Source: a virus
IMG/VR virus record: IMGVR_UViG_3300032249_000628
Coordinates: 1-64,000 of that record
DNA length: 64,000 nt
Reading direction: 5' to 3' (one strand)
A program made the position numbers and the translations under genes. Numbering within the stretch: the stretch's first letter is position 1; each line of letters starts with the position of its first letter. Shown piece after piece: positions 1 to 64,000 of this stretch. A model generated the notes under the pieces. It was not told the origin of the DNA, searched no databases, and saw only the letters and a list, made by a program, of their open reading frames with translations.

Positions 1-638
1 CCACCACTACTACAATCACAACTGGCACTACAAAAACAACTAGCACCACAACTACACCGCCGCCGTCAACATGCAATTGGGATGGTGGTGGATTTTTTAA
101 CCGATCTGGTATATGCGCGGGAGCTTCTGATGCCGTACAGTGGGTAGAAGTATCTCCCGGCACATGGTCATATACCATGAGTTTAACTTGCGGTGGCAAC
201 AGTGTTACTGGTACAATATCCTGTAACCCGTCAGTGGTTTTAACAGAATTTAACCCAACCTCATGTGCTAGCAAGTGGTCTGGAAGTATAAGCTCTACCT
301 GTGGAACGTTTTCACTTGGTGTTAACGATGGTAACTGTTCTAATGATTATCCGCCGCTATGGCCAATTACTGCCAATTTAACTGGATGTCCAGATAATTG
401 TTGCTGTACAACTGACGCAAATTGCCAGATTTGGTATGTGGAAGCTGAGGGCGGCGGAATTCCAGAGGACGGACATACTCGCGGCGGGCCATTTTGGTCC
501 CTTGCGGATGCGCAGGCAGACCTAGCGGCAAAAAAGGCCAATCCCGTGTCCGATCCATGTACATGCGGAACCGTAACCGGGCCGAGCGGATACTGCTGCG
601 ACGGCCAATGCAAAGAAGAGCCATGCCCCCTGCCATGA
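1..638 (+). CDS. Cys-rich protein with Thr-rich linker, 5'-truncated by window edge
   Basis: The reading frame is open from base 3 and has no start in the visible part before 177, so the gene begins left of the window; the ATG at 177 is probably internal. The first 18 visible residues are almost all Thr, followed by Pro-Pro-Pro and then a region with more than 15 Cys, including NCCC and YCCDGQC-type clusters, up to the stop at 636-638. Thr/Pro linkers joining disulphide-rich domains are typical of extracellular or virion-exposed proteins. I recognise no family. Its place ahead of connector and fibre-like genes suggests a virion surface protein, perhaps head decoration or fibre. The coding reading is secure and the role is inference. 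Confidence 0.7.
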   Translation, partial: TTTTITTGTTKTTSTTTTPPPSTCNWDGGGFFNRSGICAGASDAVQWVEVSPGTWSYTMSLTCGGNSVTGTISCNPSVVLTEFNPTSCASKWSGSISSTCGTFSLGVNDGNCSNDYPPLWPITANLTGCPDNCCCTTDANCQIWYVEAEGGGIPEDGHTRGGPFWSLADAQADLAAKKANPVSDPCTCGTVTGPSGYCCDGQCKEEPCPLP

Positions 639-702
639 TTACCATCAACAAACACAATTTTGTATATCAAAAAGTTTAAATACCCCCTATTTTTTAAGAT
701 AG

Positions 703-710
703 GTGTATAT
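703..710 (+). promoter_or_regulatory. Candidate phage late-promoter motif (GTGTATAT)
   Basis: In the 104-base gap 639-742 the sequence GTGTATATACT lies 40 bases before the next start codon. Similar GTGTATA elements sit 48 and 42 bases before the starts at 6142 and 38771. No -35 box is seen at the usual distance, so a T4-late-like single-element promoter is possible. The rest of this gap is AT-rich, with only a weak 5-bp hairpin. Confidence 0.35.
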
Positions 711-742
711 ACTATCGTACCCACCACCTTTAGAGACTTATT

Positions 743-1243
743 ATGCAGTGGCAAAATCATACTAGATTAATAGTCAGACAATTAATTAATGACTTAGACG
801 GCATACAGTACTCTGATGATCGCATAGATACAGCTATAGTTGTATCGGCACAGCTAGTTTCCCTAGAAATGGATTTTCAAAATCAATATATTATGGATAT
901 TGAAAATAAAACTATATCCCCCGATCCTATTTCCGACAACCCCTTTATTAATCTTATTACAGTCAAATCTGCGTGTATTATCATAGGTGGAGAGATTAAA
1001 GCCCAATCTGCTAACGCTGTTGCGATTAAAGATGGGGTTTCTAGTATAGATATGCGCGGAGTAACTGCCGTTTTACTTGAACTATATAAAGACTTATGTA
1101 ATAGGTTTGACGCTCTAGTAAATAATTATGGATATTCTGGCAGTACCGGCCAATCTATTCTTGGCCCATACAGTCCCGGCAGCGAATACATAACCCGTAC
1201 AAACAATGATTATAATTTCAGAGGAAACTATTTTAGATATTAA
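743..1243 (+). CDS. Putative head-tail connector-like structural protein
   Basis: This 166-residue protein begins with a pattern of the form V-R-x-L-I-N-D-L-D followed by Y-S-D-D-R-I-D-x-A-I-V-V-S-A-Q, which resembles the N-terminus of small phage head-completion or gp6-like connector proteins. The remainder is mainly helical, with a Gly/Ser/Tyr-rich tail from about residue 132. It precedes two fibre-like genes and the neck and tail genes, which fits a head-tail junction role. The assignment rests on motif resemblance and position only. Other small virion proteins cannot be excluded. Confidence 0.4.
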   Translation: MQWQNHTRLIVRQLINDLDGIQYSDDRIDTAIVVSAQLVSLEMDFQNQYIMDIENKTISPDPISDNPFINLITVKSACIIIGGEIKAQSANAVAIKDGVSSIDMRGVTAVLLELYKDLCNRFDALVNNYGYSGSTGQSILGPYSPGSEYITRTNNDYNFRGNYFRY

Positions 1244-1255
1244 TGGAGGAGACTA

Positions 1256-2215
1256 ATGGCTATTTTACCAACTGGTACAATTATCGGTAATATTAATTCT
1301 GAGCTAGCTGACAACAATGCTGGCTTAATCTCTGCATATGATATACGCCATAATCTGGTGGATATTGTAGAGTCTATAAATCAAATTGTTGCTAGTGGTA
1401 ATTTTAACACAGGTACTCCTTTTACTGGAGAAAATGTAAGAGCTAAAATTATCAATAATCAATACGGTTTCTTTATAGCAGAATCTGGAATATTATTTCC
1501 TAATGCTACTTCTGTTAATGACGGCAAACAACTTGAACCATATCCCGGCCCAGCTAGTATTTCACATAATTCTTTAAAGGATTTAACCGTTGGTGATCCA
1601 CATATTCAGTATATAAATAGAAATGGCACAAGAGTGATGCAAGGCAACTTTGGCCTTGGAACAAACTGGATCAATGCTAGCGGTAGTTCAACTATAGGTA
1701 TGAGCGATAGAGGATTACAATTCCAATACGTATCATCCAGCGGTGAAAACATTAATGTTGGTTCAAGAACAAAATTTGTATTTAAGTCAAACGATACCAC
1801 TATAGAGGATGGTAGAGGAGTTGCTAGGGCGTGGATCAATTTCTGCGCTAGTGGCGGCTTGATTCAAGTTAGAGAAGGCTACAATATTCAGCAAATCGAA
1901 AGACTCTATACGGGCGGTCAACCAAATGTTGGTAAGTTCCTTATCACTTTTTCGTCTGGAGTTTTAGCAAATAATAATTATATTGCTCTTGGACAAAGTA
2001 ATTCTAGAAGTGACAATGACGAAGGTGCAGATTTTGATGTAAATACAGTAGGTCTTGTTTCCAGAACCGGAGATGACGCTTCTTCATTACGTCAATTAAC
2101 CTTTTATGTTGTTAATGACGCTGGAGAATACGTGGATGCTGCCGTAAACGATCTAGTTATTTTTGGCAGAAATAAGGGTTCAACAAGCGGCGTACAACCA
2201 AGAATCATACAATAA
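1256..2215 (+). CDS. Tail fibre-like virion protein
   Basis: A strong ribosome binding site (TGGAGGAG) precedes the ATG. Residues 104-140 carry the pattern H-x2-L-x2-L-x3-D-P-H-x-Q-Y-x4-G-x-R-x-M-x-G-N, very common in phage tail fibres and appendages, where it marks the start of a beta-rich shaft or trimerisation region. The C-terminal half is Ser/Gly/Asn-rich, alternating hydrophobic, and low in Cys, as expected for a beta-structured fibre. It is followed 13 bases later by a second fibre-like gene. Host receptor binding is plausible but not shown. Confidence 0.65.
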   Translation: MAILPTGTIIGNINSELADNNAGLISAYDIRHNLVDIVESINQIVASGNFNTGTPFTGENVRAKIINNQYGFFIAESGILFPNATSVNDGKQLEPYPGPASISHNSLKDLTVGDPHIQYINRNGTRVMQGNFGLGTNWINASGSSTIGMSDRGLQFQYVSSSGENINVGSRTKFVFKSNDTTIEDGRGVARAWINFCASGGLIQVREGYNIQQIERLYTGGQPNVGKFLITFSSGVLANNNYIALGQSNSRSDNDEGADFDVNTVGLVSRTGDDASSLRQLTFYVVNDAGEYVDAAVNDLVIFGRNKGSTSGVQPRIIQ

Positions 2216-2228
2216 CGAAAGTTATTAA

Positions 2229-3998
2229 ATGTTAAATTCTCATCAAATCTCTATCTTTGATAGAGTAAAAGAGTTGAGCTATACATTAGGAACAGGCAAT
2301 TTATTGCTTAATGGTCCTGTTCCCGGTTTTAGTTCTTTTGGTACACGGTATCAGAATAATCAAAATTTATTCTACGCGATTACAGACGGTGCTAGGTACG
2401 AAATAGGTTCTGGAGTATATCTCAATAATCAGATTATAAGATTTCCATTTATTAGTACCAATAATAACAATGTCATAAATTTTCCAGAAGGAATAAAAGA
2501 AGTATACGCAACTTATCCAGCAACAAATTGTGTTTTTACTGCTTCTGGTATACAGGGATATGGATCGCCCCGCTCTAGCGGAATAGCTTACTGGTCTAAT
2601 GCAAATACTTTAAATTATGATAGTAGTTTTGTATGGGACGAAACAAACAACAGGCTAGGTGTTAATAAGAATACGCCCCTTTATTCTATAGATATTGGTG
2701 GCGAGTCCAATAACTCTCTAATTCGCTCATCTGGTTTAATTGTTGGATCATCTGGAGTTTATTTTCCTCCGCAAAACAATGGCGATAGCAGTTATATTGG
2801 CGGTAGGCAGTTAGCTCATTATGAAGTAAATAGACTAGATGATTATGCCTTTAATAATGAATTGATAGATCAACTAACTGGTAGCAGTCACTTGTTAGAA
2901 CTTAGTGGCGTAGTAAATCAGTTCATTCTACTAAAAAGACAAAACGCTGGAACTATTTTAGCTGGACCTCCCAGTGGTTGTGCAGCGCCATGCTCTCCAG
3001 CGTATCCTAGTTTTAGAACATTGACAGTAGAAGATATACCAAATTTAAATTCACTATATCTTACTGAGCAAGAGTGGGTTTCGTATTCTGGTATTTTAAA
3101 TAATCGCGTAACATCAGTTTCTGGTCTTATAACTTCCACTTCTGGTATTTTTCGCAATGATTTATCAGTAGTGTCTGGTATGTTAGTTTCGGCTTCTGGT
3201 TCATTAAGAAATGATTTGATAACAGCGTCGGGAGCTTTACGCAGTAACGATACTGCTATTTCTGGATATTTCCAGTCTAAAACACAAAACATCACTGAAT
3301 ATTCTGCTGTTGCAATGGGTATAACTGGATACGTGGGTATTAATTATACCCCGCGTAGCGACTCATCTTTGTCCGTTAAAAAAACTGGAAACAATGCATC
3401 CAACGTTTTTGGAAGTATCATAGATTGCGATAATGTTATATCAACCAGTGGCGATTACGGTAATATTGGGCAATATATTATTGCAAGATCAAGTATCGCA
3501 AGCGGAGTTTATAACTCTGGTAGTTTTATTGGCTCAACAATGATTTGTCAACGAAACTTGACCAGCCCTAATGACGCTGGAAGATTGGCAAGTTTGTATG
3601 CTGCAAGTGTTACATATGGTCATAATAATGCATTTGCACAAAATCCAGTAACTGATAGTGCTATAGGATTAAATATATCTTGTTATGCTCTAAGTGGTAC
3701 TATAAGCAATGCTTATGACTTAGTACTATCGGCTAGTGGCACCAACACCAATAATCATTGGGGCATATATCAAATTAGTCCAAATGATAATTATTTAGCT
3801 GGAAATTTAGGACTTAATATAAGTCAGCCAACTGCTAGACTAGATATAAATAGTGACAAGATGAGATTAAGAACAAGTAAAACTCCAGCAAGCGGAACTG
3901 CCCCCGGTAATGTTGGAGATATATGTTGGGACAGTGATTACATTTACGTTTGCGTATCAACAAATAACTGGAAAAGATCATCACTAACTGGATGGTAG
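2229..3998 (+). CDS. Tail fibre / appendage protein with Ser-Gly repeat shaft
   Basis: This 589-residue protein has a degenerate repeat at about residues 275-350 in which hydrophobic-Ser-Gly units recur (V-S-G, T-S-G, A-S-G, I-S-G, spaced about 7-11 residues), as expected of a fibrous trimeric shaft. The last 50 residues contain G-D-I-C-W-D-S-D-Y-I-Y-V-C followed by W-K-R, a C-terminal signature that recurs in fibre proteins of marine and freshwater phages. It begins 13 bases after the preceding fibre-like gene and ends 1 base before the next. A receptor-binding or capsid-appendage role is inferred. Confidence 0.6.
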   Translation: MLNSHQISIFDRVKELSYTLGTGNLLLNGPVPGFSSFGTRYQNNQNLFYAITDGARYEIGSGVYLNNQIIRFPFISTNNNNVINFPEGIKEVYATYPATNCVFTASGIQGYGSPRSSGIAYWSNANTLNYDSSFVWDETNNRLGVNKNTPLYSIDIGGESNNSLIRSSGLIVGSSGVYFPPQNNGDSSYIGGRQLAHYEVNRLDDYAFNNELIDQLTGSSHLLELSGVVNQFILLKRQNAGTILAGPPSGCAAPCSPAYPSFRTLTVEDIPNLNSLYLTEQEWVSYSGILNNRVTSVSGLITSTSGIFRNDLSVVSGMLVSASGSLRNDLITASGALRSNDTAISGYFQSKTQNITEYSAVAMGITGYVGINYTPRSDSSLSVKKTGNNASNVFGSIIDCDNVISTSGDYGNIGQYIIARSSIASGVYNSGSFIGSTMICQRNLTSPNDAGRLASLYAASVTYGHNNAFAQNPVTDSAIGLNISCYALSGTISNAYDLVLSASGTNTNNHWGIYQISPNDNYLAGNLGLNISQPTARLDINSDKMRLRTSKTPASGTAPGNVGDICWDSDYIYVCVSTNNWKRSSLTGW

Positions 3999-3999
3999 A

Positions 4000-4485
4000 A
4001 TGACAATAAATATCCCACAAAGCGTGTTTGATAAGTATAACGAAGGTATCGATACTACTATCGAATCGTTTGGTGTAATTTGTCAATTAGTTTCTTTGAA
4101 TAAAATCGAAGTTATAGAACCCGCTCCCGCAAATAATAACATTCCAGAAAAAAACTCTATCAATGCTCATAGGGTTCGCGGTGGAGATTATGAGAGGCAG
4201 AATAAGATAATAAAAGAGGTTGAGGTCTTAACTCCAATCAAACTTAAAGTATATTATAATCCTAAAAGTTGGATAAATGTGGCTGGAAATATTCAAGTTC
4301 CAGATGGAACTATTCAAACCGTAGGATATCTTTCAGATTTAGATATTATTCTACAAGCTAAAGCGTTGATAGCTCACACTGCAATTAATAATATCAAAGA
4401 ATTGAGATACCAAAGATTGGGCGAACCTTCTACCTTTGGTTTTAAACAGGACAGATATTTTGCTTGTTTATGGAGTAGAGTATGA
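4000..4485 (+). CDS. Putative neck / head-closure protein
   Basis: This 161-residue protein starts one base after the fibre stop, so its translation is probably coupled. It has a helical N-terminus with I-P-x3-F-D-K-Y, a central linker, then a beta-rich part with L-K-V-Y-Y-N-P-K-S-W-I and P-D-G-T-I-Q-T-V-G-Y, ending in a conserved-looking aromatic tail (R-Y-F-A-C-L-W). Such proteins occur between connector and tail-completion genes in environmental phages and probably belong to the neck. No catalytic motif is visible. The function is inferred from order. Confidence 0.4.
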   Translation: MTINIPQSVFDKYNEGIDTTIESFGVICQLVSLNKIEVIEPAPANNNIPEKNSINAHRVRGGDYERQNKIIKEVEVLTPIKLKVYYNPKSWINVAGNIQVPDGTIQTVGYLSDLDIILQAKALIAHTAINNIKELRYQRLGEPSTFGFKQDRYFACLWSRV

Positions 4486-5114
4486 GTATCTCTGTTAGAC
4501 TTATTGATTCCCCCGCTCAGATAGAAAAAAATATAAACATAGCAATAGCGGCACATATAAATGGAATTATAACTAGAGATCAAAATAAAATTTTGAATCA
4601 AGTTAAAGGACTAATTCCATCATGGATTGATTCACAGCCAGAAATAGTATCATTAAGATCAAACGATCCAATGTCTTTGGTTGGTCAATTTGGTATACAG
4701 GGAGATTCTAACGCTATTGTAAATTCTATAGTGAGTTCGGCAGCAGACGCCACGACTATAAAGTTTATCAAATATTCTGCTAATCTTAAAGGTGGATTAG
4801 AACTACAATTTCAGCCAGCCACCTTTGGAAATCTCTTAAGTTTATCTAGTGGTCATACTATTTTCCAAGGCGGTGATTTGCACTGGCTTGATTGGTTATT
4901 ATTAAGGGGCGATAATATTATTGTAACAAATTATCAATACAATCCAGCTACTGGTCTTGGTCGATCCGGTTTAGGAAATATGATCGATGGTGGAGCATTC
5001 CGAGTTCCTCCACAGTTTGCTGGCACTAAAGACGATAATTTTATCACTAGAGCTTTTACTAATCCAATTGTAGAATCTCAATTATCAGACTTATTATCGA
5101 AAGTATTCTCATAA
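4482..5114 (+). CDS. Putative tail-completion / virion morphogenesis protein
   Basis: The start overlaps the preceding stop by 4 bases (ATGA) and the stop overlaps the next start by one base. The protein has 210 residues. An N-terminal helical region is followed by H-W-L-D-W-L-L-L-R-G-D, an R-S-G-L-G-N-M segment, then F-R-V-P-P-Q-F-A-G-T-x-D-D-N-F-I-T-R-A-F. This last block resembles the C-terminal part of HK97-gp10-like tail-completion proteins, which cap the tail so that it joins the head. Position, between the neck candidate and the tail tube, agrees. Identification is by resemblance and context. Confidence 0.45.
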   Translation: MSISVRLIDSPAQIEKNINIAIAAHINGIITRDQNKILNQVKGLIPSWIDSQPEIVSLRSNDPMSLVGQFGIQGDSNAIVNSIVSSAADATTIKFIKYSANLKGGLELQFQPATFGNLLSLSSGHTIFQGGDLHWLDWLLLRGDNIIVTNYQYNPATGLGRSGLGNMIDGGAFRVPPQFAGTKDDNFITRAFTNPIVESQLSDLLSKVFS

Positions 5115-6088
5115 TGTCAGATTATCTTAATCTAAAAGGTTTCAATAATGTTTTTGATACAACTCTAAATAATGAGTTGCAAGACAATATTGTAGAATTT
5201 CTAGATTGGGCATTGTTACAAAAAGGTAATTATCAAAATGTGTCATTGGGTGAATTGTCTCCCAATAATCAAGACTATAGCCTACTAAGGATGTCAACCT
5301 CTACATCTTATCCTTCTGGTACTATTTGGGAGGGTTTTAGGCAAAACTGGGTTTGGCAGAGCGGTGTTAGTTATAATCCTGCGCCGATTGTCGGAAATAA
5401 TTCGGCTAAACCGGGTATTTCTGGAGTTTATGTTAATAATCAATTTTATTCCTCCAATACTACCGGAACATATTCGCATAAAGTAGATTATTTTAATGGT
5501 CGTATCGTATTTAATAGTGGAATACCTAGTGGCTCTAAAGTTCAAGCAGAATATAGTTACAAATATATTAATGTTATTTATGCTAATAGTTTACCTTGGA
5601 TTAGAGAAATACAATATAGAACTATGGACTTGCCCTCTAGTTTTAATAATAAGACCAACGGAGATTTTAACATACCTCCAGAATATAGGGTGCAATTACC
5701 AGCAATAGCCGTAGAGGTTGTTCCTAGAAGAAAATTAACAGGCTATCAGCTTGGTGGTGGTCAATACGTCGAAACCGACATATTATTCCACTGTTTAGCT
5801 GAAGATGAATTTACTAGAAATAAATTGGTTGATATTGTATCTTTGCAGAACGAGAAAACGATCAAAATGTTTAATAGCAATATGATAGGTAATAGCGGAG
5901 CATTTCCGTTAGACTATATGGGAGTTCCGGTTTCTGGAGCATTAAGATACCCAGATTTAATCGAAAATTACTACCGTGGAAGCGTTAGGTTTAAAAATTC
6001 TACAGTACAAGGTATGGACCTAATAAATAGTAATTTTTATGCTGGTATAGTCAGAATGACCGCAGAAACGATTGAGACTACATTATAA
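5114..6088 (+). CDS. Virion structural protein, unknown class
   Basis: I do not recognise a family for this 324-residue protein. It is rich in Asn, Tyr, Ser and Gly, with beta-type alternation and segments such as G-R-I-V-F-N-S-G-I-P-S-G-S-K-V-Q-A-E-Y-S-Y, the sort of jelly-roll or sandwich seen in neck and collar proteins. The region around residue 200 (P-A-I-A-V-E-V-V-P-R-R) leads into a conserved-looking C-terminal half. It lies between the tail-completion candidate and the tail tube. A tail sheath would often be found in this place, but length and sequence do not suggest a sheath. Confidence 0.5.
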   Translation: MSDYLNLKGFNNVFDTTLNNELQDNIVEFLDWALLQKGNYQNVSLGELSPNNQDYSLLRMSTSTSYPSGTIWEGFRQNWVWQSGVSYNPAPIVGNNSAKPGISGVYVNNQFYSSNTTGTYSHKVDYFNGRIVFNSGIPSGSKVQAEYSYKYINVIYANSLPWIREIQYRTMDLPSSFNNKTNGDFNIPPEYRVQLPAIAVEVVPRRKLTGYQLGGGQYVETDILFHCLAEDEFTRNKLVDIVSLQNEKTIKMFNSNMIGNSGAFPLDYMGVPVSGALRYPDLIENYYRGSVRFKNSTVQGMDLINSNFYAGIVRMTAETIETTL

Positions 6089-6093
6089 TTTTC

Positions 6094-6101
6094 GTGTATA
6101 T
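6094..6101 (+). promoter_or_regulatory. Candidate late-promoter motif before the tail tube gene
   Basis: GTGTATATCTA lies 48 bases before the tail tube start, in the 53-base gap 6089-6141. It matches the elements at 703-710 and 38729-38737. The gap also holds the ribosome binding site TAGGAGAG. Confidence 0.4.
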
Positions 6102-6141
6102 CTAATTAGAGTTTCCCTCAACTTCATAGGAGAGCGATATA

Positions 6142-7197
6142 ATGCCAAATAATAGAATTTTCTACGCCTGCCAAGCCGTAGCTCTAAGCCAATTTGGTAC
6201 AGATACTTTCAAAGAAATCCACGGCGTTCAAAGCGTTGGCGTAAACACAACATTCAATCTAGAACAAGCATTCGAACTTGGTCAAATCTCTATTTATGAA
6301 AATATAGAAGGTTTACCGGACATTGAAGTAACCATCGAAAAAGTTCTCGACGGTTATCCATTAGTTTATAGGCTAGCAACTTCGGGTGCTTCTGGTAATA
6401 CCTTAGTAAATAGAACAAAGCAGAGATGTAATGCTGTTTTAGCAATTTATCCCGACGATAGGGATGCTGTTAGCGGCGTACCCGATATTCAAGTATACAT
6501 GTCAGGTATGTATATCAACTCAGTCAGTTATACATTACCAGTTGATGGAAACTGCACAGAATCTGTAACACTTGTTGGTAATCATAAAGTTTGGGATGCT
6601 ACAAACAAGTTTACATCCACCAATGCTTCTGGCTTCAAATTTGGCGGCGACTCACCAAAGAATAGTCAGACTGGCACTTTTGCTGGTGGTATCCAGCGTA
6701 GAGAAAATGTTCTTATGGCATCTTCAATTCTACCACAGAGTATTTACGGTGTTACGCAGGCTGCAACTTCTGGAAACAATTATGCCAATAATGCTCCATT
6801 AGCACATATTCAGAACATTAGTATCAGTACAGATGCTGGTCGTGAAGATATTTTGGAACTAGGTCGTAAAGCTCCTTATTATCGCGCTCCAAATTTTCCA
6901 ATCGAAGTAACATGCGAAATTGAAGTTATCGCTATATCTGGAGACTTCGTTTCGGCTTATGAAGAAGGTAAAACTTCATACATTGGAACAAAGGACGAGG
7001 GAAACAATACAGCTGAAGAAACTATCAAGATCATGCTACAAGATGGTACAACTTTCGATCTAGGAGCAAAGAATAGACTATCATCTGTTACATATGGCGG
7101 TGCTGATGCTGGCGGTGGAAACGCCTCCATGACATATAGTTACTCAACATATAATGACTTAACAGTAATTGGCCCACGCAACAACGCTGGAGAGTAA
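6142..7197 (+). CDS. Putative major tail tube protein
   Basis: This 351-residue protein has its own upstream gap with a promoter-like motif and a strong TAGGAGAG site, fitting high expression. Residues 25-65 (S-V-G-V-N-T-T-F-N-L-E-Q, then G-Q-I-S-I-Y-E-N-I-E-G and D-I-E-V-T-I-E-K-V-L-D-G-Y) and a later beta-rich part with I-S-I-S-T-D-A-G-R-E-D look like the beta-sandwich of tail tube monomers. It is followed by a terminator-like hairpin, then two chaperone-like genes and the tape measure gene, the canonical order tube-chaperone-tape measure. The call rests on order and fold-like composition. Confidence 0.55.
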   Translation: MPNNRIFYACQAVALSQFGTDTFKEIHGVQSVGVNTTFNLEQAFELGQISIYENIEGLPDIEVTIEKVLDGYPLVYRLATSGASGNTLVNRTKQRCNAVLAIYPDDRDAVSGVPDIQVYMSGMYINSVSYTLPVDGNCTESVTLVGNHKVWDATNKFTSTNASGFKFGGDSPKNSQTGTFAGGIQRRENVLMASSILPQSIYGVTQAATSGNNYANNAPLAHIQNISISTDAGREDILELGRKAPYYRAPNFPIEVTCEIEVIAISGDFVSAYEEGKTSYIGTKDEGNNTAEETIKIMLQDGTTFDLGAKNRLSSVTYGGADAGGGNASMTYSYSTYNDLTVIGPRNNAGE

Positions 7198-7257
7198 TAA
7201 TCTCTCAAACGCCATACAATTAGTTAATTAGGATTTTAAAGGAAACAAAATAGAAGA

Positions 7258-7303
7258 CTCCTGCCATGAGGTTTTTATGAAACAGCATGAGCGGGAGTTT
7301 TTT
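7258..7303 (+). terminator. Terminator-like hairpin enclosing the next start codon
   Basis: Bases 7258-7264 (CTCCTGC) pair with 7291-7297 (GCGGGAG; one G-T wobble). After a single bulged A at 7290, 7265-7268 (CATG) pair with 7286-7289 (CATG). The 11-bp stem is followed at once by TTTTTT at 7298-7303. The 17-base loop carries the ATG at 7277 and part of its GAGG ribosome binding site. It could end or attenuate transcription after the tube gene, or gate translation of the next gene. Confidence 0.6.
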
Positions 7304-8326
7304 ATTGCTATGATAAGAACAGGAAATACATTTATAAAAACAGACGATTGCTCTTTAGTTGTTAAGCCTCTTACAATTGATCAAGCTTACGAAGCCTCAG
7401 ATGTTTATCAGCAAGCTTATCAACAGGCTTACATTGACGGCATGATGAGCGAAGAGGAAATGAATCAATGGATGATAGAAAATAATTTATGGACAGATGA
7501 GGACGAAGAAAAATCAGAGGGATTCAAGAAGGATTTAGAAAGACTCAAAATTGAGATATACAACGCTAGAAATAATGAAACTCTAAAAGAACGTATTAGA
7601 TTGTACTTAAGGGCGGGCGAATCTCAGTTTGGTCATCACTTATCTAAGAAACATGTTTATCATCAAAATACAGCAGAGGGTTATGCTACAACAGAAAAAG
7701 TAGCTTGGTCTATTAAAAACTCAACATTTGTTAATAATGAGCTATATGATTTTTCAGACCACACCTTGGCTTATATTGTTGAGGAATGGCAATCATCATT
7801 TCTGCACGATTCCCATATTAGAGAACTTGCTAGAAATGAACCTTGGAAATCGTTATGGGTAGTTAGGGATAATACAAAAATAAGGTTATTCAATAACTCT
7901 GAAAATTCAGAATTAACGTATAATCAGAAAAATCTTATCATTTGGTCACAAATGTATGACAATATTCAAGAGTCACTAGACTGCCCAAACAAAGATGTTA
8001 TAGATGATGACGATATGCTAGATGGTTGGTTTATCATACAGTCTAAGAAGCGAGAGCAAGAAAAAGCAGAACAAGATATTAACGAAGCAAGTAAAAATAG
8101 TAAAATTAAAAATGCATCAGAAGTATTCGTAATGGCTAATACTAAAAAGGATGCCGATAGAATAAATAGTGTTAATACAATGCATTCTCAAGTTATTAAA
8201 AAGCAAAGAGATACAATGCTAAAGCAAAAAGGCACCGTCAATGATCACGATTTTGTTGATCAAAGACAAAAAATCCAAATGGAACAAACAAATATGCTCA
8301 GAGGGAATATTAAAGGAGGACGATAA
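7277..8326 (+). CDS. Putative tail assembly chaperone, long paralogue
   Basis: This 349-residue, highly charged, mostly helical protein lies between the tube candidate and tape measure genes, where tail assembly chaperones (lambda G/GT type) sit. It shares a pattern with the 288-residue product at 8688: D-G-x-M-[ST]-x-[EK]-E-[ML] then a helix ending in L-W-T-D or I-W-N-D, and further on N-T-A-E...N-S-T-F. The two are probably paralogues. The start at 7277 has GAGG 5 bases upstream, but both lie in a terminator-like hairpin. ATG 7310 is an alternative start. The C-terminal 100 residues are Lys/Gln/Asp-rich and may be disordered. Confidence 0.5.
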   Translation: MKQHEREFFIAMIRTGNTFIKTDDCSLVVKPLTIDQAYEASDVYQQAYQQAYIDGMMSEEEMNQWMIENNLWTDEDEEKSEGFKKDLERLKIEIYNARNNETLKERIRLYLRAGESQFGHHLSKKHVYHQNTAEGYATTEKVAWSIKNSTFVNNELYDFSDHTLAYIVEEWQSSFLHDSHIRELARNEPWKSLWVVRDNTKIRLFNNSENSELTYNQKNLIIWSQMYDNIQESLDCPNKDVIDDDDMLDGWFIIQSKKREQEKAEQDINEASKNSKIKNASEVFVMANTKKDADRINSVNTMHSQVIKKQRDTMLKQKGTVNDHDFVDQRQKIQMEQTNMLRGNIKGGR

Positions 8327-8676
8327 TGGACGATATCAAACAACAAGTTTCAGAATATAAAAAGCTTAGAGAAACAAAGTACAAGGCAGATTCAAAAGAA
8401 AGACTGTCCAAAATTCTTAAAAAGAAAATTCAAACTACTATGATTGGCGCACTTAGCACAATCGAAGAAAATTTTGGATTTTTATGGAATAGCCCAGATG
8501 GTAAGTTGACCAAAGAACAAGAGGCTATGAAGAATCTATATAATAAAATTCGTTCAGATATATTAGATAAAGGAAATAACCAAGCAAGAAATATTGATGC
8601 CGAGTTGGCTCAGTATGATATTGAGTGGTTAAGATATTCGATTAAGATGCCCGTTATTCAACAACCAAAGAACTAA
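8326..8676 (+). CDS. Small helical protein between the chaperone paralogues
   Basis: This 116-residue protein overlaps the preceding stop by one base (TAATG) and has AAAGGAGG just upstream, so translation is coupled. It is charged and helical, with a Lys/Glu-rich N-terminal half and the segment N-F-G-F-L-W followed by T-K-E-Q-E-A-M. No family is recognised. Position suggests a part in tail assembly, possibly the equivalent of the second chaperone reading frame. No slippery heptamer was seen at the junction, so programmed frameshifting is not supported. Confidence 0.55.
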   Translation: MDDIKQQVSEYKKLRETKYKADSKERLSKILKKKIQTTMIGALSTIEENFGFLWNSPDGKLTKEQEAMKNLYNKIRSDILDKGNNQARNIDAELAQYDIEWLRYSIKMPVIQQPKN

Positions 8677-8687
8677 GGAGGAAACAC

Positions 8688-9554
8688 ATGTCACAGGACA
8701 AGGAAAAGAAAATTGATGTTAGCGTAAAAAGAGGTGATACCGAAGAAATCGTTAAAATCTTGGTTCGTCGCCCCAATAATGCTGTTATGTCTCAGGCACA
8801 AAGAGTCGGAGCAAAAGCTTGGACAGATTGCGTCAGAGATGGAATTATGACGAAGAAAGAACTAGAAAAGTTCATGAAAGAGCAAGATATTTGGAACGAT
8901 GGCAAAGACGAAGAGCAAAAGAAGATAGTTAAGGAAATTAGCGATCTAGAAAAGCAGCTTTTCGTTAGCGGCACCCACAAGGATGGCAAACTTAGAGCCT
9001 CAGAGGGCAAGGATATTGCTATCCAGATGAGAGTAAAGAGGGCAGAATTACGAGACTTCATTGCTGAAAGAATGAGCCTAGAACAGAACACCGCCGAGGC
9101 TATTTCAGATAATGCTAGATTCGACTTTTTAGTATCAAATTCCACATTTTATGAAAATGGTCAGAAAGTGTATAAAGACTTGGATGACTATAAGGAAAAT
9201 TCTGATGGAGAAATAGGTTTTGCGGCTGCTACAGCTTTGGCTTCGATGCTATACGCTGTAGATAAGGACTTCGAATCTAAACTCCCAGAAAATAAATTTC
9301 TTAAAATGTTCAAGCTTGTCGATGACAATCTTAGTCTTGTCAACGATAAGGGTGAAACAGTTGACCTAGATGGCAGAAGAATAGATAAAAGTGGTTATTA
9401 TATCAATGAAACTGGTCATCGTGTAGACAGAGATGGTAATCCACTAGACGAGTTTGGAAATTACGTACCAACCGTGGAATATGTTAATGATATAAAGGAA
9501 GAAGTAAAGTCCGAAGATCAACCAAAAAAAAGAACCAAACACACGGCTAGTTAA
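8688..9554 (+). CDS. Putative tail assembly chaperone, short paralogue
   Basis: A near-perfect AAGGAGGA site lies 7 bases before the ATG. The 288-residue product shares its arrangement with the gene at 7277: an N-terminal strand region, D-G-I-M-T-K-K-E-L, then I-W-N-D, a helical charged stretch, and N-T-A-E followed by N-S-T-F-Y-E-N. From about residue 225 it carries a short repeat in which D-x-D/N-G-x-x-[LIV]-D recurs (E-T-V-D-L-D-G-R-R-I-D, G-H-R-V-D-R-D-G-N-P-L-D). It ends in a Lys-rich tail. Immediate proximity to the tape measure gene supports a chaperone or tail-assembly role. Confidence 0.5.
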   Translation: MSQDKEKKIDVSVKRGDTEEIVKILVRRPNNAVMSQAQRVGAKAWTDCVRDGIMTKKELEKFMKEQDIWNDGKDEEQKKIVKEISDLEKQLFVSGTHKDGKLRASEGKDIAIQMRVKRAELRDFIAERMSLEQNTAEAISDNARFDFLVSNSTFYENGQKVYKDLDDYKENSDGEIGFAAATALASMLYAVDKDFESKLPENKFLKMFKLVDDNLSLVNDKGETVDLDGRRIDKSGYYINETGHRVDRDGNPLDEFGNYVPTVEYVNDIKEEVKSEDQPKKRTKHTAS

Positions 9555-9573
9555 GGGATAGTGTGCAGTTTTT
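9540..9573 (+). terminator. Weak terminator-like hairpin before the tape measure gene
   Basis: CACAC at 9540-9544 can pair with GTGTG at 9561-9565, and five T residues follow at 9569-9573 after a three-base gap. The stem is short, so this is at most a weak attenuator. It overlaps the end of the chaperone gene. Confidence 0.25.
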
Positions 9574-9587
9574 AGTGAAAGGGAATT

Positions 9588-12500
9588 ATGTCCAGATTCG
9601 TACTAACTGCACAATTACAATTACAAGCACCTAACAATGTAGCACAAGTAGTTCGCCAGATACAAAACCAGTTAAATGGCGTAACTGTTAATCTACAGGT
9701 TCAAGGTGCTGCACAAGCACAACGACAGATACAGCAAGTAACTCAGAACGTCAATCAAGCCACAACAGCGGCTGAAAGGATGGGACGAGCATTTGCTGTA
9801 TCAGTTCGTCGTTTTGCCGCATTCTCTATTGCCACAAGAGCGGTAGGTTTATTTACTAGCACTCTTGGAGATGCTGTACAAACCGCTATTAACTTTGAAA
9901 GACAATTAATCAAAGTTTCTCAAGTTACAGGTAAGAGTGTTAGTCAACTTAGAGGACTAACTGATGAGATCACCAGATTATCTACGGGTCTTGGTGTTTC
10001 ATCAGACTCATTATTGGAAGTATCTACAGTCTTAGCACAGGCTGGTCTTTCTGCTAATGATACTAAAATTGCTTTAAATGCTTTAGCAAAAGCTGCTCTT
10101 GCTCCTAACTTTGATAGCATCACAGAAACAGCGGAAGGTGCTATTGCTATTTTAGCACAATTCCAAGAAGGCGTTGGAGCATTAGAAAGACAACTTGGTT
10201 CTATTAATGCCGTTGCCGGTGCGTTCGCAGTAGAAGCTGGTGACTTAATTGACGTTGTTCGTAGAACCGGCGGTGTGTTTAAATCTTCTGGTGGTAGTCT
10301 AAACGAGCTACTTGCGTTATTTACATCAGTAAGAGCCACAACGCGAGAAAGTGCTGAAAGTATTGGTACTGGTTTGCGTACCATTTTTACTCGTATTCAG
10401 CGACCCAAAACCATTGAATTCTTAAAACAATTTGGCGTTGAGCTTGTTGATCTTGAAGGTAAGTTCGTTGGTCCATTTGAAGCAGTTAAAAGACTTAGTG
10501 AAGGTTTAGCTGGTCTTGGTGAACGAGATATTACTTTTATCAAAATTGCAGAAGAACTTGGTGGATTCCGTCAGATCGGTAAAGTATTACCACTATTACA
10601 ACAATTCTCTACTGCTCAAGCCGCACTGAATGTTGCTACCAAAGCTAGCAACTCTTTAAGTTCAGATGCAGCATCTGCACAAGCCGCATTAGCTATCAGA
10701 ATAATCAAAGTCAAAGAAGAGTTTTTGGCCTTGGTTCGTAGCATAACAGAAACATCTACATTCCAAGGATTTGCTAATACTGCACTATCACTAGCATCTG
10801 CTCTTATTAAACTAGCAGAGTCTATCAAGCCGCTTATTCCATTATTGGGAGCTATGGCTGCTATTAAATTAACTAAGGGTATTGGTGGATTCTTAGGAGG
10901 TGTTAGTGGGGGATTATCTTCTGGAAGAACCTTTAACAAGGGTGGCAAAGTTCATAAGTTTGCTAGAGGTGGAATGGTTCCCGGTTCTGGAAATAGAGAC
11001 ACTGTTCCAGCAATGCTACAGCCGGGAGAATTTGTAATACGAAAGAGCAGTGTGAATAGGTTAGGTGCAGGAAACCTTGCTGCTATGAATGAGAATAAAT
11101 ATGCAGCGGGCGGTTTGGTAAATATAAATAGGGCCGCTTATGGCTCAACTGTTCCAGCATCAATATATAAAAGAGCTAAAGGACAATTTTCTGAATCTGC
11201 ATGGAGGAAAATGTCTCAAGATGAAAGAGATCAAGCTGCTGCCAGTTTAGCCAATAAAATGTCACAGCGACAAAAAACTAGTAAAAAAGATGCAGATAAA
11301 TTAGCTAAAGATCGCAAAAAAACTTTGGATAAATATCCCGGTGGAGCATTTACAACTAGACCAAAAAGTATCGGTGGTTTTTTTCTTACTCCAGAGATGG
11401 GTACAGACGGAAAGTATTCCTTGCCAACAGATAGGGTATTTGAATTAAATGGACAAAAAGCTGCTATCCTACAGGGATCAACCATAGAAAACTATGTTCC
11501 ATTTCGTGGAGATTTAGCTAAAAATTCAGCAATAAATAATATTGTAGATTCTAATGCCCAAAAGGGTATTTCAGATGCTGTGACTAATGCTTCTAATCAA
11601 ATTGGTAATTTGCTAAATACATCACAAATTGCGATTAATAAAAATAGAATTCAGAAAGCTGCCGCTAAGTCTTCATCTGATAAACAAGTATATTCTACTC
11701 TTGGTGGATATATGTATGAGGGAATTATTCAAGGTTTAACTGGATCAAAATTAAGTGGTGGTCAAATTGATTTTGATTTTAATAGTTTAACTGGCAATAA
11801 TAAAAAATCTCTCTCTTCATTCTTTGGTAGAAATGAATCAGAATTTGCTGGGTTAATCAAAGCTGACGCCAAGAGAGCTTTGAATTCCAAGATGAATAGC
11901 TCTATATTTGATAAAGTCGCTAATAGTATTACCAAGGGTGATATGAGAGGCGTTAAAAAACTAGGTGAGCTTCGACAAACCAAAAAATATTTTGGTGGCT
12001 TAATTCAAAAATTTGCTGCTGGTGGTATGGCTCAAGCCCCACTAATTGATGATATTATCAATGCTAGCGGCACAGTAATGCCTCGTCCAAGTTCTGCCAT
12101 AGCAGCACTTATTAAAGCTGGCGGCGGTGCTATTGATATTGATAGAACTCTAAAAAGAACGATTGGTGACAAAGCTTATGGTATGGCTAAAACATCCGGC
12201 CAACAATCAGCAGCGTTAAATAAATACTTCCGCGATCCAAACGCTAGACTAAAAGATGTTACATCTGCTCCTCTAACAGTATTTGGCAAAGAACTACAAA
12301 CAGCTATAAAATCTGGACAATTACAACCCGGTAAATTATCTATTATTAGTAAATCTCAAAGAGTGCCGGGAGTTGCAGAGTATCTTAGTAAATTATTTGG
12401 AATACCACTCGCTAATATGATATTCACTCAGGGTGGTAGCAAACAGCCAGCAATGGACGCTTTAAGAGCCAAGGGTCCAAGGTCAACAAGAGTTGCTAGA

Positions 12501-15500
12501 TTTGCTACTGGAGGTGGAGTTGGAACTGATACCGTTCCAGCATTATTAACTCCCGGTGAGTTTGTTATAAACCGCACTTCTGCCTCAAAAATTGGTTACG
12601 GTAATTTAAACCGTATGAATAAAGTTGGTAGATATGCCAAAGGAGGCGTTGTTCAGCAATATGCTACTGGAACTCCTATGGTGGGGGCGCAACCAGCACG
12701 AAGTTCTAGTAATCCAAATATTGTAGCATTTGCATCATTGCAAGCACTTGGTCAGCAGGCTCAAGTTGTATCACAAGCGCAGCAGCAACAAGCTCAAGCA
12801 ACTCAACAAAATACACAAGCTCAACAGCAAAATAGAAGAAGTATAGTAGAAACAGCAGCAGCAAATAAAATGCTGGTTGCATCTATGACTGTGGGCTTTT
12901 TACAAAGTATGTTACCAGCGCTTGATGAAAATGCATCTGGATTAACTCGCGCTTCACACAGTTTGTTAGGTTTAGTAACTACTATAACATCGGTTGGTTT
13001 CGCTTTAGAAGCTTTCAATATACAACTGAAAACTAAAGCTATTTTTGATTTTATTGGTGGAACTAAATCTGCTTCTCAAACCCTTAAGTCATTACCACAA
13101 CTTAAAACACTTATGGGTGGTTTTAATAGAGGTATGTCTGGTTCTACTAAACAGGCCACAACAGCACTCGGAAAAGTTGGTCAAAATGTTGGTTCTGTAG
13201 TAAGCAAAGGAAGAAATGCAGCATCTTCTATCGGTAATAGGTTAGGATCATTTGGATCATCGATAAATCAATCTCAAATAGGTAGAGGATTTAGTGCTGG
13301 ATTAAATAGTCCAAATGCTACTTTTGGTAGAATAGCTAATAGTTCAAGAGGTATCGGAGCAAAAGCTGGAGGATTTGTTGGTAGGTCTTTAAGTGTTGGT
13401 GGTCAAGCTTTATCCAGAATACCCGGAGCTGGATTAATTGGTAAAGGATTATCTTCTGCTGCAAGTTTTGCTGGCAGTACCGGATCGCAATTTACAAAAG
13501 GGGTCGGTGCTACACTAAAAAATCCTGCAAAAACTATAATCGGTAGTGGAGCTTCTACATCCGCACAAGCCGGTGGATTTGTTGGTAAAGGTTTAGCCAA
13601 TCTAAATAAACTTGGCGGTGCAGCACTAGGTGTAGGTTTAGCTTTTACTGGAATAACATCAATCGTTGATTCGTTCAGTGACTATCAAGGTCAAGCAAAT
13701 AAAGCTATTCAAGAAGGTAATATCGAGAAAGCTAAATCAAATTCTGTAGAAGCTGTTGGATCAGAGGCTGTAAATAGTCTTGGTTCATCGATCATAGCTG
13801 CTAGTGCGATTTTTGGCCCCTTTGGACTTGCTGCTGGAGCGGCAGCGGCTGGGTTATTAAAATTAGGCAGTGAACTTCCGGGTGTTGGTCCATCAATTAA
13901 AAAATTTGCAATTGGTATTGGAACATTCTTTGGCGGTAATACTTTAAATAGTATTGAGACATTAGCTTCTGCACAAGCTCAAGCAGTTAAAACGCAAAAG
14001 GCTTTTGAGCAAGGGCAAAAAGATGCAGCTTCTGCTTTAGAAGATTTACAAAATGGCACTATTAGTGCTAGTGAAGCTCTTGGTAAAATTGCTAATGTTC
14101 AAACTTCTAGACAGGCTATGCAAACGGCCAATGAAAAAGCTGTTGAAGCTAATAAAGGTAATAAGAGCGGGGCTGTTGGAGGCTTCTTGCGTGGTACAGC
14201 TAGAGTTGCAACACTAGGTTTAGCTGGATATTTTGGTTTAGAATCTGGCAAACAAAGAAATCAAAGAATTGATAAAGAAAATGCAGGCATGATTAAGCAA
14301 AATGCTGAAGCCGAAAGAAAAGCATTTGAAATTTCTCGTCCCGTTGTTAATGAAAGCATGAAACGCGGCATTGCTCAAGGCATGAGCCGCGATCAAATTG
14401 ATGAACAGCTTGGTGCCAATTCTCCGGGTGCCATGAGAAGCAGAATGAGTCAATTAAGAATAAAGGCATCACAAGCAGATATTGCTGGAAATACAGAAGA
14501 AGCTAATGCTTTTAGAGAGCAAGCTTCTATACTAGAAGAACAAGCTAGAGAGCTAGATAAGTCTTTTGAAAATTTACAAAAAGAAGCTGAAAGAACTCAA
14601 AAAGCTTTTGACGCTATGAACCTTGGTATGCAAGATGTTCAAGGTGCCGCCGCTGCCGCTTCTCTAGGAATTACTAATTACATTGCTTCTCAACAAGCTG
14701 GAAATATACCATTACAACAATCATTAGCTGTTTTAGAAGCTAGCGTAACTTCTGCGGCTCAAGGTATTAGTAATGCTGATTTTGATGCTGCATTTAGTGA
14801 CGCAGAAGCGACTCTAAGAAAATTTGGAGCAAATGACGAACAGATAAACAAGTTTAAGGGGAACCTTAAGGCTGTAAATGAAGTTCAAAAGAATTCTGCT
14901 ACTCTATTTGAGGAAACAAAAAATGATCTCAAGGGAAGATTAAGTTCTGGAAGTGCTGATGACAGAAGAAAAGCCTTTGGAAACATACTTGGACAGAATT
15001 TAGCTAGTCAAAAAGATGCCGCTGGAAATCGCCTCTATGATGATGATACTATTAAGCGACTACAGGATCAAATTGGCACACTTAGCGAAGACCAAATAAA
15101 TGAATTAGGTAAAGGAAACTTCACTGTTTTCGAACAAGTGATGGGCGATCTTGGCAAGAAAGTTCTTGATCAAGTAAATGGTCCACTTAATGATGCCATA
15201 AAAATTCAAGAACAACTCAATCAGCTTACTAAAAATAGAATAGAAGCTGAAAGACAGTTAATGTCTGCACAGCAAGAAGCTTTAAATGTGCAGATGGAAG
15301 CAAGAGATATTGAAGCAAAGTATGGCGGTAAAGCTGTTACGCCAGAAGAAAGACGAGCTAATATTGTAGCTCAAGCAAACGTACAAGCAACTGGAATTAG
15401 CGGTGTTGATAATCTTAAAACTGGAAGTGCTGCCGAAATTGCTAAGAGAACACAACAGATGGGAGCAAGACAGCAAGAAATAGCTAATATTAGAGCGGCT

Positions 15501-16781
15501 GCTGGACAGGGTGATAAAGCTGCACAAGCTCAATTAGCTGGAGATGCTGGATTAAAATTAGAGGAAGAAGAAAAACGTCTTAATGAGGCTGCTAGAAGTC
15601 AAATACAAACAACTAGAGATTTAATCAAGGCCAAAGAAGAAGAATTAAAGACAATAGAGGAAAAGAATAAGCTTGAAAAGCAATCTATGGAATCTCTTAT
15701 TAATGGAGATATAGAGAAATTCTTCGACCAACAGGCGGCGGTTGGTGCTACAGCCGCTATTGCAACGGGAAATCAAGACCTTATGAATGCTTTTGGAGCA
15801 ACGGCTCTTGCTGGTGCTTATTCCGATATTGAAAGACAAAAAGAAGCCGGTGTTCAAGAAATATATGGTCAACGCATTGCTGGTCCGGGTGGTTTGGGTG
15901 AATCAGCCGCCACAGCAGCATTAGCAGCAAGAGGTGTTCAAAATCCAGCCGCAGCACAAATGTTAGCAGGAACTACTCCAGCAGAAGAAGCTGTAAAGAG
16001 TGACATACGCGCATTGGCTGCTACTATGAGTCCAACAGCTGATTTACAAGTATCAGCCGCACAATATCAATTGGATGCTGCTAATATACAATTACAAGCT
16101 GCTCAGAAGAAGGCAGACGAAGCGATAAGTAATACTAGAGACAGAGAAATGGCACCACAGGTTAATCAGAGTGCTGAATCCGAAAGAGCTTCTAGAGATG
16201 CTGAAGCTGCTAGTAGGGGTCGTGAGCCTACAATGTTCAGAAATGGCGGAACCGTGTATGCAAATAGGGGTATCTTCGTTCCCCGTGGAACAGATACTGT
16301 TCCCGCGATGTTAACACCCGGAGAGTTTGTTGTAAGAAGAGAAGCTGTAAATAGAGGTAATAATTTACAACTATTACAAGCAATGAATAATGGTTTAAGC
16401 GGTTCTGCTGGAGCATCAGCGGGTGTTCAAAACTTTGCCAGAGGTGGTAAAGTACAGTATTTAGCTGGAGGAGGATTACTAAACGGAATAGTCCAGAATA
16501 TTCTAGGTACTGATGTTATTGGTATGCTTACCAAGGCATTGACATCATTTACTTCTCAAATGTCGGATACTATCAAATCTTTACAAGATACTAAGTTTAA
16601 AATCACATTAGATAGCACAAATGTTAATGTGAATATTTCTGGAAATAGTAGCCTCCTTGGAGGATTAACACAAGAAACAAGAAGTGAAATCGCAAAAATT
16701 GTTTCAGATAAGATTAAAAATACCAGCGTTGGTTCTGGTGGTAAACTTGTAGAGAATACATCAACGATGCCCAAGGGATAA
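9588..16781 (+). CDS. Tail tape measure protein with inserted enzyme-like domains
   Basis: This 2397-residue protein sets tail length and is threaded through the tail tube. Residues about 70-345 match the TP901-type tape measure core (PhageMin_Tail), with N-F-E-R-Q-L-I-K-V-S-Q-V and later T-G-L-R-T-I-F-T-R-I-Q-R. Three copies of D-T-V-P-A-[ML]-L-x-P-G-E-F-V lie at residues 471, 981 and 2236. Linkers of the form [FY]-A-x-G-G (458, 505, 809, 972, 1016, 2283) separate blocks. Residues about 700-765 carry a possible PD-(D/E)XK pattern (E711, D728/D730, D760-x-K762). Residues about 845-955 carry a HAD-like pattern (D850-x-D852-x-T854, S921, K952) without a clear last motif. A Gln/Ala-rich stretch and long coiled coils follow. 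At about 0.15 nm per residue the tail would be near 360 nm. Confidence 0.93.
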   Translation: MSRFVLTAQLQLQAPNNVAQVVRQIQNQLNGVTVNLQVQGAAQAQRQIQQVTQNVNQATTAAERMGRAFAVSVRRFAAFSIATRAVGLFTSTLGDAVQTAINFERQLIKVSQVTGKSVSQLRGLTDEITRLSTGLGVSSDSLLEVSTVLAQAGLSANDTKIALNALAKAALAPNFDSITETAEGAIAILAQFQEGVGALERQLGSINAVAGAFAVEAGDLIDVVRRTGGVFKSSGGSLNELLALFTSVRATTRESAESIGTGLRTIFTRIQRPKTIEFLKQFGVELVDLEGKFVGPFEAVKRLSEGLAGLGERDITFIKIAEELGGFRQIGKVLPLLQQFSTAQAALNVATKASNSLSSDAASAQAALAIRIIKVKEEFLALVRSITETSTFQGFANTALSLASALIKLAESIKPLIPLLGAMAAIKLTKGIGGFLGGVSGGLSSGRTFNKGGKVHKFARGGMVPGSGNRDTVPAMLQPGEFVIRKSSVNRLGAGNLAAMNENKYAAGGLVNINRAAYGSTVPASIYKRAKGQFSESAWRKMSQDERDQAAASLANKMSQRQKTSKKDADKLAKDRKKTLDKYPGGAFTTRPKSIGGFFLTPEMGTDGKYSLPTDRVFELNGQKAAILQGSTIENYVPFRGDLAKNSAINNIVDSNAQKGISDAVTNASNQIGNLLNTSQIAINKNRIQKAAAKSSSDKQVYSTLGGYMYEGIIQGLTGSKLSGGQIDFDFNSLTGNNKKSLSSFFGRNESEFAGLIKADAKRALNSKMNSSIFDKVANSITKGDMRGVKKLGELRQTKKYFGGLIQKFAAGGMAQAPLIDDIINASGTVMPRPSSAIAALIKAGGGAIDIDRTLKRTIGDKAYGMAKTSGQQSAALNKYFRDPNARLKDVTSAPLTVFGKELQTAIKSGQLQPGKLSIISKSQRVPGVAEYLSKLFGIPLANMIFTQGGSKQPAMDALRAKGPRSTRVARFATGGGVGTDTVPALLTPGEFVINRTSASKIGYGNLNRMNKVGRYAKGGVVQQYATGTPMVGAQPARSSSNPNIVAFASLQALGQQAQVVSQAQQQQAQATQQNTQAQQQNRRSIVETAAANKMLVASMTVGFLQSMLPALDENASGLTRASHSLLGLVTTITSVGFALEAFNIQLKTKAIFDFIGGTKSASQTLKSLPQLKTLMGGFNRGMSGSTKQATTALGKVGQNVGSVVSKGRNAASSIGNRLGSFGSSINQSQIGRGFSAGLNSPNATFGRIANSSRGIGAKAGGFVGRSLSVGGQALSRIPGAGLIGKGLSSAASFAGSTGSQFTKGVGATLKNPAKTIIGSGASTSAQAGGFVGKGLANLNKLGGAALGVGLAFTGITSIVDSFSDYQGQANKAIQEGNIEKAKSNSVEAVGSEAVNSLGSSIIAASAIFGPFGLAAGAAAAGLLKLGSELPGVGPSIKKFAIGIGTFFGGNTLNSIETLASAQAQAVKTQKAFEQGQKDAASALEDLQNGTISASEALGKIANVQTSRQAMQTANEKAVEANKGNKSGAVGGFLRGTARVATLGLAGYFGLESGKQRNQRIDKENAGMIKQNAEAERKAFEISRPVVNESMKRGIAQGMSRDQIDEQLGANSPGAMRSRMSQLRIKASQADIAGNTEEANAFREQASILEEQARELDKSFENLQKEAERTQKAFDAMNLGMQDVQGAAAAASLGITNYIASQQAGNIPLQQSLAVLEASVTSAAQGISNADFDAAFSDAEATLRKFGANDEQINKFKGNLKAVNEVQKNSATLFEETKNDLKGRLSSGSADDRRKAFGNILGQNLASQKDAAGNRLYDDDTIKRLQDQIGTLSEDQINELGKGNFTVFEQVMGDLGKKVLDQVNGPLNDAIKIQEQLNQLTKNRIEAERQLMSAQQEALNVQMEARDIEAKYGGKAVTPEERRANIVAQANVQATGISGVDNLKTGSAAEIAKRTQQMGARQQEIANIRAAAGQGDKAAQAQLAGDAGLKLEEEEKRLNEAARSQIQTTRDLIKAKEEELKTIEEKNKLEKQSMESLINGDIEKFFDQQAAVGATAAIATGNQDLMNAFGATALAGAYSDIERQKEAGVQEIYGQRIAGPGGLGESAATAALAARGVQNPAAAQMLAGTTPAEEAVKSDIRALAATMSPTADLQVSAAQYQLDAANIQLQAAQKKADEAISNTRDREMAPQVNQSAESERASRDAEAASRGREPTMFRNGGTVYANRGIFVPRGTDTVPAMLTPGEFVVRREAVNRGNNLQLLQAMNNGLSGSAGASAGVQNFARGGKVQYLAGGGLLNGIVQNILGTDVIGMLTKALTSFTSQMSDTIKSLQDTKFKITLDSTNVNVNISGNSSLLGGLTQETRSEIAKIVSDKIKNTSVGSGGKLVENTSTMPKG

Positions 16782-16782
16782 A

Positions 16783-19700
16783 ATGAGTGATATTTGTTTA
16801 TCTTGTGTAAAGAATTATTCTACTAGAATAGGCTCTGCTGGTAGCTTCAAAGCGAAAGCAATTGTCAATCATTCTCCAATAATGAAAATTGGAGGGGTTG
16901 GAACCATTATAGTCAATAACTCTCTGAAATCTTCTAATGAAGCCAAGCTAGCAGCACAGGGGGATTTAAAGGGTAAATGTCAATTAAGTATTGGTTTACC
17001 GGCTTTATCAGAGTCTGGTATTGGAAAAATAAGAGGATCAGTACAATTAGCTAAAGCGAATCTATCTGCCCGCGTATCATCTATTTCCAAGATTCCTAAT
17101 GTCAAAACTGATAAATTTGCAGGCTCTATAAATCAACTTAACAATATTAATGATTTTAATGCAACTCAAAAACTATATCCGATAAGAGATATCGTTACAT
17201 CGCTAAATAATAGTTACTTTGTTGATAGTACCAACGGTACACAGAGCTTATTTGCCAATATCGATGAAGGTGTTTTTATTGGCAACTATACCAAGCATGG
17301 CAAAAATAGCAAAATTATTGCAGATGACAAGCTAACATTTATACAACCATCTTCTGTTATGAGCGATGGTGATTTTAGGTATACATGTGAAGTAACTAAG
17401 CCGATTGATAATGCAGAAGAGAGTTTTCTTTTTATTCGCGCCGCCGCCCCAACTTATACAAAATCTTCTTACATACCACCGCAATATAGAATACATAATA
17501 TCAAACTGCTTGATCCTAGCGGCAACTTGGTTATAAAATATAAGGATATTTTTGTTCACGGAGATGCTGATTATCAATCCGATTATGTGAACTTTGCCAC
17601 ATATATTTCAGAACCAGAAACTAATAATTTGTTGCTTCGCACTTGGGAGTCTGGTTATCCGCTGATGGGATATCCAAGCGGGTATACTCTTAATTTAGAT
17701 TTCTCAACTCAGTGTTTTTATGATCCTTTTTCAGAAGCTTTTAATAAAGGATATGAAGAATCCTGTGAGCAAGCAAATCTAGATAAAAACACCAACTTTG
17801 CTTTGACTAGAGAAAATTCTATAAGAATATCAGCTATAGAAATATGTAATAGTGGCGGCTATGACTCTGTTTTCTCTAGCGGTGTTGGAATCTTAAGAGA
17901 TAATTATCTGCCATTCTATACGGACGTTGCTCCGATAGGACAAAGATTAACTAAGTATATCGTTCCTATCGATATGATTGCTAGCGACGTTGATGTTGAT
18001 ATTTATCCAGAAGCATATAGTTTGTGGGAATCTAATCCTGACTCTTATGAAAATAAAGATAATAGTTTAACTAATCCTACTAGAACTGCTTCAAGATTAC
18101 AAGATGATTACCCATTCCACTATATCAAATTATTATCTAGCACACCACATATAGATAGCGGAAGATTAACTCTAAGATTCACCAACCTTCCACCCAAAGC
18201 GGTTTGGTCGCAATCAGATGGATCATTCACTCAAGCATTCTCAAATAAATCATATAATATAGCAGAATTTGCACCATCAAAAGAAGACGATAATTTCTTT
18301 ATAATCGATGAAGTATACTTAAAAGTAATAGCTAAAAAAGCTCCGGGTTCAGTCGATTATGCTTTAGATGTTTTGGGATATAACGATGACAAATTATTGA
18401 ATCGTACCCCAAAAATTGGAGCATTTTTACAAAACGAACTTGATATTAATCAGCGAGGTTTTACACCTCAAGTTTCTGGATTCCGACACATCGATGATTT
18501 TGGCATATCTACTCTTTCCATTTCAGACAAAGATCAAGTCTATATTAGGGATATAACTCTAAATCCAGCTAAAGATCATTATGAATTATCTCAGTCTCCA
18601 TTAATTGACTCTACTAATTTTAAAGAATACAAAATCCCGCTTACTATATATGACGATCCTGTTCTAGTTGGTAAGTCAGTAGACTATAGAAATAGTTCAT
18701 ACATAGAAAATTTATTTGTTGATTTGTATCCTATTCCAAGCGGAGCAATTATTTCAACAGTACAGTTGGTTGTAAAGTACAAGCCGTCTAATGGCTTAAT
18801 GCTCCATACTTTTGCTCAGGGGTCAAAAGAATTAACACGAAGAACAGTTAATCTAACACCATCAGCTAAACAGTCTATTGATCCACCAATTTTTTCTAAT
18901 GCTCCTTTGTCTTATATTTCTGGTATTCCGCAGGGATATACCAATGTAACAAAAACAAATTCTTCTAGAAGATGGAGAGGCGTTGGCGGCACTATTGTAA
19001 ATGGTCCATACGATCCTAGAGCTTTTGACTTCTCATTTTATAATCCAGAAGTAAATGTTCCTTTCCTATCTGGTTATTTTAATTTTAATCACACCACAGG
19101 AAACGTTATTTTATCAGAAGCTCTAGGCAACAATCTTGGTAATGTGAGCGGTCTATATGTTGGAGATTTGCAAAACAGTTTAATATCTAATATTGGAAAT
19201 AGATTTAGGAATAATGATATATTCTCCACACAGTTGCCGGGATATAACTCACAATATAGAACTATAGATTGGACTAGCTTATCTAGCGGTCAAATGAATT
19301 TTGTAAATGATCCATTATATGGCAAGATATCTGATTCTTATGAACACGCTGTTAGAACTTCTGGATCAAATGGTTATATTTCTTTTCCACCATTTAATTC
19401 TGGGTTTCCAGTTGGCGGAAAGGGATTTGGATTTTATCTTAGATTTACTCCAGACGTTAGAAATAGTGGCGTAGGATATAATTTATTCAATTCTGGAGTT
19501 CTTGCTGCACAGCATACATCTAATCTAGGATTTATTTTATGCTATGAAAATGAGAATCTATGCTTAAAATATCCGGGTGGTCAGATCAAAGATACTAGAA
19601 AATATTATGAGTACTCCTATCCTTTAAATGTATTAGTAACATTTGGTGAACTTGAGGTAAGTAATACTCCAAACTTATTTATTCCCATACAAGCTGACTC

Positions 19701-22700
19701 AAAATTTAAACTATATGTTGATAGCGATAATAGGGAATCAGTTTCTTCTTTAATTGGTGTGTCTAATACAATTTCACCGGTATTAACTAGTAATATAACA
19801 GTCGGACACTGCGCATCTTCTGGCGTTGGATTAAATATGTTTGTACACGAAATAGGCTTAACGTCTATTGCAGTGGGATCAAATAATACAACCAAAGTCT
19901 GTAATATTGTACAAAACGCCCCAGTAGTTTCTCAGCCTTGGATCGATTACATAAATAATCCTCAAATTTCACAATTTGATAGAGAATCTGCTAGTGGGCT
20001 TGTTTTCCATCCATATGATAGACCTAGCCCGCTAAAATATATCTTAGCAGAAGACTTCTTTAAGTCAGTATCCTCGAAATACATAGATAATGCAACGTAT
20101 GATAAAAATTACTTATATGAATATATCGATGAAGATGTTTCATCTTGGAAATTAGGTGCTTTCAAAATATGTTCTTTCTCTGCTGCTTTTGATAGCTTTA
20201 CCAAACGTATAGGTAAAGATTTTATCAATCACTATATAAAGAGCAATGGGATATCTTATTCTGAGATTTTCGATTTATCTCTACCATCTAATATCTATGC
20301 CTCTGGATTATCATATCATACGCAAATAGAGAATGACTCTCTTAGAGTATTTTTATCTGATGTTCCAGAGAGTGGAAGTTTTTATTCTTCTCATCCAAGA
20401 ATTTCTAAGACTTTACCAAGAGGTTATAACTTTGTAGAAGATGCATTGGTTGTGGACTCTATAATTCAGCATGAAACTCTTAACAATATATCTTGGTCTG
20501 ATGGAAAAATTGGACCAAAGCTTATTGTTAGTTTGTATACCCCAACAAAAGACCCATCTTATGCTCCCAGTAAAAAGAATTGGGGTTTAGTTAATAGAGC
20601 TATTCATTTCTTAGAACCCTCTGGCTGTTGGCAAAAGATTAGTAGCACATTTAACTATCAAGATTTCTTAGACACATCAGAGCCTTGGGCAAATTTTGAT
20701 TTTGATCAAAGCATAACTGAGTTTGATACAAAGTATTATTCTACAGATATTAATAGAATGTACTTGCAATATGATCTTGTTTATCCGTCATCTGCCCCAT
20801 TCGAATCTCAAATCAAATTACACTCGGTTAATGTTAGACTAGCAAATGCTCTAGTCTCAGAAGAGAATATTAATAATGGTATCAATTTTTATTCCAATGC
20901 TGATAAGAAATGGTTAGAGGATATCAACTTATATGTTTATGGTCGCGGAGTTATGTCTGATGATCTAAACTTATATACTAGCGGTACTTTTCCAGATTCT
21001 ACATCCGGCAATTTCAATATGTTTGTTACCTCTGCTTATTATGCAAACGGAGAAAACATTAAACTATTTACCTTGAATAAAAATACAATTGATAGCTCAA
21101 CGTCACAATTATTTGGCGCTATTGCTGGAGAAGATTATTATTTAGGACCAAACCTCTACGTTTCTGGCAGATACAACAAGTTTGATGAACAGTCTTTACC
21201 CATTACCATTATCAATAGAATAGAGGACCAATCATCTAGCGGTTCTCTACCAATTTTTACTAAGAGCGTTGGATTGACAGAGGATACTAAATCTTCTATT
21301 ATCTTACATATTCAAGCTTCTCCAACAAGATCGTCATTGGTATACAGAGAAGTTATGCCAATGTTCATAAATTCTCCTGCAATACCTCTTAAGGTAGACG
21401 GAGAAGATAACGGGCCGAAGATGAATCTATGGATTGATGGTAAAGATTTTAGTGTTACTTCCATTGATTCTTCAATAAATATGTTCTTAGTTAATTACCC
21501 AGCATTTAATGTAGCTGGATCACAACAAGACACCATTACTTGGAATAGCGACTATACTGGTAAAAATATTGCTGTTGATGATAATAAATATGCATATTTA
21601 AATGCCAACGATGAAATTCGTGGCGTTGAATTATTATGTTACGGAAATTGTCAGAATACCGACTCTTGCTCAGAAATGCCCATTATATTGCATGAAGATA
21701 TATGGTCCACACAAAATGATTGTGTAGACGGTGGCATATTTAGAGCTAAAAATACTTATACTAATCTAGAAACTAGCGGATTTAAAACAGACGTTGGGTA
21801 TAGCGGACATTTCTATGGTATTAGAAAATATACTAATTTGATTCCACAAGCTCCTTACCTTGTTAATATTGTAGGAAAAACTGGAAGTAAAGCCACCATT
21901 GAGTTACCAACAGAATATATAGAGAGCGAATACGGTATTGATGAAAATGTAATAAATAATATTACTGTTAATAGTGGATATACTAATTATACTAATAGAA
22001 AACTCACTGCTGATTCTATCTTAGGTAATCAATCATATTACGATAGACAAATCAATGAGAAGTTCGGAAAGTCTGTTGCAGTAAAAGGTAATTTGGCTTG
22101 TGTTGGCGCTCCGGGTCATAATATAGCATACACAGAGTATGATGCTAACGGCAATCTTGTTAATTATACATTAGATGATGCTGGAGCGGTATATATTTAT
22201 CGTCGTGATAATAGACCAAGTGGATATTCTTGGCCCGAAGGAACACAAAAATCGTCTTGGTACTTAGAAGAAAGATTATATCTACCTTCTGGATTTTTAA
22301 AAGATTATTACGATAGAATAGAAACACAGTTGTTTTTCGGTGGACCTAATGCTATTCAAAGAAAGTGGAACGTTGGACAAGAAGGAAGACAATTTGGGCA
22401 TAGTTTAGATTTAGCAGTTTCTAATAATCATAAATCTTTTGGTCATGATAATAGAGAAGTACTTGTTGTTGGTGGACCAAGCGCAAAATGGAATAGAGAT
22501 TTTGAAGACTTATATACTTCTGGTGTTCAAATTGGTGTTATAATTTTTACCGATGAATTTTTTCCAACAATACCAGTACCAGGGCGTAGTCCAAGAAACT
22601 ACTATTCTTATGAAGATATTCTAGAGACAATCTATAATAAAGACTTACTGTTTAGATATTTTGCTGATCCACCAATTCGTTTTGATGTCAAAGTAATTAT

Positions 22701-25700
22701 TTGTGAACCTATTAAAAATACTAACACCATTGTAAAAGAATTTCCAGAACCAAAACCAGATTTTATCATCAAGAAACAGATAGAAAGAATAAGGGGAATA
22801 CGAACAGATGAGAAAGATCAAAGAATATTGAGTGGAATTAAAGAGGCTTTCCATGAAGCTTTCCCTTATGATGAAAACAAATTACATAACAACATTCCGC
22901 TAATTCTAGGTTTATATTCTGACAATAGTGCTTCTATGAATAGGTCTTTAGGTAAAGCAAAAGACTTATTTAAGAGTTACTATCTTGACTATAGCTTTGC
23001 TAGTGGTCTACGAGATTTTTATGGGGTAAGAAATTCTGGAGCATGTGTAGAATATACTTCCAACTTTGGCTCTGCTGAAAATTGGGTAATTATGAGCCAA
23101 ACAATTTTAAATGATGTTCTTGATACCGGCAGATTGATTCAAAATGACCAAGTTAAATATTTAACATCTGGAGTTGGTCAAGAATTTTTTAATGAAAATC
23201 TATCACAATTTAACTACCCACCAGAAAGTGGTGGTAGAGTTTATATCTTTGAAAAAGAAAGCGGAGCTTGGAATCTTATTCAAGAGATAAGGTCGCCCAA
23301 TATAACTTATGGCACACCAGACAGATTTGGACACGCGGTAGCAATTAGTGATGATACCGAAGTTATAGCTATCGGATCACCATACATTTCAGAAGCTTGT
23401 AAAGTATACGAATATAAACCAGAAGAAAAAGATAGACTATACGCCAGTCTATATTCTTGGTTAAGACATAAGAATTCAATTACTGGAGGATTATCAGCAA
23501 AATATAGAAATCTAATATCTGATTACGAAAATTGGGCTAGTGCATACGGTATACAATATGCAAATCAAATTTTATATTCTAAGATTGATTCTACAGATAA
23601 ATTTGAAGCTAGAAAGTATTTTAATATTCGAGAATATCAAAATATCTACACATATGGTTATAATAGTATTAATTATACTTTTGGAACATGGTCTTTCATA
23701 CCAGAACACTTTGCTCCAACTTCAAGATTAGGCTATAGCGTTGATGTTAATGAAGATGGAACAGTTGTGGCTTTTGGTGCGCCAACAGACAGCTTCAACG
23801 AATGGGAAGATGGAAATGTATGGTATAAAAATGAAGGGTATAGTGACCCCGACAATGATGAAAATCTTAATACAAATCTAATTAGTCCAAGCTGGATAAA
23901 CAGCACAAATGCTGGAGCAGTAAGACTATTCGAAGCCAGAAAATATTATCCACATAATAGTGTTGTAGAATTTGGTAAATTTGGAAACTTACAAGAAAGT
24001 ATGTCTTTCCCAGAAGATTCTGGTCATTTTAATTATCTAGCTACAGCTTTTAGCGATATGAATTTCAGAAAAACAGAATTTACGGAAGTCAAGATTCCGC
24101 AAGAAGCCGGATTAGCATTTATTATAACGCCAGAAGTAGACGCTCTCAGTGACGAGGTGGCAGATAACATTCTAAACTGGTTAGCACTTGGCGATAGGAA
24201 TTTAGTATTAGTTGGCAATGATCCAATTTGGGAAAAAGATGGTATTTATGAAGATTCTAATGATATAGTTAACAAAATCTTAGAAAGATTAAAATCTAGA
24301 TTAAGAATATTTCCAGCTAGAAATTCTTATGAAGCACTATCTTCTGGATGCTCTTGGGCATTACCCTCATATATTCCACGTTATACAACTCCATCTTATA
24401 TTCAGCCTATAATTACTAATGCATATGGTGTTGGCGATATTAGAATGTATCTAAAAAATAGTACAAATTTTGCTCAGTTTATGCCGTGTACATCTAAAAA
24501 TGATAAGTTGCCTTCAGAATTGATAGATTATGGCGAGTCTGAATTTGAGATTATCAATGAAAAGTGTGAGTTACCACTTAAACATCTTGGAGATTTAAGA
24601 GCAGAATGGCTGGAAGTATGTACCACCTGTTTTGATGACAGGAAACTTTATTATCCTGTCAATTGGGCATATTTATTCAGAACATATTCTCCCGCTTGTT
24701 GCTCACCAAAAGTTGGACCATTTAATTTGCCACAGCAAGAACCTGTACCATTGATGGTTGCTGGAGATTATGTAATCAAAACTACAAAAATTCCAGCTTC
24801 TCCAGCAGTGTCTGGCATTAGACCAATTTTTAAAACTGTAACCCAAGAAGGTTCTTCTTCCGAAACTATTTTTGATGCGCCCATATCCCCATCTAGCGTA
24901 GAATTTATTTGGAATTCTGGACAAAATACTTCTTCATATTTGAATCTTAATGATGGACAAATAAACTCTGATGGACTATTCTACACGCCAGAAATATTTG
25001 ATGATCGACAATCTTTGATTATGGCAAACGCTATTCCTCAATCTGAAATGCTTGAACAAAGAGAACTCATTTCTCCGGCTGGATATTATTGTGTAGAAGA
25101 AACACTTGAAAATGGATCGTCTAAGATTATATTTATCGCTGGGGTATTTACTGAATCAGAAAATAATCTATACTCTGGCGGGGGTGATCGAAATCTTAAT
25201 TTTTATGCCAATTTGGTAGGAAAAACTATAGAAGGAGAGTCCTTGGTGGCACAGCTTGGTGGCTGGACCAATAGAGCTAGTTTTGCAGAAGGGTATGAAA
25301 AATCATTCTTACTTGATCTATTCCTAAATCTTGGCAATGATGTAGAAGAAAACGTCACAACGATATCAGATCAACACGATGTTTGCTGGATCGCTAATGC
25401 TGCCGGTATTCCATCTCCAGAAGAATTAAATCAAATCAAATCTTGGTTGAATCTACCAAACAAAAAATTAATTATTACATACGACAATACAACATCTCAG
25501 GTACTAATTGCTAAACAAATTTCTGATTTATTAAACAGTAGAATTAAGCCACTATACTTGCCAGTTTTAGATATATACCCAATAGTAAATATTGGTATTG
25601 GTTATTTCAACAGCAGGGGTTACTTAGAATTTAACTCAATTCATCCGGTGTCTACTGGACGGAATGCCAATACATCTATAACTTATTTTTATATTGTAGA

Positions 25701-28380
25701 TTTTGCGGGGTTTGTGCCTCTCGCTCTTGTGCAAGACACAGTTCCAATCTGTTATGATACACAACCAATATTTGATAAAAAATTCATTACTAATGGTTAT
25801 TGGCGGGCTAAGTCTGGAGTGACTAAAGTTTCTTTCCCAGTACTCCCCGGCTCAGGTTACAAAATATTTATAACTACTATATCTGAAACACCGGCAGAAA
25901 CACAGTCTCTATTGGTTGGAACACAAAATGTAAATAGAAGGATAACTCTTGATTCATCAAAATCAGACTCTGAGGGGCTATTCTCATATGAGTTCGATGA
26001 AGGATACATTGTAAATAGGCTTGGTGATTGCGGCAGTTTTCGTCCACAACTTATAAACAAACCCACCACTTATTCTTTTGATGCTCAAGTTTTAAGAGAT
26101 AGTTCAACTATCAGTTTCTATGTGAGTAATAATTCTAGAAGACTAGATATTAAAACAAATTCTTATTTACCAAAAACAACTAGATTGCTAGGTATATCTG
26201 GAGTTTTAATCCCCATAGAAACTGTTAGAAGTACATTTACAAGCTCTTTTCAAGTATTTGATAGATATGAATACTATCGTATTTCTGATCCTCAACCAGA
26301 ACAAATTATTACAGAAACAGTACTATCACCAATATTAAATGACAATACCGTATACTGTGTTGATGGATGTGAAGATACTTTGGGTGGCAAACAAATTGCT
26401 GACGGTCCAGTTATTGTCGCACAAGAAATAGAACATTTTTCACAATTTATGACCGGCGTAGCAAGATCAAGAATTACTGTGATATCTGACTCTAGCCTAG
26501 TTCAAGGTCAGTGTATGGGAGATGAAAATTTCAGAATGAGTGCTGACACTGTTAGATTCCTAAGAAGCCTATACCCATTTACGAATTGGCCTAACACAAA
26601 TGCGGGTAGACAATATACTAATATGACAAAAATTATGTCTCCAGAAAGAGGCAGTCCGCAAAAATATAGAAGTATTGTCAACAATAGCGGGTTAGCACAT
26701 ATGTTTGGTGATTTTGCAGGATCGCCAGCAGCTATTTCTGCTTTCTCAAATAAAGAATCAAGATATGATCCTAAGTTTGTTAAACGCCCTAAAGACCCTT
26801 GGCCTGACGATGCTGATTTTGACGCAATAGAAGCTGCCAAAAAAGCTTTTATTAGACTCTTTAGTAGTATACAGAGTTCTTACGGCGCTACGGCTATGTT
26901 TAGCGGTGTAGTAGATGGAACTTTATATAGAGATGCTGGTATCGGTGGCGGTATGCCACAACTGATGAAGGATAAGGGATATGATTATTTGGACTTCGAT
27001 ATCATGCAGTCTGGATATCCCGGTGATCTATTCGGTTATTCAATTTCGCTCTATAAAAATAAACTAGTTGTTGGTTCACCATATAGTGCATTCTCAAGAG
27101 AGAATACATCTTCTTGGGATTATATTCTTAATGGAGGAGCTTCTTCTGGAATAGAATTATCTTATAACGGAGGCGCTGGAGCGGCCTACATCTTTGAAAG
27201 AAATAATAGAGGTAGTGGCTTACACGGAGCATTTACTCCTTGGTCATTCACTCAAAAATTAAGACCAAATAGTATAAATACAGGAGCTAATTCTGGTATA
27301 GCAATTATGGGTGATAGATTCGGTAATGATATAGATATCGATGGCGATATTGTTGTTATTGGCGCTCCCGGCCATGACTATGGAAACTATGTTATAAATG
27401 GAAGTGGAGAATTTATAAGAAGGTGTTTCAATCCAGAGTTTAATATTCCATCTAGAACTGTTATTGATCTAGGGAACTCTGGTGTTAGAAATACTTACGA
27501 TCCATCAGTTGTAGCAGACAATACCAATATCAATGGTGGAGCCATTTTTACATTTGAAAATAAGATAGTAGATTGGCCCACAAAGAAACAAGAATGGGTG
27601 TATGTTGAAAAAGTCATAGAAAATGCCTCATTCTATCACTCAGGCATTCTCTATAACGAAGAACCATCAGACAGATTCGGAGAGTCCGTATCTGTAGATA
27701 GATCAAGAAGAACAGATGCTGATTATACGATTTTAGGAAGTTCCAGAAGTGAAACATCCAATAGACAATTATCTGGAACTAATCAATTTGTTATCGGTGC
27801 AGGAGCTACGTTTGTTACCGATATTATGTTAAGAGGACAATCTCCAGCTATTCAAAGTCCAAACGCCTTTATTGATGCAAAATTCTTTGGAGAAACCAAT
27901 GCTTCTGGACAAACAATGTTTATGTCATTCCAAAATAATAATGACGCTAACAAAGAATATCGAACTAGTGGAGTTATTTATAGTAATGATCAAGGAGAAA
28001 TCTTTATCGAAGCATCTGGACAAGACCCAGTATTAAAGGGCTTTATTGAACACAGGCCATACATTAAGTCTGTTGAAGGAATCTATTTCTTTGGTATACC
28101 AAATAGCGGTAATTTACCACTATTTATTGACAGCATTAACAATTCTTCTGGAAATATGAACCTATTTACTGGTGTGGATAGCATAATTAATGTGTATAAT
28201 GATTTAGGATTGTACACTAGCGCCGTCGATGGAATAGTTTCCAACGACCCGTCTGGAATGCTTTTATACGTACATACTCCAGACCCAACCGTTGTATTCG
28301 CGTCTGGATTAATATTGTATATGGCTAGTGGGGTAGGAAGTTATTCTGATAGCCTAAATCTAAGAATCAGAGGAAAATAA
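16783..28380 (+). CDS. Giant virion-associated protein with FG-GAP-like repeats
   Basis: One uninterrupted 3865-residue frame starts 1 base after the tape measure stop. FG-GAP-type repeats (F-G-x-[SA]-[VIL] followed about 10 residues later by [VI]-G-[AS]-P) are seen near residues 1761, 1871, 2182, 2316, 3417, 3513 and 3632, as in beta-propeller proteins. Residues 846-1040 look like a LamG/concanavalin sandwich. D2047-N-S2049-A-S2051 fits a von Willebrand A MIDAS motif. Around 2443-2500 and 2870 are Rossmann-like segments, and near 3236 V-I-S-D-S-S-L. Beta motifs of the form N-L-[YF]-x-S-G recur at about 1385-1500 and in the last 100 residues. Its place after the tape measure gene suggests a tail tip or adhesion protein. 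No enzyme function is proven. Confidence 0.75.
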   Translation: MSDICLSCVKNYSTRIGSAGSFKAKAIVNHSPIMKIGGVGTIIVNNSLKSSNEAKLAAQGDLKGKCQLSIGLPALSESGIGKIRGSVQLAKANLSARVSSISKIPNVKTDKFAGSINQLNNINDFNATQKLYPIRDIVTSLNNSYFVDSTNGTQSLFANIDEGVFIGNYTKHGKNSKIIADDKLTFIQPSSVMSDGDFRYTCEVTKPIDNAEESFLFIRAAAPTYTKSSYIPPQYRIHNIKLLDPSGNLVIKYKDIFVHGDADYQSDYVNFATYISEPETNNLLLRTWESGYPLMGYPSGYTLNLDFSTQCFYDPFSEAFNKGYEESCEQANLDKNTNFALTRENSIRISAIEICNSGGYDSVFSSGVGILRDNYLPFYTDVAPIGQRLTKYIVPIDMIASDVDVDIYPEAYSLWESNPDSYENKDNSLTNPTRTASRLQDDYPFHYIKLLSSTPHIDSGRLTLRFTNLPPKAVWSQSDGSFTQAFSNKSYNIAEFAPSKEDDNFFIIDEVYLKVIAKKAPGSVDYALDVLGYNDDKLLNRTPKIGAFLQNELDINQRGFTPQVSGFRHIDDFGISTLSISDKDQVYIRDITLNPAKDHYELSQSPLIDSTNFKEYKIPLTIYDDPVLVGKSVDYRNSSYIENLFVDLYPIPSGAIISTVQLVVKYKPSNGLMLHTFAQGSKELTRRTVNLTPSAKQSIDPPIFSNAPLSYISGIPQGYTNVTKTNSSRRWRGVGGTIVNGPYDPRAFDFSFYNPEVNVPFLSGYFNFNHTTGNVILSEALGNNLGNVSGLYVGDLQNSLISNIGNRFRNNDIFSTQLPGYNSQYRTIDWTSLSSGQMNFVNDPLYGKISDSYEHAVRTSGSNGYISFPPFNSGFPVGGKGFGFYLRFTPDVRNSGVGYNLFNSGVLAAQHTSNLGFILCYENENLCLKYPGGQIKDTRKYYEYSYPLNVLVTFGELEVSNTPNLFIPIQADSKFKLYVDSDNRESVSSLIGVSNTISPVLTSNITVGHCASSGVGLNMFVHEIGLTSIAVGSNNTTKVCNIVQNAPVVSQPWIDYINNPQISQFDRESASGLVFHPYDRPSPLKYILAEDFFKSVSSKYIDNATYDKNYLYEYIDEDVSSWKLGAFKICSFSAAFDSFTKRIGKDFINHYIKSNGISYSEIFDLSLPSNIYASGLSYHTQIENDSLRVFLSDVPESGSFYSSHPRISKTLPRGYNFVEDALVVDSIIQHETLNNISWSDGKIGPKLIVSLYTPTKDPSYAPSKKNWGLVNRAIHFLEPSGCWQKISSTFNYQDFLDTSEPWANFDFDQSITEFDTKYYSTDINRMYLQYDLVYPSSAPFESQIKLHSVNVRLANALVSEENINNGINFYSNADKKWLEDINLYVYGRGVMSDDLNLYTSGTFPDSTSGNFNMFVTSAYYANGENIKLFTLNKNTIDSSTSQLFGAIAGEDYYLGPNLYVSGRYNKFDEQSLPITIINRIEDQSSSGSLPIFTKSVGLTEDTKSSIILHIQASPTRSSLVYREVMPMFINSPAIPLKVDGEDNGPKMNLWIDGKDFSVTSIDSSINMFLVNYPAFNVAGSQQDTITWNSDYTGKNIAVDDNKYAYLNANDEIRGVELLCYGNCQNTDSCSEMPIILHEDIWSTQNDCVDGGIFRAKNTYTNLETSGFKTDVGYSGHFYGIRKYTNLIPQAPYLVNIVGKTGSKATIELPTEYIESEYGIDENVINNITVNSGYTNYTNRKLTADSILGNQSYYDRQINEKFGKSVAVKGNLACVGAPGHNIAYTEYDANGNLVNYTLDDAGAVYIYRRDNRPSGYSWPEGTQKSSWYLEERLYLPSGFLKDYYDRIETQLFFGGPNAIQRKWNVGQEGRQFGHSLDLAVSNNHKSFGHDNREVLVVGGPSAKWNRDFEDLYTSGVQIGVIIFTDEFFPTIPVPGRSPRNYYSYEDILETIYNKDLLFRYFADPPIRFDVKVIICEPIKNTNTIVKEFPEPKPDFIIKKQIERIRGIRTDEKDQRILSGIKEAFHEAFPYDENKLHNNIPLILGLYSDNSASMNRSLGKAKDLFKSYYLDYSFASGLRDFYGVRNSGACVEYTSNFGSAENWVIMSQTILNDVLDTGRLIQNDQVKYLTSGVGQEFFNENLSQFNYPPESGGRVYIFEKESGAWNLIQEIRSPNITYGTPDRFGHAVAISDDTEVIAIGSPYISEACKVYEYKPEEKDRLYASLYSWLRHKNSITGGLSAKYRNLISDYENWASAYGIQYANQILYSKIDSTDKFEARKYFNIREYQNIYTYGYNSINYTFGTWSFIPEHFAPTSRLGYSVDVNEDGTVVAFGAPTDSFNEWEDGNVWYKNEGYSDPDNDENLNTNLISPSWINSTNAGAVRLFEARKYYPHNSVVEFGKFGNLQESMSFPEDSGHFNYLATAFSDMNFRKTEFTEVKIPQEAGLAFIITPEVDALSDEVADNILNWLALGDRNLVLVGNDPIWEKDGIYEDSNDIVNKILERLKSRLRIFPARNSYEALSSGCSWALPSYIPRYTTPSYIQPIITNAYGVGDIRMYLKNSTNFAQFMPCTSKNDKLPSELIDYGESEFEIINEKCELPLKHLGDLRAEWLEVCTTCFDDRKLYYPVNWAYLFRTYSPACCSPKVGPFNLPQQEPVPLMVAGDYVIKTTKIPASPAVSGIRPIFKTVTQEGSSSETIFDAPISPSSVEFIWNSGQNTSSYLNLNDGQINSDGLFYTPEIFDDRQSLIMANAIPQSEMLEQRELISPAGYYCVEETLENGSSKIIFIAGVFTESENNLYSGGGDRNLNFYANLVGKTIEGESLVAQLGGWTNRASFAEGYEKSFLLDLFLNLGNDVEENVTTISDQHDVCWIANAAGIPSPEELNQIKSWLNLPNKKLIITYDNTTSQVLIAKQISDLLNSRIKPLYLPVLDIYPIVNIGIGYFNSRGYLEFNSIHPVSTGRNANTSITYFYIVDFAGFVPLALVQDTVPICYDTQPIFDKKFITNGYWRAKSGVTKVSFPVLPGSGYKIFITTISETPAETQSLLVGTQNVNRRITLDSSKSDSEGLFSYEFDEGYIVNRLGDCGSFRPQLINKPTTYSFDAQVLRDSSTISFYVSNNSRRLDIKTNSYLPKTTRLLGISGVLIPIETVRSTFTSSFQVFDRYEYYRISDPQPEQIITETVLSPILNDNTVYCVDGCEDTLGGKQIADGPVIVAQEIEHFSQFMTGVARSRITVISDSSLVQGQCMGDENFRMSADTVRFLRSLYPFTNWPNTNAGRQYTNMTKIMSPERGSPQKYRSIVNNSGLAHMFGDFAGSPAAISAFSNKESRYDPKFVKRPKDPWPDDADFDAIEAAKKAFIRLFSSIQSSYGATAMFSGVVDGTLYRDAGIGGGMPQLMKDKGYDYLDFDIMQSGYPGDLFGYSISLYKNKLVVGSPYSAFSRENTSSWDYILNGGASSGIELSYNGGAGAAYIFERNNRGSGLHGAFTPWSFTQKLRPNSINTGANSGIAIMGDRFGNDIDIDGDIVVIGAPGHDYGNYVINGSGEFIRRCFNPEFNIPSRTVIDLGNSGVRNTYDPSVVADNTNINGGAIFTFENKIVDWPTKKQEWVYVEKVIENASFYHSGILYNEEPSDRFGESVSVDRSRRTDADYTILGSSRSETSNRQLSGTNQFVIGAGATFVTDIMLRGQSPAIQSPNAFIDAKFFGETNASGQTMFMSFQNNNDANKEYRTSGVIYSNDQGEIFIEASGQDPVLKGFIEHRPYIKSVEGIYFFGIPNSGNLPLFIDSINNSSGNMNLFTGVDSIINVYNDLGLYTSAVDGIVSNDPSGMLLYVHTPDPTVVFASGLILYMASGVGSYSDSLNLRIRGK

Positions 28381-28381
28381 T

Positions 28382-30088
28382 ATGATTATTGTTTACAGGG
28401 GCGGTACAACAGCCCAAATCATACGCCCGTGTCCTCTAATATCACTGACATGGAATGCTTCGCAAAATAAGGGTGGTACAGGTGGTGGTTCTTATTCCAT
28501 AACTCTCACCGGAACTATATTAGATGATGAAGGTTCGCCATTTGTAACAGGTGGAACAGGTGATACAAGCCCTTCTGATATTGCAACTTTTTCTGTCTCT
28601 TATGAGCCTAGGCCGGTCAGTCAAGTTATTCCCACTGATGAAAAACTTGGTAGTATTTTAAAGAAACAAATTGCATTAAGAGAATTATTTGCAGATAAAT
28701 GTAACAAGATCGAAGTATTACCGATCAGTGGAAATGAGCCGGTTTTTACTTTTTATCCCAAGTTTGTGTCTATAAATTTTGACCAAGGGGTTTGGGTAAA
28801 TACTTGTAATTATACCATAGAACTTGAAGCTGGATTTTTATTAGACAAAGATGAAAAAATTATTGGCGCTGCTAGTTATGGTGCTAATTCTGGTATCACA
28901 CTTGATGCTTTTAAGCAACAGTTTGGAGGATTCGTTGAGGATTTTTCTGAAAGTTGGTCTATAGAGCCAGAAGATGGTAATGGAAATACACATGCCCCCA
29001 CCGATTTAGGAAATAAATATAATATCAGAAACTATCGTGTTACAAGAAATTTAAGCGCTACTGGAAAACGCGGAGGTCCGCTTTGTGACGATTCTAATCA
29101 TCCAGCTATGCAAGCCAAAAAGTTTATTCTCAAGTATGCTGCAAGCGGTTTGCCCAATCACCAAAATTATCCAGATAATTTTGTTGGTGGATTCATTGCT
29201 AGTGGTACTATTAATATAGCTGATTCTATTTTTGGTGGTTATAATCACTTAAGAACAGAAAGTATTGACAAAACCGGAGGAGTATATACGCTAAATGATA
29301 CTTGGTTATTATCTAGTGGCACAGCGTATGAGAATTATAGCTTATCGTTATCTAGCTCTATAACAGATACTGTATCAACTGTTTCTGTTAACGGTACTAT
29401 AAAAGGATTAACCTCCGTTCCACCAAGTGGTTCAATTTTTGGAGGCAATTACTCTGCGCAAGGTTTCAATAATCCATATCAAAACGCAACATTAAAATAT
29501 TATGAAATAACTAATAATGGGGCTTTTGGTCCTCTTTGCCACGTATACAAGCGTGCAATGAATATTACTGATTTGAATTTAAATCATCAACCGTTGTCAA
29601 TCAGTATAGGAACCAATGAATTTACTGGAGAGATAACATATAATATTGAGTATAATGATAGACCTTCTAATTTAGTTAGTGGCGTTTTATCCGAAAGTAT
29701 ATCTGTCAGTGATACTTACCCCGGCGATGTTTTTGCAGTTATTCCGGTGATAGGTAGAGCTACTGGGCCAGTATTACAATACATTGGCGGTAGAACAGAA
29801 TACCAAAGAAGTGTAAATATTGATCTAGTTATGGATAGAAAATATTATCAGAATCTAAGCAATGTTCCAAACCCAAACCCATCTCAAGTTCGTAATTTTG
29901 GTATTTTATCAAAGCCAAGCTTGGTAGAGCCTTTTAGAAGTCAGATCAATTCTATTGTATCAGCTTATAGCCCAGCACAAGAAGTGGGAGTTAGAAAATA
30001 CTTTCTTAGTCCACCAACAGAAACTTGGGATGCAAAAAGTGGAAGCTACAGTTTAAGTCTAAATTGGACCTACGAACTAAACCAATAA
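28382..30088 (+). CDS. Tail-tip structural protein
   Basis: This 568-residue protein starts 1 base after the giant gene, with AGAGGA inside that gene's last codons. It is beta-rich with two related edges: residues about 36-55 (G-S-Y-S-I-T-L-T-G-T) and the C-terminus (G-S-Y-S-L-S-L-N-W-T-Y-E-L-N), suggesting repeated sandwich domains. A region near residues 100-150 contains F-T-F-Y-P-K-F-V-S-I-N-F-D. No catalytic motifs are seen. The order (tape measure, giant protein, this gene, hub-like genes) points to the distal tail. The exact component is unknown. Confidence 0.5.
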   Translation: MIIVYRGGTTAQIIRPCPLISLTWNASQNKGGTGGGSYSITLTGTILDDEGSPFVTGGTGDTSPSDIATFSVSYEPRPVSQVIPTDEKLGSILKKQIALRELFADKCNKIEVLPISGNEPVFTFYPKFVSINFDQGVWVNTCNYTIELEAGFLLDKDEKIIGAASYGANSGITLDAFKQQFGGFVEDFSESWSIEPEDGNGNTHAPTDLGNKYNIRNYRVTRNLSATGKRGGPLCDDSNHPAMQAKKFILKYAASGLPNHQNYPDNFVGGFIASGTINIADSIFGGYNHLRTESIDKTGGVYTLNDTWLLSSGTAYENYSLSLSSSITDTVSTVSVNGTIKGLTSVPPSGSIFGGNYSAQGFNNPYQNATLKYYEITNNGAFGPLCHVYKRAMNITDLNLNHQPLSISIGTNEFTGEITYNIEYNDRPSNLVSGVLSESISVSDTYPGDVFAVIPVIGRATGPVLQYIGGRTEYQRSVNIDLVMDRKYYQNLSNVPNPNPSQVRNFGILSKPSLVEPFRSQINSIVSAYSPAQEVGVRKYFLSPPTETWDAKSGSYSLSLNWTYELNQ

Positions 30089-30091
30089 CAA

Positions 30092-30427
30092 ATGTCATAC
30101 GAAAATTTAGTACAAATACCAGACAATACTGTAATCCCCTCGGGTCAATCCGTTAGTACGACCCAAGCCCCAACCTTTGCGGTAAATCCTAATGCTGTTC
30201 CAATAGTAGCTCCTAGTGGATTGGTTTGGACTGAAAATTTCAATTTATCTAACGGACTATCCTCTAGGTTAATAGCTGGTGCTTCTGGTATCAACGATTT
30301 TACAATTGTAAATCCATATATACATTATGCTTCACCAACCGGCACTATCATTAAATTCGATCCAACATCATTGCTAGAATTAGCAACAACTAGATTCAAT
30401 ATTTATAGTTCACAATTCAGAAATTAA
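30092..30427 (+). CDS. Small virion protein sharing its N-terminus with the next gene
   Basis: This 111-residue protein begins M-S-Y-E-N-L-V-Q-I-P, closely like the M-P-Y-E-D-I-I-Q-N-P start of the next, much larger protein. Both then pass into a Thr/Pro/Ser-rich linker. The rest is a small beta domain. The gene lies 3 bases from each neighbour and lacks a strong ribosome binding site, so coupling is likely. The shared leader suggests a common docking peptide in the tail tip. No family is known to me. Confidence 0.55.
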   Translation: MSYENLVQIPDNTVIPSGQSVSTTQAPTFAVNPNAVPIVAPSGLVWTENFNLSNGLSSRLIAGASGINDFTIVNPYIHYASPTGTIIKFDPTSLLELATTRFNIYSSQFRN

Positions 30428-30430
30428 ATT

Positions 30431-33400
30431 ATGCCATACGAAGATATCATTCAAAATCCCGGCACTACGGCAACAACCACCACCACAACTACTTCTCAAC
30501 CAGTATTTCCTTTTGGTATTCAGCCAGCTTCTGGATACTATGGCAATAATTGGCCTGCTAGTAGTGGTGCTATGCCATCGTCTTTTTCTGCTGGGGGATG
30601 GACAGTAGACGCTCGCGGTTTTGCCCAACAGACGTTTCTCGGAGCTTCTATTCGCAGTTTCACAATGAATGGCGGGTTTGGTGATTCTAGTTCTTCGTTA
30701 AGTGTTGAATTAATAAATGATGAATATAACATATCTGATAAAACCCCTATTGGTCTAGGAGATGATGTATACCATAGCGGCCAATATGATAAATTCTCTC
30801 CACCTATGGTTGGATCGCCCGTGTTTTTTAAATTTGGACAAAATTTTGCAACAGTGTCGGAGGCATATAAGCAAACCTTTGATGATCTATACGGTACTAA
30901 CACCGCCCAAGCTCTTATCGAAAGAACCATTGTCGGCACTTATGATAAAAATAATTTTCGTAATTTACCTGACGGTCACTATGTGGATATTTTTTTGAGC
31001 GGGATATATGATTATAATCCCATATTAAATAGCGTTGATCGTGGTAGAAACCACATGGTTTTTGGCGGTATTTTACAAACATATACTCAAAATAGAGGAC
31101 CGGGAGGAAATCCACTATATAGTGTTCAAGTAATTGATCCCAGAGAAATCCTTTCAAATGTTACATTGATTCTTAATAATTATACTGGATCAATTTATAA
31201 TCAAAATAACCTTCTTAATATTTATGGATTTCTTGAGTTTAATCCATCTACAGAAACAGAAGAAGCTATAAAAAAAGTACTAAAACTAAAGTCAGAATTA
31301 AAAAAGGTTGTCTCCGCAAGTGGATCATTTGCTTTCAGTGGAAATGATACATACTCTGCTTCTGGTAATAATCAGAAAATTACTGCAACCTCATTACCAT
31401 CATCTTTCCCCATAACTGGCACCGGTTTCTCTAGAAGAGGCTCTCAAGGAATTCCGTACTATAGAGTGCAACAAGCCGTTAATACTATTATGGGATATAA
31501 CGGCGCTATGCCTCAAGAATATATCGATAAAGCGTTTGGTGGAGCAATTAATTTTAGAGGATTTAATTATGTAGTAGACTTTGGCTCTCTGCCAGAGCTT
31601 CCTAGTATGTATTATCTGGATTTTGATCAGATCAACCTTTTAGAATTAGCTATGGAAATTTGTGATATTACCAGTAGAGAATTATTTGTTACATTATTGC
31701 CAATAATAGATCATCCTACTTGTGCATTTTTAAATGCTTGGAATCAAGCTAATGGAACCGATCCGAAAAAGTTAATCGCCGGTATCATACGATTAGATGC
31801 TATAGATAGATCAACTCAGCCTAGATATGGTGCAATTAAATCTTATATTGATTCTTTAGCTACTAGCGGAATTTATGTTGAGAATCAAGACGTTGGCTAT
31901 GAGTTATCTAACATTACCACCGATAAATTTATAGTAGGCGCACAAGAAGTAGAAATGTATTATTTTTCTACCAATGCTGATAGAGATGAGCTTGATGTTC
32001 TAGCTAGACAAAACGGACAAGTCGAAAATACCCCCATTGGAGGTCAGTGGAGATTAGAATCTTCACTGGAACAGCAATTATTGCCTTACTATGGTATGCT
32101 TGGTAAAAATGCTGTTACTATTCCAAAGGGTTTTGGAGCATACCAGCAAATTTTACTGGATACTACCGGATTAAGTGCTAATGGCGTAGGTGCTTATTAT
32201 GTAGCTACAGAAATGGAGTTGAGGTGTGCAGCGGTATCATACGATAGATGGAAAGAATTCTTAAAAATATATAACGATACATATATAGAGTCTTTAGAAA
32301 AAGATGATGCCACACAAACATCTGAATTGATTAAGGCAGTAGCACCCCCAAATTCTCCGCCAGTTGAAATATCAAATTCATATGCCGTTACAGTTCCAAG
32401 ATCATTATTCGATACATATGCTTTAAAAGATTATGGCGATGATGATTTACCGTTTAGCCCTTGTAATCCACCATATGGGTATCCGCTATATTATAAGCGC
32501 ATGACAAAGCTAGGTATTCCAGAGGGCGGCTTAACTGATTTACAAACAAGATATACTACAGTATTAACTAATTTTGCAGAATTAAAGTCAACAGATCAAA
32601 AGAATTTTAAAGCTGTATTAGAGACTCAGTTCAAAAGACTTAAAGAGATTAAAGAATCTACTGGATTGAGTCCATTCGAAGAAGAATATTTTAATTCTTT
32701 GCAAGACTTGATGAATACTCCTACTCCTACCCCGAAAAAAATTACTGAGACTGTTGCTCTTGTCGAAAGAAGCCTCACTAATAACAAGGATGTTTTCGCC
32801 GTTTTTCCAAGAATTGCCAAGAAAAATACAGAAAATGCTATGAGGGTATATAATTTCTTGAAAAATGTTGCAGATGAATGTTTGGGTAAAAAGTTTCTTG
32901 TTAAGCTTCCCAAAAAAGTCAATTTAGGATACGACAAACAAATTAGACTTAAAGGAAGTTATGAATATGATCGCGGACCATTTGGTTTTCAACCAAGAGC
33001 AACCAATAACATTCCGGGTTATGAATTCTCTAAAGCATTTAAAAAGCAAATAGATTTAGATATAGATCCCAACACAAATATGATTAAGGGTTTTCTAAAC
33101 TCTGGTATTAGAAATGAATTGTCAAAATACGGTGGAGCATTAGAAATAAATTATAATCCCATATCGGAACAGCATGAAACTAATTATGTTCCTATGGACT
33201 TGGGTGGATTTTTTGAATTTGATTTATTCCAGAATTTATTGTCTCAAGAAGCTATCAATCAAGTAATAAAAACTAACTATACTAGCGCGCCACTTGGTGT
33301 GCAGCAATGTTTAATCCCTCAAGATTTAACTAACTTTATTAATGAACAAGGCAGAGTATCAGCATATGTAAGATTCGATCATAGTCAATTTTTATCGCTA

Positions 33401-35158
33401 GATAATATTTCTTCTAACGATTTATCTCAACAGTTAAAAGTTGGAAATGCTATGATTCCAGATTTATGTGAATCACTAGATAATGTTAATGGTGATGAAT
33501 GGCATAGTTTTCCTAACCTTGAAAAAGACAAAGATGATGAAGATAAGAAAGATTTACCGGAACAAATAGCATTCGTGAAATGTACTGTTTCTGAACAGGT
33601 GTTTATGCCGCCTAAGACAGAAAGAAGAGCAATAAATGTTCACGGTGGAACATATAAAGACATCGGGCGAAAAACCCTACCACAAAAAATTTACTTGCCA
33701 GATGAAGACAGATATGTAGATAGTTTTACATATTATAGACCCCATTATGTACCACTTGCTGCTAGCATAGAACAGGCAGAATTAATAGATTTCAAGAGAA
33801 CGGAAAATACTATTTTAAATAGTTATATTATTGATACAGAAATACATCAACTAGATACTGACAACGTATATGCTCTAATTACTTTACCCTCAAAAGTAAT
33901 ACCAACTAAAGATGCTAGATTCAGAGATGGTCCATTCCAACAAATGAATGCTGATAGATTTAAGCATTTTATGACAATGGACACCGTAAATGTACCAGAA
34001 TTTAGTATACCAGTAATTCCTCCAAAACCATTTCCAAAGGGTAACGGGGATTACAGAGATAGATTATCTGATGATCAAGAATTACAGGCTTGGATGGCAG
34101 CTAAAAAAGCAATTGATTCATTGAATTTCGCTTTTCCAAATAGAATTAATGTTACTAGTCCTTCTCCAATATATCCAAACTTGGTCGTTTTACCATTAAT
34201 GTCAAAAGATAGATGTTATGGACCCTGGGTGTCTTCTCAACTAGACGGTCAAGCAAATGTATATAAAAATATTGGTGGTAGAGTAGAATTTATTAAAGAT
34301 GAAAATTTATCCCCTTGGAATTATGCTGGATATCAATTGATGAATGAAGCTGGTAGATTACAAGCAGAATTTTCTAACAGTATGCTTTTATTCTCAGAAA
34401 GAGGTGGTTTTGTTATACCGGGATTACCTCCGGGTAATTCTTTGGGAAAAGCCTTGATCAATGGCGGTCCTTTGGTCACAAATATAGATGTTAGTATTTC
34501 TGAAGGTGGAGTTCAAACCACATTCAAAATGGATTTATATACCTCTAGTTTTGGTAAATTGCAAAAACAAAAACAAGATCAAATTTCTAAAATTAGTAGA
34601 GAAAGACAAAGATTGCGAGATGAACGAAATGCTCTTATTAGGAAAGGACTTGGTAAAGCTGCAACGTCATTTAATTATGGAACAATGTATGATACACTAC
34701 GAAGTGTTAATCCAGAAAATGTACAACAATTTGCTAATCCGATGGGTAATGTTGTAGCGTCTGTGAAAAAATTCACTGAAAAAAGAATTAGCACTCAAAT
34801 GGGTGGAGCCAATGCTTCTCCAGACAAATTATTTGGCGCTGGAGAACCTAGCTGGACTCCTCACGACACTACAGATTACATGGTGCAAGGATCATTGCAG
34901 GATAATTCTCAAATCGGTAGATTAGCTCAAAACTTTTTGACAGAAGATAGTTTAGCAAGAGAGTATTATAATACAGCCTCTTCGGCCATTTGCGGTGGAG
35001 GACCAAATGATCTTTTTGTTCCAGCATCAAAAGATGCATATCATCCAAATATGGCATCTAAGCCAATACCATTTATTAAATCTAAGTCTAGATACTATGT
35101 TGCCCCAGAAAATGCTGAAACATTTGATGATTCTGATGTAACAAGATACGGAGATTAA
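30431..35158 (+). CDS. Large tail hub / tail-tip structural protein
   Basis: The 1575-residue product starts with the Y-E-x-[IL]-[IV]-Q-x-P leader and a run of Thr (residues about 11-21). Residues 60-260 (F-L-G-A-S-I-R-S-F, S-V-E-L-I-N-D, G-S-P-V-F-F-K-F-G, then H-M-V-F-G-G-I-L-Q-T-Y-T-Q and Y-S-V-Q-V-I-D-P-R-E-I-L) resemble hub proteins with OB or gpD-like folds. A Lys/Gln/Arg-rich coiled coil lies near 1375-1405. No peptidoglycan hydrolase motif was recognised. Position and length agree with a hub or central fibre scaffold. The identification is tentative. Confidence 0.5.
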   Translation: MPYEDIIQNPGTTATTTTTTTSQPVFPFGIQPASGYYGNNWPASSGAMPSSFSAGGWTVDARGFAQQTFLGASIRSFTMNGGFGDSSSSLSVELINDEYNISDKTPIGLGDDVYHSGQYDKFSPPMVGSPVFFKFGQNFATVSEAYKQTFDDLYGTNTAQALIERTIVGTYDKNNFRNLPDGHYVDIFLSGIYDYNPILNSVDRGRNHMVFGGILQTYTQNRGPGGNPLYSVQVIDPREILSNVTLILNNYTGSIYNQNNLLNIYGFLEFNPSTETEEAIKKVLKLKSELKKVVSASGSFAFSGNDTYSASGNNQKITATSLPSSFPITGTGFSRRGSQGIPYYRVQQAVNTIMGYNGAMPQEYIDKAFGGAINFRGFNYVVDFGSLPELPSMYYLDFDQINLLELAMEICDITSRELFVTLLPIIDHPTCAFLNAWNQANGTDPKKLIAGIIRLDAIDRSTQPRYGAIKSYIDSLATSGIYVENQDVGYELSNITTDKFIVGAQEVEMYYFSTNADRDELDVLARQNGQVENTPIGGQWRLESSLEQQLLPYYGMLGKNAVTIPKGFGAYQQILLDTTGLSANGVGAYYVATEMELRCAAVSYDRWKEFLKIYNDTYIESLEKDDATQTSELIKAVAPPNSPPVEISNSYAVTVPRSLFDTYALKDYGDDDLPFSPCNPPYGYPLYYKRMTKLGIPEGGLTDLQTRYTTVLTNFAELKSTDQKNFKAVLETQFKRLKEIKESTGLSPFEEEYFNSLQDLMNTPTPTPKKITETVALVERSLTNNKDVFAVFPRIAKKNTENAMRVYNFLKNVADECLGKKFLVKLPKKVNLGYDKQIRLKGSYEYDRGPFGFQPRATNNIPGYEFSKAFKKQIDLDIDPNTNMIKGFLNSGIRNELSKYGGALEINYNPISEQHETNYVPMDLGGFFEFDLFQNLLSQEAINQVIKTNYTSAPLGVQQCLIPQDLTNFINEQGRVSAYVRFDHSQFLSLDNISSNDLSQQLKVGNAMIPDLCESLDNVNGDEWHSFPNLEKDKDDEDKKDLPEQIAFVKCTVSEQVFMPPKTERRAINVHGGTYKDIGRKTLPQKIYLPDEDRYVDSFTYYRPHYVPLAASIEQAELIDFKRTENTILNSYIIDTEIHQLDTDNVYALITLPSKVIPTKDARFRDGPFQQMNADRFKHFMTMDTVNVPEFSIPVIPPKPFPKGNGDYRDRLSDDQELQAWMAAKKAIDSLNFAFPNRINVTSPSPIYPNLVVLPLMSKDRCYGPWVSSQLDGQANVYKNIGGRVEFIKDENLSPWNYAGYQLMNEAGRLQAEFSNSMLLFSERGGFVIPGLPPGNSLGKALINGGPLVTNIDVSISEGGVQTTFKMDLYTSSFGKLQKQKQDQISKISRERQRLRDERNALIRKGLGKAATSFNYGTMYDTLRSVNPENVQQFANPMGNVVASVKKFTEKRISTQMGGANASPDKLFGAGEPSWTPHDTTDYMVQGSLQDNSQIGRLAQNFLTEDSLAREYYNTASSAICGGGPNDLFVPASKDAYHPNMASKPIPFIKSKSRYYVAPENAETFDDSDVTRYGD

Positions 35159-35159
35159 A

Positions 35160-38100
35160 ATGTTCGATTCCAATATACATTCAGCTTCTACAGAATATCA
35201 TTCTTTTGCTACCAATGACTTTGCACTAGAGTCTTTGGGTATAGCTTCGTATTCAACATCAAGCTTAAAAAGATATCTAGTAGATAAACCAAATGATGAT
35301 GTCAAAGATTTATTTAATGACACTACTCAGGAAACTTATGATGCTCTGGTCGGGAAAACATCTGTAGACTCTTTATCTATTCTTGTATTTAACGAAGAGA
35401 ATAAAGTATACGAAGCAAAAACGGGTTCTGATATCTTTAAAACTAAAGGTGGAACTTCTGTTGCCACAGATTTACCAGAGTTACTCAGTAAACATAATAC
35501 TAATGAGTGGGGTATAGCAATAGATGAAGATGTAAAACAGGTGGTAGAAACTATACAGGGAAGTTATTCTGGCTGTATAACATTTAATCCATCTTTTTCA
35601 ATTAAATTTGGTTCTTCTTCGCAAACAAGAAATCCTCTTGTAAAGGTATACTTAAAACCAAAAAGTAATAGCGATACTAGTAGATCATTAGCCCAAAACG
35701 GCTCACCATTAATTTCGTCTGTTCCGAAAAGACCAACTGGGCCAAAATATGGCTGGCAAGGAACACAAAACCAACCCATTGGAGTATATCAAAATCCATC
35801 TGAAGGTGGTAATATAAATCCAGAAAATGCCGTTGCTGCTAATTTAAGATTAACATATAATCCTTCTATTGGAGAGTGGGAATCTGGGACTCAGCAAATA
35901 CTTGCTCGTTTATTAACAGATGTTGGTGCCGCTAAGATCAAAGATATTCCATTTGATAGTATAGACGATATTGCTCCAGATGAATTTTATAATACAGAGT
36001 CGAATTATTATATGGGTCAATTTGAGATAGGAAAAGCACTACCTATCAGTATAGAGGGTGGAAATCCCCACATGTGCGGACCAAATATGACAGCAACCGC
36101 TAACGATGGAAACAAAAAAGAAAAAATACAGGTTGTAAATAGATCGCCAAGAAGCTTTAAAAAGGGCGACGTTGTAATGTGTAGCCATATTGACGGGGAG
36201 TGGATTATACAAGGTTTCGACGCTGGAACAACGAGCGTGGCACCTATTAGTTTAAAACTTGGCAAATGGTCTTTTGCTAAATTTCTTGCTGATTCAGACT
36301 CATTTTTTAAAGATGAGAGATATAGATCAAGTAACGGTACACAATATGTACAAAGTGTAAACGGTAGACAGTATGAAGCATACATCAGAATGAGATATTA
36401 TGTTTCAATGTTTCAAGGTGGTGGAGATAATGCCGCACCAGCAATATCTAACACATTAATTTCATCTTTATCCGAAATGAATAATTTGAATCTAATTGCA
36501 AAATTAAATCTATATTTACCAGCCGCCAAACCAGATCAGCCATATTATGTCTTCGATGATGTGGATGAAGAGGCAGCAATACTATCATCTTTACCAACTC
36601 CATCAGATTATGATTTTCAACCATCTAAAAGATATGTGCAAGTCACAGCGTTTGATCAAGTCGGTTCTCATATGGGTGGAACCAATCAATACAATATTAT
36701 TGGAAGAACAAACGTAACATATTCACCGGATGGGTCAACCGATAGTGAGAATTTGTATCAAGAAAATTTTCCTAATTTTTGGGGGCCAATATTTACAGAA
36801 GGATATTCCGTACAACAGGTGGCTTTGCTTAAAAAACCAAGACCAATGATACCAATGAATGGAAGCGCAAGACTTGGAATTGAACGGGGTAGTCCATTTT
36901 TTGTTGTTCCCTCTGACGGCACAGAGATTCTATCTGCAACAACAGAAAAGAATAAAACTCTTGATTCAAATAATTTTATGTTTTCTAACACAAAAGATGC
37001 TGGATTATATCAGCTACCAGCAGAAATAGGAGTCAATGGATCATTATCTGGTAATTATAGTTCTCCAATAGAATCTTTAGATGAATTAGCTAAACTAGAA
37101 TCACCATCTACAAATTTATTGGACATATATTACAATTTCTTTACCTCTAAAAAGAGATATACTTGGCTAGCTAGTCCGAGTGATAGTGGTAATGTTTATG
37201 GTTTATCATCATCGCAAGCATCTAGAGTTCAATTTTCTCCTTTACAATTACAATATGCTGTTCATGCTTATAAGGCACTTTCTCCAAGCGATCAATCACA
37301 ATATTATGATAGATTGCGTTCTAGATTTTTTAACAATTTAACAACAGGAGATACTGGTGGACACCTATGGGGAGGTTTGATTCCCGGTAATACATCTCAG
37401 GGCAGTGTTCCAACAAGAGGGTTGGCACCCTTCCCGTTGATAGGACCAGATACTGTTACCAATGGGGAAGGACCACTTGGTGGGCCAGACATATTGCCGT
37501 ACTCCGACGCTAGTAGCGGCGATGAAAAATCAAATTTTGTTGGAATTATTATTGCTAAAAATAAATTTGGTGGCGGTGGTAGTATCAACTTTACAACAAG
37601 TCAATATTTTGGACTACCAAAACGAGTAACAGTTGGTGGAGGTCAAACTGGTGATCTTACCATACTACCAATCGGTGGGGGTATAGGATGGATAGGACCA
37701 TCCAATCCTTCATTTACCCGTGGTTCTCCCCAGTGGGGTTCTGCGGAAGATAGACCAAATAGTTTTGGCACCACAGCATTACATGTTCGTATTTTTGACC
37801 AGTGGCCTGACGAACAAACAATATATGATCCTAGATATTTTGGTGTGTTACATTTTAATCCTCTACCAATGGGTATGAATATAAGAAAAATCAAAGTAGA
37901 CGAAGGTGCTAGTCCAGATTTAGCTGATTGGAATCCAACCAAGCCTCTTCCTAAATACGCTAGAGATGTTGATCAATTTGACACCTCTGTAGATTTTAGG
38001 ATACCAACATATGCTGATCCTATCAACCAAGCTATGGATAATATCCCATTACCTTTAGGTGCCACCGTTACTAGAGAAGGTTCTAACGGCAAGGCTATTA

Positions 38101-38723
38101 GACCAGTATCTGAATGGAGAGTTAATCCTATTAGAAGGGGTCAATTACTAACAGGTGGTGGATTTAGATACTATAAGAGAATCATAGGATTATCAGATAA
38201 TTGCATGATTATTGATGGTGGAGAAGGATTCAGTAATGACCAAGAAATTAATCTTACAAAGGGAGCAAAGTGTACCGTAAACGTTGACAGTAATGGTAAA
38301 ATAACTAAGGTTAATATTTCTACTTCAAATCGTGGAGAGGGTTTTATGCCGGGAGACTTTTCAACTTCTTACAAACCCCCAAATTCTACAGTAACCTCGT
38401 ATGGTTTGAGATTAACACTTAATGGTGGATCAAAATCGGCATCTATTCTATTTTTTAATGGAATTGTATATGATAAGTTGGCCTATGATGCGTGTCCTTT
38501 GGAAAGTACAGGTGGGCCTATTCGATTGAGTTTACCAAGCTATAGGGGAGAAAAAGCCACAGAAGGTACGAATGTTTCCAGCGTAGGCTTGTCTCCAAAT
38601 AGAGATGGAAAATATGATGCGTTCTATTTCTTTCATAACGATATACTGCATACACTTTTAAGCCCAGAAGCTTTCGTTCCGGGTTTCCATCAATATGTCA
38701 ATTTAGAAATCGGATCAAGTTAA
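35160..38723 (+). CDS. Large tail-tip structural protein with OB-like segment
   Basis: This 1187-residue protein begins one base after the previous stop, with CGGAG upstream. Around residues 325-356, N-R-S-P-R-S-F-K-K-G-D-V-V-M-C-S-H-I-D-G-E-W-I-I-Q-G resembles the OB-fold turn of gp5/VgrG-type or related tail-tip proteins. The long region 700-900 is Gly-rich and ends in beta motifs. No lytic active site is evident. It completes the run of tightly spaced tail genes and is followed by a promoter-like gap. A tail-tip or side-fibre role is likely. Confidence 0.45.
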   Translation: MFDSNIHSASTEYHSFATNDFALESLGIASYSTSSLKRYLVDKPNDDVKDLFNDTTQETYDALVGKTSVDSLSILVFNEENKVYEAKTGSDIFKTKGGTSVATDLPELLSKHNTNEWGIAIDEDVKQVVETIQGSYSGCITFNPSFSIKFGSSSQTRNPLVKVYLKPKSNSDTSRSLAQNGSPLISSVPKRPTGPKYGWQGTQNQPIGVYQNPSEGGNINPENAVAANLRLTYNPSIGEWESGTQQILARLLTDVGAAKIKDIPFDSIDDIAPDEFYNTESNYYMGQFEIGKALPISIEGGNPHMCGPNMTATANDGNKKEKIQVVNRSPRSFKKGDVVMCSHIDGEWIIQGFDAGTTSVAPISLKLGKWSFAKFLADSDSFFKDERYRSSNGTQYVQSVNGRQYEAYIRMRYYVSMFQGGGDNAAPAISNTLISSLSEMNNLNLIAKLNLYLPAAKPDQPYYVFDDVDEEAAILSSLPTPSDYDFQPSKRYVQVTAFDQVGSHMGGTNQYNIIGRTNVTYSPDGSTDSENLYQENFPNFWGPIFTEGYSVQQVALLKKPRPMIPMNGSARLGIERGSPFFVVPSDGTEILSATTEKNKTLDSNNFMFSNTKDAGLYQLPAEIGVNGSLSGNYSSPIESLDELAKLESPSTNLLDIYYNFFTSKKRYTWLASPSDSGNVYGLSSSQASRVQFSPLQLQYAVHAYKALSPSDQSQYYDRLRSRFFNNLTTGDTGGHLWGGLIPGNTSQGSVPTRGLAPFPLIGPDTVTNGEGPLGGPDILPYSDASSGDEKSNFVGIIIAKNKFGGGGSINFTTSQYFGLPKRVTVGGGQTGDLTILPIGGGIGWIGPSNPSFTRGSPQWGSAEDRPNSFGTTALHVRIFDQWPDEQTIYDPRYFGVLHFNPLPMGMNIRKIKVDEGASPDLADWNPTKPLPKYARDVDQFDTSVDFRIPTYADPINQAMDNIPLPLGATVTREGSNGKAIRPVSEWRVNPIRRGQLLTGGGFRYYKRIIGLSDNCMIIDGGEGFSNDQEINLTKGAKCTVNVDSNGKITKVNISTSNRGEGFMPGDFSTSYKPPNSTVTSYGLRLTLNGGSKSASILFFNGIVYDKLAYDACPLESTGGPIRLSLPSYRGEKATEGTNVSSVGLSPNRDGKYDAFYFFHNDILHTLLSPEAFVPGFHQYVNLEIGSS

Positions 38724-38728
38724 ATTTT

Positions 38729-38737
38729 GTGTATAAT
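38729..38737 (+). promoter_or_regulatory. Candidate late-promoter motif before the 237-residue protein gene
   Basis: GTGTATAAT followed by ACAT lies 42 bases before the next ATG. It contains a perfect TATAAT, but no -35 hexamer at 16-18 bases. It is the third copy of the GTGTATA element and lies in a short gap, 38724-38770. The gap also has the ribosome binding site AGGGAG. Confidence 0.45.
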
Positions 38738-38770
38738 ACATATAGAACCGTTTAAAATAGGGAGAATTCT

Positions 38771-39484
38771 ATGGCTGACATTAAATTTTATGCGAATATC
38801 AAAGACCAAAGCGGTGATGGTGAACTTATAAACCATGCTGCTGGTTCTGGTATTGGTTTTTATGGAAACGGCTTTGGTATTTCGGTTCCAGTTGGTGCCA
38901 AGCAAACGACAACTTTCGTTACCAATGCTATTGGTACGAATCAAGGCCCACAATTAAATAATACAGCTTTTGTTACGAGTGGAAATTTAACCACAAAAGG
39001 CACTATTAGTATCAATGGTGCAAGTGCTATCGATTTGGACAAGTTACCAAATTATCTCTGTCCACTCAATATTAGATTCACACATTCAGAACCGGTGCGT
39101 GTTCAGAATTGCCGTCTTCGCATTTTTGATCGTAACAATATAAATAATCACGCTAGCGGCGTTGTAACTTATGTTTATGAATCTAGACACCCAGCAACCG
39201 TGCAATCTGTAGTTAATCTAAGTCATCGCGGTCGAAGTGAAACTAGCTGGTATGAATTTGATCCCGTTGACGCTATGACAGATATGATATTTACAGCATC
39301 GCCGGGAGCAAGTGGCAAAAATACTAACACTCAAGATGCCAGCACTTCTCTTGGATATACTTCACAAGATGGCGTCACTCATCAGTCAATAAGACACGAT
39401 TGGTATTTAGCACTTAGCTCAGAGCCAGTAACCGTAGGCAGTAAGACTCAATACGGTTTATACTTTACTCTTGAATATCTCTGA
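38771..39484 (+). CDS. Separately transcribed virion protein, beta-rich
   Basis: The 237-residue protein has its own promoter-like element, a good ribosome binding site (AGGGAG) and a strong terminator downstream, which suggests a well-expressed single-gene unit. It is beta-rich (I-K-F-Y-A-N-I-K-D, G-F-G-I-S-V-P-V-G, L-R-I-F-D-R-N-N-I), has few charged clusters, and ends H-D-W-Y-L-A-L-S-S-E-P...Y-G-L-Y-F-T-L-E-Y-L. No family is recognised. A virion decoration, appendage or tail-tip protein is likely. It is the last gene of the plus block. Confidence 0.5.
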   Translation: MADIKFYANIKDQSGDGELINHAAGSGIGFYGNGFGISVPVGAKQTTTFVTNAIGTNQGPQLNNTAFVTSGNLTTKGTISINGASAIDLDKLPNYLCPLNIRFTHSEPVRVQNCRLRIFDRNNINNHASGVVTYVYESRHPATVQSVVNLSHRGRSETSWYEFDPVDAMTDMIFTASPGASGKNTNTQDASTSLGYTSQDGVTHQSIRHDWYLALSSEPVTVGSKTQYGLYFTLEYL

Positions 39485-39504
39485 AAATAAGTAAGAATGA
39501 ATAA

Positions 39505-39529
39505 GGGGGTAGTTTTTAATGCTACCCCC
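39505..39529. terminator. Bidirectional intrinsic terminator between convergent blocks
   Basis: GGGGGTAG (39505-39512) pairs with CTACCCCC (39522-39529) around a 9-base loop. T-rich sequence follows on both strands. It lies between the last plus-strand gene (stop at 39484) and the last minus-strand gene (stop at 39544), so it can end both transcripts. Confidence 0.8.
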
Positions 39530-39543
39530 AAATTCTTCCCTCA

Positions 39544-39846
39544 TCAATACTTATAGATAGGCAAGCAACGCCTGTTATATCCCCAGTGATAATATTGACT
39601 CACTGGTACTGTCACCGCTTGGTAGGGATATCCCCATACCATACGCTGTTCTACAACCGGTTGAGGTTGAACAACAACTGGAACCATTACAGTATAGGCC
39701 GGTGCTTGATACACCATAACCTGTAGATACGGTACTGGCTGTATAGGGGCAGTTACAACATTAGTAACATAAGTAACCTCACAAGCTTTTGCGTCTAATG
39801 ACGCAAACGCAACAAGCAAAAATAAGATACTTGCAATTAATCTCAT
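39544..39846 (-). CDS. Small secreted protein rich in Val, Pro and Tyr
   Basis: This 100-residue protein begins with a clear signal peptide: M-R-L then a hydrophobic core (I-A-S-I-L-F-L-L-V-A-F-A-S-L) and a likely cleavage site after A-K-A, just before Cys-22. The mature part is Val/Pro/Tyr/Gln-rich, with a repeated P-V-V-V-Q-P-Q-P-V-V-E-Q type, and holds Cys-22 and Cys-93. A GGAG-type ribosome binding site lies upstream. It is not a typical lipoprotein, because the lipobox is poor. Small secreted proteins of this style are common in Planctomycetes. In a phage it could act at the host envelope (superinfection exclusion or lysis control). The function is unknown. Confidence 0.6.
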   Translation of the reverse strand: MRLIASILFLLVAFASLDAKACEVTYVTNVVTAPIQPVPYLQVMVYQAPAYTVMVPVVVQPQPVVEQRMVWGYPYQAVTVPVSQYYHWGYNRRCLPIYKY

Positions 39847-39859
39847 AAGCTCTCCTTTT

Positions 39860-40195
39860 TTATTCCGATTGCTCAGTCTTGGGATTCCATTTCACCCAAC
39901 CATTGTCTGGCAACCACTTCCCATCGTTATCTTTTCGCTTTGGAAATAGACCGCCACCCTTCTTATGAACTCCGAAGGCGAGTCTAGCAGCACACTTTGA
40001 GCAACGTAACTCATAGTATTGGTTATCATCGACAGTTCGGACAACGAACTTTACATCTTCGTTACCGCACTTGCCACAAATATTCTCTTCGAAAACCTCT
40101 TGAAACTTATTTAGTTCACCAAATAAATCCTTCTGAGATTCCCCTTCTAGCTCTGCTGTAATCCTGCCATTTTTTGTAGTATATGTTAGTTTCAT
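39860..40195 (-). CDS. Zinc-ribbon protein
   Basis: This 111-residue protein has two CxxC pairs (C40-C43 and C65-C68) 22 residues apart, the spacing of a zinc ribbon. The N-terminus holds a beta strand and a helix, and the C-terminus is basic with L-P-D-N-G-W-V-K-W. The start abuts the upstream gene's stop by one base (40195). Such small zinc-ribbon proteins often lie beside phage recombination or replication genes, where they may bind nucleic acid. No specific function is recognised. Confidence 0.55.
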   Translation of the reverse strand: MKLTYTTKNGRITAELEGESQKDLFGELNKFQEVFEENICGKCGNEDVKFVVRTVDDNQYYELRCSKCAARLAFGVHKKGGGLFPKRKDNDGKWLPDNGWVKWNPKTEQSE

Positions 40196-40965
40196 TAGTT
40201 ACGCCACTCCTGTTGATAGCCGGTTATATCTTTTGGAATTAAATTCTTATCCCGCTGGTAATCATTGAGAACATCAATAATATCACTAGCGACTTTCTTA
40301 GAAACCTTTTTTCCGCTATCCACATTAAATTGCTTGAATAGCTTCTGTCCATCAATATTAAGTTGCTTGCACTTAACATCGATAAAATTGTACTGGGCAT
40401 CGCTCATACGACTCTGATCATCGTACTCGCCTTCGCTACTGGCCTTAGTAGCAGAAATAGCACGAACAATCTTGGCTGTATCTTTCTTTGTAAGTTCTTC
40501 CGCAGCAACACCCTTAATCTTAAGAGCCTTTCGTAAAGCTCTTGCTTCTGCTCTTGTGCTAGCAATAGCAACAGCAAAAGCACAGAACATATCATCGGTA
40601 TTGCCTTCCCAAGAGTCTGCTACTTCTGAATAAGTGACACCATTAGCAAACTTTACTGAAAAAACTACAGTAGCCCTACCGTGATGATCTTCTCTTTGAA
40701 CTGGAAACACTTGTGTTGGGCCACTAAAAACAATGGTTCCTAATACTAGTTCTGCTACTCGCCTCAAGCCAGCAACGAGAGGATGACCATCTACTAGTTC
40801 TGATTCATGGAAAAGACCCATAGCATAATCATGCCATTCCGCACTAAGCATAGATGGGGCATTAGATTCAATCATATTTTTAACCGATGTATCAGTGTTA
40901 CTAGGGGTGGATAATTCAACTCCTGCGAATAGATTCTCTGTCATTATTTCTGTGACTGTATTCAT
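40195..40965 (-). CDS. Putative single-strand annealing (Rad52/ERF-like) protein
   Basis: This 256-residue protein has H-P-L-V-A-G-L-R-R-V-A-E-L-V-L-G near residue 60, then V-F-S-V-K-F and the segment S-T-R-A-E-A-R-A-L-R-K-A-L-K-I-K-G at about 135-152. The last is reminiscent of the Rad52/Sak-type annealing core in phages, where proteins of this kind pair single strands in recombination. The C-terminal 70 residues (S-D-A-Q-Y-N-F-I-D, then I-D-x-x-K-L-F-K-Q-F) resemble the C-terminal module of recombinases that binds accessory factors. Neighbouring RecA/UvsX and SSB genes are compatible. Confidence is moderate because only motifs were compared. Confidence 0.45.
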   Translation of the reverse strand: MNTVTEIMTENLFAGVELSTPSNTDTSVKNMIESNAPSMLSAEWHDYAMGLFHESELVDGHPLVAGLRRVAELVLGTIVFSGPTQVFPVQREDHHGRATVVFSVKFANGVTYSEVADSWEGNTDDMFCAFAVAIASTRAEARALRKALKIKGVAAEELTKKDTAKIVRAISATKASSEGEYDDQSRMSDAQYNFIDVKCKQLNIDGQKLFKQFNVDSGKKVSKKVASDIIDVLNDYQRDKNLIPKDITGYQQEWRN

Positions 40966-41729
40966 ATTTCTATCTCAATATACCTTTCTGATTCTTTGGG
41001 AAACGACTTCTTTATTGTATCCAAGCAATTCAAAATGTCAACCCTCAATTTTTCTTTATCGGCTAAACACACGGAGTCCGATAGATTTTTTATTCTTACG
41101 ATTACCATGCCCTTGCTTAAGATCAAGCCGGTTTTATGGAAATCTGCTTTAATTTGTTTTTGTAACTTTTCTTCGCCCCATATTGGAAGAAAGTGGGAAG
41201 GGCCGTCTACCTCTATTATAGTCTTGATCGACGGTACGTACATGTCGATTTCTAGATTCTCATTTTGAATCAATTGTTTTTTATGATATTCTACTCTGTA
41301 TCCATGTTTCACAATTTCTTCATAAATAAACTTCTCTAGTTTTGAACCTTCTTTGCCAGCTAATTGTATGCTCTTTATAGCTGACTCAAGCATTTTTTCT
41401 TTCTCAATTTCTGGTATCTTCTGCCAACGCTCCTTGGCTTGTTTAATTTTATCCTCATAATCTTCCTGGCTCATGTCTTCCCAATACTTTTTGAGTCCAG
41501 AGCTTATCTTTATTTTTTCTTCGTGAGTTCTTTGTTTACCGCTAGTTGGATGAATAGAGATTCCTTTTTCGATAGCGTTCTTTTGCGCTTCGCTTTTAGT
41601 TTTAAGCTCAACGCCGCTTCTAATTAGAACTCTTCTAATTTTATTTGGATATGTTTTCATAGCTTCAGCTATTTCATATGTACTTTTATTTTGATTAGTA
41701 TACATATCCACTATTTTAGCTTCATCCAT
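40962..41729 (-). CDS. Vsr-like (EDxHD) endonuclease with HTH and NUMOD-type module
   Basis: The 255-residue protein has three parts. Residues 1-45 form a helix-turn-helix of the recombinase or NUMOD kind (T-Y-E-I-A-E-A-M-x4-N-K-I-R-R-V-L). A segment near 60-80 (H-P-T-S-G-K-Q-R-T-H-E-E-K-I-K) resembles DNA-binding modules of homing endonucleases. The C-terminal half fits the EDxHD PD-(D/E)XK fold: E132, D162, D175, H179 and D196, in the order S-K-L-E, I-D-M-Y-V-P, I-E-V-D-G-P-S-H and A-D-F-H-K. It probably nicks or cleaves DNA, and may be a free-standing homing endonuclease. It lies inside the operon with overlapping ends. Confidence 0.65.
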   Translation of the reverse strand: MDEAKIVDMYTNQNKSTYEIAEAMKTYPNKIRRVLIRSGVELKTKSEAQKNAIEKGISIHPTSGKQRTHEEKIKISSGLKKYWEDMSQEDYEDKIKQAKERWQKIPEIEKEKMLESAIKSIQLAGKEGSKLEKFIYEEIVKHGYRVEYHKKQLIQNENLEIDMYVPSIKTIIEVDGPSHFLPIWGEEKLQKQIKADFHKTGLILSKGMVIVRIKNLSDSVCLADKEKLRVDILNCLDTIKKSFPKESERYIEIEI

Positions 41730-42174
41730 TTTTTTGACCTTTCAGTATATCGACTATATTTTCGAAGTTTTTGCTTAGTCCAGTTGGGTTTTTGCCAGTG
41801 ATTCTTTTTATGTAAGACGCATCCTCTTCGTTTCTGCATATTATTTGTACTCCACGCGAAATAGCAAATAATATATTTAATGCTTTGAGTTTATTCTCCC
41901 ACCCATAGTAATAAAAAATATTTATCTTATTGACTATATTGAGTGAACTTATCAAGCTATTAAGATTTGTGACTATTAAATACCCATCAAAATTCCATAG
42001 GTCAGTACTATTGAATAGTCCAAAATTTAACTTTATGGGAGTATGACAAACCCCATTGTAAAATAAACTAGCATCCACAATCTTCTTATTTGCCAATTCT
42101 TTATTTAATTCTTGAGCTATACCTTCCATTTGATCGATATTGCTAAAATCATCGACATAAACTCCTATATTCAT
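41722..42174 (-). CDS. Small GT-B-type fragment-like protein of the glycosylation cassette
   Basis: The best start is the ATG at 42174, overlapping the upstream TGA as ATGA, with TAGGAG ten bases before it; a TTG three codons earlier would lie too close to that site. The 150-residue product starts I-G-V-Y-V-D-D-F and has alternating strand-helix pattern to L-I-V-T-N-L, as in a Rossmann half-domain. No donor-site motif is present. It resembles proteins that accompany glycosyltransferase clusters in phages. It may be a non-catalytic partner or a degenerate glycosyltransferase. Low certainty. Confidence 0.5.
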   Translation of the reverse strand: MNIGVYVDDFSNIDQMEGIAQELNKELANKKIVDASLFYNGVCHTPIKLNFGLFNSTDLWNFDGYLIVTNLNSLISSLNIVNKINIFYYYGWENKLKALNILFAISRGVQIICRNEEDASYIKRITGKNPTGLSKNFENIVDILKGQKNG

Positions 42175-42911
42175 TGATCCCAAGCTCCTATCATATTTGA
42201 GAAATAATTGTTACCCATATAATAATCTCTTTCAAACCCAGCGGATTGTAAGAATGGATTTAACGTCGATCCTATATCTAGATAAGTATTATTCTCATTA
42301 GCCTCTGTTAGTCTATGACATAATATATTACCAAAAGGGCCACAGCAAAACAGAAAAATCATGTTCTTGAATGCTTTTTCACGAACAAGCCAAGTCAATT
42401 CTTGAACCAAATCCCAATCTTCTTTCCAAGCATTGTTCTTAACTGGAACTGTTATATATGGAGTAAATGGCAGATTATCAGTCTTAGCGTTTTCATTGCA
42501 TACCAAAATAACTGGTCTGGTATTATAAAGAGGGACTATATTATCGACGTAGTATCTATAATTTGAATTTACCCAAATATCAGCCCAAGTTAAATGATCT
42601 TCGTTTTGCCCACTTAACCCCTTCATTTCTTTATGAGTTTTTAATCCAAAAACATTAACGCATGTTACTCCAACAAAATACCTAGGATTTTTATATTGAA
42701 AAGCTGCGATTAGTTCTTGTCGTTTTAATTGATCTTGTTGATCATTTGGATCAAACCAAAACTCTTTGTTATTAAGTTGGTTATTGGTCATGACTGCCCA
42801 TTCACCATCACAGAACTTAGAAAAACTTATATTTTCACCGTTCTCTAAAGCCTGCTTTAGAATCTTTATATCTTCTTTGAAGCTTTTATTTGGTGGAGTC
42901 GTGAACTTCAT
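42171..42911 (-). CDS. GT-D-type (DUF1792-like) putative glycosyltransferase
   Basis: The 246-residue protein contains F-S-K-F-C-D-G-E-W-A-V at residues 30-40. The D-G-E motif (D35, E37) is the hallmark of GT-D-fold transferases related to SP_1767, in which it binds UDP-glucose and metal. Further on are V-G-V-T-C-V-N-V-F-G-L, L-F-C-C-G-P-F-G-N-I and D-I-G-S-T-L-N-P, typical of the family's C-terminal half. It overlaps its upstream neighbour by 26 bases. It may add a sugar to an O-linked glycan or polymer made by the neighbouring enzymes. Confidence 0.55.
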   Translation of the reverse strand: MKFTTPPNKSFKEDIKILKQALENGENISFSKFCDGEWAVMTNNQLNNKEFWFDPNDQQDQLKRQELIAAFQYKNPRYFVGVTCVNVFGLKTHKEMKGLSGQNEDHLTWADIWVNSNYRYYVDNIVPLYNTRPVILVCNENAKTDNLPFTPYITVPVKNNAWKEDWDLVQELTWLVREKAFKNMIFLFCCGPFGNILCHRLTEANENNTYLDIGSTLNPFLQSAGFERDYYMGNNYFSNMIGAWDQ

Positions 42912-43680
42912 TTTCTTTCTCCTGCTCCGTTTCTTCTGCTACTATAGGATAGCCCATCTGTCTAACAAAATTCCAATATCTATTCATGCCTATATTAGCA
43001 TTATAATCCATAGAAATTGCAACTGGCTCTTCACCATATCTGATAGCTGTATCTGGCATCGATCCCCATAAGTCCTTATCATTTTTTGGATGAGGAGGCA
43101 CATAAGTATTTAATCCGAAATGTTTCTTAACGGCGTATGAAAGATGGGTATCTTCTCCGTATCTCATTGGAGAAACTTCTGGCATTTCTGCCCAAAACGC
43201 TCTTAGCCAAGTTTTTTCAAAAAACCAAGAGTGACACCCCATATCAACCCTAACCGTAGTTTCATTTGGGTTGCACCATCCTATAGCCGTATAGCTCTCT
43301 GGTGCTGGATAAGAAAGATCGTATCCGGCATTGGCTAAAACTCCCCGTGTGCTTAAAACCCCATAATGAGTTTGCATTGTTGTCAAACAATTTTCTAGCC
43401 ACTTTTTTCCGGGTATTGTATCATCATCCATTACGCAAACATACTTTGTTCTAGCATTGAGAGCCATCACAAATCTGCCCCAGCTTCCATAATCACTATT
43501 AGCTATAACAGAATGACACTCATTAATAATATTTTGATCAAAATCTAGGCTAAGTTTATCTGTTAAATTTACCCATAGCATTATTTCAAAATCTTGAACC
43601 GTTTGCTCCTTTAGTGCAGCATATTGTTCTTTTAGAGTGTGCGGTCTTTTGAATCCGTTTAATACAACTGTAATACTCAT
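42886..43680 (-). CDS. GT2-family glycosyltransferase
   Basis: This 264-residue GT-A-fold protein begins with S-I-T-V-V-L-N-G-F-K-R-P-H-T-L, a nucleotide-sugar binding start seen in GT2 enzymes. V-C-V-M-D-D-D-T-I-P-G at 81-91 is the metal-binding DxD (D85-D87), and W-F-F-E-K-T-W-L-R near 155 plus M-R-Y-G-E-D-T-H at about 170-178 look like the acceptor site. The start overlaps the upstream gene by 4 bases. It would transfer a sugar from a nucleotide donor. The acceptor is unknown. The Glu/Lys-rich C-terminal tail is not conserved-looking. Confidence 0.75.
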   Translation of the reverse strand: MSITVVLNGFKRPHTLKEQYAALKEQTVQDFEIMLWVNLTDKLSLDFDQNIINECHSVIANSDYGSWGRFVMALNARTKYVCVMDDDTIPGKKWLENCLTTMQTHYGVLSTRGVLANAGYDLSYPAPESYTAIGWCNPNETTVRVDMGCHSWFFEKTWLRAFWAEMPEVSPMRYGEDTHLSYAVKKHFGLNTYVPPHPKNDKDLWGSMPDTAIRYGEEPVAISMDYNANIGMNRYWNFVRQMGYPIVAEETEQEKENEVHDSTK

Positions 43681-44543
43681 GATATTCCTCCAATTAATTT
43701 GTCTATTTTATTTAGATATTCACTTGAAGGTAATTGTGAGAGTATAGACTTGACTCTATGAAAACAGGTGTGCCTATCAAGTAGTTTTGTTCTCAATTCT
43801 GACTTATCCGAATTTGGATCGCATATATCTACTTCTGTTCTGAATATTTTTTTAATTTTATCCGAAACCATTTGTCTGAGTTGTTTGTCATCAATATCAT
43901 ATCCCACAGATTTTCCATAATAAATAGCATCATATAAAATTTGAGGCACCGTTGATCCAAAGCTTCTAAAAATGAGTAGGTCATAATTGCTATAAATATT
44001 AGATAATTGATTTATTGGCAGCAGTATATCAACATCGTTTTCTAGATTTTTGTTATACGATATTGTATGATACGGACAGTCAAAATGCTTTATATGATCT
44101 TTGGATAAAACTATTTGTCCGACTTTTATAGAATATGGCAAGTTACCCTTGCTTAAAAATAAATCTGCTCCAAATCCTATTTTTGCTAGTCGAGCTTCAG
44201 ATTTGATTTCCGACTCATCGCTATTAGTGAATAGGAAAGCTACAGGCACTTCGTGTTCTTTTAGTATTCTTTCCGTGTTATCCACTACTTGTTGATTAGC
44301 TCCGGTGATATTGATAATAAGTTGAATTCCACCATTCTCTTTGATATAAGAGATCACATCGGACATAATGCTTGTGATGTGGGTTATGTAGTAATTTGGC
44401 TTAACTGTATCGAATATATCATAAGCACTCACTTTCGATGGATTCCAAAGAACCGACTTGCACCCTATGTCTCTTAAAGTGGCATCAATATACATAGGTT
44501 CAGTGTGCGTGAGTGATGAATAATTACCAATAATAAAATTCAT
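43677..44543 (-). CDS. GT-B-like protein of the glycosylation cassette
   Basis: This 288-residue protein has an alpha/beta pattern with N-Y-S-S-L-T-H-T-E-P near the start and a second half containing I-F-R-S-F-G-S-T-V-P-Q-I-L-Y-D-A-I-Y-Y-G-K-S-V-G, which corresponds to the donor-binding helix of GT-B-fold enzymes. The C-terminus has R-H-T-C-F-H-R-V, as in CgeB-like glycosyltransferases. A catalytic residue set cannot be named. It overlaps both neighbours by 4 bases. A glycosyltransferase or accessory protein is likely. Confidence 0.45.
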   Translation of the reverse strand: MNFIIGNYSSLTHTEPMYIDATLRDIGCKSVLWNPSKVSAYDIFDTVKPNYYITHITSIMSDVISYIKENGGIQLIINITGANQQVVDNTERILKEHEVPVAFLFTNSDESEIKSEARLAKIGFGADLFLSKGNLPYSIKVGQIVLSKDHIKHFDCPYHTISYNKNLENDVDILLPINQLSNIYSNYDLLIFRSFGSTVPQILYDAIYYGKSVGYDIDDKQLRQMVSDKIKKIFRTEVDICDPNSDKSELRTKLLDRHTCFHRVKSILSQLPSSEYLNKIDKLIGGIS

Positions 44544-45280
44544 ATATTTTCCTTTATAGCATGATATGTTTTAATGTTGCTTATTTTTTGAAGCTTATGT
44601 TTATTTGGTATGCACTTTATCCTGTGTTTGGTTTTGAGTAGTTCATTTAGTGCTTCAAATAAAAATTTACTTTTGTTATCCTGAGACACTATTATTTTTC
44701 TAAATAATTCTACTGTCTCAAAGTTATGCAAGTATAATATTTCTGACCATATTGTTCTTGCTCCAAAAGAAAAATACTCTGCATCATGCTTCTCGTTTAT
44801 ATTTATTCCTATTTCTAAATTTTCAGAAGGATTGGTTTCTGTCAAGACGCATGTTTCGTCATTTTTGATCAAAGATAGACTCTTATTATTTAATAGTAGA
44901 TTACCATCACAAATCAATACCTTATCGTTCAGAGTATTATTAAGTGCTATTCTAGCACTCTCACAAGAGTTGCAACTATTAAACATTTGATTCTCTACTA
45001 TTCTTATATTGACCTTATTATGATATGTACGGATATATTTACATATTTTTTCTGTATCGAAGCCTACGCACAAAATAATCTCATTATTGAGAAAAGTCTG
45101 CTGTATAGCCTGTATCTGAAGATCAATCAATCTTTTCTTTGCTATACTTATTAGCGGTAAAGGTCCATAAGATTTCATTCTATACCCCGGAGAATCGCAC
45201 AGCAAGATAACCGTCATCAACTCAGAAGTTGGCTTGGGTAAAAATCCAGCTTTTGGTGATGTAATGCATTTCGTTTTCAT
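44540..45280 (-). CDS. Sugar nucleotidyltransferase-like protein
   Basis: The start is taken as the ATG at 45280, not a TTG two codons earlier that only overlaps the preceding stop. The 246-residue product has M-T-V-I-L-L-C-D-S-P-G-Y-R-M at 22-35, followed by P-L-P-L-I-S-I-x-K-K-R-L-I, a pattern like the NTP-binding signature of NTP-transferase and choline-phosphate transferases, though the glycine-rich part is weak. K-V-L-I-C-D-G-N-L-L-L near 119-129 gives the metal-binding Asp. It would make a nucleotide-activated donor for the cassette. The last 80 residues are not recognised. Confidence 0.55.
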   Translation of the reverse strand: MKTKCITSPKAGFLPKPTSELMTVILLCDSPGYRMKSYGPLPLISIAKKRLIDLQIQAIQQTFLNNEIILCVGFDTEKICKYIRTYHNKVNIRIVENQMFNSCNSCESARIALNNTLNDKVLICDGNLLLNNKSLSLIKNDETCVLTETNPSENLEIGININEKHDAEYFSFGARTIWSEILYLHNFETVELFRKIIVSQDNKSKFLFEALNELLKTKHRIKCIPNKHKLQKISNIKTYHAIKENI

Positions 45281-45282
45281 AA

Positions 45283-46014
45283 TCAAATATCTATATACAT
45301 GCCTATGTTTTTTGCAGTGTTAACAATATCGTCTATATTGTTTTTATAATTATCGATTTGGCTATTGGCATAATTCATTCTATATGCCATATTAGAAATT
45401 ACCAAAACTTCGCCACATTTAGCGATTATAAACTTTTCCAGATTTTGATTAACTAAATCATTCAGCTTATTTAAGTTTGCAAAATCAAAATCGCCGGAAA
45501 CAACCATATGGCAGTTTCTTTTGGACTTTAATACAAATTCATGTAGAAATTGCTTGGATTCTAAACAAGCAGAAATTTTGATAGTCTTATTGCGAGAATA
45601 TATGTCTAGAACCATAGACTTTACATTCGATGGCGAAACGTAATTGTGAAATAAATTAATGTTAGTTTTATTCTTGTAATATTCTATTTTGGGAATAGTA
45701 TCAATTAGATAATTTCTAAATTCCTCTGACATTTCATTGCAATCAATCATAATATCAAAATTAAGCGTAGATTCTTCCATAGCTTTATCCAAATTTTGTA
45801 CGCCGCCATTCCAAGTTAATGGCCTGTACAGATTACAAAATTTATTCACAACATAGAACTCTTTTTCATTATCATAAGCTTCGATAATGTCTGTTTTATC
45901 AAATTTGTCTATCCTGTTGGCAAAACATCCAACTTGAGTTAATCCGCTATATATTGCGAAAATACAGTTTTTGCAACTAGTTTGAAGCCTGCGATCTTGT
46001 GACTGAAATTTCAT
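45283..46014 (-). CDS. Cys-cluster protein of the glycosylation cassette
   Basis: The 243-residue protein has a four-Cys set at C14, C17, C30 and C60 in the arrangement C-x2-C, then G-C-F-A-N-R-I and later F-C-N-L-Y-R-P. This is close to an iron-sulphur or zinc cluster, and recalls the SPASM or auxiliary-cluster modules of radical-SAM enzymes, but no CxxxCxxC is present. The rest has a GT-A-like or Rossmann-like alternating pattern (N-F-D-I-M-I-D-C-N-E). It overlaps the previous gene by 38 bases. It might act as a redox or binding partner for the glycosyltransferases. The role is unknown. Confidence 0.4.
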   Translation of the reverse strand: MKFQSQDRRLQTSCKNCIFAIYSGLTQVGCFANRIDKFDKTDIIEAYDNEKEFYVVNKFCNLYRPLTWNGGVQNLDKAMEESTLNFDIMIDCNEMSEEFRNYLIDTIPKIEYYKNKTNINLFHNYVSPSNVKSMVLDIYSRNKTIKISACLESKQFLHEFVLKSKRNCHMVVSGDFDFANLNKLNDLVNQNLEKFIIAKCGEVLVISNMAYRMNYANSQIDNYKNNIDDIVNTAKNIGMYIDI

Positions 46015-46405
46015 AATTATATCCCTTGATTGATGATTTGTTGATTGTCAAGTTTTTATTCTGTAGCAATGAAATTATATCACTTACATTGTATATTCCA
46101 CGCTTAGAAAAGATTAGTTCATTATATTTCTGAGTATTTAAATTACCCAGTAAAATATCTCTAGACACGATGGACAATTCAGTACCGCCAATCACTAGTT
46201 CGCTATTAAATCTCATCCTGCTTTTAACATCTTCTAGAAACGTGTCTATAAATTGGACAGGGATACTATCTAGAGCATCGGTAGCTAAAATAGATTGAGC
46301 AGCATTATTTGGAATTTGTCCCAAATCTACTTTCCCGTATATAATAGGGATCATCACATATCCCTCTATAACCTTGTCAATATTCTCAGTAATATAAACT
46401 TTCAT
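45977..46405 (-). CDS. Methyltransferase-like protein
   Basis: This 142-residue protein has a layout like a class I methyltransferase half: an N-terminal beta strand, V-D-L-G-Q-I-P-N-N-A-A at about 26-36, then V-K-S-R-M-R-F-N-S-E-L-V-I-G-G-T-E-L-S-I (60-80). The C-terminal beta strands and G-Y-N-Y-E-I match the last strands of type 11 methyltransferases. The Gly-rich SAM-binding loop is weak or absent, so the enzyme may be inactive. It starts 4 bases within the preceding gene of the operon. Confidence 0.35.
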   Translation of the reverse strand: MKVYITENIDKVIEGYVMIPIIYGKVDLGQIPNNAAQSILATDALDSIPVQFIDTFLEDVKSRMRFNSELVIGGTELSIVSRDILLGNLNTQKYNELIFSKRGIYNVSDIISLLQNKNLTINKSSIKGYNYEISVTRSQASN

Positions 46406-47400
46406 CTTATTGAAACCTCATAAGTTATATCGAAAATTTCATTCCACTTTTTAATAAATGTATCCTCTGAAAAACGCTCTAATATAGTTTTTCTAGCATT
46501 TTCTCCAAGAGTTTTTTGTAAATCTTTGTCTTTGAGAACTTTCTTCAAATAGATTTGTAATTCTTTTTCGTCATTTGAAATAAACCCATTTACTCCATTT
46601 TGAATAATTTCTGGTATCATACATGTAGCAGTCGAAACTACAGCACACCCACAACTCATAGCTTCTAGTAAAGACGTTGGAATAGGGCTTAAAGTTGAGC
46701 TATTGAAATATACTCCACACGAATTATATTCTTGTACTAATTCTTCTGTGGATGATGCTGACTTCGATAAACCCTTAGTATCTCCAACGAGTTTTGTTTT
46801 GAATGTATCAGTAACCCTTTGCCAGCCACTGTAATTGAGGCAATAGTCTCTATTTACAAAATCATTTGCTACAGTTAGAACATAGTCTTGCTTTTGTTCT
46901 TCATTTGGTTTAAATGTTTCAGAATCTATACCATGATGGACTACCATAGAATTATATTTTATATTCCAAGCTTCCATAGAAAATTTGGATATAAATATAT
47001 TGATATGTCCCACCATCTTTGTCATTGCTTCTATATTTTCTTTACTAAGTGTTTGCGGGGTTGGTAAGGTATGTTCTAGACATATAATTGGAATATTTAA
47101 CCTTTGATTTATTTGCTGTGCAGCTTGATACTGCCAATACTTACTTTGTACCAATATAAAATCATATCCAATAAAATCGCATATATTTGATTCTGGAAGG
47201 ATATAATAATTAGATGGGGTGGGTAATTGTAAAGAATTCCACTTTTTCAGATTTGGCAAGTGAAATGAATAAAAATTATGTCCAGTTTTGCAAAGTTGAG
47301 TTTCATACCTTTCGTGAGTTGGGAAGGTAAGTATATTATATTGCTCTGGTTTTGTTTTATTAGCTATACTAATCAATCTTTCTACGGAATTATTAATCAT
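46402..47400 (-). CDS. GT4-like glycosyltransferase
   Basis: The 332-residue protein ends in a typical GT-B donor-binding domain: H-H-G-I-D-S-E-T-F-K-P-N (about 155-166), then P-T-S-L-L-E-A-M-S-C-G-C-A-V-V-S-T (about 242-258), and G-V-N-G-F-I-S near 270. The Glu of the E-x7-E motif is present at the second position, while the first is Ser. It would take UDP- or GDP-sugar as donor. It overlaps the preceding GT4 gene by 8 bases. The acceptor cannot be inferred. Confidence 0.7.
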   Translation of the reverse strand: MINNSVERLISIANKTKPEQYNILTFPTHERYETQLCKTGHNFYSFHLPNLKKWNSLQLPTPSNYYILPESNICDFIGYDFILVQSKYWQYQAAQQINQRLNIPIICLEHTLPTPQTLSKENIEAMTKMVGHINIFISKFSMEAWNIKYNSMVVHHGIDSETFKPNEEQKQDYVLTVANDFVNRDYCLNYSGWQRVTDTFKTKLVGDTKGLSKSASSTEELVQEYNSCGVYFNSSTLSPIPTSLLEAMSCGCAVVSTATCMIPEIIQNGVNGFISNDEKELQIYLKKVLKDKDLQKTLGENARKTILERFSEDTFIKKWNEIFDITYEVSIR

Positions 47401-48508
47401 TTAGAGCATCCTTCATTTTTTGTCCGATTTTATCATAAGAGAATTTAACGGCTTGTTTTATTCCAGCCTGTCTATCTATAGAATCGCCCTTCTCATAATA
47501 GAATCTCATAGCTTTTTTGATTTCTTGCTCACTAGGAGTAAACCATTCTTCTCTTCCAGTAAATAAATTTGGAAAAGCCGGATCAGAGTGATTACAAACA
47601 GAGTATACTCCGTTTACCAACCACCCAGTATCTGTATTATTTTCGTCTATAAATTCTCTAGGACCACCCTCTTTACTACATATTGGGGTTTTTCCAAAAC
47701 ACATAGCATCAAATGCTGGGATAGACCACCCTTCTCCGTGAGATGGGGCTACAAAACAATCACAAGATTTATGGATAGATAATATCTGATCATCTGTTAG
47801 ATCATCACAGATAATGAGTTCTTTATGATATTGATTTATATCACTATATATTCTTAGTTCTTTTTTAATAGTAGAACAAATATTAGTAACATGTTGAAAT
47901 AAGTCTTTGCCATTGATTCCAAACTTTTTGACTTTTAATATCAAGCTAACCGGTTCAAAGTGATGAAATTCGCTATGAAAACATCTGATAATAGACTCTA
48001 TATTTTTTCTATCATTTAGATCGCCTATGTAGTAAAATTTAAACTTATGATTACTTGGTCCAAAATTAATGCTATTTTTTGTAGCCTCATATTTGTTTAA
48101 GTCAGAAGCGTATGGTATTACTTTTACAGTCTTTACTCCGTCATTAATCAAAGACTCTTTTAGAGACTCGTTAGGAACCCAAACCTCGTCCACTATTTTG
48201 AGATTAGTTATCCAGTTATTATATCTTAGTGTGTTGGATTCCCCTACATAATATGCAATGTTTTTCTTAAATTTCTGCGTACCAACAATATGGTGAGGTA
48301 AAACATTTTGTATACAAAAATCTATGTTTTGCAACGATTTGTTTTCTAGAGATAAAATTCTTTTGTCAATTTCTGGTTGATAATTAGTTAGCTTTATATT
48401 TCTAGCAACAATATCTATTCCAGCAGAGCTTGCTGCAAGTAAAGAATTTATAGCCGCATGTGACCAGCCACTGCCTTCTTTGTAATGTCCTATAAATAAT
48501 GTTTTCAT
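47393..48508 (-). CDS. GT4-like glycosyltransferase
   Basis: The 371-residue protein begins with a phosphate-binding-like start (K-T-L-F-I-G-H-Y-K-E-G-S-G-W-S) and carries the signature H-G-E-G-W-S-I-P-A-F-D-A-M near 253-265, followed by G-K-T-P-I-C-S-K-E-G-G-P-R-E-F. The E-x7-E motif here is E-x7-D, a tolerated variant in GT4. V-P-N-E-S-L near 112 and a Rossmann C-terminal domain are present. The start overlaps the upstream gene by 4 bases (ATGA-like). It is probably part of a sequential glycan synthesis pathway. Confidence 0.72.
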   Translation of the reverse strand: MKTLFIGHYKEGSGWSHAAINSLLAASSAGIDIVARNIKLTNYQPEIDKRILSLENKSLQNIDFCIQNVLPHHIVGTQKFKKNIAYYVGESNTLRYNNWITNLKIVDEVWVPNESLKESLINDGVKTVKVIPYASDLNKYEATKNSINFGPSNHKFKFYYIGDLNDRKNIESIIRCFHSEFHHFEPVSLILKVKKFGINGKDLFQHVTNICSTIKKELRIYSDINQYHKELIICDDLTDDQILSIHKSCDCFVAPSHGEGWSIPAFDAMCFGKTPICSKEGGPREFIDENNTDTGWLVNGVYSVCNHSDPAFPNLFTGREEWFTPSEQEIKKAMRFYYEKGDSIDRQAGIKQAVKFSYDKIGQKMKDALND

Positions 48509-50166
48509 ATAAGTCTAAATGCCTCTGCTCTTTTTTGTTCCCAAAAATTTCTTCTGTTGCATAACCCTGCCATTTGTTGATAAGCTATATTAAAATCAAA
48601 CGGCATTCTCCCCTGTTTACCATCAAAGGCGGCTGAACTCTCGTTAAAATACATACCTCCTGTCGTGGAAGTAGTGGCTTTGTACATCAAGTCTCTGACT
48701 AATCGCGCTTCCATAAAACTGTTGATTTTATCTGGTTCGCAAAGCACCTTTGTTATTAACCATCTAGCTAAGTCTTGGTGACTAGCATTTGGTGGTAATG
48801 TTTCTGGTTTTGGTTCTGGCTTAAAAATACGCAGAGGGGATTTCCATGTTAAGTCTTCTGGTAATATATTAACACTGTCGAAATAATCTTCCCAAGCTTT
48901 TCCGCTTTGATTCCACTGATAATGTTTTAGAAATGCTTGTCTAGTTTCAAAGCCCATCTTTTTTCTCATACTAATAGGCTGATTAAAGAATTCTATTAAT
49001 TTTTGTGCTGCTAATTCGTTATCTGGAACTGCTCTTAGACATCCTGTTTCTAGTTCTTTGTATAGAGCTTTTGGCTTTATTGGTATTCCTCCAAGATTTC
49101 TAACCACGCTTTCCATAGCAGAGTAATCGGTAGCCATAACTGGAATTCCACACGCTGCCGCTTCCACTTGTGGCAAACCGAATCCTTCACAATTAGCATA
49201 CTGAACATATATGTCAAACAGATTTATTATCTTGGATAAATCCTCATACTCTACCCCATTCTTTACATTAGATAGAGAGGCACCATATTGTCCAGTATAT
49301 GGTGACTGTGCTACCGCCCCCTTGAATAAAGACACAAACGGTCTATTGGTTTGGCCGCATATGTATGTAAACAATACTTTAGAAGATAGCTTGTATTCTT
49401 GAAGTAGCTCTGGTATGTCCCACCCCAAATCTGGATAGCTAGTATGACAATACAAATAAAAGTTTGAGTTGTCATCAACGTTATCAAGCAATATACGAAA
49501 TGCTTTAAATAGGTCGGGGTATAGTTTTCGCCTCTGATTACGCATTACTGTACCAATAATTTTAGCGTCTGGATCGATTCCCAATGCGGATCGTAGCCCA
49601 GCCCTATCTTCTATTGGAGTATATGCACCGTGGGCCGAAGGTGGTGCTATCCCAAGATATTTAATTTTGCCACCAGATTGTTCTTTTAATACTTCTCCAG
49701 CCCATTCCGAATAAGTTAAACAAGCATCAGCTGATTCATAGGTTGATATCCATTGTCTTGCTTGAGGTTTTGCATCTACTGTTGGCATAATGCACCATTT
49801 AAAGAATTTTCTATATGGTGATCTTTCTGCAAAATCCAACATCCAAAAGTCTCTGATATCACAAACTATATCTGGTTGGAAATCCAAGCAAACGGGTTCA
49901 AATATCCACTCACCGAATTGAGCTATAGGATTATTAGCATATTGAGATTTTTCTTCTTCTGATGCATCCTGCGGAGGAACAACGCCATAAAACTTCCAAG
50001 GAATATTGGAGGCTCTACGATCATTTCTCTCGCCATATGATGCTAATTCTGCTAACTCATATTTGCCAGTACTATGTAAATAGTTTAGTATTTCTCTAGT
50101 ATATGTGGCGTATCCGGTATTTAAGAATGTAGCTTCGCTACAAAATAGTATTCGTTTTTTTCTCAT
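48505..50166 (-). CDS. Long GT4-family glycosyltransferase
   Basis: The preferred start is the ATG at 50166, four bases past the SSB stop. An earlier in-frame ATG at 50208 would put 14 extra residues inside that gene. The 553-residue product begins K-R-I-L-F-C-S-E-A-T-F-L-N-T-G-Y-A-T-Y, a usual GT4 start. N-R-R-K-L or a neighbouring R-N-Q-R-R-K-L (near 215) corresponds to the donor phosphate site, and C-E-G-F-G-L-P-Q-V-E-A-A (E-x7-E) near 333-346 is canonical. A 130-residue C-terminal extension has no recognised motif. It is the first gene of the cassette after SSB. Confidence 0.78.
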   Translation of the reverse strand: MRKKRILFCSEATFLNTGYATYTREILNYLHSTGKYELAELASYGERNDRRASNIPWKFYGVVPPQDASEEEKSQYANNPIAQFGEWIFEPVCLDFQPDIVCDIRDFWMLDFAERSPYRKFFKWCIMPTVDAKPQARQWISTYESADACLTYSEWAGEVLKEQSGGKIKYLGIAPPSAHGAYTPIEDRAGLRSALGIDPDAKIIGTVMRNQRRKLYPDLFKAFRILLDNVDDNSNFYLYCHTSYPDLGWDIPELLQEYKLSSKVLFTYICGQTNRPFVSLFKGAVAQSPYTGQYGASLSNVKNGVEYEDLSKIINLFDIYVQYANCEGFGLPQVEAAACGIPVMATDYSAMESVVRNLGGIPIKPKALYKELETGCLRAVPDNELAAQKLIEFFNQPISMRKKMGFETRQAFLKHYQWNQSGKAWEDYFDSVNILPEDLTWKSPLRIFKPEPKPETLPPNASHQDLARWLITKVLCEPDKINSFMEARLVRDLMYKATTSTTGGMYFNESSAAFDGKQGRMPFDFNIAYQQMAGLCNRRNFWEQKRAEAFRLI

Positions 50167-50170
50167 TTTA

Positions 50171-50482
50171 TCAATCTTCAAAGTCTTGGTGACAAAAATC
50201 AAACTCATTGATTCTAAAAATCACAGAGCGATTATCCTTGGATACATTTTTTGCAGAAGCCAAAACATTTAATTTGGTTCCCTTTGTCGCATACTTTTCT
50301 AAGGTTTCAGCACCGGTATGCCAAGCTTCGCAGTAAAGATAGGTTGGTATTCTATTCTTTTCGCCATTTTTGGTTTTACGATAAGTATAAACTACCATTA
50401 CAAATTCTGCTTTTACAATATCATCTATGACGGATATTCTTGGATTTTCTACTAAATATCCGGTAAAAGAACACATATTCAT
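50171..50482 (-). CDS. ssb: Single-stranded DNA-binding protein (SSB-like)
   Basis: The 103-residue protein has an OB-fold pattern: M-C-S-F-T-G-Y-L-V-E-N-P, then V-K-A-E-F-V-M-V-V-Y-T-Y-R, P-T-Y-L-Y-C-E-A-W-H-T-G-A-E and Y-A-T-K-G-T-K-L-N-V, as in SSB proteins. It lacks the long Gly/Pro linker of cellular SSBs, and ends H-Q-D-F-E-D, a short acidic tail that could contact partner proteins. AAGGAG lies 8 bases before the start. It would protect single strands at the replication fork and in annealing. It sits between the polymerase and the sugar cassette. Confidence 0.75.
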   Translation of the reverse strand: MNMCSFTGYLVENPRISVIDDIVKAEFVMVVYTYRKTKNGEKNRIPTYLYCEAWHTGAETLEKYATKGTKLNVLASAKNVSKDNRSVIFRINEFDFCHQDFED

Positions 50483-50501
50483 TAGTTTAGTCTCCTTGAT
50501 C

Positions 50502-50528
50502 TTAATATTTTAGCAAGAACATGTTCAA
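50502..50528 (-). promoter_or_regulatory. Weak promoter-like site with a palindrome before ssb
   Basis: In the 54-base gap 50483-50536, the minus strand reads TTGAAC then, 15 bases later, TATTAA. The palindrome GAACATGTTC (50517-50526) overlaps the first element and could bind a repressor. Spacing and -10 match are poor, so this is a weak call. Confidence 0.22.
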
Positions 50529-50536
50529 AAAACACA

Positions 50537-52096
50537 CTACACTTCGTGTATTTGATTAACAATGAACGAATTATCATTTTCGCCAACAGAGCCACAAAAG
50601 ATTAGATTATTGCCTTCATATAGAACGTATTTGTATTTATCTTTTACTTTAGGAAATACTATCACGCTATCTAACATGCAAGTATCATCCTCTATAGTTA
50701 AGAACGCCATCATCTGACCCTGTGATTCACCCTTGGTTATTTTATATTCCGAAATACGCTGCACATTGGCAACTACGCATAAGTCTTTACCCTTTTTGCC
50801 ATTTATAATTTCTTTGCAAGTTGTATTGGCCGCTGATGTATCAGAAGTTTCTACCTTTGTCATGCTCACCGGACAACCCAAAAACTTTACTTCTTGGTCT
50901 ATTAACCAGCTTGGCTCGTCCTCTAGATCATATGGTGGATTAATTAAAAGCTGAATTTCATTCTCTATTGCTTGTTTTCTATCAGCTTTACTTGTGCCGC
51001 CACCCTCTTTTTTCGTTGGAGCCAAGTCTGTTAAGCAGTCTACGAATGTTTTCCACTTTTTATCTGAGTACTTTTCTTTGATCCAAGTTTGTTCAGCTTT
51101 GGTTAAAACTCTATATATCTCGTAATCATATAAAGCCTTATTTCTTGTGATCTTATCTTCAAAATCTCTAAAAAATCCAACTGATGCTAATGCCTTAAAT
51201 GCTGTCGAGCTAATCTTTGGGCTTAGATATAGTAATATCTCTAGCCAGTTAAACTTTGTGATGGGCTTAGATAGTTCAGTTTCTGCTTCTTTAATGGATT
51301 CTATTAGCTTGTCGCCCGTCTTGCCCGTCAATGACTTTATATCTTTAATCCCAAAGTAGATTTTACCCTTAGTAAAATTGAATTTACTAGCATAGTTTGC
51401 CAGTGAAGGGGTCTTGACTTGTATATCGAATAGTTTAGCTTCTGAGATTAATTCGTATGTTTCTCTCTGTGGGTCTTGTTTTTCTATGGCATGATACAAA
51501 TATGATAAAAAGAATTCTTGGGTATTGTGCGCCTTAAAATAGGCACTCCAATAAGAACATACGGCATATGAAACGCTGTGGGATTTATTAAATGCATATC
51601 TTGAAGACTTTTCAATCCATCCGAAGATTTGTTCTGCTTCTTCTTTGGTGACTGTATTAACCTTCTGTGCGCCCTCTATAAAAGACTTTTTAACTTCGTT
51701 CATAAGAGCCGCGTTTTTCTTACCAATAGCCTTACGAAGAACGTCAGCCTCTTGAAGATTAAATCCCGCAATCTTTTGAGCAATACGCATAGATTGTTCT
51801 TGATAAACAAGAATACCATACGTTGGCTTTAGTATTTCCTCAAGGGCTGGATGAAGATATGTGACTTCTTCACGACCGTGTTTTCTATCAACATAGTGCT
51901 GTGTCATGCTTTTGCCGTCAACAAAAGCCTTTAGGGTTCCCGGTCTAATAATTGCTATCAAGGCCGACAATTCTTCTAAATTAGTTGGTGCTAGCTTTTT
52001 AGACCAAGATTTACCAAGGTTACTCTCTAGCTGAAAGATACCCTTAGTTTTTCCTTCTGCAAATAATTGCCAAGTGGCTTTATCGTTATAATCCAT
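50537..52096 (-). CDS. dnaE: DNA polymerase III alpha, C-terminal half (fingers, tail)
   Basis: This 519-residue product starts at the DnaE fingers: G-I-F-Q-L-E-S-N at 19-26, L-I-A-I-I-R-P-G-T-L (46-55), Y-G-I-L-V-Y-Q-E-Q-S-M and K-A-I-G-K-K-N near 90-127, and A-F-N-K-S-H-S-V-S-Y-A near 173-183. These are the fingers and nucleotide-binding parts of C-family polymerases. OB-like strands follow at the end. It lacks the PHP and catalytic Asp residues, which are in the product at 53130-54737. The start overlaps the HNH stop by 11 bases. No intein sequence is seen at its N-terminus. Confidence 0.85.
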   Translation of the reverse strand: MDYNDKATWQLFAEGKTKGIFQLESNLGKSWSKKLAPTNLEELSALIAIIRPGTLKAFVDGKSMTQHYVDRKHGREEVTYLHPALEEILKPTYGILVYQEQSMRIAQKIAGFNLQEADVLRKAIGKKNAALMNEVKKSFIEGAQKVNTVTKEEAEQIFGWIEKSSRYAFNKSHSVSYAVCSYWSAYFKAHNTQEFFLSYLYHAIEKQDPQRETYELISEAKLFDIQVKTPSLANYASKFNFTKGKIYFGIKDIKSLTGKTGDKLIESIKEAETELSKPITKFNWLEILLYLSPKISSTAFKALASVGFFRDFEDKITRNKALYDYEIYRVLTKAEQTWIKEKYSDKKWKTFVDCLTDLAPTKKEGGGTSKADRKQAIENEIQLLINPPYDLEDEPSWLIDQEVKFLGCPVSMTKVETSDTSAANTTCKEIINGKKGKDLCVVANVQRISEYKITKGESQGQMMAFLTIEDDTCMLDSVIVFPKVKDKYKYVLYEGNNLIFCGSVGENDNSFIVNQIHEV

Positions 52097-52460
52097 TTGT
52101 ATCTTCCTTTAGTTTATCAACTAGTTCATCAATAGTCATCTTTATAGTATTATTATGTGATTGATTGTTATTTTTATGAGTAGCTTCCATGTGACAATTA
52201 TGACATAATAATCTACACTTTTTAATTTCTGATATCAATTCTTCTGTGCTATGTTTTTTGCCATATAACATAAACATTCCACCAGCACAACTTCTTTTGG
52301 AACAACCATTTTTAGTTATTTCAGCTTTTTCAAATCCCGGTAAATGATCAAAACATATCGCTGCTGGGTGCTTATTGTATCCACAATTAGAACACCCATT
52401 AGACAATTTGTATTTATCTATCCAATGTTTTCTGTGTGCTATTGTTTCTTTATTATTCAT
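52086..52460 (-). CDS. HNH endonuclease lodged between polymerase halves
   Basis: This 124-residue protein has a zinc-binding HNH pattern: C23-S-N-C26-G, F-D-H-L-P-G (D38, H39), and L-L-C86-H-N-C89-H. Such nicking or double-strand endonucleases are typical free-standing homing endonucleases of phages. It starts 4 bases within the exonuclease stop and ends 11 bases within the start of the polymerase C-terminal half, so it lies exactly in the break. It may have caused the break or ride with it. Cutting specificity is unknown. Confidence 0.8.
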   Translation of the reverse strand: MNNKETIAHRKHWIDKYKLSNGCSNCGYNKHPAAICFDHLPGFEKAEITKNGCSKRSCAGGMFMLYGKKHSTEELISEIKKCRLLCHNCHMEATHKNNNQSHNNTIKMTIDELVDKLKEDTNGL

Positions 52461-53137
52461 TTGATATAAAGAGGATTATTTGCAAATGCCTTATCAAAAG
52501 TAATATTCTGATATACTGATCTGTGGGTCTTCAGTAGCTTTATAAAGATATTAGCTGAATCCTTAACGTCTTGTAAAGCGTCGTGTGCGTTTTCTTTACT
52601 TAGACCCATTCGTTCTCTTAGCGAATCCATACTTATAGACTTGATACTTGGATCGCTCTCTGTCCAAGCAAAGACATTATCCATAATATCTATCTTATAT
52701 ACTTTGCTAAATAACTTTTGTTGCTCACGCTCAGTATCCCAAGGTCCAAATTCTTTGCATAGTCTATTAATAATATGCATATCAAATCCAATAATATTAA
52801 ATCCAACTGGTATTGGAGCAAAGAATGGTTCGCCCTTCCAATTATACTGATCAACGAACTTTGTGAATTTGTTCCATACAGATTTCAATGACGGTGCTAG
52901 CTCTAGTTTTTCTTTAGTCTTGCCAGTAATTCTCAAAGCTTCATCTTGAATTGGATCAAACCCTGCCGCAATAGCCTTGTCATCGTCTAAGATGGGTTTA
53001 ATTTCACTATTAAATGTTCCCTTAAGATTCAGGCTTCGACCATCTAATGCAATAGCTGCAATTTGTGTCGGCTGAGTCTTGTGTGGATTTCTTGAGCCTG
53101 TTTCAAAGTCAAATATGATATAATCTCTATTAGCCAT
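52457..53137 (-). CDS. DnaQ-like 3'-5' exonuclease (proofreading)
   Basis: The 226-residue protein has a DEDDh exonuclease set: D10-x-E12 (F-D-F-E-T), D119 (N-I-I-G-F-D), H185 and D190 in H-D-A-L-Q-D. The family is the epsilon subunit of DNA polymerase III, which removes mispaired 3' ends. It starts 8 bases within the end of the polymerase N-terminal half and lies between the two halves, so it is likely co-translated with both. It may join the split polymerase as its proofreading subunit. The spacing of motifs is normal for the family. Confidence 0.85.
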   Translation of the reverse strand: MANRDYIIFDFETGSRNPHKTQPTQIAAIALDGRSLNLKGTFNSEIKPILDDDKAIAAGFDPIQDEALRITGKTKEKLELAPSLKSVWNKFTKFVDQYNWKGEPFFAPIPVGFNIIGFDMHIINRLCKEFGPWDTEREQQKLFSKVYKIDIMDNVFAWTESDPSIKSISMDSLRERMGLSKENAHDALQDVKDSANIFIKLLKTHRSVYQNITFDKAFANNPLYIK

Positions 53138-54737
53138 TTATTGTTTCCTTGTCTTTAATAAACATCAATTTATCTAATAAAGAAAGACCAAGCACATCAA
53201 ACTTGACATGACCAAGACTTTCTAAATCAGACATTTCTAGACCAGCTATCTTTTCAGATGAATCACGCTGATCCACCATTGGGCAAACATTGTACAGTTC
53301 GTGTTTAGATATAACTACGCCAGCGGCGTGTTTTCCTTGAGTTTTAAATGTTCCTTCAATCTTTATTGCTTGATCAAAATATTCTGCATAATCTCCAGAT
53401 AATTTCCCATCTTCATCTATATGGCAGAAATCACGTAATTCATCCGCATTGTGAATTAAAGCCCAGCGAATGATAGACCTATCTTCATCATCCATGTCTG
53501 CCAACTGATCTGAAATTTCAGCTTCATTAGGAATGCTCTTTGTTATAGCGTTCATTTCTGCAAAAGAACACGCCTCATTGATACGCAATACTTCTTTAAT
53601 AGCACTACGCCCCTGTAGTCTACCAAACGTAATCATTTGACTAACATGATCGTTGCCATACTTATTCTTTAAATATAGTAATACATCATCGCGTTTTTTT
53701 GCTGGAACGTCCATATCAATATCTGGTAGTGAAATATGATCAGCACTATTTCTACCAGCGTTATAAAATCTAGAAAATAGCAAATCGAACTCCAGCGGAT
53801 CAATCTTGGTAATGCCAATAAGATATGATATCAGACATCCAGCGGCTGAACCTCTACCGGGACCAGATAGCCACCCTTGATCATTCACGTACTTTATAAT
53901 GTCTTGAACGATTAGAAAATATCCAAAGAGATTAGCACCCTTAATAACATCAAACTCTTCTTTGAATCTTTCTAAATACTTCTCTTTATCTTCTGGCTTA
54001 GATACCTTGTCGCCGTCTATCAAAAGACCCTTCCATCCTACGCGACACAATTCTTTTAGATAATCTTCTTCTGTTTCCCCGTTTGGGCATGGAAATGCTG
54101 GTAGCATTGGCTTGCTAAGAATATCATATTCTTCACAACTATCGATGATAGTATTAATATGTTCAGCATCTTTCTTAGAAGCTTCCGGCAGTGCTTTTTC
54201 AAAAGTTGACTTTGACCACACGCAAAGGTCATCATGTGTAAATTGATACTCTAGTTCTTTTGATAATTCACCCTTATGAATTTGTTTATGAACTTTGGGT
54301 AAGGTAGTCTTTAATTCAGAACACAATAAAACCCTATGTAGTTTAGCATCTTCGCTATGAACATAGTAGCTAATAGGAAATAGTTTAGAGTTATTAGAAA
54401 CGCTAATTATATTATTCTTTTTCAGAACCTTGTTAAGTATATCGCTAGGAACATTTTCACTCTCATCTAGAGAAGAAACTATCTTAATAAGGTCGAACCA
54501 GCCATCCTTATTCTTGGCAAATAACGTGAAGTCATCAAATGAACACCCAATAATGGGCTTAATGCCGACCTTTTTACAAGCTTTATAAAAGCGCACAGCG
54601 CCAGATATGGTTTTATAGTCAGTAAGACCACAGGCTATATAGCCTTCTTCTTTGCACTTTTGTGCTAGCTCGTCTGGCTTAGAAAAACCTTTTAGCAAAC
54701 TATAGTGTGTGTAATTTCTTAATGGACACCAATTCAA
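53130..54737 (-). CDS. dnaE: DNA polymerase III alpha, N-terminal half (PHP, palm)
   Basis: The preferred start is the TTG at 54737, because AAGGAG (54745-54750) lies 7 bases before it and the longer reading from 54755 would bury that site. The 535-residue product begins M-N-W-C-P-L-R-N-Y-T-H-Y-S-L-L. The PHP metal-site pattern is degenerate (N-Y-T-H-Y; L-T-D-Y). The palm carries G-P-G-R-G-S-A-A-G near 292-300, P-D-I-D-M-D-V near 338-344 and K-F-D-V-L-G-L near 512-518, the catalytic Asp set of C-family polymerases. It stops 17 residues after that motif. The fingers are on the separate gene at 50537-52096. A sigma-70-type promoter lies upstream. Confidence 0.87.
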   Translation of the reverse strand: MNWCPLRNYTHYSLLKGFSKPDELAQKCKEEGYIACGLTDYKTISGAVRFYKACKKVGIKPIIGCSFDDFTLFAKNKDGWFDLIKIVSSLDESENVPSDILNKVLKKNNIISVSNNSKLFPISYYVHSEDAKLHRVLLCSELKTTLPKVHKQIHKGELSKELEYQFTHDDLCVWSKSTFEKALPEASKKDAEHINTIIDSCEEYDILSKPMLPAFPCPNGETEEDYLKELCRVGWKGLLIDGDKVSKPEDKEKYLERFKEEFDVIKGANLFGYFLIVQDIIKYVNDQGWLSGPGRGSAAGCLISYLIGITKIDPLEFDLLFSRFYNAGRNSADHISLPDIDMDVPAKKRDDVLLYLKNKYGNDHVSQMITFGRLQGRSAIKEVLRINEACSFAEMNAITKSIPNEAEISDQLADMDDEDRSIIRWALIHNADELRDFCHIDEDGKLSGDYAEYFDQAIKIEGTFKTQGKHAAGVVISKHELYNVCPMVDQRDSSEKIAGLEMSDLESLGHVKFDVLGLSLLDKLMFIKDKETING

Positions 54738-54744
54738 GATTATT

Positions 54745-54750
54745 CTCCTT
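54745..54750 (-). promoter_or_regulatory. Ribosome binding site that sets a TTG start
   Basis: AAGGAG on the minus strand lies 7 bases before the TTG at 54737. It sits inside the longer alternative reading of the polymerase gene, so it decides the start. Confidence 0.7.
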
Positions 54751-54776
54751 CGCAAAACTTAAGAGTTCAACTAACT

Positions 54777-54805
54777 ATTATACATCAATGCAACGGCGCT
54801 TACAA
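54777..54805 (-). promoter_or_regulatory. Sigma-70-like promoter before the polymerase gene
   Basis: On the minus strand, TTGTAA (54800-54805) and a perfect TATAAT (54777-54782) are separated by exactly 17 bases, with the polymerase start 40 bases downstream of the -10. The 80-base gap 54738-54817 is the longest in the minus-strand block. It suggests a host-polymerase-driven start for the polymerase/HNH/SSB/sugar section. Confidence 0.6.
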
Positions 54806-54817
54806 TACGAGCTAATA

Positions 54818-55048
54818 CTAATTTTGCTCGTCGTTCTGTTGCCTATCTGTAAATACTTTATCTAGTTTGTGGACAAGCCCACTTCCTATGTGCGTATAAA
54901 AACATGGTAAAATACCATGTATTATTAAATACGCCCCAGCCATGACGCACTCTAATCCATGTAATATTGCAAAATTCAAATGTTGTGAGTAGGTCATCTT
55001 ATTTTCTGCAAGATGACCCACCCACCTATCATATAGTGTTTTTACCAC
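54818..55048 (-). CDS. DUF6356-like small membrane protein
   Basis: The 76-residue product starts with a GTG overlapping the upstream stop by 7 bases. The pattern H-L-x-F-A-I-L-H-G-L-E-C-V-M-A-G-A-Y-L-I-I-H-G-I-L-P-C-F at 23-50 is a single membrane segment, and the preceding M-T-Y-S-Q-H-L with following T-H-I-G-S-G-L-V-H-K-L resemble the DUF6356 family (small membrane proteins with a conserved His). The function is unknown. It lies last before the polymerase promoter. Confidence 0.5.
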   Translation of the reverse strand: MVKTLYDRWVGHLAENKMTYSQHLNFAILHGLECVMAGAYLIIHGILPCFYTHIGSGLVHKLDKVFTDRQQNDEQN

Positions 55049-56070
55049 GATTTACACGCCCAATATCTAGCTTTCCACTTTGGGCCGGGATTATCACAAT
55101 TATGTCTGGCTCTAAAGCTTTTTCTTCTTTCTGGAATATTTTTCTTGATTGTCATATTAGGATCACCAAAACGAACAATAACAACATTCCCGCTTTCATT
55201 CTTAACGTAAACTGCAAATTTCTTAGGACCATTCGATGTTCTAAATGGTTTATTTAGTGTTACTTTGCGACCTTGATATTCTGAGGCTTCGCCTTTATAG
55301 ATTAGGATTTTACCATCTTTTTCGTAATATCCTTTTCTTCTATATGTATAGATTTCTCCACTTTGAGGGTCTTGATATTCATAAGCACCCTCTTCCTCTT
55401 CCATTTTTGGTTCTTCTGTTTCAAGCTCTGATGGCTCTTCTATTTCTTCGTCGCTGGTATATTCGTCTTCGTACTTTCCGGGTTCGTAGTACTTAACAAA
55501 ATCATAAACATTTTGAACATAAATTTCTGCCTTTGATATCATATCTTTTGTCCAATCTTGGAATTCAACTGATAATGACATGCCTTTTAGCTTCATTACA
55601 ATTTCCATCAATTGATCATGCATCTTTTGAATTTGTTCCAAAGCCATTTCATCTCCACCATCTGATTGAGCTTTCTTCCAAGATTCGGGGTCTGGACGAT
55701 CTGGATCACCACGCTTTGCTGGCTTATACTTCTTTCCTAATCTTTCCTTCTTTTTCCTAATATTTTCCCATAAACCGGGTTTTGCTACAGATACATCCCA
55801 CTCTTCTGTTTCCTCGCCAAAATCTTCGTATTCTGCTTGACTTGGAATATATAGATTATCTTCTGTGATTTCTTCTTCGTATCCAAATAATTCTAGCTGT
55901 CTTTCGAAATCTGCCGCCTCTACGCAGTCACAATCTGCCGTGGCTTGTCCAATACATATAGCCACTCTCTGCTTTTCATCTGGGTAATCTTTTTTCATTA
56001 CCTCATTACTCATGCAACGAGAAACGAAATTTGTTTTATCTTCATCTTTATTTCTGCGAGGAATAGGCAT
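55042..56070 (-). CDS. Multidomain phage protein, possibly morphogenesis-related
   Basis: The better start is the second of two adjacent ATGs (56070), which gives 6 bases to TAGGAG. The 342-residue product has an N-terminal module M-P-I-P-R-R-N with F-V-S-R-C-M-S and R-V-A-I-C (8-42), as occurs in several phage head or maturation proteins. Then comes an acidic linker, a helical part (about 145-195), a Glu-rich stretch with G-E-I-Y-T-Y-R-R, and a basic C-terminal domain with F-G-D-P-N-M-T-I-K-K and R-A-R-H-N-C-D-N-P-G-P. The last module recurs in environmental phages. The role is unknown. Confidence 0.55.
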   Translation of the reverse strand: MPIPRRNKDEDKTNFVSRCMSNEVMKKDYPDEKQRVAICIGQATADCDCVEAADFERQLELFGYEEEITEDNLYIPSQAEYEDFGEETEEWDVSVAKPGLWENIRKKKERLGKKYKPAKRGDPDRPDPESWKKAQSDGGDEMALEQIQKMHDQLMEIVMKLKGMSLSVEFQDWTKDMISKAEIYVQNVYDFVKYYEPGKYEDEYTSDEEIEEPSELETEEPKMEEEEGAYEYQDPQSGEIYTYRRKGYYEKDGKILIYKGEASEYQGRKVTLNKPFRTSNGPKKFAVYVKNESGNVVIVRFGDPNMTIKKNIPERRKSFRARHNCDNPGPKWKARYWACKSW

Positions 56071-56079
56071 CATTGTCTC

Positions 56080-56934
56080 CTAATTAAGTGTTTGTTGTAT
56101 AGCAGCCTGTAAAATATTATCAACACTGCTAGGTGGTATTCTTTCGTAAAAATATTGCTTAATATCAGATATCATTTGATGATTTGGGTCTTTTGTTATG
56201 TCTAACCATCCAACAAAATAATTCCAGATTCTATCTTCAAGTATTAATGGATACTTTACCCCATTAGGTCTACTAAAGCGATGGTTCCATCTTAGTTGTG
56301 GCAAACATATATTTTTACCACCCCACTGTCTAAACTTTGCTGCTATGTACCCTTCCTCTGCACCGAATCCTTTAAAATGAGGACTGATACCTTGCCAAGC
56401 AGATTTTTCAAAAGCTAACAATCCCATGCCTTGCATTTCGATTTCAAATGGTTCACCAGCATCGTATGCTGCTTTATTTGTTTGCCATGTGCCATACATA
56501 TCGCCACTCCATTTTTGATCAAAATTGGTCGATATATTATGTAAATCATCATACCACAATGGGCCTTGTACTAAGTTTTTACAATTAGGATTATGAGAAA
56601 AATAATGAAGAAGTGCTGATATAGCTTGTGGCTCTAATAATACGTGGCAATCCATTATAAGAATGTATCTTCCTTCGGCATGATCGACAGTTTTGTATTT
56701 ATTGAAAGAGCTTGGAACGCCAGTATATGGTATATATTTACCTATTACTTGATTTTCTATAAAAGTTTTGCAAGCTTTACCGTGTTCGCTACTGGGATTT
56801 CCATCTAGTAGAACAAACTCAACGGCGTCAGTTTTACATATATCATGGTAAATTCTTAAAGCTTGGATGGAGAAAAAGACTCCATCATAATCATCATGGG
56901 TTGCCATAGCAATAGTAAGTAATTTATTTGACAT
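56080..56934 (-). CDS. GalNAc-transferase-like GT-A glycosyltransferase
   Basis: The 284-residue protein shows the GT-A start L-L-T-I-A-M-A-T-H-D-D-Y-D-G-V, then M-D95-C-H97 within I-L-I-M-D-C-H-V-L-L: the DxH motif of polypeptide GalNAc-transferases, which replaces DxD. F-G-A-E-E-G-Y (E193/E194) and W-N-H-R-F-S-R near 216-222 match the acceptor-side motifs in that group. It could glycosylate a protein, perhaps a virion component. It lies outside the main sugar cassette, next to the Cas4/RecB-like nuclease. Confidence 0.68.
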   Translation of the reverse strand: MSNKLLTIAMATHDDYDGVFFSIQALRIYHDICKTDAVEFVLLDGNPSSEHGKACKTFIENQVIGKYIPYTGVPSSFNKYKTVDHAEGRYILIMDCHVLLEPQAISALLHYFSHNPNCKNLVQGPLWYDDLHNISTNFDQKWSGDMYGTWQTNKAAYDAGEPFEIEMQGMGLLAFEKSAWQGISPHFKGFGAEEGYIAAKFRQWGGKNICLPQLRWNHRFSRPNGVKYPLILEDRIWNYFVGWLDITKDPNHQMISDIKQYFYERIPPSSVDNILQAAIQQTLN

Positions 56935-56943
56935 TTTAGCCTC

Positions 56944-57963
56944 TTAGCCGGGAGCAGAATAAAATCCTATATCAAAGCCTTTTCTGGTGCAATCTTTAAT
57001 AGTTTGCTCCATTCCATTGTTTTTAAGGCTATTCTCAATATGTATACACATATTATCGTTGGTTCCCGGCCAGTTGTTCTTGCAATAGTGGCATAATTTG
57101 GTACATTTCCAATTCTCCCTATTCTGAGAAATAGGCTGCGGGGTATTGTTATTTTTAATATCTTCGAATCTATTTTTCAGCATTTTAAGGAATTTATGCT
57201 CATCTTGCTTATCAAAACACATAGAGAATGGTCCTCCATCCTTGATAAAAAAGATACTCATAATAGACTGCTTATACTCTGGGAAAAGCTTGGAAATAGC
57301 ATAATTATATAGCAATAATTGGGGATCAGAGCATAGTTTATCGTATGTTTTCTCTTCTCCGGTTGCCCAATCTAATCTACGGCCAGTTTTCCAGTCTATA
57401 ACCTCTATTATACCCTCTGAGGACTCTGTTACAAGGTCTATGGTTCCTTTTATAGCCAACTGTCCCTTAACTTTTTGGCCGTTTATTTCGTATTCATAAA
57501 AAGCCCAATCCTCATCAATTGGTATATCAAAATGTGGTTCTGCTGCTACAATGTGGCGATATCTAGGATCAAATTGACCATCATTATATGATAATGTGTT
57601 CCATACTAGGTCTGCACATCCGCTATGGTCGCCTTTTGTAAAATTATGCTTAGAATCCTTAGTATAAAAATCAAAGCTTCTTTGTATGATTTCTTTCACA
57701 AAGTCATCTGTAAACAGTTCTGACTTTTTAGATTCTACTTTACCAAGAGCATCATCGGTCACAATTAGCTTATTTTTGTTTGGATTATCTTGATTAAACT
57801 TTTTGAGTTTTGCCAAAGTTTCCATTACTTTGTGAACTATCGTTCCTAATTCTGCCTTTTTACCACTATCTGCTTGGTGTCCTAATACATATGTAATAAA
57901 GTATTGCATTTGGCAATACGCATAATTATTGTAACTTGATGATCTAATATAAGTAACTAGCAT
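56944..57963 (-). CDS. Cas4/RecB-like PD-(D/E)XK nuclease with Fe-S-type Cys
   Basis: The 339-residue protein has the RecB-family set: H44 in G-T-I-V-H-K, D176 (G-T-I-D-L-V), D190-x-K192 (I-D-W-K-T-G) and Q215-x3-Y219. Cysteines C17, C287, C291 and C294 could form a 4Fe-4S cluster, as in Cas4 and AddB-type nucleases. It would be a single-strand or end-processing exonuclease, likely in recombination-dependent replication together with RecA/UvsX. No CRISPR array or Cas1 is in the window, so an adaptation role is not implied. Confidence 0.75.
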   Translation of the reverse strand: MLVTYIRSSSYNNYAYCQMQYFITYVLGHQADSGKKAELGTIVHKVMETLAKLKKFNQDNPNKNKLIVTDDALGKVESKKSELFTDDFVKEIIQRSFDFYTKDSKHNFTKGDHSGCADLVWNTLSYNDGQFDPRYRHIVAAEPHFDIPIDEDWAFYEYEINGQKVKGQLAIKGTIDLVTESSEGIIEVIDWKTGRRLDWATGEEKTYDKLCSDPQLLLYNYAISKLFPEYKQSIMSIFFIKDGGPFSMCFDKQDEHKFLKMLKNRFEDIKNNNTPQPISQNRENWKCTKLCHYCKNNWPGTNDNMCIHIENSLKNNGMEQTIKDCTRKGFDIGFYSAPG

Positions 57964-57964
57964 A

Positions 57965-58702
57965 TTATCTCCATATCCAAGTATTATTTTTTAGTTCTTC
58001 GCACAAGCCTTCTAGAGTAATATTGCTATTATCTATGACCAGATCAAAATTAGACCAATCAAAATTGTCTTTATCTAGGGCCACTTCTGGTTCCGATTTA
58101 CTATCAAAAATATTTCTCGTTAACCTAATTACAATGCCACCAGCATCTTTAATTGCTTCGACTTCATTAGGAAATCTTACATCTGGAACTATAGCTATTT
58201 GAGATTGTTCGCTCAATATTCTGTTTAGAGAATACTTGCTCCAAGCATTATTCTTTATCTTTCTAATAATCTTGGTGCCAAAATATTCTAGAAATTCTCT
58301 AACTGTCATGAGTCCGGTTTTGTTGTCATTGTTTGGCAGAGTATCCCAAGAAATATCGGTTAATTGATTTTTATCGTCATCATTACCATATACATGAATA
58401 GGATTGAGTCCAAACAGATTGATAGCCATTTCCTTAAGCGGATCAGCAAAATGATAAATCTTTATGTAAGGCCACAAGCCTATATGGGCATATTCTGTGA
58501 ATTCTGAATCTTTTCTTGTTACATCGAAGACGCCGAATCCTAATTCGCCATTAGCATCTGTTGTTTGAACAACTAGCTTTCCGTCGTTATCTATGTAGAA
58601 ATCCTTCACCATCTCCTTACGATGAAGAACATCCCCATTGATATAATTAGCGACAGTGTTTTTACCGGATTGTTTCTTACCCGATATTCCTATGATTTTC
58701 AT
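57965..58702 (-). CDS. Deoxynucleoside monophosphate kinase (T4 gp1-like)
   Basis: The 245-residue protein starts I-G-I-S-G-K-K-Q-S-G-K-N-T with the P-loop at 8-16. The segment E-F-L-E-Y-F-G-T-K-I-I near 140-150 and I-V-P-D-V-R-F-P-N-E-V near 172-182 match T4 gp1-type kinases, which phosphorylate dNMPs, including modified ones in T4. It overlaps the primase gene by 4 bases. The middle insert (residues about 35-85) is longer than T4 gp1. Substrates are unknown. Confidence 0.75.
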   Translation of the reverse strand: MKIIGISGKKQSGKNTVANYINGDVLHRKEMVKDFYIDNDGKLVVQTTDANGELGFGVFDVTRKDSEFTEYAHIGLWPYIKIYHFADPLKEMAINLFGLNPIHVYGNDDDKNQLTDISWDTLPNNDNKTGLMTVREFLEYFGTKIIRKIKNNAWSKYSLNRILSEQSQIAIVPDVRFPNEVEAIKDAGGIVIRLTRNIFDSKSEPEVALDKDNFDWSNFDLVIDNSNITLEGLCEELKNNTWIWR

Positions 58703-59715
58703 GAATTAAATCCTTTGATTTGTGGCAATATTTTTTCTTTGACTTGATCTATGGACATGTCGCCAACATCTTTGGCAACTAATTTTGGAAATGTTAGTTT
58801 GTACATTCTATTTAATTGTCTTTGAAGCTGAGTCTTTGATTCTCTACCGGCTTGGTCATTATCTGTTAGTACTATTATATGCGTGAGAGGCATTTTGTGT
58901 AATTTGTTTTCTTGCTCTCTACTAAGTGTTTTTCCAAAAAGGCTCATTACGTTGTGAATACCAGCTTCGTATAGCCTCCAAACATCGCCTTGACCCTCTA
59001 CTAAAAATAAAGTCCCTGTCTTATTGACTTGCTCTATAGCTCTATGATAATTATAGAAAAAGTCGCACTTATTGAAACCCTTCGGATATATTAAGAACTT
59101 AGGGGACTTATATTCTTTTATAGTTCTTCCTATCATCCCAACTATATGTTTGCCCTCTTCGTCATGAATAGGTATAACTGCTCTATCATACATCTTGGAT
59201 GTTGAGCTAGTACAGTCACCAACGCCAAAGTGGTTTATGGTTTCTTCTTTGAAGCCTCTGCCAATAAAATATTTTGATGGGTACGATAATTTTTCTATTT
59301 CTATTGGATCAGATGATTTTTTGTAGCTTTCTTCATTTATAATATCCACTAGCTTTGTGAATTCATCACTGTAATTTTCAACTGGTGCTGGAGTTGTGGT
59401 TCTTTTAAGGTCTAATAAACCGCAGGCCCATTTAAGAGCTTGAGAAAATCCTACGTCGTGACCCTCTCTATTAGAAAGTGTTCCACGTATTAGTCCAAAA
59501 ATATCATTTCTATATTGATGTTGACAATCTCTAGTCCAGCATTTCCATATTCCTTTATCTACAGAAAAGGAGAAAGCCCTAGGATTATCGCTAGACTCAT
59601 GAACTGGACATGTAGAATATATGTTGTCTCCAAAGACTTCACATTTCATATCTAGCTTTTCGAATACTTCTATAGCTCTGTTATTCAGAGTCTGTTTGAT
59701 CTTCTGTAAGTCCAT
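58699..59715 (-). CDS. DnaG-like primase
   Basis: The 338-residue protein has a CHC2-type zinc site: C36-P-V-H39 and C59-W-T-R-D-C64. A TOPRIM domain follows: L-F-L-V-E-G-Q-G-D-V near 236-245 (Glu) and I-V-L-T-D-N-D-Q-A-G-R near 287-297 (DxD). It would make RNA primers for lagging strand synthesis. Its start overlaps the helicase gene by 35 bases, and its stop the kinase by 4. The fusion-less, single-domain form (no helicase part) is typical of phages with a separate DnaB. Confidence 0.85.
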   Translation of the reverse strand: MDLQKIKQTLNNRAIEVFEKLDMKCEVFGDNIYSTCPVHESSDNPRAFSFSVDKGIWKCWTRDCQHQYRNDIFGLIRGTLSNREGHDVGFSQALKWACGLLDLKRTTTPAPVENYSDEFTKLVDIINEESYKKSSDPIEIEKLSYPSKYFIGRGFKEETINHFGVGDCTSSTSKMYDRAVIPIHDEEGKHIVGMIGRTIKEYKSPKFLIYPKGFNKCDFFYNYHRAIEQVNKTGTLFLVEGQGDVWRLYEAGIHNVMSLFGKTLSREQENKLHKMPLTHIIVLTDNDQAGRESKTQLQRQLNRMYKLTFPKLVAKDVGDMSIDQVKEKILPQIKGFNS

Positions 59716-61252
59716 CTATATTTAGTTTTTCTAGAGTTTCGTTGCTAACTAATCCAGTATCACCAATTGGTTGATTTTTAAATTCATTGCGAGTTTTGAG
59801 TTCTCTCAGTTTAGAGTGAGAACCCTGCATCAACATATTTATATAGTCTCCATCGTCTAGTCCAGAGCCGTGTCTAGCTACGATGGGAACTAATTTGCGA
59901 TTTCCAGCATTTGGACCATCTTCTGCCAATTCTTCTGGAGATTTGATTTTGAAGATAGTGAAAGATGTACATAGCCAAATTAATCTATCTGATCCGCTAA
60001 CAGCGTCAGTACTTTCTTTAGTTATACCATCACGATTTAATTGCACGAATGATAAACATGGTATATCTAGCTTTACGCAAAGATTATGCAAAGAAGTAAT
60101 TTGAAAACCTAATGCTTGATATTCTTGAATATTATTGGTAATAGAACTAGAAGACATCAATTTCAAATAGTCATAAATGATAACGCAGTCATTTGTTTTC
60201 CCGCTAGAATCTGTTTTTACTTCTTGCATTACCCATCTTTTAATGAGATTTAGAATTTGTTCGAAAGGCTTTCCTGCTACACTGATGTAACTATAAGGTA
60301 AGGATTCTAGCTTTTTCATAGCTTCGACTACCTTTTCATGTTTTTCTTCGTCATCTATAAATCTGCCAGTAGCAATTTCGTTAATTGGAACGCCACTAAT
60401 GTTAGCGAGTAATCTGTTTAAATGATCTTCCTTGCTCATTTCTGTATCAAGCATAAGAACAGGATATCCTTTGATGGCAACATTGAGAGCAACATTGTCA
60501 CCAAAAACGCTTTTGCCAACCTTGGGTCTAGCGGCAATAAGATCAACACATTTTCTTCTAAGACCTCCACCGATAGCTTCATCAAATCGTGTAAACCCAG
60601 TGGGAATCCCTATAATATCGCACTTATTGTTTTCTAGGAACTCAATATACTGTTTTATATCCTTGCCGATCTTTTCTGGATTTTCTGCACCATCATCTTC
60701 TCTTAGAAATTCCGTTACTGGATTCTCTAGTATTTGAATAATGTCATTGATAGATTCTGTACCAGTAACATCATCAATATCTTTATGAATTTTAGCGGTG
60801 AGTTTTTTAATTTTACGAGCAAATTCAAACTTTTTAAGTTGTATTCCAAAACTGAATATATTTTCTCTGCTGATGGGAAAATCTAAGAGTGACTTTATAT
60901 ATTTTAACTCTTGAGGAGTGTTCACAGAATCATAGATATTTAACTGTGATGCAGCAGCCAATATAGCTGGAATATCGACCTTTTGCTCATTATTTATAAC
61001 CCTATCTATGCACTTAAATAGAATTTGGTTATTAGCATGACCAAATGAATCAATAGTTATAAGATCAGATACTGTTACATATCCGTCTATGCCGTGCTGC
61101 ATTATGCCCGCTAATACTGCACGTTCAGCACCTATGTCTGTTAGTTTGCTATCCATATTATTTGCCGACGCACCTACTGCATCGATGATATTCTCCATAA
61201 ATGTATCTTGGATCGGTCTTGAATGATCTTCCACAAACACTGCACTCAACAT
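59681..61252 (-). CDS. dnaB: Replicative DNA helicase (DnaB-like)
   Basis: The 523-residue reading has an N-terminal domain with A-E-R-A-V-L-A-G-I near 42-50 and a RecA-like domain with A-R-P-K-V-G-K-S (Walker A, 241-248), V-L-M-L-D-T-E-M-S near 268 and a C-terminal Arg finger region. It would unwind the fork as a hexamer. The start is uncertain: ATG 61198 or ATG 61156 (one base past the upstream stop) would give 505 or 491 residues, and the last fits the usual spacing in this operon. The longest form is given here. Confidence 0.88.
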   Translation of the reverse strand: MLSAVFVEDHSRPIQDTFMENIIDAVGASANNMDSKLTDIGAERAVLAGIMQHGIDGYVTVSDLITIDSFGHANNQILFKCIDRVINNEQKVDIPAILAAASQLNIYDSVNTPQELKYIKSLLDFPISRENIFSFGIQLKKFEFARKIKKLTAKIHKDIDDVTGTESINDIIQILENPVTEFLREDDGAENPEKIGKDIKQYIEFLENNKCDIIGIPTGFTRFDEAIGGGLRRKCVDLIAARPKVGKSVFGDNVALNVAIKGYPVLMLDTEMSKEDHLNRLLANISGVPINEIATGRFIDDEEKHEKVVEAMKKLESLPYSYISVAGKPFEQILNLIKRWVMQEVKTDSSGKTNDCVIIYDYLKLMSSSSITNNIQEYQALGFQITSLHNLCVKLDIPCLSFVQLNRDGITKESTDAVSGSDRLIWLCTSFTIFKIKSPEELAEDGPNAGNRKLVPIVARHGSGLDDGDYINMLMQGSHSKLRELKTRNEFKNQPIGDTGLVSNETLEKLNIDGLTEDQTDSE

Positions 61253-61565
61253 CTATTTTCTTTTGTGGTTGTCGATTTCGTGGGGTTTTTTCACCATAAT
61301 TAGTTTCGATATCTCTAAACTCCCCCTCGTCTTTCCACTCATTCTTTTTGGCTCTCACGGGTTCTCTTCTCCTGCTATTCGATGAAGTATCTTCTGTCTT
61401 TGTAACTATAAAATTATCACTGACAGTGACAGAATTCTGTCGTGATTTAGTTTTCTGTGGTGGCTTTGTGGTGGCTGGCTTCTTTGTGTCTTGCGACAAA
61501 GCGGCCATAAACTTAGCCTTTTGTTCATCAGTCAATGATGCTACGAAATCATTAAAATCGGTCAT
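61158..61565 (-). CDS. Zinc-finger protein adjacent to DnaB
   Basis: This 135-residue protein has an N-terminal helical part (M-T-D-F-N-D-F-V-A-S-L), a basic, Thr/Ser/Arg-rich middle that is probably disordered, and a C-terminal zinc finger (C108-S-V-C111 and C129-S-R-C132). It starts 4 bases within the previous gene and ends near the helicase start. Small zinc-finger proteins in this position might recruit or load helicase, but no family is recognised. Disordered linker plus finger suggests DNA or protein binding. Confidence 0.6.
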   Translation of the reverse strand: MTDFNDFVASLTDEQKAKFMAALSQDTKKPATTKPPQKTKSRQNSVTVSDNFIVTKTEDTSSNSRRREPVRAKKNEWKDEGEFRDIETNYGEKTPRNRQPQKKIDVECSVCGRSFKTDPRYIYGEYHRCSRCVGK

Positions 61566-62044
61566 TGTCGTTTTCCTTTCTCTAGCAGAATATCTGCTTT
61601 TCTCTTTAGCTCATAAACCTTACCATCTAATAGATTCAGTCTAGCTTCCGCTACTTCCCTCATATTTTCTAATGACGCCGCATAAGAATTATTGTGAGCC
61701 AAAATATGTTTTTTAGACTCATGCTTAGTGTATTGAGGAAAATCATTTTGATATTTGACTATAAGCTTTTCCATTTGATCGTTACACCAGCTTAAAGCTA
61801 CCTTATTTTTATTAATCTCATCTTGAATATATGTTGCATATCCGTACATTAAATATGCGGCATCAAATAATTCCTGCTGTGTTAGCTTTTTAAGCTGATC
61901 CATCGATAAGTCCGAAACCAGTAAATACTCTTCTCTAAAAGATGAGAATTTTGTGTTACTACTATTTATATAGTTATTGATAGACTCAATGTGTTCTGCT
62001 AATCTGTCAGACGCTTTTAATTCTTTGTCGCCACTCATCATCAC
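61562..62044 (-). CDS. Helical protein of the replication block, unknown role
   Basis: This 160-residue protein is almost entirely helical and coiled-coil (L-A-E-H-I-E-S-I-N-N-Y-I and a C-terminal Leu/Lys/Glu-rich repeat). It begins with three consecutive Met codons, so the start could be 62044, 62041 or 62038. A-A-Y-L-M-Y-G-Y-A-T-Y-I-Q near 64-76 is similar to a conserved segment in small phage proteins near dnaB. It overlaps the Vsr-like gene by 38 bases. No function is assigned. Confidence 0.6.
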   Translation of the reverse strand: MMMSGDKELKASDRLAEHIESINNYINSSNTKFSSFREEYLLVSDLSMDQLKKLTQQELFDAAYLMYGYATYIQDEINKNKVALSWCNDQMEKLIVKYQNDFPQYTKHESKKHILAHNNSYAASLENMREVAEARLNLLDGKVYELKRKADILLEKGKRQ

Positions 62045-62429
62045 CTTCTGTATATTTTAAAGTTACAATTCGTATGTCGTTAAGTTCGCACCAAGTTATT
62101 TTATCTTCATCCCTAGCTTTTGCCTTTAAAAAATCTGCTTTGCTTCTATGAAAAAATGGGCAAAATTCATAATGCTGTTGCCCATGAACCTCTATAGCTA
62201 GTTTAATCGAAGGAATGTAAAAGTCAAGATACAGTACAGACTTTCTGTGTAGTTCTGTGCTTCCCGGTAATTTTACTTCTTCTAATATTCTATAACTATT
62301 GAATAGCTCTTTTAGTAATATCCTAGCTCTAACATGGAATTTTGATCTTTTACGCTTATCGTCATTAAAAACATCATATCCTGTTAAGTTCCACACATAT
62401 TCTTTACCATTGATGCCTACTACTTTCAA
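62007..62429 (-). CDS. Vsr-like (EDxHD) endonuclease
   Basis: The 140-residue protein has a PD-(D/E)XK arrangement of the EDxHD type: E41, D69 (L-Y-L-D-F-Y-I-P), E80-V-H-G-Q-Q-H86, and D107 or D109. I-R-I-V-T-L-K-Y near 119-126 forms the last strand. The family covers Vsr mismatch nucleases and the homing endonucleases of fractured phage genes. There is no DNA-binding module like that at 40962. It may repair mismatches, nick DNA, or be a mobile gene. It overlaps its neighbours by 4 and 38 bases. Confidence 0.6.
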   Translation of the reverse strand: MKVVGINGKEYVWNLTGYDVFNDDKRKRSKFHVRARILLKELFNSYRILEEVKLPGSTELHRKSVLYLDFYIPSIKLAIEVHGQQHYEFCPFFHRSKADFLKAKARDEDKITWCELNDIRIVTLKYTEGDDEWRQRIKSV

Positions 62430-63532
62430 TGTAGCTCCTTTATCTTCTGATATAAGAAGTTAGCAATAGATGGGTTATTGTTTATGAATTCGGCAACATT
62501 GTTTATCCCTTGGAACTTAAAAAATCTTTCGATTTCTTCTGGGGTCTTATTGACGTTATTGCTTTCTAGTACCTTGACTATAACTGGATTTTCTACATCA
62601 TCTACCGCACACTGAATTGTATACCAAGCTCCAGAAGCTTTGATAAGTCTAAATTCACAGGCTATTTGTATGATTTCTTGTGCTTCATCAATGCCGATAC
62701 CATATTTAATCCAGCTTTCTGCTGTGCTATTTGGCCTACCTCCAGCATTTGAGGTTTTAATTACCCAATTAGCAATTTGACCAACGTGCGGTCCAGTGTC
62801 TTTTGGGACTTGCCACTTGCCGCGATGAGTAATAACCATATTGGTTCCAGCTTGATACTGCAACATGTTTCCACAATCAGCCATTTTTTGTGGTGCATAC
62901 GGAGAGCCACCAGTATTAGCAATATTATGAGTAATACAAATTAGCATTGTCTTATTCTTCATAAGAGTTCCACTGATACGCTTAAAAAACATAGATAATA
63001 GTCTTGGCAAAGCATTTCTAACCCCTGTACGCACTTCACCCTCTAGTTCACAGGCAGGAACCATATTGGACAAAGAATCAGCAATAATCAAGCAGCCGGG
63101 ATCATTATTGATATAATACTCAATAATATTTAGGAAGTCTTCTGCGGATAATACTCTTTCGTCTGTAGATTCAACAATTAAGATATTGTCTGGTTGCAAT
63201 CCTTTGATGCCTTCAAAATTCTGTTTGGATAGTCTACCTTCTGTGTTAACGTAAATAACACGTTTATTTAACTGTTGACATTTTGATGCAAAGTGAAGGG
63301 CAGTTGTTGTCTTGCCGCTTTTAGGATCGCCGGTCATTACAACCACAGAGCCTTCTCGTATTCCTCCACCTAAAGCAATATCCAGTGCTGGAGAAACGCC
63401 GATAACAGAAAGATTATTTATACTATCTAGTACTTCCGTTCCACTACGTACAACTTCTCCGTACTTGCTGATTATCGAACTACTTACACTGTCCTCTGCA
63501 AATTTTGTACTCGCCTTTTTTGTCTTACTCAT
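62426..63532 (-). CDS. RecA/UvsX-like recombinase
   Basis: The 368-residue protein has Walker A G68-D-P-K-S-G-K-T-T76, C-L-I-I-A-D-S-L-S-N-M (Walker B) near 146-156, I-C-I-T-H-N-I near 196-202, and N-I-L-Q-Y-Q-A-G-T-N near 221, the RecA/UvsX ATPase core. It would pair homologous strands for repair and recombination-dependent replication. The C-terminal region is shorter than in RecA. It overlaps its upstream neighbour by 4 bases. Together with SSB, the RecB-like nuclease and the annealing candidate it forms a recombination set. Confidence 0.88.
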   Translation of the reverse strand: MSKTKKASTKFAEDSVSSSIISKYGEVVRSGTEVLDSINNLSVIGVSPALDIALGGGIREGSVVVMTGDPKSGKTTTALHFASKCQQLNKRVIYVNTEGRLSKQNFEGIKGLQPDNILIVESTDERVLSAEDFLNIIEYYINNDPGCLIIADSLSNMVPACELEGEVRTGVRNALPRLLSMFFKRISGTLMKNKTMLICITHNIANTGGSPYAPQKMADCGNMLQYQAGTNMVITHRGKWQVPKDTGPHVGQIANWVIKTSNAGGRPNSTAESWIKYGIGIDEAQEIIQIACEFRLIKASGAWYTIQCAVDDVENPVIVKVLESNNVNKTPEEIERFFKFQGINNVAEFINNNPSIANFLYQKIKELH

Positions 63533-64000
63533 AGATTCCTCAGTTGGTTCATGGTTGCTCTTTTTGTATTATAGCTCTGTGTTGATCTTGTCTCAATCGT
63601 TTTTTCTTCCGTTTCAACATTCATATTTACTTGAATTTGCTGCTTTGATTCCTCTAGTATTTGTTGATATTTTTGTATAACTTTTTCTGCCAAAGGATTG
63701 ACTTTATACCCTCTACCGTTTTGAATACCAATAACGAGCAAGCTATCAAAGTCTTTTGATTTTATAGCATTCAGTATGGCTTCTTCACTATATTTCTTTT
63801 TAAGTTGTAGAGCAGCACCGTACTGTTTTTTCCAAAGCCAGTGTAGAGGATCGCCCTTGGTCCAAAACTTATAAGATGGTTTACCCAAATTAAGCTTCTC
63901 TGATCTTCTTAAAACAATATATTCTGCAACATACGCCTCAAATGTACAATGTTCTCCAGTATGGATATGCTTGTATTTGTGCGTTTCAGACCATTGCTTT
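63529..64000 (-). CDS. Helical conserved phage protein, 5'-truncated by window edge
   Basis: The frame is open to the window end; no stop is found upstream of the TTG at 63888, so the start lies beyond 64000. Visible residues before that TTG include H-T-G-E-H-C-T-F-E-A-Y-V-A-E-Y-I-V-L-R-R. Then follow K-P-S-Y-K-F-W and L-H-W-L-W-K-K-Q-Y, a helical segment with K-Y-S-E-E-A-I-L-N-A-I, and a Gln/Thr/Glu-rich tail. It resembles conserved proteins beside recombinase genes. No function is assigned. It would be co-transcribed with recA/uvsX, overlapping it by 4 bases. Confidence 0.6.
   Translation of the reverse strand, partial: KQWSETHKYKHIHTGEHCTFEAYVAEYIVLRRSEKLNLGKPSYKFWTKGDPLHWLWKKQYGAALQLKKKYSEEAILNAIKSKDFDSLLVIGIQNGRGYKVNPLAEKVIQKYQQILEESKQQIQVNMNVETEEKTIETRSTQSYNTKRATMNQLRNL

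What the first reader, a model, noticed from the sequence alone, without database searches (positions are those of the whole stretch)
50537..54737. DNA polymerase III alpha broken into two genes with an exonuclease and an HNH gene inside the break
The N-terminal half (to 53130) stops 17 residues after its last catalytic Asp motif; the C-terminal half (from 52096) starts directly at the fingers. Between them lie a DnaQ-like exonuclease and an HNH endonuclease, all overlapping by 4-11 bases, so translation is coupled. Neither half shows intein sequence (no leading Cys, no terminal His-Asn), unlike the split-intein dnaE of cyanobacteria, which is also cut elsewhere (near the F-N-K-S-H motif, intact here). 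All catalytic Asp residues are on one chain and the fingers on the other, so activity would need non-covalent assembly. This could be a stable, endonuclease-linked gene fracture with a proofreading gene trapped inside.
Basis: partly seen in the sequence, partly recalled or inferred. Interest (0 to 1): 0.78.

Follow-up and report, generated by a model that had tools for sequence, protein, structure and literature searches.

The report
Phage replicase permanently split in two
These viruses of bacteria encode their only DNA-copying enzyme as two separate protein halves, with a proofreading gene always between the two half-genes; the whole viral lineage has kept this break, so two loose halves of a replicase apparently work, although this has not been tested in the laboratory.

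Summary
A DnaE-type (C-family) DNA polymerase III alpha is encoded as PHP-palm-thumb (53130-54737, TTG start) and fingers-HhH-OB (50537-52096). A DEDDh exonuclease and an HNH gene lie between, overlapping by 8, 4 and 11 nt. The break is neither local nor recent. All 151 distinct IMG/VR loci holding both halves have the order N-half, exonuclease, C-half, in separate frames, down to 41-47% identity, and the sampled ones form one clade; 79 of 80 bacterial homologues and the isolate phages checked are unsplit here. In 16 relatives of 106-176 kb the split enzyme is the only family A, B or C polymerase found. The break maps between E. coli alpha ~576 and ~586, the palm/fingers junction; all catalytic Asp stay on one chain. 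Both halves are under purifying selection and predicted to fold well. No intein or known intron lies at this break. Twelve relatives carry an extra split intein inside the palm, where splicing can reseal that cut, yet leave this one open. The window's HNH is a late passenger (absent from 149 of 151 loci and from the closest relative); the exonuclease is always there. Best reading: an obligate two-chain replicase with its proofreader. Precedents exist: new variant of a known kind.

The parts
53130..54737 (-). N-half of DnaE-type DNA polymerase III alpha: PHP, palm and thumb; GPGRGSAAG at residues 292-300, catalytic PDIDMD 338-343 and KFDVLG 512-517; 535 aa, TTG start
   Evidence: Pfam PHP and DNA_pol3_alpha; motifs; AF2 pLDDT 92.3; PDB fold match to E. 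coli and Thermus alpha
52457..53137 (-). DEDDh (DnaQ-like) 3'-5' exonuclease, 226 aa, always between the two polymerase halves in this clade
   Evidence: Pfam RNase_T 7.7e-16, phrog_192 DNA polymerase exonuclease subunit; invariant D10, E12, D119, H185, D190
52086..52460 (-). small HNH endonuclease gene, 124 aa; recent insertion at the exonuclease/C-half boundary
   Evidence: phrog_3106 5.2e-16 and phrog_2255 2.8e-15; found at this place only in the window and L012
50537..52096 (-). C-half of DNA polymerase III alpha: fingers, helix-hairpin-helix, OB fold; 519 aa
   Evidence: Pfam DNA_pol3_finger 2.3e-49, weak HHH_6 and OB-fold matches; AF2 pLDDT 91.2; PDB fold match to alpha
53130..53137 (-). 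8-nt overlap of N-half stop and exonuclease start
   Evidence: sequence
52457..52460 (-). 4-nt overlap (ATGA) of exonuclease stop and HNH start
   Evidence: sequence
52086..52096 (-). 11-nt overlap of HNH stop and C-half start
   Evidence: sequence

Best explanation
The genes encode a complete C-family replicase in two chains plus its proofreader. The N-half (PHP-palm-thumb, all catalytic Asp) and the C-half (fingers-HhH-OB) fold separately and pair through the native palm/fingers interface, without a peptide bond. The DEDDh exonuclease, translated between them by coupled re-initiation, supplies proofreading. Shown: gene structure, domain content, clade-wide conservation, monophyly of the sampled split sequences, purifying selection, lack of intein or known intron at the break, lack of another family A, B or C polymerase in large relatives. 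Inferred: physical pairing, polymerase activity, the exonuclease acting on this polymerase, translational coupling. The HNH gene is a late free-standing passenger at a boundary that many mobile genes use, and is not the cause of the break.
For: 151 of 151 distinct loci have N-exo-C in order, 0 with N and C in one frame. Split clade is monophyletic, SH-aLRT 100. Bacterial homologues 79/80 unsplit, the 80th cut by the contig end. Sixteen relatives of 106-176 kb have one DNA_pol3_alpha locus and no family A or B polymerase. The break falls between E. coli alpha ~576 and ~586, so no domain is lost. Predicted folds are confident and match alpha structures. dN/dS is below about 0.1 for N, C and exo where computable (dS is saturated). 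N-C distance correlation is 0.93. No intein model hits the window halves, whereas relatives with inteins elsewhere do hit. No Rfam intron. Twelve relatives carry a split intein at GPGRG^SAAG inside the N-half but leave the palm/fingers break unhealed. Precedent: the split gene 43A/43B polymerase of Aeromonas phage 25 co-purifies and is active (PMC2988022).
Against: No biochemical, proteomic or complex-structure evidence. N-C distance correlation is expected for any linked genes. Records are metagenomic and partial, so a second polymerase in the window's own phage, or one too divergent for the three family models, is not excluded. Whole-query TM-scores of the C-half are moderate (0.46-0.67), as expected for a multi-domain chain modelled alone.
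Confidence: 0.8

Rival explanations
1. The halves are joined after all, by a hidden split intein, RNA trans-splicing or frameshifting, giving one alpha chain.
For: Relatives carry real split inteins in the same polymerase at another site.
Against: No intein match in the window halves; the C-half starts directly in the fingers, without a His-Asn end and nucleophile; no Rfam intron; ORFs overlap, leaving no room for intron halves between them; one to three genes lie between N and C, so no single frameshift joins them.
Confidence: 0.05
2. The split was made by a homing endonuclease like the one present now (as mobE split nrdA in phage Aeh1), and the HNH gene is a remnant of that event.
For: An HNH gene does sit in the break, and homing endonucleases are known to split phage genes (PMC2988022).
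Against: This HNH is at this place only in the window and L012. L008, the closest relative, has exonuclease and C-half overlapping directly, with no insert. Other relatives carry unrelated Endonuclease VII-type or other HNH genes, methyltransferases or glycosyltransferases there. An older, lost endonuclease as the cause is not excluded.
Confidence: 0.07
3. The exonuclease is a structural third subunit that bridges the two halves, so that the active core is an obligate three-chain complex.
For: 151 of 151 positional conservation, strong purifying selection, overlap with the C-half start in about two thirds of loci.
Against: Gene order and coupling are equally explained by co-regulation; E. coli epsilon binds the PHP domain, which lies on the N-chain (own knowledge); no complex was modelled.
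Confidence: 0.25
4. The broken polymerase is a decaying gene and the phage uses the host replicase.
For: The gene is in two pieces with other genes inside.
Against: Both halves keep catalytic and structural residues across the clade, with dN/dS below about 0.1; a replication module (primase, DnaB-like helicase, UvsX-like recombinase, SSB) is co-encoded.
Confidence: 0.04

Closest known systems
Split gene 43 (43A/43B, B-family polymerase) of Aeromonas phages 25 and 44RR (PMC2988022)
   Same: A phage replicase in two chains, with a mobile endonuclease gene associated with the break in phage 25; the halves co-purify and polymerise
   Different: B family, T4-like phages, few members; here C family, a whole clade, another break site, and a proofreading gene in the break
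nrdA split by mobE in phage Aeh1 (PMC2988022)
   Same: An essential enzyme works as two chains, with an HNH gene between the half-genes
   Different: There the endonuclease insertion is tied to the split; here the split is far older than the HNH gene
Split minimal DNA polymerase III of group 2.2 jumbo phages (PMC7824862)
   Same: A C-family catalytic subunit in two proteins, predicted to reconstitute
   Different: Theirs is a minimal core on distant genes beside a family B replicase; here all alpha domains are present, the genes are adjacent, and it is the only replicase found
Cyanobacterial split-intein DnaE
   Same: DnaE encoded as two genes
   Different: No intein at this break; that site (at FNKSH) is intact in the window
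'Fractured genes' with split inteins and free endonucleases (Dassa et al. 2009; paper not held, known by citation)
   Same: Fractured phage-type replication gene with endonuclease genes in the break; this arrangement does occur at GPGRG^SAAG in 12 relatives
   Different: The palm/fingers break has no intein halves

Membership tests
C-family DNA polymerase (DnaE-type PolIII alpha) | Palm of the Pol-beta type with three catalytic Asp (PDID.D and KFD.LG) | tested here: met
   DNA_pol3_alpha 4e-68; PDID.D columns invariant in 16 and 50 sequences; PDIDMD 338-343, KFDVLG 512-517
C-family DNA polymerase (DnaE-type PolIII alpha) | PHP, fingers, HhH and OB domains in DnaE order | tested here: met
   PHP and fingers, weak HHH_6 and OB, structures
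C-family DNA polymerase (DnaE-type PolIII alpha) | Polymerase activity | not testable with these tools
   No assay possible
DEDDh proofreading exonuclease (DnaQ-like) | Asp, Glu, Asp, His, Asp active site | tested here: met
   D10, E12, D119, H185, D190 invariant in 15 sequences; RNase_T 7.7e-16
DEDDh proofreading exonuclease (DnaQ-like) | Binding to the polymerase | not tested
   No complex modelled
Gene split by a homing endonuclease (Aeh1 nrdA type) | Endonuclease gene inside the break | tested here: met
   HNH 52086-52460
Gene split by a homing endonuclease (Aeh1 nrdA type) | Presence of the endonuclease coincides with the split; relatives lacking it are intact | tested here: not met
   Nearly all split relatives lack this HNH in the break; L008 is split without it
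Split-intein DnaE / fractured genes | Intein N- and C-parts flanking the break | tested here: not met
   No TIGR01445, TIGR01443 or PF14890 match in the window halves, while relatives L128 and L067 match above cut-off at another site
Split minimal PolIII of jumbo phages | Core-only halves on distant genes, with a family B polymerase | tested here: not met
   Full domain set, adjacent genes, no PF00136 in 17 records

The most novel reading that the evidence does not exclude
A whole phage lineage replicates its genome with an obligate multi-chain C-family replicase, in which palm and fingers are separate polypeptides and the proofreading exonuclease, encoded in the break, is a structural bridge, so that polymerase and proofreader assemble co-translationally as one three-chain core.
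Probability: 0.25. Interest if true: 0.78.

Novelty: new variant of a known kind. Interest (0 to 1): 0.62.

Why it matters
If it works as inferred, fingers and palm of a replicative polymerase need not be covalently joined, and this state can be kept through a whole lineage as the only replicase. Relatives provide a natural contrast: a cut inside the palm carries split-intein halves that can reseal it, while the palm/fingers cut is left open. That makes testable which joints of a polymerase must be covalent. It also gives ready-made split polymerases for enzymology, and a case in which gene fission, mobile endonucleases, inteins and a proofreading gene meet at one locus.

Tried and rejected
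Sequencing or assembly artefact: rejected by 151 distinct loci. Intron or trans-spliced RNA: no Rfam match in the window or six relatives, and no space between ORFs. Intein at this break: not found. HNH as the cause: rejected by distribution. Second polymerase: none found in the record or in 16 large relatives. Cellulophaga phiST/phi13:1 as the same split: rejected; its break lies between the GxGRGSAGG and PDID motifs, inside the palm. Close isolates: none (best about 33% identity for the N-half). Intermediates on the long stem (1.33) between split and unsplit: not reached, as profile scans return only the best 80. Paper searches found no report of this arrangement, but Kazlauskas and Venclovas 2011 and Dassa et al. 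2009 are not held. Long branches make the placement of distant isolate phages in the tree unsure.

Full report
What is there. On the minus strand, the N-half (53130-54737), a DEDDh exonuclease (52457-53137), an HNH gene (52086-52460) and the C-half (50537-52096) overlap by 8, 4 and 11 nt. An SSB gene follows (50171-50482). The N-half carries PHP and the Pol III alpha catalytic domain, the C-half the fingers with weak HhH and OB matches. The N-half probably starts at TTG 54737, behind GAAGGAG. The window belongs to a 70,969-bp virus record with one DNA_pol3_alpha match.

Where the break lies. The N-half aligns to E. coli alpha up to residue 563 and continues about 13 residues. The C-half profile begins at residue 586. 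So the cut is at the palm/fingers junction after the third catalytic Asp, and only part of a linker is missing. AlphaFold2 gives confident folds for both halves alone (pLDDT 92.3 and 91.2), and Foldseek matches both to solved alpha structures. The N-terminal PHP has lost canonical histidines (NYTHYSLL, LTDYKT; my reading from family knowledge), consistent with proofreading by the separate exonuclease.

How widespread it is. Three IMG/VR scans gave relatives from 90% down to 41-47% identity. In all 151 distinct loci with both halves and the exonuclease, the order is N, exonuclease, C; none has N and C in one frame. A tree of concatenated halves puts all sampled split sequences in one clade (SH-aLRT 100, stem 1.33), apart from bacterial DnaE and isolate phages. 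Of 80 bacterial loci, 79 are unsplit and one is cut by its contig end. The isolate phages examined are unsplit here. The Cellulophaga phages have two genes, but with the break elsewhere.

Does it matter to the phage. Sixteen relatives with records of 106-176 kb hold one DNA_pol3_alpha locus each (fragmented in two of them) and no family A or B polymerase. dN is 0.03-0.25 against dS above 1.4 where computable, so dN/dS is below about 0.1 for N, exonuclease and C; dS is saturated, so values are rough. Pairwise distances of N and C correlate at 0.93, which linked genes would show anyway. Exonuclease and C-half overlap in 82 of 123 distinct loci, given my automatic start-codon choice, which suggests coupled translation.

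The HNH gene. Among the loci it occurs in the break only in the window and L012. In L008, the closest relative (87%), exonuclease and C-half overlap directly. Elsewhere the exonuclease/C boundary holds an Endonuclease VII-type gene (33 loci), another HNH or methyltransferase-like genes; the N/exonuclease boundary holds another endonuclease-like family (10 loci), methyltransferases, glycosyltransferases or small ORFs. These boundaries are insertion hot spots; the HNH is one visitor.

Inteins nearby but not here. In 12 loci (L067, L068, L072, L073, L076, L104-L106, L128, L132, L135, L142; some near-identical) the N-half itself is cut at GPGRG^SAAG: the first piece ends in an intein N-part beginning with Cys (TIGR01445 above cut-off in L128 and L067), and the second begins with an intein C-part ending in VHN before SAAG. 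Between the pieces of L104, L128 and L135 lies an endonuclease-like gene with a YPDFII...VEIKG motif (weak Phage_endo_I and TnsA-like matches). L016 and L067-L073 carry further inteins in the C-half, including at FNK^SH. So in the same genomes the cut inside the palm has the means of splicing, while the palm/fingers cut has none. This is the strongest indirect argument that the palm/fingers joint tolerates being open.

Mechanism. I infer that N and C pair through the native interface, and that the exonuclease proofreads. Precedent that this can work: gene 43A/43B of Aeromonas phage 25 co-purify and polymerise, and split NrdA of Aeh1 is fully active (PMC2988022). A predicted split of a minimal Pol III core in jumbo phages is published (PMC7824862), but differs in domain content, gene location and the presence of a family B replicase.

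Origin (inference only). In Pseudomonas phage KPP12 a small gene annotated 'putative DNA polymerase' (ORF55) lies directly upstream of the intact polymerase gene; I suspect an exonuclease but did not test it. Tandem duplication of an exo-pol pair with complementary loss would yield N-exo-C; invasion by a now lost endonuclease or intein would too. My data do not decide.

Limits. All relatives are metagenomic contigs; only three polymerase families were searched; no complex was modelled; the host is unknown.

Noticed in passing
L104:3570-6337, L106, L128, L132, L135, L142, L067, L068, L072, L073, L076: Split intein at GPGRG^SAAG inside the N-half, with or without an endonuclease-like gene (YPDFII...VEIKG) between the pieces; resembles the 'fractured genes' arrangement
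   Followed up: partly
L016:10473-14109; L067:9303-11297: Inteins in the C-half: one at RPG^C with an HNH-like stretch inside and a split one at FNK^C...SN^SH in L016; a contiguous one at FNK^S...SN^SH in L067 and kin
   Followed up: partly
L117 and kin, N/exonuclease gap (about 190 bp); L017 and kin (about 240 bp): Two different conserved small ORFs (about 60-80 aa) between N-half and exonuclease, one in 43 loci and one in 37; no Pfam match
   Followed up: partly
L161 (Cellulophaga phage phi13:1) 5191-8791: DnaE in two genes broken inside the palm, with an unexplained tail on the first piece (YKLTLEDGSIVELPEGTVV...) and a short leader on the second; could be a hidden Hint-like element
   Followed up: no
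L129, L137, exonuclease/C-half gap (2.7-3.7 kb): Large inserts including a prepilin-like protein (GFTLVELLVVIAIIGVL...AREAARRANCMSNMRQ) of a type I associate with Planctomycetes; a possible host clue
   Followed up: no
L072:9290-10681: A further insertion in the second N piece leaves the palm in three frames, one with a stop; real insertion or decay unclear
   Followed up: no
window 42171-50208: Run of glycosyltransferase-like and related genes between the structural genes and the replication module; a second HNH/homing-endonuclease-like gene at 40962-41729
   Followed up: no
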